This document shows positions 1 to 64,000 of a stretch of DNA of 64,000 bases, one piece after another. The notes under the pieces were generated by a model. That model did no database searches, was not told the origin of the DNA, and was given only the letters and a program-made list of their open reading frames with translations. The position numbers were made by a program, and so were the translations under genes. The first letter of the stretch is position 1; each line of letters starts with the position of its first letter. The stretch lies in NCBI RefSeq assembly GCF_003952425.1, contig NZ_CP034449.1, forward strand, positions 992,001 to 1,056,000. The letters are read 5' to 3'. Origin of the DNA: Mesorhizobium sp. M2A.F.Ca.ET.046.03.2.1 (lineage in GTDB: Bacteria; Pseudomonadota; Alphaproteobacteria; Rhizobiales; Rhizobiaceae).

Positions 1-112
1 TTGCGGCAAGAAGCTGCCCATCAGCCGCAAATGGGGGCGGCGTCCAGCCCTAAGCCGGAATGGTCAACTGCTGCCGATAGAGTTTGGGTGCTTCTAGCCA
101 GGCATACCTCTG

Positions 113-1822
113 CTATGCCCCGGCAAGCTCATCAGAGGCTTCCTCGACACCGCGTGCAGCAGCCCGTTCGAGCCAAATGCGAGCAGCAGCCGGGTCTTGA
201 TCGCCGGCAATGCCCCTGGAGAGATAGCGGCCAAGCATGAGTTGGGCATGTCCGTGGCCCCTTTCGGCGGCGGCTGCAAACCACTTCTGCGCCGCTTTGT
301 AGTCGAGCGACACGCCCTGCCCGGTCTCATACAATGCGCCGATCGCGAACATCGCCCCGGCATGGCCTGCGGCGGCGGCTTGCTTGAAGAGATGTGCCGC
401 GGCTATCAAAGAGCGTTCTCCGCCGCGGCCGTTGTAGAGCATTTCGGCAAGAGCCACCTGCGCATCGACGATGCCTGCCCCGGCCGCCCGCTCAAACCAG
501 AGGCGGGCCTCCCTCTGGTCGGCCGCCATGCCCCGACCATCCTGTAGCATTCGGGCATACATGTATTGCGCCTCGGCCACGCCCTCGGCCGCGCGGGCTA
601 TCCAATGCGCTGCGCGCTCTTGATCCTTGCGCACACCAAGCCCGTTGGCGAAGCAGAGACCGAGATTGAACGCAGCGACCAGGTCGCCCGATGACGCACT
701 TGCCCCGAACCATCCAGCTACGCTGATTTCATCATCTGGTTCGCCCCCACCGTCAAGAACCAGGTTTGCGAGATCAACCTGGGATTCACGATTGCCGCTG
801 GCGGCGGCGGCACGCAGCAAGCGTGCACCTTCCTCGGCGTCCTTAGCCACGCCATTGCCCGACAGATAGAGCGATGCCAAGGCCCGGGCGGCCGGTTGGT
901 GGCCCGCATCCGCGGCCCGCCGGTACCACGTCGCGGCCTCGGCATAGTCCCGCTGGGGGTTGCCGGCATAGAGTTCGCCGACGCGATAAGCGGCATCGAC
1001 ATTTCCCGTCAGCGCGGCGCGGCGCATCCAGGCTTCCCCAGCGACGGCATCCTGATCCACCAGGCTACCCTCGATCAGGGCTAGCGCGAGCCGGAATTGA
1101 GCGGATGCGTGCCCATTCTCTGCGGCCTCTCGATAGAGTCTCTGAGCCGCTTCCAGATCGACGGGCACGCCCACTCCGTGCTCGCTGAGGATGGCAAGCA
1201 GATAGAGCGCAGTCGGCAGGCCGGCATCCGCGGCGCGCCGGACCTCGGCGGCAATCCTGGCTCGCTGCTCCGGTTGCCGCAGCCGGGCCAAGGAAAGGGC
1301 AAAGCCGAGGCATCCTTCAGGACAGCCGGCCGCCGCGGACTTCTCGTACCAGCCATGCGCTGCATCGAGATCGCGCATCGCCTTGGGCCCTTTGCTCAGG
1401 ATGTAGCCAATTAGTGCCTGCCCTGTTGCAGAGCCCGCCTCAGAGGCCTTCCGCGCGAGTTCGAGCGCTGCCGTGAAGTCCGACTCTCGCGAGGAATCCC
1501 GTTCGAACAAGCCTTCGGAACCTGATTCCTTGCCTGCAAGCCCTGCTATGCACAGCGCGGCAAGCAGCGCCTGCGCATCGGGACTGCCGCGATTGGCCGC
1601 TCGCCGCAGCCAACGCGCCCCTTCCGAGTGGCTCGGCGGGACGCCGGTGCCCTCCAAGTAGCAACGGCCGACCCGATATTGTGCCTCCACAATGCCGGCG
1701 CCTGCCGCGATAGCCATCAGCGCAAATGCCTCCGCAAGCCTGCCGCTGTCGGAAAGCTGGATCGCCCGGCGAAGCGCCAGCGCGGGACGGAAGCGTCCAG
1801 TCAGGCGGTCGAGGATAGCCAT
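113..1822 (-). CDS. Sel1-repeat (SLR) protein
   Basis: This 569-residue protein is built almost entirely of Sel1-like helical repeats from about residue 25 to the end. The repeats are recognisable by alternating A..WY..AA..G, A...LG..Y..G.GV and D...A patterns, and I count more than a dozen. Sel1 repeats are alpha-alpha solenoids that hold protein partners. I see no signal peptide or membrane segment, so a cytoplasmic adaptor or regulatory role is likely. I prefer the ATG at 1822 over an upstream in-frame ATG because it sits one base after the stop of the HlyD gene, which implies translational coupling. It is the last gene of the minus-strand secretion cluster, so it may assist export or modification of the collagen-like cargo. 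That role is inferred from position only. Confidence 0.85.
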   Translation of the reverse strand: MAILDRLTGRFRPALALRRAIQLSDSGRLAEAFALMAIAAGAGIVEAQYRVGRCYLEGTGVPPSHSEGARWLRRAANRGSPDAQALLAALCIAGLAGKESGSEGLFERDSSRESDFTAALELARKASEAGSATGQALIGYILSKGPKAMRDLDAAHGWYEKSAAAGCPEGCLGFALSLARLRQPEQRARIAAEVRRAADAGLPTALYLLAILSEHGVGVPVDLEAAQRLYREAAENGHASAQFRLALALIEGSLVDQDAVAGEAWMRRAALTGNVDAAYRVGELYAGNPQRDYAEAATWYRRAADAGHQPAARALASLYLSGNGVAKDAEEGARLLRAAAASGNRESQVDLANLVLDGGGEPDDEISVAGWFGASASSGDLVAAFNLGLCFANGLGVRKDQERAAHWIARAAEGVAEAQYMYARMLQDGRGMAADQREARLWFERAAGAGIVDAQVALAEMLYNGRGGERSLIAAAHLFKQAAAAGHAGAMFAIGALYETGQGVSLDYKAAQKWFAAAAERGHGHAQLMLGRYLSRGIAGDQDPAAARIWLERAAARGVEEASDELAGA

Positions 1823-1823
1823 C

Positions 1824-3230
1824 CTAGGGCTCCCGCATCGCTTCCTGTCCAATCGGCAGCATGGCGCCAAGCATGTATTTCAGCACGGTACGCCGGCCGA
1901 CCTTGACATCGGCGGTGACAGGCATGCCGGGGCTGATCGCGAAACCAGCTGGCAGGCTGTGGAGGGCGACATCGTCGATCGAGATCTGCGTGCGATAGAA
2001 TTGATCGGTATCCGCCGGAAGCATGGCCAGCGAGCTGTTTGGATCGCGTGCCTGCTCCCTGGCCGAGAATGAATCCGGGCTGACTGTGCGAACAGTGCCG
2101 TGAGCCACGCCATATTGCGAATAGGGGAAGGTATCGAATTTGATGGCCACGGGATCGCCGACATGGACGAAGCCGCTGCTGCGTCCGACGATGTTGGTCT
2201 CGACCTCAAGCACCGCATCGGCGGGAACCAGCGTGATCAAGCGCTCGCCGGACTGCAGGACCGCGCCGACGGAAACCTTGGCCACCGATTGAACCGTGGC
2301 GTCGGCCTCGCTTTTCAACTCCACCAACTGCTTGCGCAGCTTCGCCTTGTTGAAAAGCTCGCGGGCATCCGACATGCGCGAGTGGGCTTCCGACAGGCTC
2401 TGCGAGACGTCGGCACGCCAGCTTTGAATGTAGCCGTTGCGCTCTGCATCGACCGCTGCCTGCTGGCGCTTGGCGGCCTCGGTCGTCTGCACGGCGTTGG
2501 CGAGCGATCGTGACATCTCCGCCGAATTGTCCTCGGCGAGAAGCGTGTTGAGACGGCTCCCAACCTGTCTTTCTTCGAGTTGCTGGCGCATCTTTTCGAT
2601 CGACGCTGCGACGGCGAGCCGCTGCCGATAGCCGTCTGCATCGGACTGGGAGCGCGAGATGACGGAGCTCAACTCGTCACGCTGCCGGTCGAAGCTTTCC
2701 AGCTTGGCATCGTAGACCGCCTTGCGCCGATCGAAGATCGAGGCCTGCAATGTCCAGCTTGGGTCTAGTCCATCATAGCTGAACGGCTTGCCGTCGGCTT
2801 CCGCCCTCAGGCGCGCCACTTCGGCTTCGAGCGTGGCGACCTGGGTGGCCAGCGCGGTAAGGTCCGCCGAGGCGAAGGTGGCATCGAGGCGCGCCAGCAA
2901 CTGGCCCGCCTTCACACGCTGCCCCTCGCGCACCTCGATCGAGCGGACGATCGCAGTCTCCAAGGGCTGGACGACGATGTTGGGCGATTGCGAGACTACC
3001 AGCCCCCGTGTTGTGACAACCTGGTCGACAGGGATCAGCGCTGCGAGCGCGATCAAGGCGACGACCATGCTGGAGATGATCCAGACGATGCTGCGTGCGA
3101 CCCGTGGAATGGGCGCGTTGACGACCGCCGTCGATGGCCACTGGAATTCGAGGATGGCAGGCGCCGTCGGATCGCCGGCCTCTCGCCGGCGCCGGCGGAC
3201 AGGAAGGGTTGAATAGGTTGTGCTGCTCAT
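1824..3230 (-). CDS. HlyD-family type I secretion periplasmic adaptor
   Basis: The 468-residue protein has a short cytoplasmic arginine-rich N-terminus, one membrane segment at about residues 45-67, a lipoyl-like half-motif near 85-115, a long coiled-coil hairpin (about 150-290) and a C-terminal beta-barrel region with the VGDPV.IKFDTFPY signature typical of HlyD/LapC/PrtE adaptors. The family bridges the inner-membrane ABC exporter and a TolC-type outer-membrane channel. Length is normal for the family. It lies 12 bases downstream of the exporter ATPase gene and one base upstream of the Sel1 gene, all on the minus strand. No outer-membrane channel gene is present here, so a TolC homologue elsewhere in the genome would be needed. 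Confidence 0.93.
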   Translation of the reverse strand: MSSTTYSTLPVRRRRREAGDPTAPAILEFQWPSTAVVNAPIPRVARSIVWIISSMVVALIALAALIPVDQVVTTRGLVVSQSPNIVVQPLETAIVRSIEVREGQRVKAGQLLARLDATFASADLTALATQVATLEAEVARLRAEADGKPFSYDGLDPSWTLQASIFDRRKAVYDAKLESFDRQRDELSSVISRSQSDADGYRQRLAVAASIEKMRQQLEERQVGSRLNTLLAEDNSAEMSRSLANAVQTTEAAKRQQAAVDAERNGYIQSWRADVSQSLSEAHSRMSDARELFNKAKLRKQLVELKSEADATVQSVAKVSVGAVLQSGERLITLVPADAVLEVETNIVGRSSGFVHVGDPVAIKFDTFPYSQYGVAHGTVRTVSPDSFSAREQARDPNSSLAMLPADTDQFYRTQISIDDVALHSLPAGFAISPGMPVTADVKVGRRTVLKYMLGAMLPIGQEAMREP

Positions 3231-3242
3231 GGCCGGCCCAAT

Positions 3243-5543
3243 CTAAGCAAGCCTGGGCGGAACGGCCGCCAAGCGGCCGTGCCGACCGTCAAGATGTCGG
3301 TTTTGCTGCAGCCAAAGCTGGCGGTAGAGTGCGCATCGTTCGAGCAGTGTCGCGTGCGGCGCGACGTCGAGCACCTTGCCCTGGTCCATGACCAGGATCT
3401 GGTCGCATTCGGTCAGCGAGGCGAGCCGATGGGAAACGATGATCATCGTGCGCCCGCTGGCGATTCGCATGAGATTAGAGCTGACCACGGCCTCGCTCTC
3501 CGGATCGAGCGCGCTCGTCGCCTCGTCGAGGATCAGGATGGTCGGATCATGGATCAGCGCGCGGGCGATTGCCAGCCGCTGCTTCTGGCCGCCGGAGAGG
3601 TTGGGGGAGCCTTCCTCGATATAGGTGTCGTAGCCGTTCGGCATGCGTTCGATGAACTCGGCGGCGCCCGCCAGTTGAGCGGCACGCATGGCGTCGGACA
3701 GCGTCAGGCCGGGACGGCCGGCAATGATGTTGTCCCGGATCGAGCCGCGGAACAGAAAATTGTCCTGGAGGACGACGCCCAGTCCCTGGCGAAGGTGACG
3801 AAGATTGATTTCCTTGAGGTCGACCCCATCGAGCTTGAGGAAGCCGCTGTAGTCGCGATTGATCCCCTGCAACAGCCGGGCAATCGTCGATTTGCCCGAA
3901 CCGCTGCGGCCGACAATGCCGAACATCGTGCCGGCCGGAACGTCGAAGTTGACACGGTCGAGCGCCGGTGTCTTGGTGCCGATATAGCTGAAGGTCAGAT
4001 CGTTGAATTTGATCTCGCCGACCAGCTTTGGCCGCAAACCGGCGGAATTGGAACTGCTTTCCAAGGGGCGGTTGAGGACCGAAGCGGTTTCGCCGATTGC
4101 CGCGCCCACCTCCTCATAGTCCTCGACCAGCCGCGCCAGGCCGACCAGCGGCTGGGCGACGCGCTGTGCGATCATCATGAAGGCGAACAGGCTGCCGACC
4201 ATATAGCCCGACCCATCGCTCATCGCGAGATAGGCGCCGATCAGCATAGTGCCGAGGACCATGACACGTTCGATCGGCGTGACCAGGGTCTGCGGCCAGT
4301 TCGCCAGTTGCCCGAAGGCGAGACGCGCCTTGCCTGCGTCGGCCACGCGTTCGTCCCATAGCGCCTTGCGCTGCGGCTCGAGACCGAGCGCCTTGACGGT
4401 CTTGATGCCGACGACGGTTTCGCCGAGCGCGGCTGCCTTCCAGGTCTCGGCGTCGACCACGCTCTGGTAGCGTCGGCGCAATGGCGCAAGGAAGGCGAAG
4501 ATGATCGCCATGATCACGACCGCGCAGGCGAGCACCATCCACGCGAGCGTCGCGTTGATGTAGAATATCACCGGGATCAGGACGCAGAGCGTGATCAGGT
4601 CCAGGAACGTGCTGAGCAGCTTTCCGGTCAGGAACTCGCGGATGCGATAGATCTGCGCGAGGTGGTACATCGTCTCACCCGCCGGGTGACGCTCGAAATA
4701 GTCGAGCGGCAGACGCAGCAGCCTGCCGAAGACATGCAGATTGAGCTTGGTGTCCAGGCGGGCGCCGACGACGTTGATGATCAATCGTCGCGCATGGCCG
4801 AGCAGCGTCTCGTAGGCGAAGACGACGGCGATGACCGCGGAGAGGAGGACTAGGGTCGAGACACTGCTGAACTGCAGCACCTTGTTGACCACCGTCATGA
4901 CGATGAGGGGCGGCAGAATGGTGAGGATGCTCAGCGTGAACGAGGCGATGCCGATGTCGCGCAGCGGCCGGCTCTCGAGTCGCACCAGATCGACCAGCCA
5001 GGCGAAGGTGAATGGCGCGTCCGCCGCAATGTAGGAGCGCGCCGCCCGCAACAGGATCGCCTCGCCCGACCATACCTGCAGCAGGCGGAGCTCGTCGATC
5101 GGCACGGCGTCCGCGTCATCGGGCGCATCGACGCTTCTGAGCAGAACGACATTTTGCTCGGCGCTCGCTCCGATGAGGAGACCGGCTCCGCCATCATTGA
5201 ACAGCAGGACGATCGGACCAGTGTGCTCGAAGCGCAAGAGATGTGACCAGCGTATGCGGAGCGCGCGCGACCACATTCCGGCGTTCTGCGCCCATTGCGA
5301 GAGATCGGAGGCGTTTGGAACCGAGGCCGCGCTTGTCGCCCTGAATTCGTTCGGGTCAAGCTCGACGCCGTGATAGCGGGCGACCTGCAGCATTGCCTTG
5401 AGGCGCGGCCCGATGCCGTCAAACGCGGGGGGCCCGCCGGGGATCCGCTTCGCCGCGCTCTCAATCCCGCCGTCCCTGTCCGCTTTCACGTCCGCACGGA
5501 TCGGGACCGGCTGGGCTTCGGTGTTTCGAGGCACGCTTACCAT
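3243..5543 (-). CDS. Type I secretion ABC exporter (permease/ATPase fusion)
   Basis: The 766-residue protein has a C39-peptidase-like N-terminal domain (about 30-160) without an evident catalytic cysteine, six membrane segments (about 180-470) and a nucleotide-binding domain with Walker A GRSGSGKST near residue 545, signature LSGGQKQR and Walker B ILILDEATSALD. A degenerate C39-like domain is typical of RTX and LapB-type exporters, which do not cleave their substrates. I chose the ATG at 5543 because a strong AGGGGGAG ribosome site precedes it; an in-frame ATG at 5618 lacks one. The gene follows the collagen-like protein and precedes hlyD, so the collagen-like protein is the obvious cargo. 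The substrate assignment is inferred from position. Confidence 0.93.
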   Translation of the reverse strand: MVSVPRNTEAQPVPIRADVKADRDGGIESAAKRIPGGPPAFDGIGPRLKAMLQVARYHGVELDPNEFRATSAASVPNASDLSQWAQNAGMWSRALRIRWSHLLRFEHTGPIVLLFNDGGAGLLIGASAEQNVVLLRSVDAPDDADAVPIDELRLLQVWSGEAILLRAARSYIAADAPFTFAWLVDLVRLESRPLRDIGIASFTLSILTILPPLIVMTVVNKVLQFSSVSTLVLLSAVIAVVFAYETLLGHARRLIINVVGARLDTKLNLHVFGRLLRLPLDYFERHPAGETMYHLAQIYRIREFLTGKLLSTFLDLITLCVLIPVIFYINATLAWMVLACAVVIMAIIFAFLAPLRRRYQSVVDAETWKAAALGETVVGIKTVKALGLEPQRKALWDERVADAGKARLAFGQLANWPQTLVTPIERVMVLGTMLIGAYLAMSDGSGYMVGSLFAFMMIAQRVAQPLVGLARLVEDYEEVGAAIGETASVLNRPLESSSNSAGLRPKLVGEIKFNDLTFSYIGTKTPALDRVNFDVPAGTMFGIVGRSGSGKSTIARLLQGINRDYSGFLKLDGVDLKEINLRHLRQGLGVVLQDNFLFRGSIRDNIIAGRPGLTLSDAMRAAQLAGAAEFIERMPNGYDTYIEEGSPNLSGGQKQRLAIARALIHDPTILILDEATSALDPESEAVVSSNLMRIASGRTMIIVSHRLASLTECDQILVMDQGKVLDVAPHATLLERCALYRQLWLQQNRHLDGRHGRLAAVPPRLA

Positions 5544-5680
5544 GCACTCCCCCTGCGACCCACAAGCGAGGGTTCGTGGACGCTCCCGGCACACCGCCTC
5601 GGCCAGAGCTTCCGGCAAGTTCCATCATAGCCTGAACAGTCTTGGAGGACGAGCCCTTGGCCCCTGTCCCGGACGTGCGT

Positions 5681-5712
5681 ATGCGGGCCCTGCGTTTCCG
5701 CGGGACCCGCAT
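5681..5712. other. Strong hairpin between cargo and exporter genes
   Basis: ATGCGGG, one mismatch and CCTGCG fold onto CGCGGG, one mismatch and CCCGCAT around a TTTC loop, giving a stem of 7 plus 6 pairs. It lies in the 190-base gap between the stop of the collagen-like gene and the exporter start. There is no T-run on the minus-strand downstream side, so it does not look like a full intrinsic terminator. A partial terminator or 3' stabiliser that lets cargo be made in excess of exporter is plausible. Confidence 0.5.
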
Positions 5713-5732
5713 GCATTGTTTTCGAACAACAC

Positions 5733-9332
<3,600 letters not shown>

Positions 9333-9396
9333 TCAATTCAAGGGGAAACCGCCCACCGGTTTGGCAGGCGAGAGGGAACAATGAGATTGGACGCGA

Positions 9397-9711
9397 TCAC
9401 CTCGCTGACGGCCCGACGGCACCGCCGGGCCGCGGAACGACAGGTGTTTCCACGCGCAGGAAGCTGGCGACCTGGAAATTGCCGCCGTCGTCAAACGTGC
9501 CGATCGCCAACGAGCCGGCGGTGCTCGGAACCTTGACGTTAAGGGAGACAGCGAGGCTTCGCTTGACCGTCTTGGGGAGGTTGACCTGACCGACGATGGC
9601 GCTCTTGGTCGTGTCGAGCACGAAATATGTCACGTTCCCGGTATCGTCGCCGATGGGCAAGACACCCCGAACAGCGACATCCATGACGGCAAAGCCTGCT
9701 GTATAGCTCAT
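9397..9711 (-). CDS. Small beta-rich protein of unknown function
   Basis: This encodes 104 residues, mostly predicted beta strands rich in V, T and G, with a proline-rich tail and no signal peptide or membrane segment. I do not recognise the family. I prefer ATG at 9711 over the adjacent GTG at 9714 because GGAGGA then sits at ideal spacing. It lies 88 bases upstream of the collagen-like gene on the same strand and is probably the first gene of that transcription unit. A chaperone, cap or co-secreted partner of the cargo is possible, but nothing in the sequence proves it. Confidence 0.65.
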   Translation of the reverse strand: MSYTAGFAVMDVAVRGVLPIGDDTGNVTYFVLDTTKSAIVGQVNLPKTVKRSLAVSLNVKVPSTAGSLAIGTFDDGGNFQVASFLRVETPVVPRPGGAVGPSAR

Positions 9712-10563
9712 CACGTCCTCCTCGATCCGTTGCGGCTCGCGCCGCCGTTCTTTCGTTTCGTAGCTTTGGGTTTCAGTCAGTAGCCGAGCACCCGCGGCGA
9801 GTCCCTGCTGACCACGGTGGCGGGAACAAAAGGTCGTCCAAGTTCATGAAAGCGCTCCCGTGCCGGGATGCCCTGAGGGCAAGTGGCTAGCGGTGGCGGA
9901 GCGACCGACGCGGGCAGCTTGGTTCGAATGAGCCTGGGGCATGTCGAAGCGGGAACTCGCGTCGACGCGACGCCGCTTGGCGGGCGATACTAACCGGACC
10001 ACTGTCAACTCCATCACGCGTGCCGCGATTTCTCGACGACGAAATGCAAGGAGCCGACCACTCGCAACGGAATATCACTCGGGAGATCGAGGCCTGGACC
10101 ACAGATTTCAGGCCAATCGGCGGAACGTTCGCTCGACACCACAAGCACCGCGCCCTCACGGGTGAAGTGGCTTTGCTCCCGGATCCTTTCCTAGCTTTGC
10201 GGACACGCGCGGACAGGCGGTCCTCCCGCCCAATCCGAGGCTACTCTCAGTTGCATTAGATATTAGTAAATGCGAAATTTATAAAATTGTAAATGGCTTG
10301 GTTTACACTTTATGAACGGAAGTTCGCTTGGTAGAGTCTCGCCTGGCGTCTTCGAAATGACAGCTCGGGGACCCGAACCCTTTGAAAATCCGAGGCTTAA
10401 ATCCGGCCATTTCGCTCGCTAAAAATTGAGCACCATCATACAAATGGTTGAGGCTTCACGGGCGCGGGATGGGGCATGAGGGTTGGATGAGTCCTCATCT
10501 GAAAGGATTGCTGTCCTGGATGGTACAGCAGTGCAACTATAGTTGCGTCGGCGGGGGATCGGC
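9712..10563. other. Divergent intergenic region with AT-rich block
   Basis: These 850 bases separate the minus-strand secretion cluster from the plus-strand glycosyltransferase gene. I found no convincing gene. Bases 10255-10330 are strikingly AT-rich for this genome, with a TTTACACTTTATG stretch that could be part of a promoter. Promoters for both directions must lie here, but I cannot place exact -35/-10 boxes. Confidence 0.55.
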
Positions 10564-13356
10564 GTGAGCACCATCGGTCTGTGCATGATCGTCAAGAACG
10601 AGGCGAAGGTTATCCTGCAATGCCTCGCCAGCGCCCTGCCTCTTGTCGATTATGTGCTCATCGTGGACACGGGTTCTACCGATGGCACGCAAGACCTCAT
10701 CCGAGGCTTTCTCGCGCAGAACAATGTCCAGGGAGCCGTCATCGACGAGCCATGGCGGGACTTTGCATACAATCGCAGCTTCGCTCTCGAGCGGCTGCGC
10801 GAAGTCCAGACCGTCGACTATGCAATGATCATCGATGCCGACGATACGCTGATCCTGGATCGTGACTTCGAGCCAGCCGTGTTCAAGTCGCGGATGGAAC
10901 ACGATCTCTACGATGTCGAAGTATCCCATGGAAATATCTCGTTCTATCGCCCGCAGATCTGCCGCAACCGCCTACCCTTTTCCTTCAAGGGCGTGCTGCA
11001 CGAATATCTGGAGGCTCCGCCTGGCCCCATCACACGGCAGAACGCCGAGGGATTTCGCATTGCCACGGGACGTGGGGGAGCGCGCAGCCAAAACCCACGA
11101 AAATACCAGGACGACGCGGCGGTGCTGGAGAACGTGCTCGCAACCGAGACCGATCCGTTCCTGATATCGCGCTACACCTTCTATCTCGCGCAAAGCTATC
11201 GCGATTTCGGTGAACGCGAGAAGGCGCTGGAACAGTATCTGAAGCGAGCAGAGCTGGGTTTCTGGAACGAGGAGGTCTATGTGAGCCTGCTCGAGGCGGG
11301 GAATCTGATGGCCGCGCTCGGCAAGCCCTTCGAAGAGGTCGTCGCGGTCTATGAGCGTGCGACCCAGACAGTGCCGGCACGCGCAGAGGCGCTGCACGCG
11401 GCAAGCCTCTATTGCCGCAGCCAGGGCCGGAACGCGCAAGGACAGGAATTCGCGCGTCGCGGCCTGGACCTCACGGAGCCGACCGGTCTCTTCGTCCAGC
11501 CCTGGGTCTATGACTACGGGCTGCTCGACGAGTTTTCGATCAACGCGTATTGGGCGGGCGCATATCGCGAGTCGCTCGACGCGTGCCTGAAGCTGCTTGC
11601 CTCCGACAAATTGCCGCCGGACATGCTAAAGCGGGTGGTGGCCAATGCGCGTTTCGCGACCGAGAAGCTCGAGGTCCGCGAGCCATCGGTATTGGGAAGA
11701 CTTGGCGCGGAAAGCCTGGTCGAGCAGCACGCGCTGATTGCGCAGCGATCGTTGCGTTCGCGGCTGGAGGTCGTGCCGCGTGTCCTGGTCGCGATACTGG
11801 CCAAACAGAAAGAGCCAGCGCTGCCGCTTTACCTGGCGTGCATCGAGTCGCTCGACTACCCGAGAGAATCGATCGTCCTCTACATCCGCACCAACAACAA
11901 CACCGACAAGACCGAGCAGATCCTGCGCGAGTGGCTGGAGCGCGTCGGCCACCTTTATGCGGCGGTCGAGCTCGACACTTCGGACGTCAATGACCGGGTC
12001 GAGCAGTTTCGCGAGCACGAATGGAACGAGACACGCTTCAAGGTGCTTGGCCGAATCCGCAACATCAGCCTGCGGAAAACTCTCGAGCACAATTGCGACT
12101 TCTATTTCGTCGTCGACGTCGACAATTTCGTGCGGCCGGCGACGCTGCGGGAGCTTGTTGCGCTGGACCTGCCGATCGTCGCGCCCCTGCTGCGCTCCAT
12201 CTCGCCAGGCCAATATTATTCGAACTATCACGCCGAGGTCGATGCGAACGGATATTATCAACACTGCGACCAATATGGCTGGGTGCTCAACCGCCATGTA
12301 CGCGGCGTTATCGAGATGCCGCTCGTGCACTGCACCTATCTTGTACGTGCCGATGTGCTGACCGAACTTACCTATGACGACGGCACATCGCGCTACGAAT
12401 ATGTCGTATTCGCCGACAGTGCCAGGAGGGCCGGCATCGTCCAGTACATCGATAACCGGCAGGTCTACGGCTACATTACTTTCGGCGATCACGAATACCA
12501 TGTCAGCGGCGGGATCGAACGGGCAAGAGAGCTTTTGCGCGACGCGGGCGACGTGCCGCAATTGCTTGGCGCAACGGCCTCGGCGCCTGCTCCGTTGTTG
12601 GCGAGGCCCGAGTTGCCGGACTCGCTGAAGATCCATCTGATCAACCTTGACCGCAGCGTCGATCGCTGGAACCGGTATCAAAGTCACAATTGGCATCTGA
12701 TGCACAATACGGCTCGCATATCGGCCGTTGACGGCACCTCCCTGGACAGGGCCGCGCTCATGGAGGAAGGCCTTATCACCGGTGATTGTCGGTACCCCCC
12801 GGGGACGCTGGGATGCGCTTTGTCGCACATCGATCTGTGGAAGCGTGCGGTATCGGAGAACAGGACGATAACGGTCTTTGAGGACGACGTCCGAGCATCG
12901 TTTCGATTTATCGAGGAATCCGCAGAGATCATGTCCCGGGCGCCGACCGGTTGGGACATGATACAGTGGGGCTATATCATCGATCCGTCTTTTCTCTGGT
13001 TGGACTTTGGTCTTTCGAAAGCCAAGCTGGAGTTCTACGATCGTCGCTACACCAACAGAACAGCGCTGTTTCAGTCCGACAAATTCCCCAGATCGCTCAT
13101 CCGGATAGAGCATTCGTTTGGGCTGCAAGCCTACACGATCACGCCAAGAGGCGCGCGCATTCTCCTGGAAAAGTGCCTGCCGCTGCGACACCGCCTCATC
13201 CCATTTCCTGGGACGGACGTAATCATCGAGGATACTGGCATCGACTGCGCGATGTGCGCCGCATATGGGTCGATGCAGGGCTACATCTGCATGCCGCCGC
13301 TGGTGATCGTGGACGACGAGCAACTTTCCGATCGAGTAGCGACGGACAAGAAGTGA
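10564..13356 (+). CDS. Multidomain glycosyltransferase: GT2, TPR, procollagen-galactosyltransferase-like and GT25 modules
   Basis: The 930-residue protein has four parts. Residues 2-110 are a GT2 domain (CMIVKNEA, DTGSTDGT, DADD). Residues about 170-330 are TPR-like helices. Residues about 405-645 closely follow the first module of animal COLGALT/GLT25D enzymes: VLVAILAKQKEPALPLYL, an ESLDYPR motif, REWLERV, a DVDNF metal site near 517, MVH-type PLVHCTYL, and a tyrosine/glycine-rich end. Residues about 685-925 are a GT25 domain (HLINLDRSVDRW, GCALSH, FEDDV). COLGALT enzymes transfer galactose to collagen. I chose GTG at 10564, after GGGGGATC, because the GT2 fold starts there; a TTG at 10543 is the alternative. 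Its location beside a collagen-like gene suggests it glycosylates the repeats. The sugar and the acceptor residue are unknown. Confidence 0.88.
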   Translation: MSTIGLCMIVKNEAKVILQCLASALPLVDYVLIVDTGSTDGTQDLIRGFLAQNNVQGAVIDEPWRDFAYNRSFALERLREVQTVDYAMIIDADDTLILDRDFEPAVFKSRMEHDLYDVEVSHGNISFYRPQICRNRLPFSFKGVLHEYLEAPPGPITRQNAEGFRIATGRGGARSQNPRKYQDDAAVLENVLATETDPFLISRYTFYLAQSYRDFGEREKALEQYLKRAELGFWNEEVYVSLLEAGNLMAALGKPFEEVVAVYERATQTVPARAEALHAASLYCRSQGRNAQGQEFARRGLDLTEPTGLFVQPWVYDYGLLDEFSINAYWAGAYRESLDACLKLLASDKLPPDMLKRVVANARFATEKLEVREPSVLGRLGAESLVEQHALIAQRSLRSRLEVVPRVLVAILAKQKEPALPLYLACIESLDYPRESIVLYIRTNNNTDKTEQILREWLERVGHLYAAVELDTSDVNDRVEQFREHEWNETRFKVLGRIRNISLRKTLEHNCDFYFVVDVDNFVRPATLRELVALDLPIVAPLLRSISPGQYYSNYHAEVDANGYYQHCDQYGWVLNRHVRGVIEMPLVHCTYLVRADVLTELTYDDGTSRYEYVVFADSARRAGIVQYIDNRQVYGYITFGDHEYHVSGGIERARELLRDAGDVPQLLGATASAPAPLLARPELPDSLKIHLINLDRSVDRWNRYQSHNWHLMHNTARISAVDGTSLDRAALMEEGLITGDCRYPPGTLGCALSHIDLWKRAVSENRTITVFEDDVRASFRFIEESAEIMSRAPTGWDMIQWGYIIDPSFLWLDFGLSKAKLEFYDRRYTNRTALFQSDKFPRSLIRIEHSFGLQAYTITPRGARILLEKCLPLRHRLIPFPGTDVIIEDTGIDCAMCAAYGSMQGYICMPPLVIVDDEQLSDRVATDKK

Positions 13357-13391
13357 AACTGCTGCTGATAGCCGGGCGGGCGCCAAGGGGT

Positions 13392-14474
13392 TTATCCCTC
13401 GACAGGTGCTACAAAAAAATTGTTGTCCAACGGAAATGTCTCCCGGACCGCGTAGCCAAAGGCATCACACCAAGAGGAGAGGTCTTGGTGACGCTCCGGC
13501 CATACTTCGATAAGTATGCCGGGACGCCATAGCTCGATCGTTCCTTGAATTCCCTTGAGCACATCGAATTCCGCGCCTTCCACGTCGATCTTAATGAAGC
13601 CTACAGGTTTCTGACGCAGGAAAAGGTCACCAGGCAAGCACTTGATCACTCCGTGATCGGCCTCAAGCATTTGCGCTTGGCCCATGTTATTTGAAATGGG
13701 ATAAAATACGTTCGCAATTTTCGGTTCCGAACTCAGAGCCACGCCGAGGTAGTCAATATTTACATTCGAGCAAGCATTCAACGAAAGATTTATTTTAAGT
13801 ATATCTATAGCATTTGGATTTGGCTCAAATATTATTATCTCAGATGGGCTGCAAAATTTCGATACAAATATGGAATGATTTCCTATATTTGCACCAATGT
13901 CCACAAACGCCCTTCCGGGCGGCGCAAGGCGTTTGATCAATTCAAGTTCGTCTCGCTCGTAGAAGTCGCCCCTTATAAGGGATGATTGTATGTAATCCAC
14001 TCTATTCGTGATGAAAAAGCTGATGATTTTTCCATCAATCCGATGGCTTGTTATAGTTCCACTTGATTCTTTAGCATCCTCGCGAAGGTGAAACAATTCC
14101 CAAGTCTCACACGCGGGTCTTGATAGCGTAATTCGGCCATCGGGCTCCGCACACAGAAATTTACCGCCCTTCTCAAGTCCAAATTCCCGCCCTCGAAAAA
14201 TTTTTGGTGTCAGAGTGCCCGGGAGTATGTTAAGCACATCGGGACTATCAAACTTCTTTGAGCCAACAATGGCCGAATAATCGCGAAGATATACTATTTC
14301 CTTGTCGATGCCGGCTTCAGTGAACTTCAGGCGAGCCAGCGCACCCTGTTGAACTAACAGGGTATTTTGTGGACTGTGTTCAAACGTTCCGTGCCGGACC
14401 TCTCCGGATGACGGATCGACGAACACGATCGTTCCGTGCGATGTAAAGAGTTGGCCAGCCAGATTGCCGATCAC
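13392..14474 (-). CDS. FkbM-family methyltransferase with N-terminal beta-trefoil-like region
   Basis: Residues about 185-350 are an FkbM-type SAM methyltransferase with the binding motif VDIGANIGNH (191-200), FEPNP and IKIDVEGAEF. FkbM enzymes commonly O-methylate sugars or polyketides. Residues 1-180 contain elements such as GKFLCAEPDGRI and WELFHL that resemble fascin or beta-trefoil repeats, perhaps a glycan-binding module; that is tentative. A 120-base sample at 13741-13860 is only about one third GC, so the gene was probably acquired from elsewhere. It converges with the large glycosyltransferase gene 35 bases away. A role in capping the glycan added by that enzyme is plausible. Confidence 0.82.
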   Translation of the reverse strand: MIGNLAGQLFTSHGTIVFVDPSSGEVRHGTFEHSPQNTLLVQQGALARLKFTEAGIDKEIVYLRDYSAIVGSKKFDSPDVLNILPGTLTPKIFRGREFGLEKGGKFLCAEPDGRITLSRPACETWELFHLREDAKESSGTITSHRIDGKIISFFITNRVDYIQSSLIRGDFYERDELELIKRLAPPGRAFVDIGANIGNHSIFVSKFCSPSEIIIFEPNPNAIDILKINLSLNACSNVNIDYLGVALSSEPKIANVFYPISNNMGQAQMLEADHGVIKCLPGDLFLRQKPVGFIKIDVEGAEFDVLKGIQGTIELWRPGILIEVWPERHQDLSSWCDAFGYAVRETFPLDNNFFVAPVEG

Positions 14475-14603
14475 GACCGTGACCCCCGCTCGATCCCGCG
14501 TAAGTGTAAGCGCATTTGCTATTTCTTGGCAAAGGCGACAACGATACGGAGATTATGCGCCAGCATCGGGCAGTATGGATCGGTCTGTACAGATAGGAAG
14601 GCC
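14475..14603. promoter_or_regulatory. Divergent promoter region, FkbM gene and small glycosyltransferase
   Basis: These 129 bases separate two divergent starts and must hold a promoter for each. I cannot assign individual boxes. Confidence 0.4.
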
Positions 14604-15335
14604 ATGCGAATAGTCGCCTCAATGACCACCATCCCATCGCGGATTGACCGAATTGGCCCGGCGCTTGAAAGCGTGCTCGGCCAGACGGTTGCGGTGGAAC
14701 ATATTGAATTGAACGTTCCACACGTGTGCGTGCGGACGAACGAACCCTACACTTTGCCGACATGGCTGACGGAAATGGAACGGGTGAAGATTTTCCGTAC
14801 AGAGGACTACGGGCCGATCACAAAGATCGCCCCGACCCTACTGCGCCATGGGGATGAGAAAGAAACCTACATCTGGTCGGTTGACGACGACTTTGCCTAT
14901 CCAAAAAATCAGCTTGCCCTCCTCTGCAAAGGGCACCGCGAAACTGAATATCGCATCCTGGCGCGGCACGGCGGGGACTTCAATCCAGACGGCAGCATCA
15001 CGTTCAAATACGGAGAAATGCGGGTATCGATGTTCGAAGGATTCGGCACGGTTCTGTATCCTCCCGCATGCGTGGGTGACGACTTCCTGGAATATGTACG
15101 AGAAACATCGAACGACATGGATTGTCGACATAGTGACGATATAGTCCTTTCGCTCTATTTTGCCTCTCGCAGAATTCCTATTTTCATATGGAATTCGCCT
15201 TCCGAGACAGAGCCATTCTACCCGACGGGTTCGCTTCCCTATTCCTCCGAGGGGGATGCGATCCATTTGCAAAGCGGGGGCAATCTGGAGCGCTATAAGA
15301 GGGTACTCAGCGTCTTGAGGCCTAAAAGGGACTAA
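14604..15335 (+). CDS. Putative small glycosyltransferase
   Basis: The 243-residue protein has features of a GT-A nucleotide-sugar transferase fold: an N-terminal RIVASMTTIPSRI strand-loop, a helix of the GPALESVLGQT type, and a DDD metal-binding site at residues 94-96 in WSVDDDF. Later there is CVGDDF and an SDDIVLSLYFA segment typical of the acceptor side. I prefer ATG at 14604, preceded by AGGAAG; an upstream in-frame ATG would overlap the FkbM gene. No membrane segment is evident. The donor and acceptor are unknown, but the setting suggests glycan extension on the collagen-like protein or a related surface glycan. Confidence 0.7.
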   Translation: MRIVASMTTIPSRIDRIGPALESVLGQTVAVEHIELNVPHVCVRTNEPYTLPTWLTEMERVKIFRTEDYGPITKIAPTLLRHGDEKETYIWSVDDDFAYPKNQLALLCKGHRETEYRILARHGGDFNPDGSITFKYGEMRVSMFEGFGTVLYPPACVGDDFLEYVRETSNDMDCRHSDDIVLSLYFASRRIPIFIWNSPSETEPFYPTGSLPYSSEGDAIHLQSGGNLERYKRVLSVLRPKRD

Positions 15336-15517
15336 GCGACCAGGATCGCGCCCCTGCGCATGAGCTCTTGTTTTTGCCTGATTGACGAGCCCAACTGATA
15401 ATCGAACGCTCGACAGAATTCGACCTTGCGCCGGCTCTCCGGCCTTTATTGCGGTCCGGCAGCTGCGCTAGAGGCGGACCGATCCGACATTGCTTCACAC
15501 GCATCGAGGAACGAAAG

Positions 15518-16447
15518 TTGAGGCGAAGGCATTTCCTAACACTGCTTGCAGGCTCCCCTGCCTGGGGTCTGGCGCTGGCAGGGTCCGCTGTGTCAGTCGT
15601 TCGTGAAACAAGGTCCGCCGTGGTGTCTGCTCAATCAGCCCCAGTTGCGCCCTCGACGTCTCTTCTCACTGCCCCGATAGAACTCGCCGGCGATTGGGGC
15701 CGCATGCTTGAAGGCGCTGCCATTCTGGTCATCGAACGCATGCGGCAGGCCTGCCTCGACGGTGTGCGCCTTCTCTCCGATCGCCAGCCGACGCGATTGC
15801 GTGTCGAGGAGCACACATCCGGTCCGCCCGCCATCTGGCTGCATCCGGACGCCAGCGGCATGGCATGGACCATAGTCGACATCGGCGAGCGGGATTGGTC
15901 GAAGCTCGCCTACCAGTTCGGGCACGAACTCGGGCATGTTTTTGCCAACAGCTGGCAGGCCGATGCCAAGCCTGCGCCGCCATGCCAATGGCTGGAGGAA
16001 GCAATGGTGGAGGCCTTCTCGCTGCGGGGCCTGTGGCGTCTGGCGAAGAGCTGGAAACACACCCCGCCCTTCCCCGGCGACAACGCGTTCGGCGATCTCA
16101 TTGCCAAATATCGCGAAAACATCATCAACGGCTATCAGTCGCTTGCCGACTTTCAAGGCCTCGCCGGCGACCCGCCGGCATGGTTTGCCAAGCACCGAAG
16201 CGAGATCGAAGTTCCGAGCCTCAATCCGTTCGCGCAAGCAATGTCATTGACCATACTCTCGGAATATGAGCAGGCCCCGGACTGTGTTGAGGCACTTGGC
16301 GCGCTCAACCGCTGGCCGGGCCGCAGCCGGATTCCTATCGGTGAATATCTCCAGAAATGGAAAGAAAGCTGTGCCGAGATACACGCGTCAACTCGGCTGC
16401 CGATCCACCTGGGCAAGCTTTTGGGAATTCCGCCCGGCGTCGAGTGA
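15518..16447 (+). CDS. Tat-exported protein with HExxH metallopeptidase-type motif
   Basis: With a TTG start at 15518, after GAGGAACG, the 309-residue product begins RRRHFLTLLAG and has a hydrophobic stretch to about residue 28, which fits a twin-arginine signal peptide. HELGH at 136-140 is a zinc-peptidase motif, and WLEEAMVEAF about 20 residues later could provide the third ligand. I cannot place it in a named family. It follows the glycosyltransferase on the same strand after a gap of 180 bases, so it may be independent. A cell-envelope protease that trims a surface protein is possible. An in-frame ATG at 15449 would add 23 residues and hide the signal peptide. Confidence 0.65.
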   Translation: MRRRHFLTLLAGSPAWGLALAGSAVSVVRETRSAVVSAQSAPVAPSTSLLTAPIELAGDWGRMLEGAAILVIERMRQACLDGVRLLSDRQPTRLRVEEHTSGPPAIWLHPDASGMAWTIVDIGERDWSKLAYQFGHELGHVFANSWQADAKPAPPCQWLEEAMVEAFSLRGLWRLAKSWKHTPPFPGDNAFGDLIAKYRENIINGYQSLADFQGLAGDPPAWFAKHRSEIEVPSLNPFAQAMSLTILSEYEQAPDCVEALGALNRWPGRSRIPIGEYLQKWKESCAEIHASTRLPIHLGKLLGIPPGVE

Positions 16448-16788
16448 CTGCTGGCCCGAGCTTACATTGCGTGGCGGCTTTCCATCTGGAGTGACATATT
16501 CCAATTTGCTAAATGCGCGACTGGAAGTCCGCACCGTTCGGTCGGCAGCCTCTCGAAGCAAGCGGTTCGATGTACGGTTCTGGAGATCGGCTGTAACCTG
16601 GTCGGCTGAGCGCTACATCTGGTTCCAGGAAGTGTGGGACGGCCAAATAATGACTGGAAGCGGCGCAAACCAGCCATGTCGTCTTTTGAGGCTAGCCGAC
16701 AGTCTGCTTTTCAGGGCAAGTCTTACCAATCGAAGGTTGGCATCACAGGGGCATGCCTGACCTGAGTCAACCCTTCGTTGATCGACTA
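16448..16788. other. Intergenic stretch, nothing recognised
   Basis: No convincing gene, RNA or repeat is visible between the HExxH protein and the end of the lactonase remnant. Open frames here lack ribosome sites and recognisable protein features. Confidence 0.5.
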
Positions 16789-17560
16789 TTAGGCAACTCG
16801 GAACGTGACAGTGCCGAACGGCCCTACGATGTGGCTGGTTGGGTGGAAGCCTAGTGACTTCATTTCATCACCTGCAACGCCCCTCACTTTCGCGTTCGGA
16901 CCCAGCTTCACCTCGATCGGCGCCGAAGTCAGGTTTGCCGCTAGGACGCGGATAGCCTCCCCAACACGAAAGGCAATGGCTGCCACTCCCGGCCGATCAA
17001 TCGATATCCCGTAACGTTCCGAACCGGCAGCAGTTGCAAGCTCGGCATGGACGGCTTGCAACGGTCGTAGAGTGCCATCCTCATTCAAAAGCCCGAAAGG
17101 TCCGGTGGGTGCTGCCAATATCAATCGATCAGCTCCGGTTTTAGCGGCCTGTTCCGCTAAGCCGACTGCAAACGCGCCCCCGAACAACGCCCGTTGACGC
17201 GGGTCAGTGCCGGCTGCAGGCACCCGCTTGAATCCGGAATTGGCCGCAACCGACTGACCATAGGGGTTGTGCCGCATGCCGATCGTGCAAGGTCCGAGCC
17301 AGATCGGCTTGCCTGGACATAGATGCCGCGCCGTCTCCATCACGGCCGGATATACCGACAGGGTTTCCACAATCGATTGCTCATCAGCGGCGTGCACGAT
17401 GGCGCTGTTGCCGAAGAAGACGAAATCTGCGCTGCCGGTCGGCGGGTTGCGGTTGAACTCAGTGAACAGCGAGGGCGTTCCCGCGCCTATCGGACAATCG
17501 ACGCCGCTTGCCTTCAGCGCATCCAGTTCAGAGACAACAGGCGGCACGGTCGCCGCCATC
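16789..17560 (-). pseudogene. Remnant of a D-apionate-lactonase-like protein (C-terminal part)
   Basis: About 255 residues match my memory of the C-terminal half of ApnL-type D-apionate lactonases, with motifs FTEFNRNPP, SAIVHAADEQS, GPCTIGMRHNPYG, DPRQRALFGGAF and APTGPFGLL. That family is about 600 residues long, so the N-terminal half is missing. The frame continues upstream to 17634, but that part does not look like the protein. No ribosome site or start fits. It is a truncated remnant; the family name rests on recalled motifs. Confidence 0.6.
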
Positions 17561-17869
17561 AAACCGGAACTGCGTCGAGGGCGAACCAAGCTGCGTGAAG
17601 TGGCGTCGCAACCTGTCGACGGTGCAACTCCCACGCTAAGTGCGGGTGATGAGCGCCGCCTTCGGAGCTACACCGACCGTTTCAATGCCCGGTCAATCGG
17701 TTCGATATACGCGGCAAGGCTAATTTTCGAGGTATTTCGGAACTACGCGAGCAGGCACGATTGGCAAATGGAACGCGGGTTCGTCGACAGACCGGAGGTC
17801 TTTATACGAACCCTGGCTTGAGGGTACGCCGATGATTGGGTTCGTTATTCTCGAATGCTCAGACGCGAG

Positions 17870-19432
17870 CTACTCCGGCAATCCGGCTGCCCGTAGCGCG
17901 GTGCCAAGAGCCTCCGCGAGCGCGGGCGCGCAATTCACGCCGGCAAACTGGCGGCTGTAGCGAAAGCCCGGCTGAAGCTCGATAACGCGAGCGGCGGCTG
18001 CCTTTGCTTCGTCCAACCGGCCAAGCTTGGCCAGCGCGGCCGCCAATTGCACATAGGTGATGCTATGTGCCGGATTGGCCTGGACGGACTTGTAGGCAGC
18101 ACGGCAAGCCTCTTCGAAACGGCCGCGCAACAAATGGCTCATTGCCTGTGCGTCAAAAGTGGCCCAGGCCCACGAATCGAATGGGCTCAGCCGCAAACCC
18201 TGCTTGCTCCATTCTATCGCTCGCTCCGCTTCGCCGCTCCACCCGAGAATGACGCTGCCAAGGATGTAGCTCAGGGCTGATGACGGGCTGATAGCGAGGG
18301 CGGCTTCCAAGGCAGCGAACGCTGCGGCGCGATCATGCGCATCCATTCCGATCGAAAAGCCAGCCCAGGTCAGGGCGAGAGCATCATCCTGTCCGTGGAC
18401 GATGGCCGACCGCGCGTAGCTGATCGAAGATGCGCGGTTAATCTCCTGCAGGCCGGCGCGAAGAAACAGACAGTGATGGCACATCGCGGCGTTGCCATGC
18501 GCCAGCGCATAGGTTGGCTCGAGTGTGATCGCGCGCTCGAGAAGTGCCAACGCTCTGGTCACTTGTTCCGGCATGCCTGAATCGACATTGGGCTGGGCCT
18601 GCAGCACGAGATCGTAGGCATCGAGGCTATCGGGCCGTTTGCGCCTGACACGTTCGATCTCGGCCTTCCGCACGCTTGGGGCAATCGCGCCCACTGCTGC
18701 CAGCGCGATCTCGTCTTGGAGCGCGAAGATGTCGTCGGAGCTGCGATCATAGCGCTCGGCCCAGACATGGGCGCCGGTCGAGGCATCGATCATCTGCGCC
18801 GTAACCCGCACGCTACGGCCGGCCTTGCGCACACTGCCTTCGAGCACATAGCGAACGCCCAGCTCGCGGCCAATCTGCTTCACGTCGACGGCGCGACCCT
18901 TGTACGAAATGGTCGAGTTTCGGGCGATGACGAACAGCCATTTGATCCGTGCCAGGCCCGTGATGATGTCGTCCACCATCCCATCGGCAAAATACTCCTG
19001 TTGGGGGTCGCCGCTCAAATTCGAGAACGGTAGGACCGCGACGGACGGCTTCTCAGGCAAGCTCGGTCCCAACGTGGCGCCGGTGACGACCGAGGTATCG
19101 GGACCGTTGGTGGCTACGGCGGGTCCGACATAGCGATAGCCACGGCGCGGCAATGTTTCGATCCAATTTGCTCCATTCGCCGCGTCAGCCAATGTCCGGC
19201 GCAAGGCTGCGATCTGAACCGTCAGATTGTTATCGGCAACCGCCGATCCGCCCCAGCCGGCCTCGATCAGCGCGTCTTTGGAGACGGGTTGGCCAGCGTT
19301 CTGGATCAGCAGTCGCAGCAGCGCGACGGCGCGCCGCCCAAGCATGGTCGGCTCATCTCCGTAAAAGAGAATGCCCACCTGCGGATCGAGGTGAAAAGAC
19401 CCAAAGCGGTGGACCTCACGCCTGACTATCAT
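17870..19432 (-). CDS. CadC-like transcriptional regulator with TolB-like and TPR domains
   Basis: The 520-residue protein has an OmpR-type winged helix (about 5-100, with ALLRLLIQNAGQPVSKD and LPRRGYRYVGP), then a TolB-like region (about 130-250, with FADGMVDDIITGLARI and YVLEGSVRKAG), then TPR-type helices to the end. This layout is common in rhizobial regulators often labelled adenylate-cyclase-like, although no cyclase domain is present. No membrane helix separates the DNA-binding and sensor parts, unlike E. coli CadC. It is divergent from the cupin gene 107 bases away, which is its most likely target. Confidence 0.85.
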   Translation of the reverse strand: MIVRREVHRFGSFHLDPQVGILFYGDEPTMLGRRAVALLRLLIQNAGQPVSKDALIEAGWGGSAVADNNLTVQIAALRRTLADAANGANWIETLPRRGYRYVGPAVATNGPDTSVVTGATLGPSLPEKPSVAVLPFSNLSGDPQQEYFADGMVDDIITGLARIKWLFVIARNSTISYKGRAVDVKQIGRELGVRYVLEGSVRKAGRSVRVTAQMIDASTGAHVWAERYDRSSDDIFALQDEIALAAVGAIAPSVRKAEIERVRRKRPDSLDAYDLVLQAQPNVDSGMPEQVTRALALLERAITLEPTYALAHGNAAMCHHCLFLRAGLQEINRASSISYARSAIVHGQDDALALTWAGFSIGMDAHDRAAAFAALEAALAISPSSALSYILGSVILGWSGEAERAIEWSKQGLRLSPFDSWAWATFDAQAMSHLLRGRFEEACRAAYKSVQANPAHSITYVQLAAALAKLGRLDEAKAAAARVIELQPGFRYSRQFAGVNCAPALAEALGTALRAAGLPE

Positions 19433-19539
19433 TGGAGTCTTTTAGCAGATTTTTGGCAACGAGTTCACGACTTTCCCGCGTGAGCGGCCGATGTTGAGCG
19501 AACGCTTGCCAGAGTAAGCGCCTGTCAGAGGAGGATCAA

Positions 19540-20001
19540 ATGAGCGCTGATGCCGTCATCCGCATGCCCGACGAGAAGAAGGGCGTCATGTTGCGTGGCC
19601 ACCCGATGGCTTTCCTCGTCACCGACGAAAATACCAGGCATACGAGCATGTTCGACTGGACGATCCCGCCGGAGTTCGCCACCGGGCGACATGTTCACCG
19701 GGTGCAGGAGGAGACCTTCTACCTACTCGAAGGCGAGTGTGAATGGCACGTCGGCGACAGGACGATCCATGCAACGCCGGGAACCTTCCTGTTCATCCCG
19801 CCAGGGGTGCCGCACAACATCACCAATGTCAGCGAGAAGCCTGCGCGCGTGCTGATGACCGTCTCTCCGCCCGGCCACGAGCATTATTTCGAAAAACTGG
19901 CCGAGCTGACGGCGCATGGGGCGCCCGATCCAAAAGCACTCGCCGATCTGCGAAACCGCTACGATACAGACCAACTGTCGACGCTGACGACGCGCTCGTG
20001 A
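19540..20001 (+). CDS. Cupin-domain protein
   Basis: This 153-residue single-domain cupin has metal-ligand motif 1 with H51, H53 and E57 or E58, and motif 2 with H92 in PPGVPHNI. An AGGAGG ribosome site lies five bases before the ATG. Such proteins bind a divalent metal and may be small dioxygenases, isomerases or sensors; the substrate cannot be read from the sequence. It is divergent from the CadC-like regulator and likely controlled by it. Confidence 0.85.
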   Translation: MSADAVIRMPDEKKGVMLRGHPMAFLVTDENTRHTSMFDWTIPPEFATGRHVHRVQEETFYLLEGECEWHVGDRTIHATPGTFLFIPPGVPHNITNVSEKPARVLMTVSPPGHEHYFEKLAELTAHGAPDPKALADLRNRYDTDQLSTLTTRS

Positions 20002-20282
20002 ATGGGGCGCCTTAGCGCGCACGCACTCGAACACGCCAGCAATATAGCTTTCGGTATGGGAACGATGAGGCCATAGCCCTGGACGGGTTCGATGATCATG
20101 CCCGCCAGCCTGCCCCTCGTCGACGTCGCGATCGCAACGCGTCGAGTCAATGGCCTCCTCGCGTCAAGGTTAAACGCCGATCTCCCTCCCTTCCACGTCG
20201 AGGGCGCGCAAAGGGCAACAAGTGACGCGCCGGCAAGCCGTTCAGACGGCTTTCGCCAGTGGTGACCGCGGCCGGCATGGCG

Positions 20283-22323
20283 TCACGTTGCTTCCGATTT
20301 CTTCGATGGAACAAGCTTGATTGCGGCGCGCTCGCCCGGCGGGGTGGCCCTGGCGACCACGACCCGATCTCGCCCCTCGGCCTTGGCATCATATTGCGCA
20401 TGGTCGGCGGCATTGGTGAGCTCGGCCCAGCCCGAGCCATGCTCGGGATAGGCGGCGACGCCGAAGAGGCCGTCACAGTGCCAAGCGTGCGGCCGCGATG
20501 CGCCAGATGCAGCTGCTTGATCGCCTGGCGCAGCGTTTCGGCGCGCTTGGCTCCCTCCTTGAGCGAGCAGCCCGGCATCACGAGCGCGAATTCCTCGCCG
20601 CCATAGCGCGACACGACATCGGTGTCGCGCGCATGCTCGATCAGCGTCGCGGCAACCTGCTTCAGCACGAGGTCGCCAGCCTCGTGCCCGAAAGTATCGT
20701 TGAACTGTTTGAAGTGGTCGACATCGAGCATGATGACTGCCAGCGGCTGGCTCGAGCGCTCCATGCGCCTCAATTCCCGGCTGCTGGTTTCCTCGAGATA
20801 ACGCCGGTTGAACAGGCCAGTGTTCGGATCGCGGATCGATTGCTGCCTGAGCGTTTCGCGCAGGCGCAGATTGGCCAGCGCCAGCGCCAGCGTGTCAACG
20901 ACGCCGCGCAGGATCTGCTGCCGTTCGGTCAGCCATTGCGGCTTCTCGGCGGCATTCGGTTCGCACAGATGCATGATGCCCTAGCGTCTCGCCCTGCGCC
21001 GCAAGCGGCATGCAAACGTACCCCTTCTTGCCGTTCTCAGTGATGTGAGCGCAGCGCGGCGTGAGCATTCCCGGACCGACGACATGCTCCTGGCCACGAC
21101 GCAGCGCCCAGCAGTCTTCGGGCGCGAATTGATTGACGCTCGAACGCACGTCGCCCCAATGCGCCCTCTCCTCGACCAGGTTGCGCGAGGCGCTGGTCAG
21201 GTGGACGCTCCCGCTCAGGCCGCCGAGAAACTCGGTCATCGCCGTTCCGACCACCGAGAAGGCCTCGGGGAAGGTCACGCAGGCCTGCAGCAATTCGCCG
21301 AGCTTGACCAGACGGGACGTGGTTTCCGACTTCTCGTGCAGCTCGCGATTGAGAATGGCGAGCTGGTCAGCGCGTTCGTGGACGACCCCTTCGGCGGTCT
21401 CGTCAGGCTGGACGGCTCGCAGACGCCAGTCATCGCCAGTTGCAGTCCCCTCAGCCGGTCCAACGGCGGGCTTGTGCTGACCCTTAACGATATCAGCGAA
21501 TTGCGCCCCTGGCGATGCGGCCCTCGGCATCGAGCACCGCGATGCCTTCGGCAGCTGCCTCGACAATGTCTTCGATATGCGCCCGCGCCGCCGCGAGTTG
21601 GTCGGCCATCGTGTTGAAGCCATCTGCCAACTCCCCGAACTCATCGTTGCGCCCATCGCCTATGCGCGTCATGGCTTCGCCCTTCGCCAGCGCCTGCATA
21701 CCGCGCATCATATCCTTAAGTCCTGAACCGAAACGGCTGAGAAGAACCCAGGCAAAACCCGCGGCGATCAGCATGGCGACGGCGGTGCTGAGGCCGACGA
21801 GCCAGAGCAGACCATTGGTCCGCTGCTCGGCGGCGGTCAGCACCGGGTCATATTCCAGAAGCACGGCGCCGACGATCGTGTCCTCGTTCTGTTCGATCGG
21901 AACGGCAAGAATGGCGTTCCCTTCCCTCGGATCGACGAACCGGCGCGGAACACCGTCTTGCAGCGTGAGGCCCACCTCGTTGCCTGGATCGTGATCGAAT
22001 GTCTCGCCGGTCTTATGCTCCTCGTCAGCGGCATGGGCGACAATCCGCTTGCTGCGGTCGACGATAATAAAATCGCGGCGCGCGCGGCGATGTTGCTGCT
22101 CGAGGTATTCCTTCAATGCATCGGGTCGATCGAGCAGCGAGGGCGAGCCGTCGGAGGGTGTGAAAACGATGGTGTCGGCCAGCTCACGCGCGACATTGGT
22201 CGCTTCCGTCAGCCCCAGATATTTGGCCGCCGTCACCTGCGTGACAACGGCGACCGCGCCAACCAATCCGATGAGTGCGGCCGCGCTCACCATGCTGATG
22301 ATAATCAGGCTTTTAATGCGCAT
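20283..22323 (-). pseudogene. Frameshifted membrane sensor diguanylate cyclase
   Basis: Three reading frames together spell one protein: an N-terminal membrane anchor and periplasmic sensor (start MRIKSLIIISM at 22323), a second membrane helix with HAMP (near 21720-21600), the start of a PAS domain, a GAF domain, and a GGDEF domain with the active motif GGEEF and DVDHFKQFNDTFGHE. Frame breaks lie near 21510, near 20980 (one extra G after ETLG) and near 20465 (one base lost in what should be ASFGVAAYPE). The natural end is a TGA at 20283-20285 after PSKKSEAT. Unless these are sequencing errors, no full-length enzyme can be made. The intact protein would have synthesised cyclic-di-GMP. Confidence 0.8.
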
Positions 22324-23168
22324 GGCAGTCCCACCGGCGACAACGCCGTCTCGTTGGTGAATCAGGGCCAGCCTCTCATCCGTAGCCTTTTATTACCGAA
22401 TCGTTATCGAGCTCCTAATGCGAAGACCTTGGTCACGATCGTGGAGAGTTGAGCCCTGTATCAAAGCTAAACGACGACCTTAGTGAGTACAGGAAGTCGT
22501 TGGCGTCGATGTGCTCGGTCTGAACGCGTGTCTTGGCGAGGAAACGGTCGGCAGCGCCCGCGTCCGGTACCTCGCCCTGCAGCGGAGGCGCTGTCGATCA
22601 TCAGTCGCAGCACCCCCTAGAAGGCATTGCCGCCTCTCTGCCGAACAACGATGAAATCTGGATAGAGGTCGAATATCTGGGCTCGTCCTCGTCGCCGAAA
22701 TCCTCATTCGTCAGGACGTGTCCCGCCGAAACTCTTGCAGCGGCCGCGTCACATCAAGCTCGTCGACCTGGGGTGGATAGACGGCGCTGTTCAAGCTCGC
22801 AGCTACCTTCACCCCACAACAGAAGGGATGGATCTTCGTGGGGGTGTGCGCCGCCAAGCCGTCGGCGACGTTCTACATCGATCCGAAGATAGTGCTGAGC
22901 TAACCGGCAAAGGCATGGATGATGGCGAAGCCGATGCCTATAGCGAGGCACGTGCAGAGGCTTTCAGCCAGGCGCAGCGAGACGCCTATTTGATGCTGGT
23001 TGCTGGCGGCTCGATTTTGCCGTCGAGCCGATCGACAAAGCTCGAAGCTCAGCAGCCCGAGACTCGACCGGTGCCTATAGCATTTAACATTTGAGGGAGC
23101 AGGTCGCCCCGGAATGTGCCCTTATGGATGCTCGACCCTGGTGGGGCCGAGACCAACCTTAAACTTCA
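22324..23168. other. Long region without a convincing gene
   Basis: Several short frames exist on both strands, including one of 119 codons at 22735-23094 on the plus strand, but none has a good ribosome site plus recognisable protein features. The minus strand near 22480-22560 has coding-like codon use, perhaps the tail of a lost gene. I can name nothing here. Confidence 0.4.
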
Positions 23169-23196
23169 CCCGCTGGCTCCGGCCGGCGGGTTTTTT
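23169..23196 (+). terminator. Rho-independent terminator
   Basis: CCCGCTGGC and GCCGGCGGG form a nine-pair stem (one T-G wobble) around a TCCG loop, followed by six T residues. It is textbook on the plus strand, yet no intact plus-strand gene ends just before it, so it probably outlived the gene or small RNA it served. Confidence 0.75.
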
Positions 23197-24093
23197 GTGT
23201 GCTTGAAACCAGCGTCGCACAGACAGCTTCCCCGCGTTTGAGAGATCAACCGGGGATACCCATGAAGAAGGCGGATGAGAAGCCAGTTTTGACGAAGCGT
23301 GAGCATCGCGGCAGGTGGCGGCCCGTCGATTCTGCCGGCTCCGTCGCCTGTGGGTCCTGGCCCGTTCAGCCGGCTTGATTGCCTTTGCCCTGCCTTTAGT
23401 CCCGTGGGCTCCTGCCGGCGGGATTCCAGGTCGACGCGGCCCGATCTAGATTTCATAGTTGTAGATGGTCTAATCGCTGTACTGGATCGAGTTGGCGCGT
23501 TCCTCAGCTTCAACCGTTGCCATATCGAGAAGGTACGTCAGAAGTGTCTCGCCTGATCCGTCTAACACACGGCGCACCTCTTTCAGCATGGATTGAGTGA
23601 ATTGTAGGTTCTCAAGCCTAGTGGGCTGATTCAAATCGGCCTCCCGTAAACAGTGGCGAGGACAAGAATATTAGCTGAAGCTTGCGCGAGAGTTAAATGG
23701 AGCCTTGTCTGCAACGAACGGTGCCAGTGCGTCGGCAACGCGCTGCAGAAACGGCACGAGATCCAGCATCAAACGTGTAGTCCGGCATGGCGGCCGATGA
23801 GCGGCCTGCGCGCGATAGGCTGCGCTTTCGTAGCGCGCTTCGGCGGACATGCCCGCCTTCACGCGCTCAAGCCATTGCATCTTCGCCCCCGCGAACCTCC
23901 CGCCTCAAAAAATCTACCGGCCGAAGCATACGAGGATTTGGGTCCGGTACACGAAAGCGTCGGCTGGCGCTGAGGCTTGGGGTTCTCGGCTCGCCGTAAA
24001 AGACCATTCGCCACGAAGTGGATAGCTTCCCCGAGGCGGATTCTGCCGATCTTTGCCTCAGCATGGGTAGACAGATCGATGAACCCGAAAACT
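23197..24093. other. Region without a supported gene
   Basis: Open frames are short. A 69-codon minus-strand frame at 23671-23880 (MQWLERVKAGMSAEARYE start) has a purine-rich upstream stretch and plausible codon use but no recognisable family. A 38-codon plus-strand frame begins MKKADEKPVLTKREH at about 23262. Neither is strong enough to call. Confidence 0.35.
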
Positions 24094-24309
24094 TCAGCGG
24101 CGGTATCCCTGGCCTCCAAGACGGCAGCACTGAGGAGAGGCAAAACTAGGCGGCCAACGGCTCTGAGCATTGGCCTCGCGTGCAAGCCGTTCGGCTTCCG
24201 AATGCGATAGCCCAATGAGCACTTTGTCACCCACTTCGGCAGGCAGGTTAGTAGACCGGTCGAGGACCAGCCATTGGTCGGCCGGGTCCAGAACGACGAC
24301 GAATCTCAT
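24094..24309 (-). CDS. Small hypothetical protein
   Basis: The 71-residue frame starts MRFVVVLDPADQWLVLDR after a GGAAGCGCAGGA ribosome site. The first 47 residues look like a genuine small alpha/beta protein (strand, strand, then the helix SHSEAERLAREANA). The last 24 residues look out of frame, so a frameshift may have changed its natural end. No function can be given. Confidence 0.4.
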   Translation of the reverse strand: MRFVVVLDPADQWLVLDRSTNLPAEVGDKVLIGLSHSEAERLAREANAQSRWPPSFASPQCCRLGGQGYRR

Positions 24310-25639
24310 TCCTGCGCTTCCTTTCGTTAGTAGGCGCTAACTTAGGGCCAGCCGCGTTGTTCCTGCACGAATAGAATTATTTGAGGCAGCGGCCCTCGGT
24401 GGCGCTGGCCTTGCCGAAAATGGATGTGTCAGAGAGTAAATTGGCGACCGACGGTCTCGGGCGGGGGGCGGAGGGATGCCGTCGGTCACCAGGGATAGGG
24501 GCCATCAAATCAGTGAAATGCTTAGGCCCTGCCTTCGATTAGCATGAAATCAATCAGCTCGAAATCTCAATTGACATAGGGAGTTGGCCGGCAGCGGAGC
24601 GTCCGGCTGCCATCATGTGATAGCCATTCGGTGCCGCCATTGACCACACCCCGAACCAACACCTCGGCGTCGTGGCCGGGCGGGCTGGTTACTGGCCAAT
24701 CCGCGAAAGCACCAATACTGAAGGCCCAGGATATCTAAACCGGGCGCCTCATTTAGAGCCTAACAAGCGAACCAGCAAGGCATCCAGCGGCTCGCCGTCA
24801 ACACTGTCACCCGGCAAATTACTCGGCCGGGCTGAGGGACGAGGATGAGCTTCTCGCCGGCGAGCATAGTCCCTTCATCGCTGGTTCAATGGGTGCCCGC
24901 TGAGACCTGCGAATCGGCGGGCACCAATCGGTACAAAGGTGTATTATTGCCGATCCCTGACGAACTAGACAATGAATATCTCACATTCGGAGTGTCTCCA
25001 GTGCGGACATCAAATCGTTCGGAAAGGGACTTGGTTTAAGCGCATAGCGTATTTCGGATGCCCGTCGTGCAATGCTTCGTCGCGGCTTGGATACCCTGAA
25101 AAGCTACGCCTTTCGCGGCTCATAAACATCTAGGTGTCACTGATGTAATTGACACAACATGCCCCGCTGACTGCCAAGGCCCGCAGCTTGCGAATAAGTT
25201 ACGCCATATGCACCATTCGCCGCATGCTCGATGACGAAATTGACCAACCGGCCCGGTAAGGGCTTTATGCCATGGAAAGTCGGCGACGGCGAGGACGCCG
25301 TCGACACGGTTTGCTGGGCAGCTCGGATTGTGAATTTCCCGATCGGAAATGCAGCAGCCTAAAGGTTTCGGACGCCTTCTTGAATATAAAGAGGAGAGCG
25401 GACCGACTGCGTCTTAGGCCCCTTCACCTATAACGGACATTCAACAGGTGAAGACGACGTGCCTGACGCCCCGACTGCGACCGGGCTGCTTACGTTCGCT
25501 TCTATCATGGCTCAGTGCCGCTACCAAACGGGGTGAAGCTCACTGGGTCCTGATAGCCGCGAAGCTTCTTTCGAACCGGTCCACGACCTCATCGACATCC
25601 GCCATCGCCAGGCAGAGCGGCGGGCACATCCGGACGGCC
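24310..25639. other. Non-coding or decayed region
   Basis: I see no supported gene in these 1.3 kb. A 43-codon plus-strand frame at 25231-25362 (start MTKLTNRPGKGFMPW) has reasonable codon use but no ribosome site or known relatives. The region lies upstream of a truncated enzyme gene and probably contains unrecognisable relics. Confidence 0.45.
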
Positions 25640-26541
25640 AGTGCGCGCAAAAACCAGCGGAGGCCGAGGTTCTTGCCTGGGGCGGGGTCAGCGACATCCT
25701 CGTTTCCAACGAGGTCGTTTCCTCCCGCAAGCTGGCGCGTCTGGCCGCGTTGACCAACATGTCGAAGATTTCGATTTGTGCCGATAGCGCGATCGTGGTC
25801 GACCAGATCGAAGCAGTTGCCGAATCCTCTGCCACGCGGTTGACCGTGCTGGTCGAGATCGACGTCAGCGGCGGCCGTTGCGGTGTGGAGCCCGGCGAAC
25901 CGGCCACGGCGCTGTCGGTACGCATAGCGAGAAGCCGCCATCTGGTGTTCGGCGGCCTGCAATCCTATCAAGGGCGCGCCCAGCACCTGCGCACCGAACA
26001 GGAGCGACGCGACGCAATCGGCCAGGCTGCCGCGCGAACGGCGGATACTGTCGCCGCGATCAGGCGGCAAAAGCTGGAATGCGCTATCATAGGCGGCGCA
26101 GGCACGGGTACCTTTGCCCACGAGGCAGCCAGCGGCGTCTACAACGAGTTGCAGGCTGGGTCCTATGCGTTCATGGATGCCGACTATGCACGAAATCGCC
26201 CCGCTCCCGATTTCGAACAATCGCTGTTCGTGTTGAGCACCGTCATGAGTGCTGCCCGTCCCGGCATCGCGGTTCTGGATTGCGGCCACAAGGGAATTGC
26301 CATCGACAGCGGGCTTCCTCTCGTTCACGCCAGACAGGATATCGACTATGCCGGCGCATCGGATGAGCACGGTTCGCTCATCCTGCGTTCGGATCCCGGA
26401 AGCCTTGCCATCGGAGAAACGCTACGCCTCGTTCCCGGCCATTGCGATCCAACGGTCGACCGCTATGACTGGTATGTCGGCATGAGCGGCAAACGGGTCG
26501 AATGCGTCTTTCCTGTAGCGGCGCGCGGAATGATGCAATGA
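25640..26541 (+). pseudogene. N-terminally truncated D-threonine-aldolase/DSD1-type enzyme
   Basis: The readable part shows hallmarks of fold-type III PLP enzymes related to D-threonine aldolase, D-3-hydroxyaspartate aldolase and D-serine dehydratase: CAQKPAEAEVLAWGGVSDILVSNEVV, VLVEIDVSGGRCGV, GGLQSYQG, GAGTGTF, LQAGSYAFMDADY, and the zinc-site region PGHCDPTV. The first roughly 70 residues, with the PLP lysine in the RPHGKTHK-type motif, are missing. Sequence upstream of 25640 is unrelated, and a stop lies at about 25534. It cannot be catalytically active. It converges on the minus-strand ABC permease. Confidence 0.75.
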
Positions 26542-26646
26542 TGCTCGCGGTTCTTCCAGAGGCCCCACAAGATATGGCCTGGAGACGAGGCGCGCAAAGA
26601 CAACGATAGCTGATGTGATCTTCGGCCCATCCGAAGCCGATTGCCT

Positions 26647-27648
26647 CTACTTGATGATACCGATCTTCTTGCGATCGATGGTGACGAAGACGGCACAAAC
26701 CAGAACCGTCCCCTTGACGATATTCTGAAGGTATGGATCGACGCCGGTCATGTTCATGCCATTCGACAGCAGCGTGATGATCAGAACGCCCAGGATGGTG
26801 CCGACAACACTGCCCACGCCCCCGGTCAAAGGCGTTCCGCCGACCACGACAGCTGCAATGACGTCCAGTTCAAGCCCCTCCCCGAGTTGCGCGGTGGCGG
26901 CCATGGCGCGCGCGCCCTGCAGCAATCCCGCGATGCCGCACAGGGTCCCTAGAAGCACATACATGAGGATCTTCACGCGGGCGACCTGAATGCCTGTCAA
27001 CATAGCGACGCGTTCCCCGCCGCCGACGGCGCGGACCTCGCGTCCGAACACTGTCCTGTTGATGATGCCATAGGCAAACACGGTCAGCACCAAGCCGATG
27101 ATCACCGAATGGGGAATGCCGAAAGTGCGTTCGGCATAGGCGTTGAGGAATTGCTCGTCCTCTATCGACACCGGAGCGCCGCGCGTGAAAAGGAGCACGA
27201 TGCCGCGATAGACCACCATCGCTCCCATGGTGGCTATGAAGGACGGGACCTTGCCCTTGGCGAGGAGCATGCCGTTGATCCAGCCGGCAACCGCGCCAAC
27301 GGCAATGGCCGGGACGATTGCCGCGGCGCCGAGACGATCTGCGGTCAGCGCCGTCACCAATGCCGCGAGGGCGACGATTGAGCCGACCGAAAGATCGATC
27401 GAGCCCGCCATGATGACGAAGGTCATGCCCAGCGCCGCGACCAGCAGCACCGTGCCCTGTTGAAGCACGATGAGAAGGTTGCTGAAGGTCAGGAAGCGTG
27501 GCGACAATATCGAGAAAATCACAATCAGCAGAACGAGCATGGCAAGCGGAAAGCTGCGCTTGACGAGTTCGAGCCTGCCTGCGTTCCGGATCGGCTCGCC
27601 GCTCGCGTTCGGCATCGCCGTTGTCCCGGCTGTCTCGTTCGTTTCCAT
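26647..27648 (-). CDS. Ribose/xylose-type ABC transporter permease
   Basis: The 333-residue protein has about ten hydrophobic segments and the RbsC-family signature GMTFVIMAGSIDLSVGSIVAL, plus VVVGGTPLTGGVGSVVGT near the end. This family forms the membrane channel of carbohydrate uptake (CUT2) systems. It starts two bases after the stop of the ATPase gene on the same strand. The binding-protein gene that should head this operon survives only as a C-terminal piece (29220-29515), so the transporter may be non-functional or may borrow another binding protein. Confidence 0.92.
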   Translation of the reverse strand: METNETAGTTAMPNASGEPIRNAGRLELVKRSFPLAMLVLLIVIFSILSPRFLTFSNLLIVLQQGTVLLVAALGMTFVIMAGSIDLSVGSIVALAALVTALTADRLGAAAIVPAIAVGAVAGWINGMLLAKGKVPSFIATMGAMVVYRGIVLLFTRGAPVSIEDEQFLNAYAERTFGIPHSVIIGLVLTVFAYGIINRTVFGREVRAVGGGERVAMLTGIQVARVKILMYVLLGTLCGIAGLLQGARAMAATAQLGEGLELDVIAAVVVGGTPLTGGVGSVVGTILGVLIITLLSNGMNMTGVDPYLQNIVKGTVLVCAVFVTIDRKKIGIIK

Positions 27649-27650
27649 GG

Positions 27651-29147
27651 TCAGGCCATATGTCCAATGATGTCGTGTTCGGTGGCATCGGCTGCCGTCT
27701 CGATGCGATGCGTGACATATCCCTGTCGGAGCACCAGCAGCCGGTCTGACATTCCGATCAGTTCAGGCATGTCTTCCGAGGACAGGATTATGGCGAGGCC
27801 CTGCGTCGCCATCTGCCTTATGATGCGGTAGATTTCCGCGCGGGCGCCGATGTCGACCCCACGCGTAGGATTGTTGAGCAGGAGCAGGCGTGGCTGGACG
27901 GCCAGGCATTTGCCGATCACCACCTTTTGCAGATTACCTCCCGAGAGCAAACGACAGGACGCATCGACGCTTTGCGCCTTGATGCCGATCTGGGCGATGA
28001 GATCGCCCGCGATGGCGATTGCGGCGGCGCGATCGAAGACCGGCCCATGACGCGGCGGGCGGGCCATCACCAGATTGTCGAGTACGCTGAACTCGGCAAT
28101 CAGCCCTTCATTGTTGCGGTCGCCCGGCAGATGAGCCACGCCCTGCCGCCATGCGAAAGTCGGGCTCGACGGCGCGTAGCGGGCGCCAGCGAGCTTCATG
28201 GAGCCATGGCGCAAAGGCAAGTCGCCGCAAATGGCCGCAAACAGCGCTTCGGCGCCGGCGCCTTTCAATCCGGCAAGGCCGAGGATCTCGCCAGCGCGAA
28301 CATCCAGGCTGATGTTGCTCAGCTCGCGTCCAACCGCGACGTCGCTGACTTCGAGAACGACGGGATCCCGCTCGGTCTTGCCCGGGTCTTTTGCCGGCCG
28401 TGGCGGATAGATGCTTTTCGCAAGCCCGCGCCCCACCATGCGGCGATGAATTTCACGCGGCACGATCTCGCTCGTGCGATACGTTCCGACAAATTGGCCG
28501 TCCTTGAGAATCGTCAATTCGTCCGCGACGGCCAGCACCTCGTCGAGGTGATGGGAAACGAAGGCTATCGTCATCCCCTGCGCCTTGAGTTCGCCGATGA
28601 CGCGAAGGACGGCTTGAACCTCCCGATGATCCAGATAGGCGGTGGATTCATCGAGGAGGAGAATTTTCGGACTTGTCGAGAGAGCTCGAGCGATCTCGAT
28701 GCATTTCAGCTCGCCGAGATTGAGACTGCCTGTATCCGATGAGACCGATATCTGCGCGCCGATCCGCTCCAGGATCGCCTGCGCCGCCGATTCCATGCGT
28801 CTGCGGTCGATGAAACCGAGGCGGCCGGCGAACATCCGCAGGCGGTCGATGAAGATGTTCTCCGCAACGGACAATGAGCGGTTGATCGTGATTTCCTGGT
28901 AGACGAGCGACACGCCAAGGGCCGCCGCGCCGATGACACTTCGTGGGGCGTATCTTGCGCCATCCAAGGTCATTTCGCCGCCGTCAGGCCGTTCGGCACC
29001 GGCAAGCATGCGCAGGGTCGTCGATTTGCCGGCTCCGTTCTCGCCCACGATGGCGTGAACCGTACCCGGCCGCAGCTCAATCGAGACGTCATGCACAGCA
29101 CGTGTCTGGCCGTAGCTCTTATGCAAATTGCTCGCGGTAAGCGTCAT
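27651..29147 (-). CDS. Sugar ABC transporter ATP-binding protein (duplicated ATPase)
   Basis: The 498-residue protein has two nucleotide-binding domains as in RbsA/MglA. The first has GENGAGKST near residue 38 and an LGELKCIEIARAL signature. The second has degenerate Walker A GLKGAGAEALF, a LLSGGNLQKV signature and LLLNNPTRGVD. I chose ATG at 29147, where MTLTASNLHKSYGQ begins; longer in-frame starts add unrelated residues. It energises the permease encoded immediately downstream. The original promoter and binding-protein gene seem lost at the junction near 29515. Confidence 0.92.
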   Translation of the reverse strand: MTLTASNLHKSYGQTRAVHDVSIELRPGTVHAIVGENGAGKSTTLRMLAGAERPDGGEMTLDGARYAPRSVIGAAALGVSLVYQEITINRSLSVAENIFIDRLRMFAGRLGFIDRRRMESAAQAILERIGAQISVSSDTGSLNLGELKCIEIARALSTSPKILLLDESTAYLDHREVQAVLRVIGELKAQGMTIAFVSHHLDEVLAVADELTILKDGQFVGTYRTSEIVPREIHRRMVGRGLAKSIYPPRPAKDPGKTERDPVVLEVSDVAVGRELSNISLDVRAGEILGLAGLKGAGAEALFAAICGDLPLRHGSMKLAGARYAPSSPTFAWRQGVAHLPGDRNNEGLIAEFSVLDNLVMARPPRHGPVFDRAAAIAIAGDLIAQIGIKAQSVDASCRLLSGGNLQKVVIGKCLAVQPRLLLLNNPTRGVDIGARAEIYRIIRQMATQGLAIILSSEDMPELIGMSDRLLVLRQGYVTHRIETAADATEHDIIGHMA

Positions 29148-29219
29148 GAACCGAACGCGTCCAATATCAGGGTGAGGCCTGCCTGCAACCATAAGGCGGC
29201 AGGCAGGCCGAACGTCCGT

Positions 29220-29515
29220 TCAGTTGCTGTATTGCATCTCGAAAACGGCTGGCTTGGCGTCCTTGTTGTAGAAGCGGGAGTGCTGCCGGAAATCATAGGC
29301 GGGCACGCCGCCTGGAAAATCCTTTTCAAACTGCGCGACCCGATCCTTGGTCAGCGGCAGCAGCTTCAGCTTGACGTTGTCGGCACCAGGCGGCACCGGA
29401 ATGCCCTTGATCTGGTCGAAAAGGGTGACCAGCGCGAAGCCGCCCTGAAGCCAATGACCGCCGATGTCGAAAAGCAGTTCGCCGGACTTCACCGCTTCGA
29501 CAGTCGTGCTGCTGG
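29220..29515 (-). pseudogene. C-terminal fragment of a periplasmic sugar-binding protein (minus-strand operon)
   Basis: About 98 residues, from TTVEAVKSGELLFDIGGHWLQGGFAL to EMQYSN, look like the C-terminal lobe of a CUT2-type substrate-binding protein. The N-terminal two thirds, signal peptide and start are missing. It lies just upstream of the ATPase and permease genes on the minus strand, where an rbsB-type gene belongs. Upstream the sequence switches abruptly to the opposite-strand fragment. Confidence 0.7.
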
Positions 29516-29519
29516 AGGG

Positions 29520-29703
29520 CAACGCGTTGCCGCAGAAGGTGTTCTTGCCGATCCCCCAGAAGAACAATGCCGATCTGGCCGAAGGCAAGGACTTCTTCCC
29601 CGACCTGCCGAAGACCTTCTACACGGCCACCGGCTTTCCGCAGTGCTTCCCTGTGTTCACGCCGGATGAGCTGCAGGGCCAGACGGCCGACAACGCCAAT
29701 TGA
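29520..29703 (+). pseudogene. C-terminal fragment of a second periplasmic sugar-binding protein (plus-strand operon)
   Basis: About 60 residues, GNALPQKVFLPIPQKNNADL to the end ELQGQTADNAN, match the last segment of CUT2 binding proteins (lP.p..tn.dl..G.dffpdlp..f.t...p.C.pvft). It sits 58 bases upstream of the plus-strand ATPase gene, where the intact gene should be. Everything N-terminal to it is gone and is replaced by the oppositely oriented fragment. Confidence 0.7.
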
Positions 29704-29761
29704 GCCGTGACACGATCTGGCCGGCATTGCGCCGGCCAGATCGTGCGGCAACGGAGCGCGC

Positions 29762-31288
29762 ATGGCCGATCGCTATGTCGAACTGAAATCGGTGTCGAAA
29801 TCCTATGGCGGCGTCCCGGCGTTGACAAAGGTGGATTTCCGCTGCGAACCGGGACGCGTGCACGCCATTCTCGGCGAGAACGGCGCGGGCAAATCGACGC
29901 TGATGAAATTGTTGGCTGGCGTCATCCAGCCGGACAGCGGAACGATCTCCATCGGCGGGCAGACGGTGCGCTTCTCTTCCCCGCGCGACGCGGCCAAACA
30001 GGGCACTGTCTGCATGTTCCAGGAACTGTCGCTGATGCCGCACCTTTCGGTTGGCGACAATATCGTGCTTGCCGCCCCGCGCACCCGGATGGGACTGGTG
30101 GAGCGTGGCGTCTATCGAGAGGCGCGCGAGGCGTTGGACCTGGTTGGTGCCACGTCAATCCCGCTCGGCGCTCGCGTTTCTGGCCTTTCCCTGTCGGAGC
30201 GACAGCTGGTGGAAATCGCGAAAGCCGTGTTCCGCAAGCCCAAGCTTCTTATTCTTGACGAGGCGACCTCGGCGTTGACCAGCGAGCTCGTCGAAACGGT
30301 GTTCGGTGTCCTCAGGATGCTGAAGGCGCAGGGTGTCGCGATCCTTTTCATCTCACATCGCATGCATGAGGTCTACGCCATCGCCGACCGCATATCCGTC
30401 TTCCGCAACGGCAGACATATCGAGACCTTCGACGTCGGCGCGCGCACGACGGATCAGATCGTGGGCCTCATGATTGGCCGCTCGCTGCAAGAACTCTTCC
30501 CGCCGCGTCGCCCACCTGTGCCCGACACAGCGATCACCGTTCTGGATGTATCTGACGTGAGCTGGCAAAGCCAGCTCGTCAATGTATCGCTGGCCGCGCG
30601 CGCCGGTGAAATCGTCGGGCTCGGCGGTTTGGACGCGCAGGGCCAGCAGCAGATCATGCATGCCGTCTTCGGTGTGTTGCGCGGAGTGACGGGCCGCATC
30701 GACCTCAATGGCAAGCGACTGAACGGGCTGAAGCCGCCGAGGCTGAAACAATCCGATATCGGTCTGGCGCTTGTGCCCGAGGATCGCAAGACAGAGGGGC
30801 TGATCCCCAGCATGTCGGTTGCCCAGAACATGCGTCTGGCGGCTCTCGGGCGGGCGCCATTCGGCTTGCTCGACCTGAACGGCAACAGCGATGCGCGGCT
30901 GCGGCAACTCATCGAACGCCTGGCCCTGACCTATGGTTCGCTCGAGGATCCCGTTGCAACGCTGTCGGGCGGCAACCAGCAGAAGGTGGTGCTGGCCAAA
31001 TGGTTGGTGCTGTCGCCCAAATGTCTGCTGCTGATGGACCCGACGCGCGGCATTGACCTCGGGACCAAGGCCCAGATCTACAGGCTGCTCACCGATCTGG
31101 CGGCCGAAGGAATGGCGGTGATCCTGCAGTCGACCGACTATGAGGAGCTTATCCATTTGTGCGACCGGGTCTATGTCTTCTACCGGGGCAGCGTGGCAAA
31201 GGAACTGAAGGGCGATCAGCTGTCCGCCGACGCGCTCATCGCCGCCTCAATGAACGTGCATCTTCACGCTCGGGCCCAAATGTCATGA
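29762..31288 (+). CDS. Sugar ABC transporter ATP-binding protein (duplicated ATPase)
   Basis: The 508-residue CUT2-type ATPase has its first domain with GENGAGKST (about 40-48), the signature LSLSERQLVEIAKA and LLILDEATSALT. Its second domain has GGLDAQGQQQ in place of a canonical Walker A, then LSGGNQQKVVLAKW and LLMDPTRGID. It follows the binding-protein fragment and overlaps the next permease gene by four bases (ATGA). Together with two permeases and tarD it forms a plus-strand operon. Confidence 0.93.
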   Translation: MADRYVELKSVSKSYGGVPALTKVDFRCEPGRVHAILGENGAGKSTLMKLLAGVIQPDSGTISIGGQTVRFSSPRDAAKQGTVCMFQELSLMPHLSVGDNIVLAAPRTRMGLVERGVYREAREALDLVGATSIPLGARVSGLSLSERQLVEIAKAVFRKPKLLILDEATSALTSELVETVFGVLRMLKAQGVAILFISHRMHEVYAIADRISVFRNGRHIETFDVGARTTDQIVGLMIGRSLQELFPPRRPPVPDTAITVLDVSDVSWQSQLVNVSLAARAGEIVGLGGLDAQGQQQIMHAVFGVLRGVTGRIDLNGKRLNGLKPPRLKQSDIGLALVPEDRKTEGLIPSMSVAQNMRLAALGRAPFGLLDLNGNSDARLRQLIERLALTYGSLEDPVATLSGGNQQKVVLAKWLVLSPKCLLLMDPTRGIDLGTKAQIYRLLTDLAAEGMAVILQSTDYEELIHLCDRVYVFYRGSVAKELKGDQLSADALIAASMNVHLHARAQMS

Positions 31289-32232
31289 CCTGGCTTCGTC
31301 AAAATGCAAGGGAAGCAATTGCCGAGCTCGCTCTCGTGGTGCTTTTCGCCGTCTATATCGCCATTCATCCACGCGGCTTCTCAACCTATGTGGTTACCAT
31401 CTGGTCGAACGAGGGGACGCTGCTTGGGCTTGCCGCGATCGCCCAGTTCTTTGTCGTCCTGGTCAAGGGGATCGACCTGTCGGTAGGATCCGTCGTTGCG
31501 CTGACCAACGTGGTGGCGTCCTTCGTTTTCAACGCGTCTCCAGCGTCGATTGCCCTTGGCATGGTGGCTGTGCTCGCTGTCGGGGCGGCCTGCGGGCTGG
31601 TGAACGGGATCGCGGTCGTCTATGGCCGGGTGCAGCCGATTGTCGCCACCCTGGCGACAGGTGGCATCTTCAGCGGCATCGCCCTGCTTCTGCGGCCAAC
31701 GCCTGGAGGCAGAATCGACGAGACGATGTCGGACGCGCTCACCTATGCGGTGGCGGGCATCCCCGTCTCGGCGGTCATTCTTGCCGTCGTCCTCGTCGTA
31801 TTGCTGGTCCTTTTGCGCCGCACGACCGTCGGGCTGGGCCTCTATGGCGTCGGGTCGTCGGAACAGTCAGCCTACATGACCGGCCTTCGCGTGAATCGGC
31901 TCAAGCTCGTCGCCTATAGCAGCAGCGGCTTCATCGCGGCCCTTGCCGGGATCTATGTCAGCATGGTCACGCTCACTGGTGATCCCAACATCGCGCCGTC
32001 CTACACGCTGAACTCGATTGCCGCCGTCGTTTTGGGCGGCGTTGCGCTGAGCGGTGGCGCGGGTAGCCCCATCGGCGCCGTGATCGGCGCTTTGATCCTG
32101 AAGACCATCTCGTCGCTGATGTTCTTCTCCGGACTGCCCCCATTGGCGCAACCGTTCTTCGAGGGATTGATCCTGGCAACCGCAATTGCACTCGGCGCGC
32201 TTGGCGTTTTCCGGGTGCCGCAGCCGGCTTGA
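31285..32232 (+). CDS. Ribose-type ABC transporter permease (first of two)
   Basis: The 315-residue RbsC-family permease carries FFVVLVKGIDLSVGSVVALTNV and VVLGGVALSGGAGSPIGAV. I start it at ATG 31285, which overlaps the ATPase stop; an upstream in-frame ATG lies inside the ATPase gene. A second permease gene follows after 12 bases, so the channel is probably a heterodimer, as in some rhizobial CUT2 importers. Confidence 0.92.
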   Translation: MTWLRQNAREAIAELALVVLFAVYIAIHPRGFSTYVVTIWSNEGTLLGLAAIAQFFVVLVKGIDLSVGSVVALTNVVASFVFNASPASIALGMVAVLAVGAACGLVNGIAVVYGRVQPIVATLATGGIFSGIALLLRPTPGGRIDETMSDALTYAVAGIPVSAVILAVVLVVLLVLLRRTTVGLGLYGVGSSEQSAYMTGLRVNRLKLVAYSSSGFIAALAGIYVSMVTLTGDPNIAPSYTLNSIAAVVLGGVALSGGAGSPIGAVIGALILKTISSLMFFSGLPPLAQPFFEGLILATAIALGALGVFRVPQPA

Positions 32233-32244
32233 GCTGTACCGCTG

Positions 32245-33240
32245 ATGACTGATGCAACCGAGCGAACCGTTACGCCACGCAAATCACCCCGCTGGCTCAA
32301 CCGGGACCGGATGTCGGTCCTGCTGATCGCCCTAGGCTGCGTCGCTCTGCTTCTGGGCGGCTCGCTATTGTATCCCGGCTTCCTGAAGCCCGGCTACCTG
32401 TTGCAGCAGCTTCAGATCGCCGCCTTTCTTGGCATCATCGCCACCGGCGCCATGATGGTGATCCTGCTCGGCGAGATCGACCTTTCAGTACCGTGGACCA
32501 TCACGGGGACGGCGATTGTCGTCATCTCGGCCTCCGGCAGCTCCAATCCCCTGGTCGCCAGCCTGACAATTCCGCTGGGTCTGTGCCTCGGCATGGCGGT
32601 CGGCTTTTTGAACGCCATCGGTGTCGCCATCTTTCGCGTTCCTGCGATGGTCTGGACGCTGGCCGTCAACGCCATGCTGCTGGGCGCCGCGGTTTTCTAC
32701 ACCGGCAACAGCCGCCCCAACGGTGAAGTCCCCTGGCTGGCAACCCAGGCGGCGACCGGCAGGAGCTTCGGCGTCCCCAATGCTTTTCTCGTTTGGGCCG
32801 TCCTTGCAGCGATCACCGTCTGGATGCTCAAACGGACCGTTTATGGAAACTACCTTTATGCGCTCGGCAATTCGCGACGTGCCGTGTTTCTTGCCGGGGC
32901 ACGGGTTCATCTGGTGAGAGTGGCAACCTTCGTCCTTGCAGGGTTGTTTTCCAGTTTCGGCGCCATCCTCCTGCTAGGCTACACCAACCAGGCCTATCAG
33001 GGTATGGGGGACCCCTATCTCATGCCGGTCATCTCGGCCGTGGTAATCGGGGGAACCTCGATTCAAGGCGGTCGAGGCAACTATATCGGCACCTTCGTCG
33101 GGGCTCTCTTCATCACGCTTCTGTCGTCGATCCTTTCCGTGATGCAGATGCCCCCCGCCGCACGCCAAATAGTCTTCGGCGCAATCATCCTGGTCATGTT
33201 GCTGATCCACGGCCTCACCGACAAGAACGGCGACATCTGA
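32245..33240 (+). CDS. Ribose-type ABC transporter permease (second of two)
   Basis: The 331-residue protein has about ten hydrophobic segments, MMVILLGEIDLSVPWTITGTA in place of the usual DLSVG signature, and VVIGGTSIQGGRGNYIGT near the C-terminus. It is clearly diverged from the preceding permease. It lies 175 bases before tarD on the same strand, so the cargo could be a hydroxy acid rather than a simple sugar; that is an inference from position. Confidence 0.9.
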   Translation: MTDATERTVTPRKSPRWLNRDRMSVLLIALGCVALLLGGSLLYPGFLKPGYLLQQLQIAAFLGIIATGAMMVILLGEIDLSVPWTITGTAIVVISASGSSNPLVASLTIPLGLCLGMAVGFLNAIGVAIFRVPAMVWTLAVNAMLLGAAVFYTGNSRPNGEVPWLATQAATGRSFGVPNAFLVWAVLAAITVWMLKRTVYGNYLYALGNSRRAVFLAGARVHLVRVATFVLAGLFSSFGAILLLGYTNQAYQGMGDPYLMPVISAVVIGGTSIQGGRGNYIGTFVGALFITLLSSILSVMQMPPAARQIVFGAIILVMLLIHGLTDKNGDI

Positions 33241-33415
33241 GGGCGCCAGTTAGATCGGAAGGTCTGGACGTCTGGATGATGCTCGAGGACTTACGAGGAG
33301 GCTGCCCGAGCCATCGCGGAAGCCATCGAAGAACGAAGCCAACTGCACAGGCGATTTCGCAGGCAGCCACTTACTGCAAGGCGGCGGCAGCGCCACTCGA
33401 AGGACAGGACCAAAC

Positions 33416-34579
33416 ATGCGCATCGTGGACATCAGGGAAAAGACAGTCTCGATTGCCTCCCCCATCGCCAACGCTTACATCGACTTTTCCAAAATGACTT
33501 GCTCGGCCGTCGCCGTGATCACCGACGTCGTACGTGACGGCAAACCTGTGGTTGGCTACGGTTTCAATTCGAATGGCCGATATGGACAGGGCGCCCTAAT
33601 GCGCGACCGTTTCTTCGCGCGAGTTCTTGGCGCCGATCCGGAAACGCTCATTGACCATCAGCAGAATAACCTCGACCCGTTCGCAATCTGGAAGACTCTC
33701 ATGACCAACGAGAAACCTGGTGGCCACGGCGAACGGTCCGTGGCGGTGGGCACCATAGACATGGCCGTCTGGGACGCCGTCGCCAAGATCGCCGGCGTTC
33801 CGCTGTGGCGCCTCCTGGCGGACCGTTACCGGGCAGGCGTGGCGGACGAGAAGGTTTGGGTCTACGCGGCCGGTGGTTATTATTATCCTGGCACGGACCA
33901 CTCGAAGCTTCAGGCGGAGATGCGAGGTTATCTGGACCGCGGCTACAAGGTGGTGAAAATGAAAATCGGCGGCGTGCCGCTGGATGAGGATCTGCGCCGC
34001 ATCGAGGCCGTTCTGGAGGTGGTCGGTGAGGGCAAATATCTGGCTGTGGATGCCAACGGACGCTTCGACCTGAAGACCGCCATCGCCTATGCCGAGGCGA
34101 TCCGGCCGTACCGCCTGTTCTGGTACGAGGAGCCTGGGGATCCGCTGGACTACGCGCTACAGGCGGAACTGACGCGCCACTATGACGGCCCGATGGCGAC
34201 GGGCGAGAACCTTTTCTCGCATCAGGATGCGCGTAACCTCCTGCGCCATGGCGGCATGCGGCCCGACCGCGACTATCTGCAGTTCGACTGCGCCCTCTCC
34301 TACGGCCTGGTTGATTATCTCCGCACGCTGGAGATCATAAAGGCGCTTGGCTGGTCCTCACGACGCGTAGTGCCGCATGGCGGCCATCAGATGTCGCTTA
34401 ACATCGCCGCGGGCCTGCATCTGGGCGGCAACGAATCTTATCCGGACGTTTTCCAGCCCTTTGGCGGCTTTGCCGACGGCATTGCCGTGGAAGACGGCTA
34501 TCTCGGGCTACCGGATATTCCAGGTGTCGGCTTTGAAAAGAAGGCCGAACTGTTTACGGTCTTCCGACAATTGCACTAG
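33416..34579 (+). CDS. tarD: D(-)-tartrate dehydratase
   Basis: This 387-residue enolase-superfamily enzyme closely follows the characterised Bradyrhizobium TarD along its whole length, with NAYIDF.KMT, GYGFNSNGRYGQG, NEKPGGHGERSVAVGTIDMAVWD and MRPDRD.LQFDCALSYGL. The catalytic and magnesium residues line up with a constant offset of one: K183 in KMK, D212, E238, E264 and H321. The reaction dehydrates D-tartrate to oxaloacetate. AGGACAGGACC precedes the ATG. It ends an operon of two permeases and an ATPase whose binding protein is truncated. All catalytic residues are present, so the enzyme itself should be active. Confidence 0.93.
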   Translation: MRIVDIREKTVSIASPIANAYIDFSKMTCSAVAVITDVVRDGKPVVGYGFNSNGRYGQGALMRDRFFARVLGADPETLIDHQQNNLDPFAIWKTLMTNEKPGGHGERSVAVGTIDMAVWDAVAKIAGVPLWRLLADRYRAGVADEKVWVYAAGGYYYPGTDHSKLQAEMRGYLDRGYKVVKMKIGGVPLDEDLRRIEAVLEVVGEGKYLAVDANGRFDLKTAIAYAEAIRPYRLFWYEEPGDPLDYALQAELTRHYDGPMATGENLFSHQDARNLLRHGGMRPDRDYLQFDCALSYGLVDYLRTLEIIKALGWSSRRVVPHGGHQMSLNIAAGLHLGGNESYPDVFQPFGGFADGIAVEDGYLGLPDIPGVGFEKKAELFTVFRQLH

Positions 34580-34802
34580 AACTGGCCCTGATGGCACGGT
34601 ACCTCTTATTCGCTTTCAACGAGCGTCGGCGATCGTGAACATGCAAATGTGGAGTTCTTGAGGGTACTGGAGAGAAAGGTGCTCCGGCTATGGTCTTGGA
34701 TGATCCACGACGCAAATCATCTCCGCCACAACGAGGGAGGGGCTCAAGCTCAAGATCGGCGGTCATCAGTCGTCGTCCGCTTCCCCTAACGAACTGGCTC
34801 CT

Positions 34803-34905
34803 ATGTCCGACCTCAACGTCGTTTGGCCGCTATCAGGCGGCCTCCTCATTGGCCTTTCGGCGGCACTGTACCTGCTGCTGAACCGCGGTATCGCCAGGAT
34901 ATCGG
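34803..34905 (+). pseudogene. N-terminal fragment of a YeeE/YedE-type membrane protein
   Basis: About 34 residues, including PLSGGLLIGLSAALYLLLN and GIARISGL, match the first transmembrane repeat of YeeE/YedE (sulfur-compound transport family). The frame then runs into unrelated sequence and stops at 35015. The rest of the gene is absent. Confidence 0.6.
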
Positions 34906-35009
34906 GACTGACCGCGTCAGCCTTGGGTTGGATAGGCCCTGGGATTAGTCCGCTCGCCAATCAGGCCGGCTGGATCGAACCTTGTCGGTGGAACCCAAAC
35001 TTTACGGTC

Positions 35010-35705
35010 TTATAGAATTTGGCTGAGGAACTGTCTGGTTCTCGGATATTTCGCCTTGGTAAAGAACTCAGTCGGCGGCCCGTGCTCCACGATTACGCCG
35101 TGATCAGTAAAATAGACGTGGTCAGCGACTTCGCGGGCGAAGCCCATCTCATGGGTGACGAGGATGCAGGTCATCCCCTCGGCCGCGAGTTCCCTGATCG
35201 TCAGCAACACCTCCTTCACCGTCTCCGGATCGAGCGCTGCCGTGACCTCGTCGAACAGCATGACGGCCGGACGCATGGCCAAACTGCGCGCGATCGCCAC
35301 GCGTTGCTGCTGACCGCCCGAAAGCTCTCCCGGATAGGTATCCTCTTTGCCCTGCAGGCGGACCTTGGCGATCAGCGCACGGGCGCGTTCCTCTACGTTC
35401 CCTCTTCGGCTCTTTCAGCACCAGGGCCGGTGCCATTATGATGTCTTGTGTGAAAAGAAGTTGTATTGCTGGAAGACGATGCCGACCTTCTTGCGCAGCG
35501 CGAGGAGGTCTAGCTTCGGGTCGTTCACCTCCTGTCCTTCGACCTTGATCGAGCCCTTCTGGATGTTGTTGAGCCCGTTGATGCAGCGGATCAGCGACGA
35601 CTTGCCCGAGCCGGACGGGCCGATAATGCAGATCACTTCGCCCTTGCGTACGTCGAAGCTTACGCCCTTAAGCACCTCCAGGGCGCCGAAGGGTTTGCAG
35701 ATGGG
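35010..35705 (-). pseudogene. Broken polar-amino-acid ABC transporter ATPase
   Basis: Joined across frames, this gives CKPFGALEVLKGVSFDV, Walker A GPSGSGKSS, GIVFQQYNFF, then after at least two frame breaks near 35400-35450 the intact signature LSGGQQQRVAIARSL, Walker B VMLFDEVTAALDPE and LVTHEMGFAREVADH. The extreme N-terminus is also missing. This is a GlnQ/HisP-type ATPase for amino-acid uptake. No partner permease or binding protein is nearby. Confidence 0.85.
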
Positions 35706-35851
35706 CGGCCGCGAGACACCGTGCGCTGGTCATTTCGGGGTACGACGAGGTCAATCACAAAGCCGCGCCCGAACTCGCGACACTTGGAATAGCCAACAAT
35801 CTCCGCCACGGCTCAATGTGCCAATTGGGGGCATCCTATGCGAGCAACGCA

Positions 35852-35957
35852 AGTATCTCGCACGGTCTGTTCCGAATACGCGCGCATCCAGCGCGGCGAT
35901 CTCTCCGAGCCTCTCACGGGGCAGTTCGCTCAATTCTCCATCCAGAGCCAGATTGGC
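35852..35957 (-). pseudogene. Possible N-acetyltransferase (GNAT) fragment
   Basis: About 35 residues (ERLGEIAALDARVFGTDRARYL) resemble the first helix and strand of a GNAT acetyltransferase. Flanking sequence does not continue the fold. Weak evidence, recorded because it lies among other fragments. Confidence 0.25.
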
Positions 35958-36012
35958 CGGAGTTCTTGCGGAGGCCTCTGCTGCCCGACGAGATGCGCTG
36001 ACTGAAACAGCT

Positions 36013-36268
36013 TGAGGATTATAACCTGCCACTTCGCCTTCGACGCCTGGAAGAGGCCGACCAGTTCATCCAGAATGGGTTTCGGATCGGAATTCTCCTC
36101 CGGCTGGTCGACAATAAGCGAGAGATCGTCAGCATCGTCCAATTTAAGGCAGAGGAGCAGAAGCACGATTCCGCGCATACCGGGAGAAAGCTTTGGTGAT
36201 TGCGCCTCTTCGCAATCGATTCCGTAACGCAGGCCGATATGGTCTGCGCTGAACAGCCACTGCTCGAA
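36013..36268 (-). pseudogene. Fragment of a TrlF-like AAA ATPase
   Basis: About 85 residues resemble the C-terminal ATPase part of TrlF-type PHP/AAA proteins: KLSPGMRGIVLLLLCLKLDDADD, then the Walker B-like LIVDQPEEN and DELVGLFQASKAK..VII. The usual THN that follows is already lost, and the rest of a protein normally about 1000 residues long is absent. Such ATPases are often found in genomic islands. Confidence 0.6.
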
Positions 36269-36334
36269 ATTCCGCGACCAAGCGCGACGAGGCTGGACTG
36301 GGGTCGTCTTCGCGAGACACCGAAGCAATTCGTA

Positions 36335-36832
36335 TCGACCCCAAAAGGCTCAGGTCCCCGCCACTTCATTTTTCGAAAAGATGGGATGACGGGCTATGTT
36401 GTTGATGAGATCGCGTCCAGTGTAAGCCAATACGATTTTGATTCATTGGACGGTTCACTCAATCGACGCATGACGGCAAGCACTTTGCCGGCAAGCTTCC
36501 GTGGTCAAAATAGCAGCGCGGATATTCACCTATCTCCAGATGAGCGTTTCTTGTATTTTTCCAATAGAGGGCATAATAGTATTGCCGTATTTGAAGTTGA
36601 CCACGAAACGAGCCATGTTTGCGCTAAAAGAAAACATCTATTCGGGCGGAGAATTGCCGCGCAACTTTGCTATCATATCGTCGGTGCGATATTTGATTGT
36701 TGCCAATCAGGGCACCAGTTCGTTGGTGGTTTTCGAACGCGACGTGAGCAGCGGATCGCTTCGGAAGATCAGCCAGACGTTTGCCGGCACGCCAATGCGC
36801 GTCAAAATCTGGCGGCAATCGTCATCTTCATA
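36335..36832 (+). pseudogene. Truncated, frameshifted lactonase-family beta-propeller (6-phosphogluconolactonase-like)
   Basis: STPKGSGPRHFIF, VVDEIASSVSQYDFD and SSADIHLSPDERFLYFSNRGHNSIAVFEVD are typical blades of Pgl/YbhE-type lactonases. Near 36620 the frame shifts, and the C-terminal blade continues as LPRNFAI, LIVANQGTSSLVVFERD and GTPMRVKIW. The N-terminal half is missing. Not functional as it stands. Confidence 0.75.
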
Positions 36833-37314
36833 AACGGTTGGTAGACCCGTCAGTTTTAAATCCGCTCTTTCTTCACACAGGACGATGTAGAGCAGGCCGC
36901 CGCGACGGCTTTCTGAATGAACTCGAGCGATCAGGCATCGACCGTGCAACGGTTTCGAAACGCTCGGGCTGTGACGCCCATCGGCTCTCGGAGTACGCTA
37001 AAGGGTGGAGGCGTTTCGCCAGATGGCGATCTCGCGGTGGCGACTGGTCTGAGCGACCATAGCCGCTTGTACCGCGTGCCGAGTAAGTGTTTTGCGTTTT
37101 GAAGCTTTGACCATTGGCGAGAGGCGTTCCGAGCTTCACCAACTCGTGCGTCTCCGCCTCCGGATTATGAGGCGGCTCGATGAGGTCGAGCGCTCTGCAG
37201 ATCTGGTTCTGAAGGCAGCGGCCGAGGTGATCGAAGCTGTGTCGCTCGAGCGTGACCGGCCGATGAGGATGCCAAGGGCCAACTGGACGGTTGGTCTCTG
37301 AAAGCATCAGCCAG
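36833..37314. other. Region without a supported gene
   Basis: Open frames cross this stretch on both strands but none shows a start with a ribosome site or a recognisable domain. It continues the decayed corridor. Confidence 0.4.
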
Positions 37315-37533
37315 TCAGTCATTCCGACGCTCAGGAAAGCTGCGGCACCTTTCCCTTTCCAGCACGCCTGCCACCAAGTCGCCGGCCGGTGTACGCGGCG
37401 CGTCATGCGCAGAGTGGTGCTCGGCGAGAAATGTATATTCGGGCATCCGCTCAGCGGCCTCGACAAAGCAGTCAAGAGCCGTTTCGATCCAAGTGGCGGC
37501 GGAGCGATAGGCGGCCATCTGTGCTTTCTCCAT
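37315..37533 (-). CDS. Small hypothetical protein
   Basis: The 72-residue frame starts MEKAQMAAYRSAATWIETALD after GGGCAGGAT. It is mainly helical and has no membrane segment. An upstream in-frame ATG at 37701 gives a longer version with no better support. I do not recognise it; it may be a relic. Confidence 0.35.
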   Translation of the reverse strand: MEKAQMAAYRSAATWIETALDCFVEAAERMPEYTFLAEHHSAHDAPRTPAGDLVAGVLERERCRSFPERRND

Positions 37534-38061
37534 ATCCTGCCCTTTCCGCCTTGAGATAAGGCCCTTGCCACCTTCAAGCTGCTGACGCGAGAGAGATTCG
37601 AAGCGCGCGTTCTCGTTGTCCTTCCTCTCCTGCAAGAGAGGCTGTGCATTGTCAAAACCAGTGTCGCGCTTGGGCAATTCGTTGGGGCCGACGAAGCTCA
37701 ACGATGGAACATTATGTCGTGGAGGGGGTCTTATTTCACGCCGAGGTGTTTGATGTCCGGATGCGGTCCGCTGGATTTCATTTGTCGAGGGAAAAGGCTT
37801 TCTATTAACCGCTCTCGAAAGCAGCAGCGGTTTGCAACGGCGTCCATGAGCTGGCTAGGACCGTTCTAATGGTCCGCTTCTAGGACCCCGGCGGGCTCGC
37901 TCCAATGGCTGTGGTGAGGCGCTTGGCAGTCAGTCTGCTTTCGGGCCGGAAGCAGAGGTGGACGGATGAAGCCGACGTGGCGCTGGCCCCGTTATGCCAA
38001 GAGTGGTGGTAATCGAGGCGCTCCTAACACCACAATCATGGCTCGGCGCTGCATGTCGGCG
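37534..38061. other. Intergenic stretch, nothing recognised
   Basis: This separates the decayed corridor from the intact glycine-betaine transporter operon, whose last gene ends at 38062. No gene, RNA or clear terminator was seen. Confidence 0.4.
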
Positions 38062-40173
38062 TTATGGCATGTGTGCCGTCCAGACGGTAGAGGTCGTCCC
38101 CGCTACGGCAGCCTGAATCAGTCGGTCGGCGAGGATCGCCAGGAAGGCGATCGACAGGCCGGCGATCAGGCCCATGCCGGCATCAGCCTTGCCGAGCGCG
38201 ACATAGACCGCCTGGCCAAGGTCGCGCGTGCCGACAAGAGCGGCGATGGCCAGCATCGACAGCGCCGCCATGATGGTCTGGTTGAGGCCGAGCATGACGA
38301 CCGGCAAGGCGAGGGGCAATTTGGCCTGCAGCAGCGTCTGCAGCGGCGTCGCGCCCATCTGCTCGACCGCCTCGACGACATCGGCGCGCACATGCCGCAA
38401 GCCATGCTCGACATAGCGGATCGGCGGCACGATGGCGTAGAGCATGATGGCGATCAGCGCCGTGAACTCGCCGACCTTGAAGAACATCAGCGCCGGGATG
38501 AGGAAGACGAATTGCGGCATGGTCTGCAGCGCGTCGCAGATCGGCTTCAGGGCGCGGGAGACCCGCTCACTATGCGCCGCCCAAACACCAAGCGCGCCGC
38601 CGACCAGAAGACAAAGCAGCACCGCCAGCGTGCAGAGGTAGAGCGATTGCACCAGTTGCGGCCATAGGCCGTTGACCAGGATCAGCCCGAAGCCCGCCAC
38701 CGCGAAGAGGCCGAGCCGCGGCCCGCCTACCTGGGCGGCAAGCAAGGCGACGGCAAGGATAAAGACAGGCCACGGCAGATCGAGGAAGCCGGTGTAGAGA
38801 ACGAGGCCGGCGGCGGCCACCGCGACCGCAGCCCGCCAGCCGAGGCGGCGCGCGGCCAGAACGGCCAAGGCCAGTACCAGGACGACATAGACGGCCAGGG
38901 CCCACGGTGGCAGCGAGAAGCCCCACATTGCCGGCGTCGCCGAACCCGAAATGCCGACGCGCATCGGCAGAAGCAAGCAGTAAAGCACGGCGTTGCGAAC
39001 GCCGTTGAAGAACCAGGCATAGTCACGCACCAGCCCCAGCAGCCATTGGTTCACGGCGCCCATCTGCATGCGCAGCCCCGTTTCCGGCAAAAGCGTCGCA
39101 TCGGGCGCGGCCAGCCGGATGACGACGGCCAGAGCCAGCGCGATCGTCAGAGACAGCACCAGCCAGCGCGGCGTCATCCAGCGCATGACGCGCGTCGGTC
39201 CGGTTTCCGGCGCCTTGGCGAAGCCGATGGTGAGGCGGTCGATGAGGATGGCGAGCAGTGCGATCACCAGGCCGGACAGGATGCTCTGGCCGAACTCGGC
39301 CTTGCGCATCGAGGACAGCACTTCCCAGCCGATATCCTCGAAGCCGCCGATGATGGCGGCGACGATCACCATCGACAGCGCCGCCATCGTCGTCTGGTTG
39401 AAGCCGACGAGAAGTTGAGGCAGCGCCGTCGGCACCTCGACCTGCCAGAATTGCTGGCGGCGCGTGCAGCCGCTCATCAAGCCGGCCTCGCTGATCGCCG
39501 CCGGCACCCGGTCCAATCCGAGCATCGTGTTGCGCACCATCGGCGGCGTCGCATAGATCGCCGAGGCGATCAGCCCGACCACCGGGCCGAAGCCGAACAG
39601 CAAGAGCAGCGGGATGAGGTAGGCGAAGGCCGGCACCGTCTGCATCAGGTCGAGCGCGCCGTTGAGCACCGGACGCCAGCGCGGAAGAGCGTAACCCAGA
39701 ACGCCAAGCAGGAAGCCGAGCACGGTCGAGATCGGCACCGCCAGCAGCACCAGCGCAAGCGTGTTCATGCTCTGCGGCCAGTAGCCGGCGAGCAGGATGT
39801 AGGCGAGCGTGGCGAGCGCAAAGATCGCCAGCCGCTCGCCACTCGACTTCAGCGCAAGGACGGCAATCGCCAGCATCACGGCCGGCCAGGGCAGCCAGGC
39901 GAGAACCAGTCGCGCGCCGCGCATCGGCGCATCGAGCAAGGCTGAGAGCGCCCGGAACCCCGGCTGGATGACGGCGACGGCCACGTTGGTCACGGCGTTG
40001 ATGTAGGAGGCCAGCGGCAGCGTCCATTCCTTGGGGAAATTGACTAGCCAGGGAAACTCGGTTTTCAAAATCAGGCAAAGCGCCGTCAGCACGGCCAGCG
40101 CGCACCAGGGAACAAGGGCCGGCGCGATGACGAACCTTTGCGCGGATGGTGCGATCGCGGCCGGCGCCGTCAT
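38062..40173 (-). CDS. Glycine betaine/proline-type ABC permease, double-length
   Basis: The 703-residue protein contains two complete ProW-type permease modules in tandem. The first (about 90-320) has LMQTVPAFAYLIPLLLLFG, VPTALPQLLVGFNQTTMAALSMVIVAAIIGG. The second (about 490-690) has ALQTMPQFVFLIPALMFF and LPLALPVVMLGLNQTIMAALSMLAIAALVG. Ordinary ProW has one module. A single chain could therefore replace the usual homodimer. It overlaps the ATPase stop by four bases, which signals coupling. The likely cargo is glycine betaine, choline or a similar quaternary amine. Confidence 0.93.
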   Translation of the reverse strand: MTAPAAIAPSAQRFVIAPALVPWCALAVLTALCLILKTEFPWLVNFPKEWTLPLASYINAVTNVAVAVIQPGFRALSALLDAPMRGARLVLAWLPWPAVMLAIAVLALKSSGERLAIFALATLAYILLAGYWPQSMNTLALVLLAVPISTVLGFLLGVLGYALPRWRPVLNGALDLMQTVPAFAYLIPLLLLFGFGPVVGLIASAIYATPPMVRNTMLGLDRVPAAISEAGLMSGCTRRQQFWQVEVPTALPQLLVGFNQTTMAALSMVIVAAIIGGFEDIGWEVLSSMRKAEFGQSILSGLVIALLAILIDRLTIGFAKAPETGPTRVMRWMTPRWLVLSLTIALALAVVIRLAAPDATLLPETGLRMQMGAVNQWLLGLVRDYAWFFNGVRNAVLYCLLLPMRVGISGSATPAMWGFSLPPWALAVYVVLVLALAVLAARRLGWRAAVAVAAAGLVLYTGFLDLPWPVFILAVALLAAQVGGPRLGLFAVAGFGLILVNGLWPQLVQSLYLCTLAVLLCLLVGGALGVWAAHSERVSRALKPICDALQTMPQFVFLIPALMFFKVGEFTALIAIMLYAIVPPIRYVEHGLRHVRADVVEAVEQMGATPLQTLLQAKLPLALPVVMLGLNQTIMAALSMLAIAALVGTRDLGQAVYVALGKADAGMGLIAGLSIAFLAILADRLIQAAVAGTTSTVWTAHMP

Positions 40174-41231
40174 GAGCTTTTGCGCCTCGCCTGCTCGCGC
40201 TGCAGCACCGCAAGCACCGCGCCGGCGCTGAGCACCGCCGGCGGGCTGTCAACCGCACCGGGAACGGCGAAGGCACCCACGCCGGAGGCAAGCTGCGGGA
40301 TGAGCGCCTCGAGGCTGGTGTCGGCGGCGACGCTGCGCTCCGGCAGCGCCGCGCCATTGGCCGGCGTGGCGATGTCGCCGGCCGTGATGACGCGCAGCAG
40401 CGGCATGTCCTCGGTGAACTGCGCGACATAGTCGTCGGCAGGGTTGAGCACGATGTCGGCCGGGCGGCCGATCTGCACGATCTTGCCCGCCCGCATGATC
40501 GCCAGCCGGTCGGCCAGGCGGAAGGCCTCGGCGATATCGTGGGTGATGAAGATGATGGTCTTCTTCAGCATGCGCTGCAGGCGCAGGAACTCGTCCTGCA
40601 TCTGCTTGCGGATCAGCGGATCGAGCGCCGAGAACGGCTCGTCGAGGAACCACAGCTCCGGCCCCACCGCGAGCGAGCGGGCGATGCCGACGCGCTGCTG
40701 CTGACCGCCGGAAAGCTGGTGCGGGAAGGACGTCTCGCGGCCTTCGAGCCCGACCAGCGCGATCATTTCGCGGGCGCGGGCCTCGCGCTCCTTCGCCGGC
40801 TTGCCCTGGATCTTCAGCGGGAAGGCGACATTGTCCAACACGCTCAGATGCGGCAGCAGGCCAAAATTCTGGAACACCATGCCCATGGCGTGGCGGCGCA
40901 GCTCGGTGAGCTCCTTGCCACTGGCGGCGAGCAGGTTCCTGCCGTCGAGCAGGATCTCGCCGGCGCTCGGCTCGACCAGGCGCGACAGACACCGCACCAG
41001 GGTCGACTTGCCGGAGCCGGACAGGCCCATGATGACGAAGATCTCGCCGGTCGCCACCTCGAAGCTGGCATCGACCACGGCCGGCAGATGCGCCTCGGCG
41101 CGCAGACGCTCGGCCAGCGCATCGGGGTCGATCACATAGCCGCGCGAGTCGAAATAATAGTCCGGACGCCGGCCATAGACCTTCCAGACATTGCGGCAGG
41201 CAAGCTTTATCGGACGTGAGGCGGGGGTCAT
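40170..41231 (-). CDS. Glycine betaine/proline-type ABC ATPase
   Basis: The 353-residue ProV-type ATPase has Walker A GLSGSGKST near residue 70, LSGGQQQRVGIARSLA, Walker B LWFLDEPFSALDP and the Q-loop MVFQNFGLLPH. It has a C-terminal extension of about 90 residues where ProV normally has CBS domains; here the extension is degenerate and alanine-rich, so osmotic sensing through CBS pairs may be lost. It lies between binding-protein and permease genes. Confidence 0.92.
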   Translation of the reverse strand: MTPASRPIKLACRNVWKVYGRRPDYYFDSRGYVIDPDALAERLRAEAHLPAVVDASFEVATGEIFVIMGLSGSGKSTLVRCLSRLVEPSAGEILLDGRNLLAASGKELTELRRHAMGMVFQNFGLLPHLSVLDNVAFPLKIQGKPAKEREARAREMIALVGLEGRETSFPHQLSGGQQQRVGIARSLAVGPELWFLDEPFSALDPLIRKQMQDEFLRLQRMLKKTIIFITHDIAEAFRLADRLAIMRAGKIVQIGRPADIVLNPADDYVAQFTEDMPLLRVITAGDIATPANGAALPERSVAADTSLEALIPQLASGVGAFAVPGAVDSPPAVLSAGAVLAVLQREQARRKSS

Positions 41232-41323
41232 CGGAGCTATCCATGCGACTTGCTTGCCCGGCTCCGCGCGCCGCGGAAGCCGGGCATCGATTGCCTTTCA
41301 GCCTTATCGAGGCATCAGGTCGA

Positions 41324-42265
41324 TCAGCCCTTGGCGCCGTCGACCCAAGGCTTCCACACTGCCTCGTTCTTGTCGATCCAAGCCTTGACCACGGCGTCGA
41401 GGTCCTCGCCTTTCTTGTCGACGGCAAGCATCATCTTCTCCTGCTCGCTGGCGTCCATCTTGAATGCCTTGAGGAAGGCATAGGCGGCCGGCCATTTGGC
41501 GCCGAAGCCCGACCAGACGATCTTGTCGACATCCGGCGGGGTGATGCAGTGCTCGTTGGTCTGCTCCTTGCAGGGCGGCATGGTGACCCAGCCGACGTCG
41601 TTTTCGGCCAGCGCATAATGCGGCCCCCAGAACATCATCACCAGCGGCGTCTTGGCCGCCTCAGCGGCTTCGAGCTCGGCCACGAGCGCGCCCTCGGAAC
41701 CGGAGGGAACGGCGGTGTACTGCATGTTGTTGTCGGCAAGGATCGTGGCGGCCCGCGAGCCCCAGTCGGCCGGATAGTCGAGGAAGCGCGCATTGGGCGC
41801 GGTTTCCGGCGTCGACAGCACCTTGATGCAATCCGGCTTGTTGAGCGCCGTCCAGTCGGGCAGGCCGGGGCAAATCGTCTCCATAAATTTGGGGTAGATC
41901 CAGCCCTCACGCGTCTTCAGGTCGAGCTTGCCGATATCCTCGATCTGCTTGGCGGCGAGCGTCTTCGGATAGATGTCGCCGACATTGTTCATCCACACTT
42001 CGACCGAGGCGCTGAGCGAGCCGTCGGCGAGACCGGAAAACTGCGGGAAGTTGCCGGCGGTGACGTATTCGACCTTGTAGCCGAGCTTCTCCAAGAGCTG
42101 TCCGGCAATGTGGGTGGAGACATGCGCGCCGGTCCATTCCAGCATCGCAAGCTTGATCGGCTCCTCCTTGGCGCCGAGCTCGGCGCTGAGGCCGGGCGTC
42201 GTGGCGGCAAACGCCAGAGCCAGGCCAATTCCTGCATTTCTCAGTCTGTTAATTCTATTCGGCAT
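41324..42265 (-). CDS. Glycine betaine-type ABC substrate-binding protein
   Basis: The 313-residue protein starts at ATG 42265 after AGGGGAAC, giving a Sec signal peptide ending near GLSAELGAK. The mature part has the OpuAC-type fold signatures LAMLEWTGAHVSTHIAGQLLEKLGYKVEY, VEVWMNN and VMMFWGPHYALAENDVGWV. Tryptophan and tyrosine residues in these motifs commonly cage the quaternary ammonium group. First gene of the transporter operon, 92 bases before the ATPase. Confidence 0.9.
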   Translation of the reverse strand: MPNRINRLRNAGIGLALAFAATTPGLSAELGAKEEPIKLAMLEWTGAHVSTHIAGQLLEKLGYKVEYVTAGNFPQFSGLADGSLSASVEVWMNNVGDIYPKTLAAKQIEDIGKLDLKTREGWIYPKFMETICPGLPDWTALNKPDCIKVLSTPETAPNARFLDYPADWGSRAATILADNNMQYTAVPSGSEGALVAELEAAEAAKTPLVMMFWGPHYALAENDVGWVTMPPCKEQTNEHCITPPDVDKIVWSGFGAKWPAAYAFLKAFKMDASEQEKMMLAVDKKGEDLDAVVKAWIDKNEAVWKPWVDGAKG

Positions 42266-42367
42266 GATCGTTCCCCTGTCTGGATGTTGTGGTTCGAGTT
42301 TCATCCTTGATGGCGAGGCTGCCGCTAGCCTCTTTCCGCGCCACTCCCCTGGCCGCGGAGAATTCCG

Positions 42368-43405
42368 TTATCGCGCAAAGCTGATGACGTACCTCCCTTT
42401 CGACTGGCCCCGTTCGAGAGCGACAAGTCCTGCCGACACGTCTTCCAGCGCGATGACCTCGACCGTCGTTTCAAGCGGCTTATCCGCGTGCATGGCGACC
42501 AGCTCGCGCATCTCCTGCCTTGTGCCGACGCTGGTGCCGGTGATGAGGACGCCGGTGGCCGTCAGCCATTCCTGGATGAGCGGCACCGGCTGGAAGACCA
42601 TGGCTGCGGCGATGATCCTGCCGCGCGGCCGGATGCCCGCGACCATGGCGTCCCAGGTGGCGGTGGTCGGCGCGAAGTTGATGCAGGCGTGATATTTTTC
42701 ACTCTTCGCCGCCAGCCGCGAGGGCAGGCCGCTGTCGGCGATTTCGGTTTCCACGGCACCGTAGCGGCGAGCGATCTCCAGCTTCGCCGGATCGCGATCA
42801 ACCGCGAACACGCTGACGCCGAGCCGGCCGGCAATCTGCACGGCATAGAGGCCGAGGCCGCCGCAGCCAAAGACGATGCATTTTTCGCCAGCTTTCAGCC
42901 CCGCCCGTTTCACAGCGCCGTAAGCGGTGACGCCGGCACACATCACCGGCGCGGTGGTCACCGGATCGATGGCTTCGGGAAGCGCCACCGCGAAGCTCGC
43001 GTCGCAGACGACATATTCGGCAAAGGCGCCGGGCACGTTCAAGCCATGCGCGCGATGATGCTGGCAAAAGGACTCGTAGCCGTCCAGGCATTCATCGCAA
43101 CGGCGGCAGGTGTCGTGGATCCAGGGCACACCTGCACGATCGCCGAGCGACCAGCCGCCGACGCCCTCGCCGATCGCCTCGACGCGGCCGATGCCCTCAT
43201 GACCCATGACGAAGGGGGAAGGCGCGTGCAGCGGAATGCTCTCGCCGCGCCAGATATGCACGTCGGTATGGCAGACGCCGCAAGCCTGAAGCCGTACCAA
43301 TATCTGACCGGGGCCGGCGACGGGACGCGGCACGCTGGTGACCTCGAGCGGCTCGCCATAGCTGCCTAGGACCGCGGCCCGCATCGTTTGTGTGTGCGAC
43401 GTCAT
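42368..43405 (-). CDS. Zinc-dependent alcohol dehydrogenase (MDR family)
   Basis: The 345-residue medium-chain dehydrogenase has the catalytic-zinc region CGVCHTDVHIW and GHEGIGRVEAIG, the structural-zinc cysteines in CRRCDECLDGYESFC, and an NAD-binding GCGGLGLYAVQIAG. ATG 43405 is preferred; ATG 43423 is equally possible. It is divergent from a TetR regulator and lies between the betaine importer and the acetone carboxylase operon. It might oxidise choline-type or secondary alcohols such as isopropanol, which would feed acetone carboxylase; this link is speculative. Confidence 0.9.
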   Translation of the reverse strand: MTSHTQTMRAAVLGSYGEPLEVTSVPRPVAGPGQILVRLQACGVCHTDVHIWRGESIPLHAPSPFVMGHEGIGRVEAIGEGVGGWSLGDRAGVPWIHDTCRRCDECLDGYESFCQHHRAHGLNVPGAFAEYVVCDASFAVALPEAIDPVTTAPVMCAGVTAYGAVKRAGLKAGEKCIVFGCGGLGLYAVQIAGRLGVSVFAVDRDPAKLEIARRYGAVETEIADSGLPSRLAAKSEKYHACINFAPTTATWDAMVAGIRPRGRIIAAAMVFQPVPLIQEWLTATGVLITGTSVGTRQEMRELVAMHADKPLETTVEVIALEDVSAGLVALERGQSKGRYVISFAR

Positions 43406-43447
43406 CGATAGTCCGTCCGGCATCTGCTTGCCTTCGCAGCCTAGGCC

Positions 43448-43465
43448 TGTCAAAATCATATGACA
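43448..43465. promoter_or_regulatory. Candidate TetR-regulator operator
   Basis: TGTCA, eight bases, TGACA forms a perfect inverted repeat in the AT-rich interval between the divergent dehydrogenase and TetR genes. Placement fits an autoregulatory operator. Not experimentally supported. Confidence 0.45.
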
Positions 43466-43515
43466 ATACAAAAATTTGTTAGAGCGTACAGATTCTCGTC
43501 GGATATACGAAACCC

Positions 43516-44154
43516 ATGGCGACCAGGACGAAAAAACAACGCACCCGCATCGAGGACATCAGGCGGGTCGAGCTGATCGAGGCGGCGCACCGCATCTTCC
43601 TGCGCGACGGACTCAAGGGCCTGACGACGACCCGCATCTGCCATGAGGCCGGCATGTCGCAGGGCATCCTGACCTATTATTTCAAGAACAAGGACCAGGT
43701 ACTGTTCGAGATGGTGCGGTACGCCAACCGTGTCCTGATGGACGCGGTGGTGGTCAATCTGCGCCAGGCCGAGACCCGTTGGGATCGCTTGACGGCCATC
43801 GTCGACGGCAATTTTCCGGCGGAGAAATTCGAGCGCAGCACGGCCAACGCCTGGATTTCCTTCTACGCGGAAGCCGCGCACAATCCGCGCTATGCCCGGC
43901 TGCAGGAGCTGTTCTACAAGCGGCTGCGGTCGAACATCGGCTCGGCGCTTTCGCCGCTGTGGTCGAGAGAGGAGATCGACCATTTCGTGCGCGGCTTCGC
44001 CGCCATGCTGGACGGCTTCTGGCTGCGGCGCGGCCATTCCGACGACGACATCTCGCATCTGGAGGCGAGAGCGCTGCTCGTCGAATATTCGGAAAAGATG
44101 CTTGGCGCGGGTATGGTGTCGAAGCTGAAGCGGCTTCAGCCGCAGGCGGCGTGA
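43516..44154 (+). CDS. TetR-family regulator, BetI-like
   Basis: The 212-residue protein has an N-terminal HTH (LIEAAHRIFLRDGLKGLTT, ICHEAGMSQGILTYYF) and a C-terminal ligand domain with FERSTANAWISFYAEA, close to BetI repressors of choline/betaine genes. It is divergent from the alcohol dehydrogenase gene and next to a betaine-type importer, which supports sensing of choline or a related compound. It probably represses the dehydrogenase and possibly the importer. Confidence 0.88.
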   Translation: MATRTKKQRTRIEDIRRVELIEAAHRIFLRDGLKGLTTTRICHEAGMSQGILTYYFKNKDQVLFEMVRYANRVLMDAVVVNLRQAETRWDRLTAIVDGNFPAEKFERSTANAWISFYAEAAHNPRYARLQELFYKRLRSNIGSALSPLWSREEIDHFVRGFAAMLDGFWLRRGHSDDDISHLEARALLVEYSEKMLGAGMVSKLKRLQPQAA

Positions 44155-44216
44155 CATCCCTGTCGACCCCCTCGCCGGCAGCGAGCGGTTGAAAACGCTC
44201 CTTGCCGGATTGGACG

Positions 44217-45044
44217 TCACCATAAAGCTCCGCCGGTGATCTGGATATTTTCCATGGTGATCCCCTTGGCGATATCCGAACAGAGGAAGACGGCAAGCGC
44301 CGCGATCTCTTCAGGCTGCAGCATGCGCCCTTGGGGATTGCCTTTCCGGAATTCGTCCATCGCCTCCTCGACGCTGCGGCCGTTGCCCTCGCGCGCCACC
44401 ACTTGCGCGACGTTGCGGCGCATCAGCTCGGTCTCTACCCAGGTCGGGCTGATCATGACGCAAGTGACGCCGTGCGCAGCACCTTCCAGCGCAACACAAC
44501 GGGTCAGGCCGAGCAGGCCGGCCTTGGAAGCGCAATAGGCAGGATTGTCCTTCCAGCCGACGGACGCCGCGGTCGAGCCGATGTTGACGATGCGGCCCCA
44601 GCCGCGCTCGATCATGCCGGGCAGCACGGCGCGCGTCGTGCGGAAGGCGCCGGTGAGATTGGTGTCGACGATCTTGTCCCAGAGCTCGTCGGAATGGCCG
44701 CAGACGGGCTGCTCGGCGGTCGTGCCGGCGGCGTTGACGAGGATGTCGGCGGGACCGACGTCCGCCTGGGCTTCGGCAAAGAAGAGGTTGGTGAGCGCGC
44801 TGTCGCGGACGTCGAGATGCGCTGCATGGACCTTGGTGCCGTGCGCCCCGAGTGCCGCGCGGACGCGCTCGATCTCCTCCGCGCCGGGATAATAGGCCGC
44901 GTCCGTCCTGCCGGCCTGTGGCGGCGCAACATAGGAGCCGACCGCGATATTGGCGCCGGCCTCGGCAAGCGCCGTCGCTATCGCAAAGCCCATGCCGGAA
45001 AAGCCGCCGGTGACGATGGCGCTGCGGCCGGTGAGGTTGGTCAT
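44217..45044 (-). CDS. Short-chain dehydrogenase/reductase
   Basis: The 275-residue classical SDR has TGGFSGMG (cofactor site), NAAG, a catalytic serine in NIGSTAAS and YCASK (tyrosine-lysine pair). It follows another SDR by 18 bases and ends the acetone carboxylase operon. A 3-hydroxybutyrate or acetoacetate-related reaction would fit the pathway, but the sequence does not reveal the substrate. GGAGA precedes the ATG. Confidence 0.88.
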   Translation of the reverse strand: MTNLTGRSAIVTGGFSGMGFAIATALAEAGANIAVGSYVAPPQAGRTDAAYYPGAEEIERVRAALGAHGTKVHAAHLDVRDSALTNLFFAEAQADVGPADILVNAAGTTAEQPVCGHSDELWDKIVDTNLTGAFRTTRAVLPGMIERGWGRIVNIGSTAASVGWKDNPAYCASKAGLLGLTRCVALEGAAHGVTCVMISPTWVETELMRRNVAQVVAREGNGRSVEEAMDEFRKGNPQGRMLQPEEIAALAVFLCSDIAKGITMENIQITGGALW

Positions 45045-45062
45045 CGCAAGCGGTCTCCGTGT

Positions 45063-45833
45063 TCACACTGCAAGATAGCCTCCATCGACGACCATTTCGG
45101 AACCGGTGACGAATTTGGATTCATCTGAGGCGAGATAGAGGACCATGTAAGCGATGTCGTTGGGCTCGCCGAGGAAGCCAATCGGGTGACGGGAAAGCGC
45201 CTTGGCCTTCTCCTGCTCGAGTTTTCCCAGGTCGCGCAGATAATTCTCGGTCTGCGGCGTCCAGACATAGCCGGGATGGATGGAGTTGCAGCGGATGCCG
45301 TAGCGCTGCTCGGCGCAATGCACGGCGACCGCTTTGGTCAGCGTGCGCACGCCGCCCTTGGAGGCGCAATAGGCGGCAAGATCGGCCTCGCCGATGATGC
45401 CGTCGATCGAGGACAGGTTGACGATCGAGCCGCCGCCGGATTTCTTCATCAGCTTGATGCCTGCCTGGCAGCCGAGGAAGACGCCGTCGAGATTGACCGC
45501 CATGGTGCGCCGCCATTCGGTTATAGAGGTGTCTTCGATGTTTTTGGCAATCGCAATGCCGGCATTGTTGACCAGCACGTCGAGCCGCCCGAAGCGCTGC
45601 TCGATCGCCGCCATGACGGACGACCAATCCTCAGGCTTCGAGACATCGTGGCGCAGCGCCAACGCCTCGCCGCCAGCCTTGGCGATCTCCGCCGCCGTAT
45701 CGCCGGCGAGGGCCTCGTCGATGTCGCTGACGACCAGCCTGGCGCCTTCCGATGCCAGCAAGAGCGACGACGCCCGTCCGAGGCCGAGACCGGCCCCGGT
45801 AACGAACGCCACCTTGCCTGCCACGCGGCCCAT
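45063..45833 (-). CDS. Short-chain dehydrogenase/reductase
   Basis: The 256-residue SDR has TGAGLGLG, NNAG, a catalytic serine in NLSSIDG and YCASK. The acidic residue in VVSDID after the second strand suggests NAD(H) rather than NADP(H). AGGGAGG lies within the 3' end of acxC, so translation is probably coupled. The substrate is unknown; context suggests oxidation or reduction of a ketone or hydroxy acid produced around acetone metabolism. Confidence 0.88.
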   Translation of the reverse strand: MGRVAGKVAFVTGAGLGLGRASSLLLASEGARLVVSDIDEALAGDTAAEIAKAGGEALALRHDVSKPEDWSSVMAAIEQRFGRLDVLVNNAGIAIAKNIEDTSITEWRRTMAVNLDGVFLGCQAGIKLMKKSGGGSIVNLSSIDGIIGEADLAAYCASKGGVRTLTKAVAVHCAEQRYGIRCNSIHPGYVWTPQTENYLRDLGKLEQEKAKALSRHPIGFLGEPNDIAYMVLYLASDESKFVTGSEMVVDGGYLAV

Positions 45834-45840
45834 TGCGGCA

Positions 45841-46347
45841 TCAGCCTCCCTTGTTCAACGGCTCCAACGGCCTGCCCAGCCAATCGCGGTAGAAACCTTC
45901 CAGATCGGGCTCGAAATCATGCACGATGGGGTAGCCGGGGGCGGCCGACTCGACCTCGTGCAGTGTGCCGCATTGCGGGCAGATGAATTCGCGGATTTCC
46001 ATCCAGTCCGGATCCGGCAGGTCGCTGTTGGGATAGATCTCGCGCAGCGATTCCTCTGTGTCTCGCACGATGATCGCCGCCTTCAGCTTCCAGTTCTTGC
46101 GATAGTCACCGAAGGAGTGGCCGCATTCGCATTTCGTCACCCGCTCGTCGCCGCTCTGGCAGATGAAGAGATGGTCGCCGACGGGGAGCAGGATCGGATC
46201 CTTCCAGCCGACACGTTCCTGCAGGACCGCGACATATTTGAAGAAGCGGTCGTCATCCTTGTAGGCGCTCATGATGCGGCGCGTCTGCGGCCAGGGCAGC
46301 GTGCCGGAAACCAGATCGGCGATGACTTCCTTGCTGTATGAGGTCAT
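45841..46347 (-). CDS. acxC: Acetone carboxylase gamma subunit
   Basis: The 168-residue protein matches the small subunit of acetone carboxylase in length and motifs: LVSGTLPWPQTRRIMS near the start, and two cysteine pairs in KCECGHSFGDYR and FICPQCGTLHEVE that look metal-binding. It starts six bases after the alpha-subunit stop, with GGAGTAAG upstream. Its presence separates true acetone carboxylase from hydantoinase or acetophenone carboxylase operons. Confidence 0.93.
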   Translation of the reverse strand: MTSYSKEVIADLVSGTLPWPQTRRIMSAYKDDDRFFKYVAVLQERVGWKDPILLPVGDHLFICQSGDERVTKCECGHSFGDYRKNWKLKAAIIVRDTEESLREIYPNSDLPDPDWMEIREFICPQCGTLHEVESAAPGYPIVHDFEPDLEGFYRDWLGRPLEPLNKGG

Positions 46348-46353
46348 GGTCTC

Positions 46354-48549
46354 TTACTCCACGCCGAGGGTCGATTTGGCGTCGACATCCCAGAAAGTCG
46401 AAAAATCCCTGGCGAAGCGCGCAGAAAGCTTGATCGCTCTGGCATACATCTTCTTCACCTCAGGCGCGAAATCGGACGTCTTCACGCGTTCGCGCTCCTT
46501 GGCAATCCACTCCGAAACCGGTTTTGCACGCGCCAGCCGCTTTGCCCGCATCTCGGCGCGATGGCGTTTGGTGGCGTCCAGATTGGCGACCGGAAAACCT
46601 TCCTCGTCCTCGTCGAGCACGATGCCGAAGATGCCTTCGGCGGCTTCCTTGGTGAGGAAACCATTCTCGACATCCCAGGCGGTTTTCACCGGATCGCGCT
46701 CCAGCACGTCGCCGTAACCGCCGCCGCCATTGTAGGAATGGGTGAAGACATCGCCGGTCTTATGCGGCGCGGTGATATATGGACCCTCCATCGTCACATG
46801 CTCGCCTTCCAGCCGAACTTCCAGCTCCGAACGATACGGATTGGTGCCAGTATGATGCGCCAGCGGCGCGCCATTCTCTGCCAGCTCGAAGATGTTCGAG
46901 TGGCGCACCGCGCGATGCTTCTGGCAGGTCGGCGCGGGATAGCCGCCGCAGAGACCGCCATTGTCGAACACCCGCGAGGAATGTTCGGACGTCACCAGCC
47001 GCAGATGATCGGTCTTCGAGACCAGCCAGGTCGACAGGAACGAGCAGCCGCCGCGATATTTGCCTGCGCCGCCGGAGTTGGGAACGATCGACCTGCCGAT
47101 ATAGAGCATCGGCATGTTCTGCTCCCATATCTCGATGTTGCCCATGTCGGATTCCGGATTCCAGCCGACATAGGCGGTGTCGAGCCCATCCTTGATGGCC
47201 AACGCGCCGGAGCCGGCGGCGGCGCATTCGAAATGCGCCATGCCGAAGGGCGTGCCGTACTGACTGGTGCCGCCCATCTCGATCATCGGGCTGTTGACCT
47301 GGCCGACAAAGGCCTCCTCAACAAAGCCGCGCGCGATAAAGGAGCGCGACAAGAGCCGCTGGAACACGCCATAGGCCGGCAGAAGCAGCGCCCAGGAGGT
47401 GGCCGTCGCAACCATCTCGTTGTCAGGATTGGTCCAGGTGCCGTGCGGCAGCTTCAGCTCGGTGGCCATCCAGGCGCCATCATTGACCAGGCCCTCGAAA
47501 TTCATGTGCTGGGTCAGCGTCACGAACATGCCGCCATCCATGCCGGCCGGCGTGCAGTTCATCGAATGGTAGCCCCAGGGCTGCGTGCCCTCGAAGTCCA
47601 TGACGATCTTGCCGTCGGTGGTGATCTCCATCTCGATCGGGATGTTGTAGAGCCAGTCGGGATCGCCGAGCGGCTGATAGCCCGGCTTGCCCTTGGTGAC
47701 GTGGCCGTAGAAGGTGTGGCCGCGATAGATGCCGGGCACGGTGAGCTGGCGCGTGCGGGCGAGCTGAGCTCGGCGGCCCTCCTCGATGAACTCCTTCGAC
47801 ACCTGCATCCAGTAGTCGAGGCCGATCTCGTCGATCAGCGCCTTGACGCTTTCGCGCATGTCGATGCAGGAGGCGACCTTGGCCTTCTCATCCAGCACCC
47901 AGTAGATCGGCATGCGGAGATTGCGCTCGCAGCGGATGACGTAGTCGCGCCTGAGCTCGTTATTCTCGCCGACCTTCTCGGCGCAGACGAACAGGCCTTC
48001 GGTGAAGCGCTCCTGCGCCAGCGCCACGTCACCGCCCGGCGTGATGCCGCCGGCCTCCAACTCGTGGCAGACGGCGCCCGCCCAGCCAACCAGCTTGCCG
48101 GAGTGGAAGATCGGCACCACGTCCATCACGTCCGGCACCTGCACGGTGCCGATGAAAGCGTCGTTGTTGGCGAAGATGTCGCCGTCGCGTATCTGCGGGT
48201 TCTCCTCGTAGCCGTTGCGGATCATCCATTTGATGAAGCGGCTCATCGTGTGCACATGCACCATGATGCCGTTGGAGAGCGCGATGGCGTCGCCTTCCGA
48301 CGTGTAGATGGCGACGACCATCTCGCCGACCTCGCGCACGCCGGGCGAGGCGGAGATGCGACGCGCCATCTCGCGCGCCGACACGCAATAGGCGCGCAGC
48401 TTGGTGTGCAGCGTCTCGAACTTCAGCGGGTCCTGGTTGCGCAGCTTGAGCTCGGTGATGCCGTCATAGCAGCCGGTCTCTTCCATCAGCCGTTCGGATT
48501 CGAGCAGCCTTTCGCGGATGCGGAGCGCAGAGGCGGGTTTGTCCAGCAT
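46354..48549 (-). CDS. acxB: Acetone carboxylase alpha subunit (HyuB-type)
   Basis: The 731-residue protein belongs to the hydantoinase B/oxoprolinase family, with MVVAIYTSEGDAIALSNGI, GDIFANNDAFIG and NPESDMGNIEIWEQNMP. The start at ATG 48549 (MLDKPASALRIRERLLESE) is favoured because AGAAGGG precedes it; an in-frame ATG at 48594 overlaps acxA. With acxA and acxC it forms the heterohexameric, manganese-containing enzyme that converts acetone and bicarbonate to acetoacetate with hydrolysis of ATP to AMP. Confidence 0.93.
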   Translation of the reverse strand: MLDKPASALRIRERLLESERLMEETGCYDGITELKLRNQDPLKFETLHTKLRAYCVSAREMARRISASPGVREVGEMVVAIYTSEGDAIALSNGIMVHVHTMSRFIKWMIRNGYEENPQIRDGDIFANNDAFIGTVQVPDVMDVVPIFHSGKLVGWAGAVCHELEAGGITPGGDVALAQERFTEGLFVCAEKVGENNELRRDYVIRCERNLRMPIYWVLDEKAKVASCIDMRESVKALIDEIGLDYWMQVSKEFIEEGRRAQLARTRQLTVPGIYRGHTFYGHVTKGKPGYQPLGDPDWLYNIPIEMEITTDGKIVMDFEGTQPWGYHSMNCTPAGMDGGMFVTLTQHMNFEGLVNDGAWMATELKLPHGTWTNPDNEMVATATSWALLLPAYGVFQRLLSRSFIARGFVEEAFVGQVNSPMIEMGGTSQYGTPFGMAHFECAAAGSGALAIKDGLDTAYVGWNPESDMGNIEIWEQNMPMLYIGRSIVPNSGGAGKYRGGCSFLSTWLVSKTDHLRLVTSEHSSRVFDNGGLCGGYPAPTCQKHRAVRHSNIFELAENGAPLAHHTGTNPYRSELEVRLEGEHVTMEGPYITAPHKTGDVFTHSYNGGGGYGDVLERDPVKTAWDVENGFLTKEAAEGIFGIVLDEDEEGFPVANLDATKRHRAEMRAKRLARAKPVSEWIAKERERVKTSDFAPEVKKMYARAIKLSARFARDFSTFWDVDAKSTLGVE

Positions 48550-48563
48550 GGCGTTCGCCCTTC

Positions 48564-50705
48564 TCAAGCGTGGGTGTAGTGAAGCAGCGTCCATTCATCG
48601 ACATGGACGCGATCCTGCGGATGGACGACCAGCGTGGTCGCCGGGTGTTCGATGATCGCCGGGCCGGTGACCTCATGCCCGGGCTGCAGCAAATCCATCT
48701 CGTAGAGATCGGCCTTGTGCCAGCGACCGCCGATATAGGCCTCGCGCACGCCCTTATGGGCCGACGCCGGGTCGGATTTGCCGAGCGGTCGCTTGACCAG
48801 CATCGGCTTGACCTTGTCGGCGGTAGCGATCAGCCCTAGCTCGGTGATCGAGAAACCGGCTTCGCCATAGCGCGAGACGCGGTGGTTGACCTTGGCGTAG
48901 ACCGCCTCGAACTCGGCGATGACCTCGCGCATATCGTCGGCCGAACCGACCGCCGAAAGTGGCGCCACCACCTCGACGTCCTCGAGCTGGCCGGTGTAGC
49001 GCATCATCAGGAACGGCACGGTCTTGATCTTTGGGAGCGCATGGCCGTCGGCAACCATCTCGTCGACCGCGGCCTTGGTCAGGTCATCCCAGACGGAAGT
49101 GACCTTTGCGCCGAAGGCCTGCAATTCGTCGTCGCTGGCGCGCGCGCCAATATCGATCTGCGTCGACACCGAATGCCGGCGCATGAAGTCGGCGGTGGTG
49201 CAGCCAAAGGCTGAGAAGGCTGCGGCGAACTGGAAGGTGATGATGTCCTTGAAGCCGATGCCCCTGGAGCAGCCGGCCAAATGCAGCGGTCCGGAGCCAC
49301 CGTAGGAGAGGAGCGTGAATTCAGATGGGTGAATGCCCTGTCCGGAGATGACGCGACGCAAAGCGTTGTTGGCGTCGGCCTCCAGCATGTCGATCATGCC
49401 TTCGGCGGCTTCCTCGACGCCGACGCCGAGCACCCGGGCGCATTTCTCCTCGAAGGCTTTGCGCGCCTTCTCGACCTGAAGCACGACCTTGCCGCCGAGG
49501 AAGTAATGCGGGTTCAAACGGCCGAGGATGGCATCGCAATCGGCGATGGTCGGCTCGGTGCCGCCCTTGGCGAAGCAGATCGGGCCGGGATCGGACCCGG
49601 CGCTTTCCGGTCCGAGCGAAACCTTCCTGGTCAGCGGGTCGACCTTCAGGATCATGCCGGCGCCGGCGCCGATCGTGTCGAGATGCAGCGTCGGCACGTT
49701 GAGCTTGAAGCGGTCCATCAGCGGCTCGTTCTCGATCCGCGTCTGGCCACGGGTGATGACGCCCATGTCGAAGGACGTGCCGCCCATGTCCGAGCAGATC
49801 AGCGAGTCGTTGCCGATCAGCTTGCCGACATAGGCCGCGCCCAGGATGCCGCCGATCGGCCCGGAGATCATCGTCTCGTGCAGGCGCGGATGGTCGATGG
49901 AGGTCAGGCCGCCGAAGGAGAGCAGCGTCTGCACGCCATATTTGAAGCCGTATTTCTTTGAGACGTCCTCGATGCCCTTCAACTGCTTGCGGCCGCGCGA
50001 GGTGGCGTAGGCCTCGATCAGCACCGAGTTCAGCCGCGACTGCTCGCGGATGACCGGACGCACCTCATGGCTGGTGTAGACGAGGATGTCGGCGCCGGCG
50101 GCGGCGATCTCCTCGCGACATATCTCGGCGATGCGTTTCTCATGCGCCGGATTGACGTGGGAGAAAACAGTCATGATGCAGATCGCCTCGACCTTGTCAG
50201 CGATCAGCTTCCTGGCCGCCGCGTGCACTTCGTGTTCGTAGAGCGGCAGGATGATATCGCCGAACTGGTCGATGCGCTCTGTCACGCCGTGGGTGCGGCG
50301 GCGCGGCACCAGCGGATCGGGATGGTGATGGGTGACCGCATGCAGGCGGTCGGCATAGGAATAATCCGCCCAGGCCTGCAGGCCGCGGCCCATCAGGATC
50401 ATGTCCTCGAGGCCCTTGGTGGTGATCAGCCCGAGCTTGCGGCCGGTGCGCGACAACAGCGTGTTGAGCATGCCGGTGCCGGAATAGAGCACCACGTTGA
50501 CGCCCGAGAACAGGTCCTGCAGCGAGATGCCCCAGGCATCCGCCGCGTCCTCCGCCGAGGCGAGGAAGCCTTCCGCCTCGTTCTTTGGCGTGGTCGCCGA
50601 CTTGCCGATCTTGAAGTGACCGTCCTGATCGACAAGGATCGTATCGGTCATGGTGCCGCCGGCGTCGATCCCAATGACGATTGGATTGGTGGTGATCTGG
50701 TCCAC
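48564..50705 (-). CDS. acxA: Acetone carboxylase beta subunit (HyuA-type)
   Basis: The 713-residue protein has the ASKHA-type ATP site VIGIDAGGTMTDT at its N-terminus, CSDMGGTSFDMGVI in the middle and GSGPLHLAGC towards the C-terminus, as in hydantoinase A and acetone carboxylase beta subunits; the length matches the Xanthobacter protein. I chose GTG at 50705 with AAGGGAAAG upstream; an ATG at 50915 would read back over the divergent regulator gene. First gene of the acx operon. Confidence 0.93.
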   Translation of the reverse strand: MDQITTNPIVIGIDAGGTMTDTILVDQDGHFKIGKSATTPKNEAEGFLASAEDAADAWGISLQDLFSGVNVVLYSGTGMLNTLLSRTGRKLGLITTKGLEDMILMGRGLQAWADYSYADRLHAVTHHHPDPLVPRRRTHGVTERIDQFGDIILPLYEHEVHAAARKLIADKVEAICIMTVFSHVNPAHEKRIAEICREEIAAAGADILVYTSHEVRPVIREQSRLNSVLIEAYATSRGRKQLKGIEDVSKKYGFKYGVQTLLSFGGLTSIDHPRLHETMISGPIGGILGAAYVGKLIGNDSLICSDMGGTSFDMGVITRGQTRIENEPLMDRFKLNVPTLHLDTIGAGAGMILKVDPLTRKVSLGPESAGSDPGPICFAKGGTEPTIADCDAILGRLNPHYFLGGKVVLQVEKARKAFEEKCARVLGVGVEEAAEGMIDMLEADANNALRRVISGQGIHPSEFTLLSYGGSGPLHLAGCSRGIGFKDIITFQFAAAFSAFGCTTADFMRRHSVSTQIDIGARASDDELQAFGAKVTSVWDDLTKAAVDEMVADGHALPKIKTVPFLMMRYTGQLEDVEVVAPLSAVGSADDMREVIAEFEAVYAKVNHRVSRYGEAGFSITELGLIATADKVKPMLVKRPLGKSDPASAHKGVREAYIGGRWHKADLYEMDLLQPGHEVTGPAIIEHPATTLVVHPQDRVHVDEWTLLHYTHA

Positions 50706-50814
50706 GGTCGCTTTCCCTTGCCGAGAATGACCACAGGCTAGATTCCCGGAGCCGGATCGCGCCATATGCCTAAAGACACAATGACCGGGCGGCGCGGTTC
50801 GCCGAGAAAAGGGC

Positions 50815-51597
50815 ATGCGCATGGGCAACATCTGGGCGCCGCTGGCCAGGGCGATCGCCGCCACCGGCACCGACCGGCATGTCGACTGCCTGATCGACCT
50901 GATCGGCGCCGACATCGCGCATGATCTGGTGACGGTGACGCGCTATTCGGCGACCAGGACCCCGGAATTCGTCAAGCACCGGCGCTTCTCCGATGAGATG
51001 GTGCGGCGCTATCTCGACAGTTATTACGTCTTCGACCCTTTCTACGCCTCATGGCGCAGCCAGCGCCGGCTAGGCATCATCCCGCTCAAGGGACTGGCCG
51101 ACGAGGAAGCGAAGCGCGGCCAGTACATAGCCGGCTTCCTCGCGCAGTCGGAGATCTGCGACGAGGTTGGCATCATGCTTTCCGACGGCGGTGACTGGTG
51201 CCTCGGCATCTTCCTTGATCGCTCGACCGTGTCCTTCAGGGACAGCGAGATCGCGCTGCTCACCGAACGGCTGCCGGTGTTCGAGGCGCTGCATGCGCTG
51301 GACATCAAGGCGCGCGGCTCAGAATTTTCCCGCACCTCGGCTCCGAGCGGCCCGGGCGCCTCACCGCAGCAGAGGCCCAGAATACCGGAGGGCCTATGGC
51401 CCGAACTTTCCTTGCGCGAGCGCGAGTTGGTGCAGCTTATCCTGGCCGGCCATCCGACAGCCAACATCGCCGAGCGGCTCGGCATCACCGTCGGCACGGT
51501 GAAGAACCACCGCCGCCGCATCTATGAAAAGCTCGACATCACCACCGAGCGCGAATTGTTCCTGCAGTTCTTCCAGCACGAGAGCTCAGCAAGGTAG
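50815..51597 (+). CDS. LuxR-family HTH regulator divergent from acx operon
   Basis: The 260-residue protein has a C-terminal LuxR-type HTH (about 195-245: LSLRERELVQLILAG, IAERLGITVGTVKNHRRRIYEKL) and an N-terminal sensory region of about 170 residues that I cannot assign. It lacks an obvious homoserine-lactone pocket signature. Located 109 bases from acxA on the opposite strand, it is the likely activator of acetone carboxylase. Xanthobacter uses a sigma-54 activator (AcxR) instead, and I see no good -24/-12 box here. Confidence 0.85.
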   Translation: MRMGNIWAPLARAIAATGTDRHVDCLIDLIGADIAHDLVTVTRYSATRTPEFVKHRRFSDEMVRRYLDSYYVFDPFYASWRSQRRLGIIPLKGLADEEAKRGQYIAGFLAQSEICDEVGIMLSDGGDWCLGIFLDRSTVSFRDSEIALLTERLPVFEALHALDIKARGSEFSRTSAPSGPGASPQQRPRIPEGLWPELSLRERELVQLILAGHPTANIAERLGITVGTVKNHRRRIYEKLDITTERELFLQFFQHESSAR

Positions 51598-51722
51598 CTA
51601 CTCTCAATCGAGTGCAGCGAATTGCCTCGCCGCACAGCAACCGGGGTGGCTGAAGTTCAAACCCTGACATCGTGGATACGTGGCTAGCGGGTGGTTCGAG
51701 CCGGTGCTGTGGCGGAGTCGTT

Positions 51723-52460
51723 TTACAGGGCTCCTTTTGCTTGTGCCCTCTTGCCGAGATAGAGTTCCTGCATGACCGACGACTGCTTCAACTCCTCGAT
51801 GCCGCCTGACACCACGATGCGCCCCGAATTCATCAGATAGCCTTGCTCGGCCACCGAAAGCGCCAGCCCGGCGTTCTGCTCGACCAAAAGCACCGCCGCG
51901 CGGAATTTCTCGCGCACGTCAACGATGATCCCCTGTAACTCGGACACCAGCAATGGCGACAGTCCGAGCGACGGCTCGTCGAGCAACAGGATGCGCGGTC
52001 TGGCCATGAGGCCGCGCGCGATCGCCAGCATCTGCTGCTGACCGCCGCTGAGCGTGCCCGCCTTGGCGCCGCGCTTCTTGGCGAGGATGGTGAAATAGTT
52101 CTCCATCAAGGCGATGTCGGCCTCGACCGCATCCCGGTCCTTACGGCAGTAGGCGCCGAGCAAAAGGTTCTCGCGCACGCTCATATCGGCGAACACGTGT
52201 CGGCCTTCCGGCACCATGACGACGCCGAGCGTGGCCTTCTCATCAGCGTGAAGTGCGGTGACATCGCGGCCATCGAAGGTCACCGTGCCGCGGCGCGGCT
52301 TCACCAGACCGGCGATGGAACGCAGCAGGGTCGTCTTGCCGGCGCCGTTGGGGCCGAGGATAGTGACTATCCCGTTTTGCCCGACCGTAAGCGAGACGTC
52401 GCGATTGACCGCGACAGGCCCATAGCCGGTATCGACATGCTCGACGACGAGCAGGCTCAT
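51723..52460 (-). CDS. livF: Branched-chain-amino-acid-type ABC ATPase LivF
   Basis: The 245-residue protein has GPNGAGKTT, LSGGQQQMLAIARGL, ILLLDEPSLGLSP and the LivF-type VPEGRHVFADMSVREN. It begins at ATG 52460, overlapping livG by four bases; the open frame extends far upstream but only as the shadow of livG. Energy subunit of the importer that follows. Confidence 0.93.
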   Translation of the reverse strand: MSLLVVEHVDTGYGPVAVNRDVSLTVGQNGIVTILGPNGAGKTTLLRSIAGLVKPRRGTVTFDGRDVTALHADEKATLGVVMVPEGRHVFADMSVRENLLLGAYCRKDRDAVEADIALMENYFTILAKKRGAKAGTLSGGQQQMLAIARGLMARPRILLLDEPSLGLSPLLVSELQGIIVDVREKFRAAVLLVEQNAGLALSVAEQGYLMNSGRIVVSGGIEELKQSSVMQELYLGKRAQAKGAL

Positions 52461-53185
52461 GATGCGACCGCCTTCTTGTCGGGACCGAGATATACCTCGC
52501 GCACCTTGGGGTCGGCGAGCACCTCGGCCGGCGGGCCTTCCGCGATCTTGGTGCCGAAGTCGAGCACGATAAGGCGATCGCATAGGTCTGACATCATGTC
52601 CATGTCGTGGTCGATGAGGCAGACGCCGATGCCTTGGGGCGGCAGTTGCGCGATGACCGCCGCGAAGGCCTGGGCTTCGCTGTCGTTGAGCCCGGCGCCG
52701 GGTTCGTCGAGCAGCAGGAGTTCGGGCGAGACGCCGAGCGCGACGGCCAGGCCCAGACGCCTGAGGCTGCCGAAAGGCAGCGATCCGGCGATCGCCCTGC
52801 CGAGCGGCGCCAGGCCGACGAAGTCCAGGATCATCGCGGGCGACGCCCAGCGGCTGCCGCCCCTCCTGCCCTGCTCCCAGGCGATGCGGACATTCTCGTC
52901 GACGGTCAGGCCCGGGAAAGACATCGCCTGCTGAAACGTCCGCACCAGCCGCTTTCGCGCGATGCGGTGCGCGCCGATATTGGTGATGTCCTGCCCTTGC
53001 CACGATACCGTGCCGGCGGTCGCCGGGTGGACTCCGGTGACGACGTTGAACAAGGTCGTCTTGCCGGAGCCGTTGGGACCAACGATGCCGACAACCTGGT
53101 CGGTGTCGATGTCGAGATCGATGCCGTTGAGCGCGACGACACCGCCGAACTGCTTGCGCAACCCCCTCACCTCAAGCGCCGCCAT
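52457..53185 (-). CDS. livG: Branched-chain-amino-acid-type ABC ATPase LivG
   Basis: The 242-residue protein has GPNGSGKTTLFNVVTG, VRTFQQAMSFPGLTV and LLLLDEPGAGLN. The ABC signature region reads SLPFGSLRRLGLAVALG rather than the usual LSYGQQR.LEIARAL, a mild divergence seen in some HAAT transporters. It overlaps livM by 14 bases. Confidence 0.92.
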   Translation of the reverse strand: MAALEVRGLRKQFGGVVALNGIDLDIDTDQVVGIVGPNGSGKTTLFNVVTGVHPATAGTVSWQGQDITNIGAHRIARKRLVRTFQQAMSFPGLTVDENVRIAWEQGRRGGSRWASPAMILDFVGLAPLGRAIAGSLPFGSLRRLGLAVALGVSPELLLLDEPGAGLNDSEAQAFAAVIAQLPPQGIGVCLIDHDMDMMSDLCDRLIVLDFGTKIAEGPPAEVLADPKVREVYLGPDKKAVAS

Positions 53186-54263
53186 TCGAGCCTCCGCCTT
53201 GCTTTTCGAACCCGCCGCGAACCACGCAGTAGACGTTCTTGATGCCGGCTCCGACTCCGCCCGGCAGCAGAAGGATCACCAGAAGCAGACAGACGCCATA
53301 GGCGATGCGGGAATCGACCGGATCGAGGTTCAGCACCTCGGGCAGGAAATTGACGACGACCGCGCCGATCAGCGGCCCGTAGAGATAGCGGGCGCCGCCC
53401 AGCATGACCATTAGCGCCAGGTAAAGGCTCGGGAAAGCGCCGAACAGGGTCGGCGAGATGTGGCGCAGGTAATAGAGTTGCAGCACCCCGGCCAGACCCG
53501 CGAACAGGCCCGAAACCATGAGCACGCCAAGCTTGTGCAGGTCGACATTGATGCCGACCGAACGCGCCAGCTGCTCGTTCTCGCGGATGGCCCGCAACGT
53601 CCGGCCGTAGCGCGAATTGCCGATGAGATAGGTCGCGGCGAGCGCCAGGAGGAGCGCCGCCAAGACCAGGTAATAATTGTTGGAGAGCTTGTCGAAATTG
53701 ATGCCGGGCAAGGGCGTGACCGACCCGACATCGAGGCCGGTGGCGGATCCGGTGAAGGTGCCGCCATTGGTGAGCACGATGACGAACAGGGCGCAGAAGC
53801 AGAAGGTGATGATGATGTAATGTTGTCCGCCCACTCTCAGCGTCGGCAGACCGATGACGCCGCCGACGATCGCCGACAAGGCCATGGCGAAGGGGAGCGA
53901 CGTCCAGAAGCCCAGGTCGAGCTGCACGGAGAGGATCGCCGAGGCATAGGCGCCGATCCCCATCAGCGCCGCATGGCCGACCGACATGATGCCGGCCTGG
54001 CCGAACTGCAGACCGAGGCCGTAGAGGCCGATCGCCGTATAGAGCGTGGTGATGGCGATCGACAGGAAGCGGTAGCCGAGGCCGAGCCAGGGCAAAGCTA
54101 TGAGCAGCCCCGCCAGCAGGATTGCCGTTATCGCCTGAACGCCGGCCGGCAGGGGAACCGACGCGTTGTCCGCCGTCAGAAGCGCGAGGCGATCCCGGGC
54201 TCTGCTGCCTTCCGGCGCGGCGCCCGTCTTGTCGGCGCTGGTGTCGGTCATGGGCATCGACAT
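53172..54263 (-). CDS. livM: Branched-chain-amino-acid-type ABC permease LivM
   Basis: The 363-residue permease has about nine membrane segments, GLGLQFGQAGIMSVGHAALMGIGAYA and IRENEQLARSVGINV, both typical of LivM. A soluble N-terminal stretch of about 40 residues precedes the first helix. It follows livH by one base. Confidence 0.92.
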   Translation of the reverse strand: MSMPMTDTSADKTGAAPEGSRARDRLALLTADNASVPLPAGVQAITAILLAGLLIALPWLGLGYRFLSIAITTLYTAIGLYGLGLQFGQAGIMSVGHAALMGIGAYASAILSVQLDLGFWTSLPFAMALSAIVGGVIGLPTLRVGGQHYIIITFCFCALFVIVLTNGGTFTGSATGLDVGSVTPLPGINFDKLSNNYYLVLAALLLALAATYLIGNSRYGRTLRAIRENEQLARSVGINVDLHKLGVLMVSGLFAGLAGVLQLYYLRHISPTLFGAFPSLYLALMVMLGGARYLYGPLIGAVVVNFLPEVLNLDPVDSRIAYGVCLLLVILLLPGGVGAGIKNVYCVVRGGFEKQGGGSNGGA

Positions 54264-54264
54264 C

Positions 54265-55137
54265 TCACGATGCCTTGGGGCCGAGCGTGCCGCCGAGCAG
54301 ACCCTGGGGCCGCAGCACCAGGATCAGGATCATCACGACCAGCGAATAGGCGTCGGTCCATTCCGGATATCCGTAACCAGCGCTGAGGCCGTCGACCAGG
54401 CCGAGCACGAGACCGCCAACGACGGCGCCGCCGACATTGCCGAGACCGCCGATCAGCGAAACCGCGAAGCCGCGGATGATGATAACGCTGCCGGTGAAGG
54501 GCGTGATCGGAAACAGCGAGATCATCAGCGCGCCACCGATGCCGGCAAGCAGGCTGCCATAGATGAAGACGCCGGTGACATAGCGGCGCACCGGGATGCC
54601 CATCAGCTCGGCGGTGTCGCGGTCCGAAACACTCGCCCGCAACGCCATCCCATAGCGGCTGCGCGAGATGCCGAAATAAGTTATCGCCACGATCACGGCC
54701 GTTACCGCGACGACGATCGCGCGCATGGCGATGATATCCACGCCGCCGATCGTCCAGACCAGGCCGACCGGGTCGGTGATGCTCTTCTGGAACTCGTTGA
54801 AGACGCGGATGACGGCGTGCTGCAGGATCACGCTGAGGCCGATCGACATGATGAAGCCGTTCATCGGCCGGTTGAGCGTGAAGCGGAACAGGCATCTTTC
54901 GGCGGCAAAGCCGAGCGCTCCAACCAGCAGGCCGGCCAACACCAGCGCGACGAAGAAGTTCATGCCGGTGCCGACCATGAACCAGGTCGCCATGCCCCCG
55001 ACCATCAGGAACTCGCCATGAGCGAAATTGACGATGCCGGCCAGGCCGAAGATCAGCGTGATGCCGATGCCAATGAGAATGGTGACGCTGGCAACCGAGA
55101 GGCTGTTCACCAGTTGCTGCACAAAAATGTCCATCAT
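54265..55137 (-). CDS. livH: Branched-chain-amino-acid-type ABC permease LivH
   Basis: The 291-residue permease has the LivH hallmark GIGITLIFGLAGIVNFAHGEFLMVGG and GGLGNVGGAVVGGLVLGLVDGL. I start it at the ATG pair 55134-55137; the first 15 codons of the longer open frame are not LivH-like. It pairs with livM to form the channel. Confidence 0.92.
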   Translation of the reverse strand: MMDIFVQQLVNSLSVASVTILIGIGITLIFGLAGIVNFAHGEFLMVGGMATWFMVGTGMNFFVALVLAGLLVGALGFAAERCLFRFTLNRPMNGFIMSIGLSVILQHAVIRVFNEFQKSITDPVGLVWTIGGVDIIAMRAIVVAVTAVIVAITYFGISRSRYGMALRASVSDRDTAELMGIPVRRYVTGVFIYGSLLAGIGGALMISLFPITPFTGSVIIIRGFAVSLIGGLGNVGGAVVGGLVLGLVDGLSAGYGYPEWTDAYSLVVMILILVLRPQGLLGGTLGPKAS

Positions 55138-55221
55138 CAAATCCGGGTGGCGAACCTGCTGGGAAGGAGATGGGCGGAACATAGCCGCCCATCCCGATTT
55201 TGGATTTTGTCGAGGGCCGGC

Positions 55222-56454
55222 TCAGCCGCCGTTGTCGCCGGGCGGCGGTGCGGCCGGCGGCTGCTCGACCGCGCATTTGAACTTGTCGGATGTGTTGGGT
55301 TCGACCATGCAGACCTCGGTCGCGAAGGTGACCTGATGATGCTTGTTGAACACAAGCGGCACAGGCGACACGACGCCCTTGTAGTCCGACTTCAGGAGCT
55401 CTGCGACCACCGCGTCCGGATCATCGATCTTGCCGACCTTCTCCAGCGCCTTGGCGTACCAGAAGAAGTAATCGTAATAGAGCAGCGAAACGGAGGACTG
55501 CGGGCCTTTGGCGGCGCCGAGGCCGAAATATTTGTCGAAATACTGCTTCACCTCGGGGTATGGCGAGGAACCCCAGCAGACCGGCACGCAGCTCATCGTC
55601 ACCGGCACGTTCGCCTTCAGGCTACGCTCCTGATAGATGCCCGGATCGACGCCGAACAGGAAATAGGACGGGGCCACGCCGAGCTTGAGGGCTTGCGGGA
55701 AGGCGGTGAGGGTTGAATCGCCGTTGTACCAGAAATGCACGATATCGGGTTTCATGCCCTTGATGCGGGTGAGCAGCGGCGAGAAGTCGGTCGTATCCGG
55801 CGGATACTGCACGAGGTCGACTTTCTGGCCTTCCGCCTCGAGCGCCTTGACATAGTGCGACGACAGATACTGTCCGGTCGCGTCATTGCCGACGAACACC
55901 ACCGAATGCTTCGGCGGCGACTTCAGCTGCGGCGTGAGCAGCGACAGCACGCCCTTGGCGGTGCTGCCGCTGCGCTGCCATTCCTGCGGCTCGCTCTGGA
56001 ACGCGTAGTGGAGCCAGCCGTCCTCGGCGACGGCCTTGTCGTCGAGCACGGCGCCGAGCGAGCTGTTGCCGGAAAACTGCAGGACCTTGGCCGGGCCGGT
56101 GATCTTGGCCATCGACACGGAGAAGTCATGCGTCTCGGTGCCCCAGATCGCCTTGACGCCGATGTCGTTGACCAGCTCGCGCGCGGACGCGATGGTGACG
56201 TTCACATCCGTCCGGTTGTCGCGGATATAGAGTTTGATCTTGTAGGTCTTGTCGCCGACCTTGATGCCGCCGGCGTCGTTGATCTGCTGCGCCGCCAGGT
56301 TGGCGGCGCCGACGATGGTGTTGCCGGCCGAAACGAACGAGCCCGACTGCGCGGCGATGACGCCGATGGGCAGTTCCTCGTCGGCACGTGCCGTCTGCAA
56401 AGCCATGGCGAGCCCAGCGGCTGCCATGGCCAATCCAAGTCCTAGCTGTCTCAT
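55222..56454 (-). CDS. Branched-chain-amino-acid-type periplasmic binding protein
   Basis: The 410-residue protein has a Sec signal peptide ending near ALQTARADE, then a type-I periplasmic binding fold with IGVIAAQSGSFVSAGNTIVGAANLAAQQINDAGG and VVFVGNDATGQY. The C-terminus is a proline-rich tail. The cargo may not be an amino acid: the operon shares an operator with sugar or hydroxy-acid genes. It heads the liv-type operon and is preceded by a GntR-type palindrome at 56482. Confidence 0.92.
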   Translation of the reverse strand: MRQLGLGLAMAAAGLAMALQTARADEELPIGVIAAQSGSFVSAGNTIVGAANLAAQQINDAGGIKVGDKTYKIKLYIRDNRTDVNVTIASARELVNDIGVKAIWGTETHDFSVSMAKITGPAKVLQFSGNSSLGAVLDDKAVAEDGWLHYAFQSEPQEWQRSGSTAKGVLSLLTPQLKSPPKHSVVFVGNDATGQYLSSHYVKALEAEGQKVDLVQYPPDTTDFSPLLTRIKGMKPDIVHFWYNGDSTLTAFPQALKLGVAPSYFLFGVDPGIYQERSLKANVPVTMSCVPVCWGSSPYPEVKQYFDKYFGLGAAKGPQSSVSLLYYDYFFWYAKALEKVGKIDDPDAVVAELLKSDYKGVVSPVPLVFNKHHQVTFATEVCMVEPNTSDKFKCAVEQPPAAPPPGDNGG

Positions 56455-56481
56455 GCATGTTCCTCCCGTTACATGGCCAAC

Positions 56482-56492
56482 TTGTCATACAA
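56482..56492. promoter_or_regulatory. Predicted FadR/GntR operator 1
   Basis: TTGTCATACAA followed by CCCT lies 28 bases upstream of the binding-protein start. The same palindrome occurs at 58631 and 63043. It fits the known FadR-subfamily pattern TNGTNTNACNA or its complement. Confidence 0.65.
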
Positions 56493-56724
56493 CCCTATTA
56501 CCATGTAACACGGCTGTCAACTTGACTCCGGCCTGACGGCGATCGAACAGGTGGCGTCGTGTCACCCCTTTCGTTCGTCTGTTTCCGATCTAAGCTTGGG
56601 TTGGGAAGTTCATCGTGCGAGGCGCCGGACAAGGATGCCCAACGCAGAGACATGCGCCGCGGTCATTGTGATGATGAAAGTGGCCCGGCAACGCCAAGGC
56701 GGAGGGCGCAGAGCCTTGCCACAG

Positions 56725-57579
56725 TCACAGCGACAAGCGGTACGCCTCAATGGCGGAAGCGCCAAAAATTTGCGACCGTTCTTCTTCCGTCAACCCGGAG
56801 AGGCAATCGCCGAGGGCGTGCTTGACCGACTGATAGTCGGCGGCGACCAGGCAGACCGGCCAGTCCGAGCCGAACAGGCATCGCGACGGCCCGAAGATCG
56901 AAAGCACCGCGTCGACATAGGGCTGCAGGTCCTGGCTTTTCCAATGCCGCCAGTCGGCCTCCGTGACCATCCCGGACAGCTTGCACCAGACGTGGTCGCG
57001 ATGCGCCTTGAAACCTTGCATCAATCCGGCCCATGGCTCCATGGCGTGCTGCGCAATGCGCGGCTTTGCGATGTGGTCGACCACGAAACGCAAATTGGGA
57101 TGCCGTTCCACCGTCTCCAGGGCCGCGGGGATTTGCGGCTCCTTCAACAGCAGGTCATAGGCGAGGTTCGCTTCGGCGACCGCAGCCAGCCCGCGCTGGA
57201 CGTCCGCGCGCAGCAGCCAGTTCGGATCCGCCTCGTTATGGACGAGGTGACGGATACCGGCCAGATAGCGGCCATCCGGCCGCGCCTTCAGCTCGGACAA
57301 GGTGGCCGCCACCTCGGGGTCGGTGAGGTCGACCCATCCGACGACGCCGGCGACGAAGTCGGTCCGGCTCGCGGTCTCCAGGAACACAAGCGTCTCGTTG
57401 AGCGAATGCCAAGTCTGGACAAGGATGGTTTTGTCCACGCCGGCCGCGGCGAGCGCCGGCATGAGCTCGTCGGGGGAGAACACCCGGCGTATGGAAGCGT
57501 AATCCTCCGTCATCCAGCCGCAGGAGCCATCCGCCGGATCCCAGAAATGCTGATGGCCGTCGATCACCATGGCGGTCAC
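56725..57579 (-). CDS. Amidohydrolase-2 family lactonase-like enzyme
   Basis: The 284-residue TIM-barrel protein has HQH at 9-11, FVVDHIAKP and a catalytic aspartate in LFGSDWPV. It resembles L-fuconolactonase and related sugar lactonases. It overlaps the aldo/keto reductase stop by four bases, so the two are translated together. A reductase that oxidises an aldose to a lactone followed by a lactonase that opens it makes a sensible pair. The sugar is unknown. Confidence 0.85.
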   Translation of the reverse strand: MTAMVIDGHQHFWDPADGSCGWMTEDYASIRRVFSPDELMPALAAAGVDKTILVQTWHSLNETLVFLETASRTDFVAGVVGWVDLTDPEVAATLSELKARPDGRYLAGIRHLVHNEADPNWLLRADVQRGLAAVAEANLAYDLLLKEPQIPAALETVERHPNLRFVVDHIAKPRIAQHAMEPWAGLMQGFKAHRDHVWCKLSGMVTEADWRHWKSQDLQPYVDAVLSIFGPSRCLFGSDWPVCLVAADYQSVKHALGDCLSGLTEEERSQIFGASAIEAYRLSL

Positions 57580-58562
57580 CAGCGCTGGTGCACAGCGGCC
57601 TTGATGCGCCGCTCATAGATGTCGGCGATGCGCTCCATCACTTGCGGCGACAGCGCCGGCAGGTCGGACGCGGCGGCGTTTTCCTGCGCCTGCCGGACGG
57701 ACTTGGCGCCCGGAATGGTCACCGTCACCGCCGGGTTCATCAGTATCCAGCGCAGCGCCCATTGCGCCATTGTCGCGCCTGGCGGCAGCAGCGGCCGCAA
57801 TTCCTCGACCGCCTGCAGGCCTTCCTGATAGTTCACGCCGGAGAATGTCTCGCCGACGTCGAAGGCCTCGCCCTGCCGGTTGTAGTTGCGGTGGTCCTTG
57901 GCACTGAAACTGGAATCGCTCTTGAACTTGCCGGACAAGAGCCCGCTGGCCAGCGGCACCCTGACGATGATGGCGACATCCTTCTGGCGCGCCATGTCGA
58001 AGAACAGCTCCGCGGGTCGCTGCCGGAACATGTTGTAGATGATCTGGACGCTGACGACGCCTGGATATTGCAGCGCCTTGATGCCTTCCTCGACCTTCTC
58101 GACGCTGACGCCGTAGTGACGGATCTTGCCCTCCTCGACCAGCCTGTCCAGCGCCTCGAACGTCTCGGGCTGGTAGAAGACCTCCGTCATCGGACAGTGG
58201 AGCTGGACCAGGTCGAGCACGTCGACCTCGAGATAGCGCAGGCTGCGCTCGACGAAGCTGGTCAGGTTCTGGCGATTGTAGCCGGAAGCGACATGCGGGT
58301 TTAGCCGCTTGCCGGCTTTGGTGGCGACCATCGGCCTCGCGCCGCCCCGCCCCTTCAGCGTCTTCGCGATCAGTTTTTCCGCCCGGCCGTCGCCATAGAC
58401 ATCGGCCGTGTCGATCATCGTCACGCCTGAATCGAGCGCCGCATTCAGCGCCGCGATGCCGTCCTTCTCCTCGACGTCACCCCAGTCGGCGCCGATCGCC
58501 CAACTGCCGAAGCCGATTTCCGACACTTGCCAGCCGGTGCGGCCAAATCGCCTTTGATGCAT
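57576..58562 (-). CDS. Aldo/keto reductase
   Basis: The 328-residue AKR has the full catalytic tetrad: D51, Y56, K82 and H122, within MIDTADVYGDGRAE, VATKAGKR and DLVQLHCP. The C-terminal phosphate-binding segment is VTIPGAKSVRQAQENAAA. Together with the downstream lactonase it suggests oxidation of an aldose such as fucose or arabinose. The gene lies behind predicted GntR operator 2. Confidence 0.9.
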   Translation of the reverse strand: MHQRRFGRTGWQVSEIGFGSWAIGADWGDVEEKDGIAALNAALDSGVTMIDTADVYGDGRAEKLIAKTLKGRGGARPMVATKAGKRLNPHVASGYNRQNLTSFVERSLRYLEVDVLDLVQLHCPMTEVFYQPETFEALDRLVEEGKIRHYGVSVEKVEEGIKALQYPGVVSVQIIYNMFRQRPAELFFDMARQKDVAIIVRVPLASGLLSGKFKSDSSFSAKDHRNYNRQGEAFDVGETFSGVNYQEGLQAVEELRPLLPPGATMAQWALRWILMNPAVTVTIPGAKSVRQAQENAAASDLPALSPQVMERIADIYERRIKAAVHQRW

Positions 58563-58630
58563 GGAAACTCACTCCTCAAAGCCAACGTCGTCTTGACGGG
58601 TCGTGCCCGCAGGAATATCAGACCGGATAG

Positions 58631-58641
58631 TTGTATGACAA
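58631..58641. promoter_or_regulatory. Predicted FadR/GntR operator 2
   Basis: TTGTATGACAA followed by CCCT, the reverse complement core of operators 1 and 3, lies 69 bases upstream of the aldo/keto reductase start. Confidence 0.65.
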
Positions 58642-58828
58642 CCCTGTAAGCATGCAAAAGGTGATGGCAAAAAGCGGCGGCCTTGAATCTACCGGCAAGC
58701 TGGAGGGCAACAGCAGGTTCCTGGCATTGGCGCGTGTCGGCGATCGATGCCAACCCGACCTGGACCGTCAAGCCGCCGCCGCCGCTGATCGATACAAGCC
58801 ACGAACCGGTCGAGCGGCCTTGCCCGAT

Positions 58829-59551
58829 TTACTTCCCGGCACTGTCGCGGAGCTGCTCGAAGCGCTTGTAGGAACGGGTCAAGTGCAGCCGCATCGCGCG
58901 CTGCGCCGCCTTGGCGTCGCGTGCTGCGATGGCATCATGGATCGCCCGGTGCTCGCGCCGCGTCCGCTCGAAATGCCGTTCGCGCTCGGCGGGCTCCATC
59001 CGGTCGAATTGCGTCCACTGCCGCGGGATCATCGCGGTGCCGAACGTGTCGAAGAGCCGGCTGAAGTAGGCGTTGTGCGAGGCGAGCGAAATCGCCCGAT
59101 GGAAAGCCGCATCCTCGGTCGCAGCAAGACCCGTCTCGGCGATCGCCCGGTCGATGGCGCCAAGCTGCTTGGCCATGAGCGCAAGGTCCTTGGCGGTGCG
59201 GCGCGTGGCCGCCAGCGCCGCCGCTTCGGCTTCGACGCCCATGCGGAGCTCGAGCACCGCCAGGATCTCGTCGATCGATTCGACATCCGTCGGCACGATG
59301 GAAAAGGTTTTCGGCGGCGGCTCCTGGGCCACAAAGGCGCCAAGGCCCTGCCGTGTCGTGATCAGCCCTCGTGCGCGGAGCGAAGCCAGCGCCTCGCGAA
59401 CCACCGTCCGGCTGACGCCCGTCGCGTTGACAATCTCCTGCTCGGTGGGAAGCCGCTGTCCCGGCGCAAGATCGCCGGCCTCGATCTGCGCGGCAAACTT
59501 GTCGACCAGCTCGCCCCTGAGGTTGGGGGACTGGCGAATGGCGCCGAACAT
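58829..59551 (-). CDS. GntR-family regulator, FadR/FCD type
   Basis: The 240-residue protein has an N-terminal winged HTH (RLPTEQEIVNATGVSRTVVREALASLRARGLI) and a C-terminal helical FCD ligand domain with metal-site histidines (AFHRAI, REHRAIHDAI). I prefer ATG at 59551, preceded by GAGGGAG; ATG 59572 lacks a ribosome site. It is encoded upstream of the reductase/lactonase pair on the same strand and is one of two candidates for binding the shared palindrome. Confidence 0.9.
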   Translation of the reverse strand: MFGAIRQSPNLRGELVDKFAAQIEAGDLAPGQRLPTEQEIVNATGVSRTVVREALASLRARGLITTRQGLGAFVAQEPPPKTFSIVPTDVESIDEILAVLELRMGVEAEAAALAATRRTAKDLALMAKQLGAIDRAIAETGLAATEDAAFHRAISLASHNAYFSRLFDTFGTAMIPRQWTQFDRMEPAERERHFERTRREHRAIHDAIAARDAKAAQRAMRLHLTRSYKRFEQLRDSAGK

Positions 59552-59650
59552 TGCTCCCTCGCGATCCGTCATTGGAAAACCGGCCCGTTAAATCGATTCT
59601 TGCGCCAAGGATCGCACCGCTTGGTTGCAACGGCAATCTCTCGTTTCCAA

Positions 59651-59752
59651 CGCATGTCGCCCAGAATTGCGCGCGGTTCTGGGAGAACGACATGCGTCAA
59701 GCAAAGATGCATGTCGCCCAAGTGAACAGCGGTTCTAGGACAACGGCATGCA
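59651..59752. repeat. Two tandem copies of a rhizobial palindromic intergenic repeat
   Basis: Copy A (59651-59696) and copy B (59708-59752) each start GCATGTCGCCCA, contain GCGGTTCT, and end CGACATGC or CGGCATGC, so each can fold into a hairpin. I recall near-identical elements scattered through Mesorhizobium genomes. They lie in the 59552-59788 gap and may be mobile or structural repeats rather than operators. Confidence 0.7.
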
Positions 59753-59788
59753 TCAGGACAGCAACCCCAACAGCAAGGGAAGACCAAC

Positions 59789-60694
59789 ATGAAGCGGCAA
59801 ATCGGCTTTATTGGACTTGGCGCGATGGGCTCGGGCATGGCGGCCAACCTTCTGGCCAAGGCTTGGCCGCTGACGGTCTGGGCGCACCGCAACCAGGAGG
59901 CGGCGCTGAAGCTGGTCGGCGCCGGTGCCCGCCAGGCGGCCACACCGCGTGCGCTCGCCGAAGGCTGCGACATCGTTCTCCTCTGCGTCACCGGCTCGCC
60001 GCAAGTGGAAGCGGTCGTGAAGGGACCGGAGGGGCTTGCGGCTGCCGGCAAACCACTGCTGATCGTCGACTGCTCGACCTCCAACCCGTCCTCGACGATC
60101 GCGCTCGCTGCCGAGCTTGCTGCTCAGGGCGTGACGCTGATCGACGCGCCTCTGGCGCGCACGCCCAAGGAAGCTGCCGAAGGCAAGCTCGACGTCATGG
60201 TCGGCGGCGCGGCGGAAGCGGTCGCCCGCGCGCGGCCTGTCCTCGAAGCCTTCGCCGCTCGCGTCGTCCACACAGGCCCGACCGGCAGCGGCCACACTAT
60301 GAAGCTGCTCAACAATTTCGTCTCGATGGGCTATTCCGCGATTTATTCCGAGGCGCTGACGCTCGGCGCCAAGGCCGGGCTGACGCCACAGGTCTTCAAC
60401 AGCGTCATCTCTGGCAGCCGCATGGATTGCGGCTTCTACCAGGCCTTCTTCGACTTCGTACTGAACCGCAACGAAAACGCCCAGCGCTTTGCCATCGCCA
60501 ATGCGCTGAAGGACATGACCTACCTCGCCTCCTTCGCCCAGGCCGCCGGCATCGCCAACCCGGTCGGCGCCGTGGTCCGCAACGGTTTTGCCACGGCGGT
60601 GGCCGCGGGGCACGGGGAAAAATTCGTGCCGGCGCTGTCGGATATCGTCGCGGGGTTGAACGGGGTGTCGCTGGTTGAGCCGGCGGCTGAGTGA
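59789..60694 (+). CDS. 3-hydroxyisobutyrate dehydrogenase-family oxidoreductase
   Basis: The 301-residue beta-hydroxyacid dehydrogenase has IGFIGLGAMGSGMAANL (NAD(P) site) and a catalytic lysine at 172 in GHTMKLLNN. The usual substrate loop DAPVSGG reads DAPLARTPKEA, so the substrate probably differs from 3-hydroxyisobutyrate or tartronate. AAGGGAAG precedes the ATG. It is divergent from the GntR gene and may act in the same catabolic pathway. Confidence 0.88.
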   Translation: MKRQIGFIGLGAMGSGMAANLLAKAWPLTVWAHRNQEAALKLVGAGARQAATPRALAEGCDIVLLCVTGSPQVEAVVKGPEGLAAAGKPLLIVDCSTSNPSSTIALAAELAAQGVTLIDAPLARTPKEAAEGKLDVMVGGAAEAVARARPVLEAFAARVVHTGPTGSGHTMKLLNNFVSMGYSAIYSEALTLGAKAGLTPQVFNSVISGSRMDCGFYQAFFDFVLNRNENAQRFAIANALKDMTYLASFAQAAGIANPVGAVVRNGFATAVAAGHGEKFVPALSDIVAGLNGVSLVEPAAE

Positions 60695-60755
60695 AATCGC
60701 ACAGGGCGCTCCTCTCCGTTTTGGCTGCCGCTGACCGAGCGGGCTGAGCCGCTGC

Positions 60756-61541
60756 CTACCCCGCCGCCTGCCCGCGCACAGCCTTCCGCAGCCGCGAATG
60801 CCGCGCCGTCGACGCTGGCTTCGCCGAGGCCTCGCCTCCCGGCAGTCCTACGCGAGAAGCCGCACCTGCTAGATGCCGCGTCATGGCGGAGCTCGCGCCC
60901 TTCGCGTCGCCGGCCTTGATCGCCGCCAGGATGCGCTCGTGCTCGCCCAGTGTCGTGCGCGCCATGTCGTCGGATTTCTGCTGGTTGCCGGCGGCCAGGA
61001 TGCTCTCGCGCACCCGTTCCGAGACGAAGACGAGGAACTGGCCCATATAGGGGTTCTGGGTCGCCTCGGCGACGGCGCGGTGGAAACCGAGGTCGTTCTT
61101 CAGCCAGGCGACGCTGCCATAGGGAGCCGTGCGCATCCCGTCGAGTGCCTGTTCCATCGCCACGATATCGGCATCGGAGCGGCGGGTCGCGGCCAGTGCG
61201 GCGATCTGCACTTCCAGCATGCCGCGCAGTTCGAACAGGTTGCGGAAGGAATCCGCCCGCTGCAAGGTTTCATAGTCGATCGTCAGCACCGTCGCGTTGG
61301 TAGCGTCGGCAACGAAGGCGCCCCTGCCCTGCTGCGACCAGATGCGGCCTTCGGAGCGCAGCCTTGCGATCGCTTCGCGCACCACGTTGCGGCTGACCCC
61401 GAACGTGGTCGCCAGCGCCTGTTCGGTCGGAAGCTGATCGCCGGGCTTCAGCCGCCCCTGCGCGATCTCGCGCGAGATGGAACTCGCCACGAGCGTGGAG
61501 AGGTGCGGACCGCGATTGACCTTGTCGAGCTTCAGCGTCAT
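60756..61541 (-). CDS. GntR-family regulator, FadR/FCD type
   Basis: The 261-residue protein has the HTH QLPTEQALATTFGVSRNVVREAIARLRSEGRI and an FCD domain with DLGFHRAVAEA and LGEHERILAAI. Its ATG follows AGGTGA three bases after the FAD oxidase stop, so it is co-transcribed with that gene. An autoregulated oxidase/regulator pair behind operator 3 is likely. Confidence 0.9.
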   Translation of the reverse strand: MTLKLDKVNRGPHLSTLVASSISREIAQGRLKPGDQLPTEQALATTFGVSRNVVREAIARLRSEGRIWSQQGRGAFVADATNATVLTIDYETLQRADSFRNLFELRGMLEVQIAALAATRRSDADIVAMEQALDGMRTAPYGSVAWLKNDLGFHRAVAEATQNPYMGQFLVFVSERVRESILAAGNQQKSDDMARTTLGEHERILAAIKAGDAKGASSAMTRHLAGAASRVGLPGGEASAKPASTARHSRLRKAVRGQAAG

Positions 61542-61544
61542 CGC

Positions 61545-62987
61545 TCACCTATAGTCGAGCGCGGATGCGGACGCCAGAATGCGGCCGTTGCTCAATATAT
61601 GGCGCGGATCAATCGCATCCTTGATGCCTGCCGCAAGATCGAGCGCCACCGGATCGACGCGGTCGAGGAAGGCCCGCTGCTTGACCCGGCCGATGCCGTG
61701 CTCGGCGCTGATCGAGCCGCCATAGCGGTCGACGACGGCGAAAATCTCCGCTTCCGCCTCCTCGAACAGATGCTCGATCGCCTCGGCCGCCATGCCCTCC
61801 GGCGGCACGACGTTGAGATGGATGTTGCCGTCGCCGACATGGCCGTAGGTGACGGGCAGCGCGTCGGGTCTCGCCCGCCCCAATTCGAACAGTGCATCGG
61901 TGACGAAATCGGCAAGCTTCGAGATCGGCACGGAGACGTCGGTGCGCAGATAGCGGCCGCCGCGCCCCTGCCGCTCGACCATGATCTCGCGGTAGAGCCA
62001 CAGGCGCTCACCCTGCGCCCGGGTCGATGCCACGATTCCGTCCTCGACGAGATCCTCGACGCCCGCGAGAAAACTCAACAGCATATCCTTGAGGTCGATC
62101 AGTCCTCCGGACGAAACCTCGATCAGCACATAGGCGGGGTAAGGCTTGCCGAGCGGCTCGTGGAAATCCTTGCCCTCGCGCATGGTGATCTCGATGCCGC
62201 CGCGCAGGATCAGCTCGAAGGCGGTGAGCAGGTCGCTGCAGCCGCGCCGCGCCCGCGCATAGAGCGCCATCGCGTCCTCGACCGAACGCAGGCCGACGAG
62301 CGCCGTTTCGATCTGCGTCGGCCTGGGGAAGAGCTTCAGCGCAGCGGCGGTGACGATGCCGAGCGTGCCTTCCGAACCGATGAAGACCTGCTTCAGATCA
62401 TAGCCGCGGTTGTCCTTGCGCAGGACCTTCAGTCCGTTCCAGATCCGGCCGTCGGCCAGCACAACTTCGAGGCCGAGCACAAGGTCGCGTGTCATGCCGT
62501 AACGCAGCACGTTGAAGCCGCCGGCATTGGTGGCGACATTGCCGCCGATGCGGCAGCTGCCCTGCGCACCGAAGGTGATCGGCAGGATGCAGTCGCTCTC
62601 CTCGGCCGCGCGCTTGGCATCCTCGAGGATGCAGCCGGCTTCGACCACCATCGCGAAGTCGATCGGGCTGATCGAGCGGATCCTGTTCATGCGCTCCAAC
62701 GAGACGACGACCTCGTTGCCGTCAGCCGCCACCGCCGCTCCGACAAGGCCGGTCAGCCCGCCCTGTGGCACGACGGGGATCCTCTCGGCATGGCAGCGCC
62801 TCATCAGCGCCGACATCTCTTCCACCGAGCTGGGCCGCGCCACCGCCAGCGGGCGGCCGAAATGGTCGCCCGACCAGTCGCGGCTGTAGCGGACAAGGTC
62901 CTCTGCCTCGGTCAGTAACCCGCCATCTGACAGCACGCCGGTGAGGGCGGCGATCAGAGATGCGGAATTGGGCGGCACGGCATTCAT
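61545..62987 (-). CDS. FAD-linked oxidase, GlcD/D-lactate dehydrogenase type
   Basis: The 480-residue protein has an FAD-binding PCMH domain (PQGGLTGLVGAAVA, FGAQGSCRIGGNVATNAGG, GSEGTLGIVTAA) and a C-terminal oxidase domain with YGHVGDGNIHLN and SAEHGIGRVK. It oxidises a 2-hydroxy acid such as D-lactate, glycolate or a sugar-derived acid. I start at ATG 62987; the longer frame to 63053 would begin inside the predicted operator. Followed by a GntR regulator. Confidence 0.9.
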   Translation of the reverse strand: MNAVPPNSASLIAALTGVLSDGGLLTEAEDLVRYSRDWSGDHFGRPLAVARPSSVEEMSALMRRCHAERIPVVPQGGLTGLVGAAVAADGNEVVVSLERMNRIRSISPIDFAMVVEAGCILEDAKRAAEESDCILPITFGAQGSCRIGGNVATNAGGFNVLRYGMTRDLVLGLEVVLADGRIWNGLKVLRKDNRGYDLKQVFIGSEGTLGIVTAAALKLFPRPTQIETALVGLRSVEDAMALYARARRGCSDLLTAFELILRGGIEITMREGKDFHEPLGKPYPAYVLIEVSSGGLIDLKDMLLSFLAGVEDLVEDGIVASTRAQGERLWLYREIMVERQGRGGRYLRTDVSVPISKLADFVTDALFELGRARPDALPVTYGHVGDGNIHLNVVPPEGMAAEAIEHLFEEAEAEIFAVVDRYGGSISAEHGIGRVKQRAFLDRVDPVALDLAAGIKDAIDPRHILSNGRILASASALDYR

Positions 62988-63042
62988 GAACTGAACCTGG
63001 ACCCTTCCGGAAAACGACTGGACAACCACCAATCTTGTCGTG

Positions 63043-63053
63043 TTATCATACAA
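63043..63053. promoter_or_regulatory. Predicted FadR/GntR operator 3
   Basis: TTATCATACAA followed by CCCT lies 56 bases upstream of the FAD oxidase start and 95 bases before gloA on the other strand. One base differs from operator 1. Confidence 0.6.
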
Positions 63054-63148
63054 CCCTGATTTAGAACATCAAGCGACGCCATGCTTCCCGAAGCCGTTTG
63101 ATGTGGATGGTCAGACCGGCAAATCACTGAATTCGGAGGACTTTCCCA

Positions 63149-63562
63149 ATGAGCGACGCCCCCGGCTTTCGCTATATGCACACCATGATCAGGGTGCTCG
63201 ACCTCGACAAGTCGATCGCCTTCTACACCGAAGTGCTCGGCATGACCTTGCTGCGCCGCGAGGATTATCCCGGCGGCAAGTTCACCAATGCCTTTGTCGG
63301 CTACGGGCCGGAGGACAAGGAAGCGGTCGTCGAGCTGACTTTGAACTGGGGCCGCGAGGAACCCTATGAGATAGGCACCGGCTTCGGCCATCTGGCACTC
63401 GGCGTCAACGACATCTACGCCGTTTGCGCCGAGCTGGAAAAGCGCGGCGCCAAGATCCCGCGCAAGCCCGGACCGATGCAGCACGGCACCACCCACATCG
63501 CCTTCGTCGAGGACCCGGACGGCTACAAGATCGAGCTGATCGGTCTGGACACTATGCAGTAA
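63149..63562 (+). CDS. gloA: Lactoylglutathione lyase (glyoxalase I)
   Basis: The 137-residue protein closely follows E. coli GloA, with HTMIRV, SIAFYTEVLGM, FVGYGPE, VVELTLNWG and FVEDPDGYKIELI. The metal ligands H11, E62, H81 and E129 are all present. It converts the hemithioacetal of methylglyoxal and glutathione to S-lactoylglutathione. GGAGG lies upstream of the ATG. Its neighbour, a D-lactate-type oxidase, could consume the lactate formed after glyoxalase II. Confidence 0.95.
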   Translation: MSDAPGFRYMHTMIRVLDLDKSIAFYTEVLGMTLLRREDYPGGKFTNAFVGYGPEDKEAVVELTLNWGREEPYEIGTGFGHLALGVNDIYAVCAELEKRGAKIPRKPGPMQHGTTHIAFVEDPDGYKIELIGLDTMQ

Positions 63563-63645
63563 ATTCAGCCCGGACTGCACCGGCCTCGCGCCGATGCGGT
63601 CCCCCTGCGTCCGCGCTTGCTTGGGAGGCGGTGCGGATCGGTCCG

Positions 63646-64000
63646 TCACTTGATGACCGCTATCTTGCTGCGGTCGATGGTGATTGCGACGGCGGCGATC
63701 AGCACCGCGCCGAACACCATGTTCTCCAGGAAGATATTGACGCCGACGAAGGTCATGCCGATGCGCACGATCGAGATGATCAGCGCGCCGACCGCGGTGC
63801 GCGCGACGCCACCCAGCCCGCCGGTGATCGCAGTGCCACCGACAATGACGGCCGCGATGGCCGGCAGCAGGAGCTGGTTGGCGAGCACCGGCGAACCGCT
63901 CGACAGCCTGGCCGCCAGCACGACGCCGGCGATGGCCGCCAGCATCCCCGATGCGGCAAAGGCGATGATCTTGGTGCGGTCTACATTGATGCCCGCCGCC
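63646..64000 (-). CDS. Ribose-type ABC permease, 3' part (runs off the window)
   Basis: The last roughly 118 residues of an RbsC-family permease are present: GINVDRTKIIAFAASGMLAAIAG, then AAVIVGGTAITGGLGGVARTAVGA, ending DRSKIAVIK. The frame stays open to the window edge, so the start lies beyond 64000. It is probably part of a sugar importer for the neighbouring aldose-oxidation genes. Confidence 0.88.
   Translation of the reverse strand, partial: AAGINVDRTKIIAFAASGMLAAIAGVVLAARLSSGSPVLANQLLLPAIAAVIVGGTAITGGLGGVARTAVGALIISIVRIGMTFVGVNIFLENMVFGAVLIAAVAITIDRSKIAVIK

Follow-up and report, generated by a model that had tools for sequence, protein, structure and literature searches.

Does the collagen-like protein encoded in Mesorhizobium sp. 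M2A.F.Ca.ET.046.03.2.1 come with export and glycosylation enzymes of its own? The locus lies in a stretch of 64,000 nucleotides (positions 992,001 to 1,056,000 of NZ_CP034449.1; hereafter, the window) from a genome of 7.37 Mb in a single contig. A preliminary description of the window proposed such a system at 113 to 15335, and it linked the enzyme to the cargo by their adjacency and matching chemistry. We reached a similar view: the locus probably encodes a collagen-like protein, its own type I exporter, and a glycosyltransferase that would add sugar to the repeat threonines in the cytoplasm, before export. The gene content and order, the homology of the domains, the co-inheritance of the enzyme and the exporter, and the threonine saturation of the repeats within the genus are established here.

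Gene content of the locus

Scans with Pfam and NCBIfam placed all of the previously named genes where they had been reported. The system is larger than was described: it reaches 16447, two genes (p105 and p332) had been missed, and the N-terminal GT2-TPR half of the enzyme had gone unmentioned. The features, with the evidence for each, are:

113..1870, minus strand: Sel1-repeat protein, an accessory of the export operon (Pfam Sel1, E 6.5e-73)
1824..3230, minus strand: HlyD-type periplasmic adaptor of type I secretion (TIGR01843, 440.6 bits, over the cut-off)
3243..5618, minus strand: HlyB-like type I ABC exporter (TIGR01846 HlyB, E 2.4e-155, under the curated cut-off)
5733..9308, minus strand: cargo, DUF4347 plus Collagen (Pfam/NCBIfam, triplet count)
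9397..9714, minus strand: p105, a small conserved protein between cargo and enzyme (present in 30 of 150 relatives)
9715..10563, no strand: intergenic region with divergent transcription units on either side (sequence comparison with locus L035)
10543..13356, plus strand: enzyme with GT2, TPR, COLGALT-like domain 1, and GT25 (Pfam, phmmer, structural model)
13392..14474, minus strand: FkbM-family methyltransferase (TIGR01444, 101.7 bits)
14436..15335, plus strand: 299-residue open reading frame (recurrence in such loci)
15449..16447, plus strand: p332, an HExGH protein (RR-type, Tat-like N terminus by eye; HExGH motif)

The cargo has 1191 amino acids: DUF4347 at residues 7 to 168, a beta-rich stretch (about 170 to 290), a collagen tract of 251 Gly-X-Y triplets (residues 297 to 1049; 338.3 bits for Pfam Collagen), and a C-terminal tail. 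The triplets include 168 GAT, 62 GST, and 11 GDT, and threonine is in the Y position of 246 of the 251. Proline occurs twice in X and once in Y, and none of the 251 triplets contains lysine. A long Gly-X-Y tract is one mark of a bacterial collagen-like protein, and a trimeric triple helix is predicted for this one. In DUF4347, a putative caspase/CHAT-like cysteine protease domain, His61 and Cys104, the candidate His/Cys dyad, are invariant across 45 of 45 rows; when the model of this domain was compared by Foldseek, it matched Tce1, and all other matches were weak or mixed.

An ABC exporter and a HlyD adaptor are linked to the cargo gene, as is expected for type I secretion, and the best NCBIfam model for the exporter is TIGR01846. 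RTX and giant-adhesin systems also link a HlyB/HlyD-like exporter to a large cargo, but the cargo here is collagen-like, its Pfam/NCBIfam matches do not include an RTX family, and a glycosyltransferase lies alongside. Because the Pfam scan reported no Peptidase_C39 match in the exporter, we dropped the idea that a C39 domain of the exporter cleaves the cargo. The locus contains no TolC gene; elsewhere in the same genome, the OEP family has 9 matches across several genes. The Sel1 gene also adjoins HlyD and ABC genes in L035, L041, L042, L043, L068, L083, and L092.

p105 is upstream of the cargo gene on the same strand, and the genes for the ABC exporter, HlyD, and Sel1 are downstream of it. 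In five loci (L045, L047, L062, L072, and L076), p105 and DUF4347 are fused in one open reading frame. An AT-rich block in the divergent intergenic region (about 10250 to 10320) is retained between the window and L035 and is possibly a shared promoter region.

At the other end of the locus, p332 has no family match in Pfam or NCBIfam, and its HExGH motif is present in 43 of 43 p332 open reading frames that were hit; it is predicted to be a zinc metalloprotease-like protein of the envelope. p332 belongs to the system: it is present in 34 of the 35 relatives that have the exporter, in addition to a 49-residue fragment in genome G033. The window's own genome contains a second, degraded p332-like gene (L114:11908-12636), near another type I secretion operon with a C39 ABC exporter, HlyD, a GH16 protein, and GlcNAc 2-epimerase.

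The FkbM protein might O-methylate a glycan, and matches to it recur in related loci. The 299-residue frame had been described as a second glycosyltransferase. The frame itself is there, but it has no Pfam or NCBIfam family match, and its assignment as a glycosyltransferase comes from its recurrence: its homologues are found in L037, L040, L041, L081, and L083, and in a beta-proteobacterium (L090) a homologue is joined to GT2-TPR-domain 1. It is possibly a glycosyltransferase module. Since 39 bases of it overlap the start of the FkbM gene, the frame probably begins farther downstream. The G+C content of the FkbM gene (0.472) and of the 299-residue frame (0.534), versus 0.626 in 16700 to 64000, fits the exchange of a cassette.

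A multidomain glycosyltransferase

The genome's own protein is listed with 930 amino acids, so the enzyme probably starts at 10564 instead of 10543. Its parts are GT2 (to about residue 180), TPR (about 180 to 395, seen in the structural model), COLGALT-like domain 1 (405 to 680, Pfam Anp1), and GT25 or COLGALT-like domain 2 (690 to 937). The closest named homologues are from Mesorhizobium, at 86% identity and below.

The C-terminal half does resemble animal procollagen galactosyltransferase, as had been noticed: phmmer against PDB sequences found procollagen galactosyltransferase 1 (E 1.4e-41, enzyme residues 411 to 809), and human COLGALT1 was the best structural match for the two-domain half. 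COLGALT1 (GLT25D1) and LH3 share two adjoining domains with residues 409 to 934 of the enzyme, in the same order and with DxD and EDD. VDVDN and FEDD align with the first DXD (D166/D168) and the EDD metal site (E435-D437) of COLGALT1, and all 42 rows share the enzyme's D525/D527/N528 (D-x-D-N) and E780-D782 (EDD). At the position of the second DXD of COLGALT1, the window has GWD, with glycine as the first residue, and at least 32 of the 42 rows have DWD; this motif (D461-x-D463) is reported to be essential in GLT25D1 (PMC3244457).

The animal enzyme acts on hydroxylysine, but the enzyme in the window has an extra GT2-TPR half and is linked to a tract without lysine. Because the hydroxylysine acceptor is missing from all 251 triplets of the linked cargo, we did not file the enzyme as a collagen hydroxylysine galactosyltransferase, and animal-type hydroxylysine galactosylation is ruled out. 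Also, no lysyl hydroxylase was recognized among the genes of the locus by Pfam or NCBIfam. Since the tract lacks lysine, the acceptor would be threonine. The core of the earlier proposal is upheld, with threonine as the predicted acceptor in place of the animal one.

For the N-terminal half, a closer precedent is SgtA of Clostridioides difficile, which puts O-GlcNAc on threonines of the collagen-like protein BclA3 (PMC7157674). There too the glycosyltransferase gene adjoins the collagen-like gene, and the architecture described for SgtA, GT-A plus TPR, is that of the GT2-TPR half (PMC7157674). SgtA differs in having 358 amino acids and, as described, only the GT and TPR parts; BclA3 differs in being a spore protein with Gly-Pro-Thr repeats (PMC7157674). 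The consulted passages of that paper say nothing about type I export (PMC7157674), and the window has a linked type I exporter. As in C. difficile, the window encodes a GT-A plus TPR protein beside a Gly-X-Thr collagen gene, so this locus is an SgtA-BclA3 kind of system, and its new features are the type I export and the COLGALT-like half. The preliminary description knew of no comparable bacterial system. In the open-licence literature searched, we likewise recognized no system in which a COLGALT-like enzyme accompanies a collagen secreted by a type I exporter, but glycosylation of a Gly-X-Thr collagen by an adjacent glycosyltransferase was already known in C. difficile (PMC7157674).

Co-inheritance of the enzyme and the exporter

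We searched 150 related genomes, including the window's own, with the enzyme (E 1e-10) and the exporter (E<=1e-200). Each query matched 35 genomes, and these were the same 35 (0 of the other 115), although the 35 are not independent because 33 of them belong to one genus. The enzyme and the exporter are on one contig, about 3 to 18 kb apart, in 20 of the 35, and on separate contigs in 15, and assembly breaks in the repeats could account for the latter. The exporter and enzyme-type matches are co-inherited, so the link between enzyme and cargo exceeds the adjacency from which it was first proposed. The preliminary description had suggested checking co-occurrence in other genomes, which is strongly borne out both in these 35 relatives and at loci in other phyla; homologues of the enzyme that are never near collagen genes, which would have counted against the link, are not what is seen.

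A strict collagen tract was found in 33 of 36 fetched loci (numbered with an L throughout). L043 does not pass the strict rule, yet its sequence displays Gly-X-Thr repeats; L056 is cut by the end of a contig, L070 is a lone GT25, and L077 is cut off at p105.

All 35 system genomes contain GT2-TPR; 10 contain COLGALT-like domain 1, and 16 have GT25 at the locus. In other strains, the same slot contains GT2-TPR with GT1-type domains (scanned in L044, L045, and L047), frames of about 1250 to 1310 amino acids with a weaker GT2-TPR match (the one that was scanned, L048, has Gly_transf_sug with DXD), or frames with a match to the FkbM query ahead of GT25. The sole frame of this last type that was scanned, L049, matched GT25 and a GT1 domain, and an FkbM family was not among its matches. 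What stays constant beside the collagen is the GT2-TPR module, and the COLGALT-like part is an extension that can be exchanged for others. The original pairing of a COLGALT-like enzyme with the collagen therefore stands for the GT2-TPR half but not for the COLGALT-like part, which is ruled out as the defining partner: it occurs in 10 of 35 systems and, when alone, is mostly away from collagen.

In a wider search (E 1e-20), GT2-TPR was found in 1 of 385 genomes of the class and domain 1 in 1 of 398 genomes of the phylum, and both were the window's own, so the system is rare and patchy.

Distribution beyond the genus

Scanning genome contigs with domain 1 identified 27 loci, 7 from Mesorhizobium and 20 from others. 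The Mesorhizobium loci have a collagen tract in 6 of 7 cases, and the seventh is cut off at p105. Other hosts include Rhodoblastus, Methylobacterium, Acidisoma, Methylobacter, a beta-proteobacterium, an actinobacterium, TM6, Bacillales, and Chlamydiae. Of the 13 loci outside Mesorhizobium whose protein combines GT2 with domain 1, 10 include a nearby collagen tract (9 without the weak L079). The three misses (L080, L089, and L092) are on contigs of 6.3 to 8.8 kb, and L092 has ABC, HlyD, and Sel1 genes just upstream. Free-standing domain 1 genes have a collagen tract in 1 of 7 genome loci; the difference from the fused genes gives 0.017 by Fisher's test, or 0.057 if L079 is counted as a miss. 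On viral contigs with free-standing domain 1 (L115 to L149), a collagen-like frame was present in 4 of 35, two of which are apparently the same sequence. Domain 1 by itself is not a collagen marker, because it is mostly collagen-free in both genome and viral loci. The viral contigs L140 to L142 and L144 have Gly-X-Thr frames near the domain 1 gene. Two Chlamydiae MAGs (L096 and L097) encode two COLGALT-like domain 1 genes in tandem, with no collagen tract in the stretch.

These comparisons bear on whether the COLGALT-like half works on the cargo at all. If the GT2-TPR half glycosylates the cargo, the other half might act on another molecule or be a dead collagen binder, which would be a weaker form of our explanation and leave its core in place. 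Domain 1 is missing from 25 of 35 otherwise complete-looking systems, and its free-standing genes are mostly away from collagen. Catalysis in human COLGALT1 belongs to the C-terminal domain, and LH3 has a related AC domain that lacks activity (PMC13382579). However, the EDD and D-x-D-N motifs are invariant, and the fused proteins outside Mesorhizobium are usually near collagen, so we consider an idle or diverted COLGALT-like half less likely than not.

We also searched plasmids with the enzyme, which matched 38 records, and opened 13 loci, 12 of them outside Mesorhizobium: Methylobacterium, three Cupriavidus, Citrobacter, and Acinetobacter, together with Bacillota (Peribacillus, Paenibacillus, three Priestia, and Bacillus velezensis). 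Ten of the 12 contain a collagen-like frame; in 9 cases, no more than 0.45 kb separates it from the GT2 gene that was matched, and the TPR query matched in 5 of the 12 (L150 to L154). In the remaining two, GT2 is directly downstream of an autotransporter gene (L152, a conjugative Citrobacter plasmid) or of a YadA gene (L155, Acinetobacter). GT2-TPR is thus not specific to collagen, and these neighbors suggest a wider, putative O-glycosylation of adhesins. GT2 matches with the same score were listed on Enterobacter and E. coli plasmids. In the Priestia plasmids (L158 to L160), the GT2 gene, adjacent to genes for Gly-X-Thr proteins, is followed by a second glycosyltransferase gene that has a weak match resembling domain 1. 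In Mesorhizobium ciceri, the genes for the enzyme, p105, and the DUF4347-collagen are on a 648-kb plasmid (L162, NZ_CP015063.1), about 8 kb from cbb3 oxidase genes.

Alternatively, the enzyme and its neighbors could be a surface-polysaccharide locus (LPS, EPS, or capsule) that lies beside a collagen export operon by chance. Polysaccharide loci often contain GT25 and FkbM genes, L070 is a case of GT25 in the absence of collagen, and chondroitin and heparosan synthases are also among the matches of the enzyme model, at lower ranks. A chance neighbor would not readily account for the co-inheritance with the exporter or for the GT2 relatives that adjoin collagen-like genes in Beta- and Gammaproteobacteria, an actinobacterial MAG, and Bacillota; in addition, the N-terminal half of the enzyme resembles the peptide and protein glycosyltransferases SunS and GmaR, and threonine saturation goes with the glycosyltransferase in this genus. 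We consider a polysaccharide locus very improbable.

Threonine saturation and a possible role of the sugar

Among 33 linked loci, threonine makes up at least 0.91 of Y positions in 31 (the exceptions are L066, 0.79, and L045, 0.66), and proline is at most 0.03 of X positions in 30; a partial tract in L042 has lysine in X. As controls, we used 16 loci with collagen matches. They come from 14 of the 37 exporter-less relatives in which Pfam detects collagen. In 15 of these 16, which include four loci (L098, L104, L105, and L113) that may not be true collagens judging by their repeat content, the threonine fraction of Y was 0 to 0.31; it was 0.70 in an 89-residue frame. Proline reached at least 0.17 of X or Y in 14, and none of the 16 stretches had a match to GT2, domain 1, or GT25. 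Free-standing domain 1 loci were a second control. Published averages put threonine in Y at 31.6% across bacteria as a whole and at 48.3% in Gram-positives (PMC8968730, Table 1).

Outside Mesorhizobium, the median for linked tracts was 0.78 (13 values, two from one genome and one from the weak L079), versus 0.10. Lower fractions occur in linked tracts from the genome scan (0.39 to 0.67 in L084, L085, L088, L090, and L094), and the plasmid loci L150 (0.49) and L151 are within 0.39 to 0.69. Proline in X reaches 0.38 in L084 and 0.24 to 0.36 in L151, L156, and L161. Threonine saturation with near-absence of proline is therefore a trait of Mesorhizobium and its near kin, and the picture is mixed farther away.

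Does the helix need the sugar? The repeats might fold without it, with the glycan serving adhesion, protease resistance, or masking; this would be compatible with the glycosylation, extension, decoration, and export steps that we propose. A triple helix is reported for the (Gly-Ala-Ser)n collagen of Bucl8 (PMC8277102), and folding may therefore not depend on sugar. Bacillus anthracis/cereus BclA, another bacterial collagen-like protein reported to be glycosylated, though from the spore exosporium, has glycans that are discussed as an aid to hydration (PMC8968730). Also, proline does occur in some of the linked collagens from beyond the genus. On the other side are the threonine-rich, proline-poor composition of the linked tracts, unlike the unlinked collagens, and the vent worm Riftia, whose collagen, admittedly an animal one, is credited with thermal stability from galactosylated threonine (PMC10141479). 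We give a helix that folds unaided slightly less than an even chance.

A proposed mechanism

In the mechanism that we favor, the GT2-TPR half, with its SgtA-like architecture, would put the first sugar, for which GlcNAc is our best guess, on threonine in the Y position. The TPR part would hold the repetitive acceptor, and the COLGALT-like pair would extend the first sugar or add a second one, with catalysis in the EDD-bearing GT25 domain and with domain 1, which bears DxD, as a scaffold or second site. The FkbM protein and the 299-residue frame may decorate the glycan. The HlyB/HlyD-like exporter, together with a TolC-like channel encoded elsewhere, would then let the unfolded glycopolypeptide out; a search of the open-licence literature brought up no title that appeared to concern a type I-secreted glycoprotein, which we count against this explanation. 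Outside the cell, glycosyl-threonine would stabilize a nearly proline-free triple helix, forming a surface or matrix fiber, and the putatively caspase/CHAT-like DUF4347 domain and p332 may process or anchor the cargo. The modular construction of the glycan-building part would let each lineage place a sugar of its own on the shared fiber. The glycan, the secretion, and the triple helix of the cargo are predictions.

A bolder reading is that sugar takes the place of hydroxyproline. An SgtA-like initiator and a COLGALT-like extender in one chain would glycosylate about 246 threonines per cargo chain in the cytoplasm; type I export would follow; the sugars would stabilize the nearly proline-free helix; swappable extenders would give lineage-specific coats; and the COLGALT architecture would be a general tool for collagen glycans, wider than hydroxylysine chemistry. 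This full version is speculative, and we doubt that all of it is right.

If our explanation is correct, this Gram-negative collagen system comes with both a linked exporter and glycosylation enzymes of its own, a densely glycosylated chain is carried by one-step type I secretion, and the two-domain architecture of COLGALT is at work in bacteria on another amino acid. The locus is a testable case of whether glycosyl-threonine can replace proline and hydroxyproline in a triple helix. For rhizobia, it would mean a strain-variable surface fiber, of a kind that we did not find described in searches of the open-licence literature.
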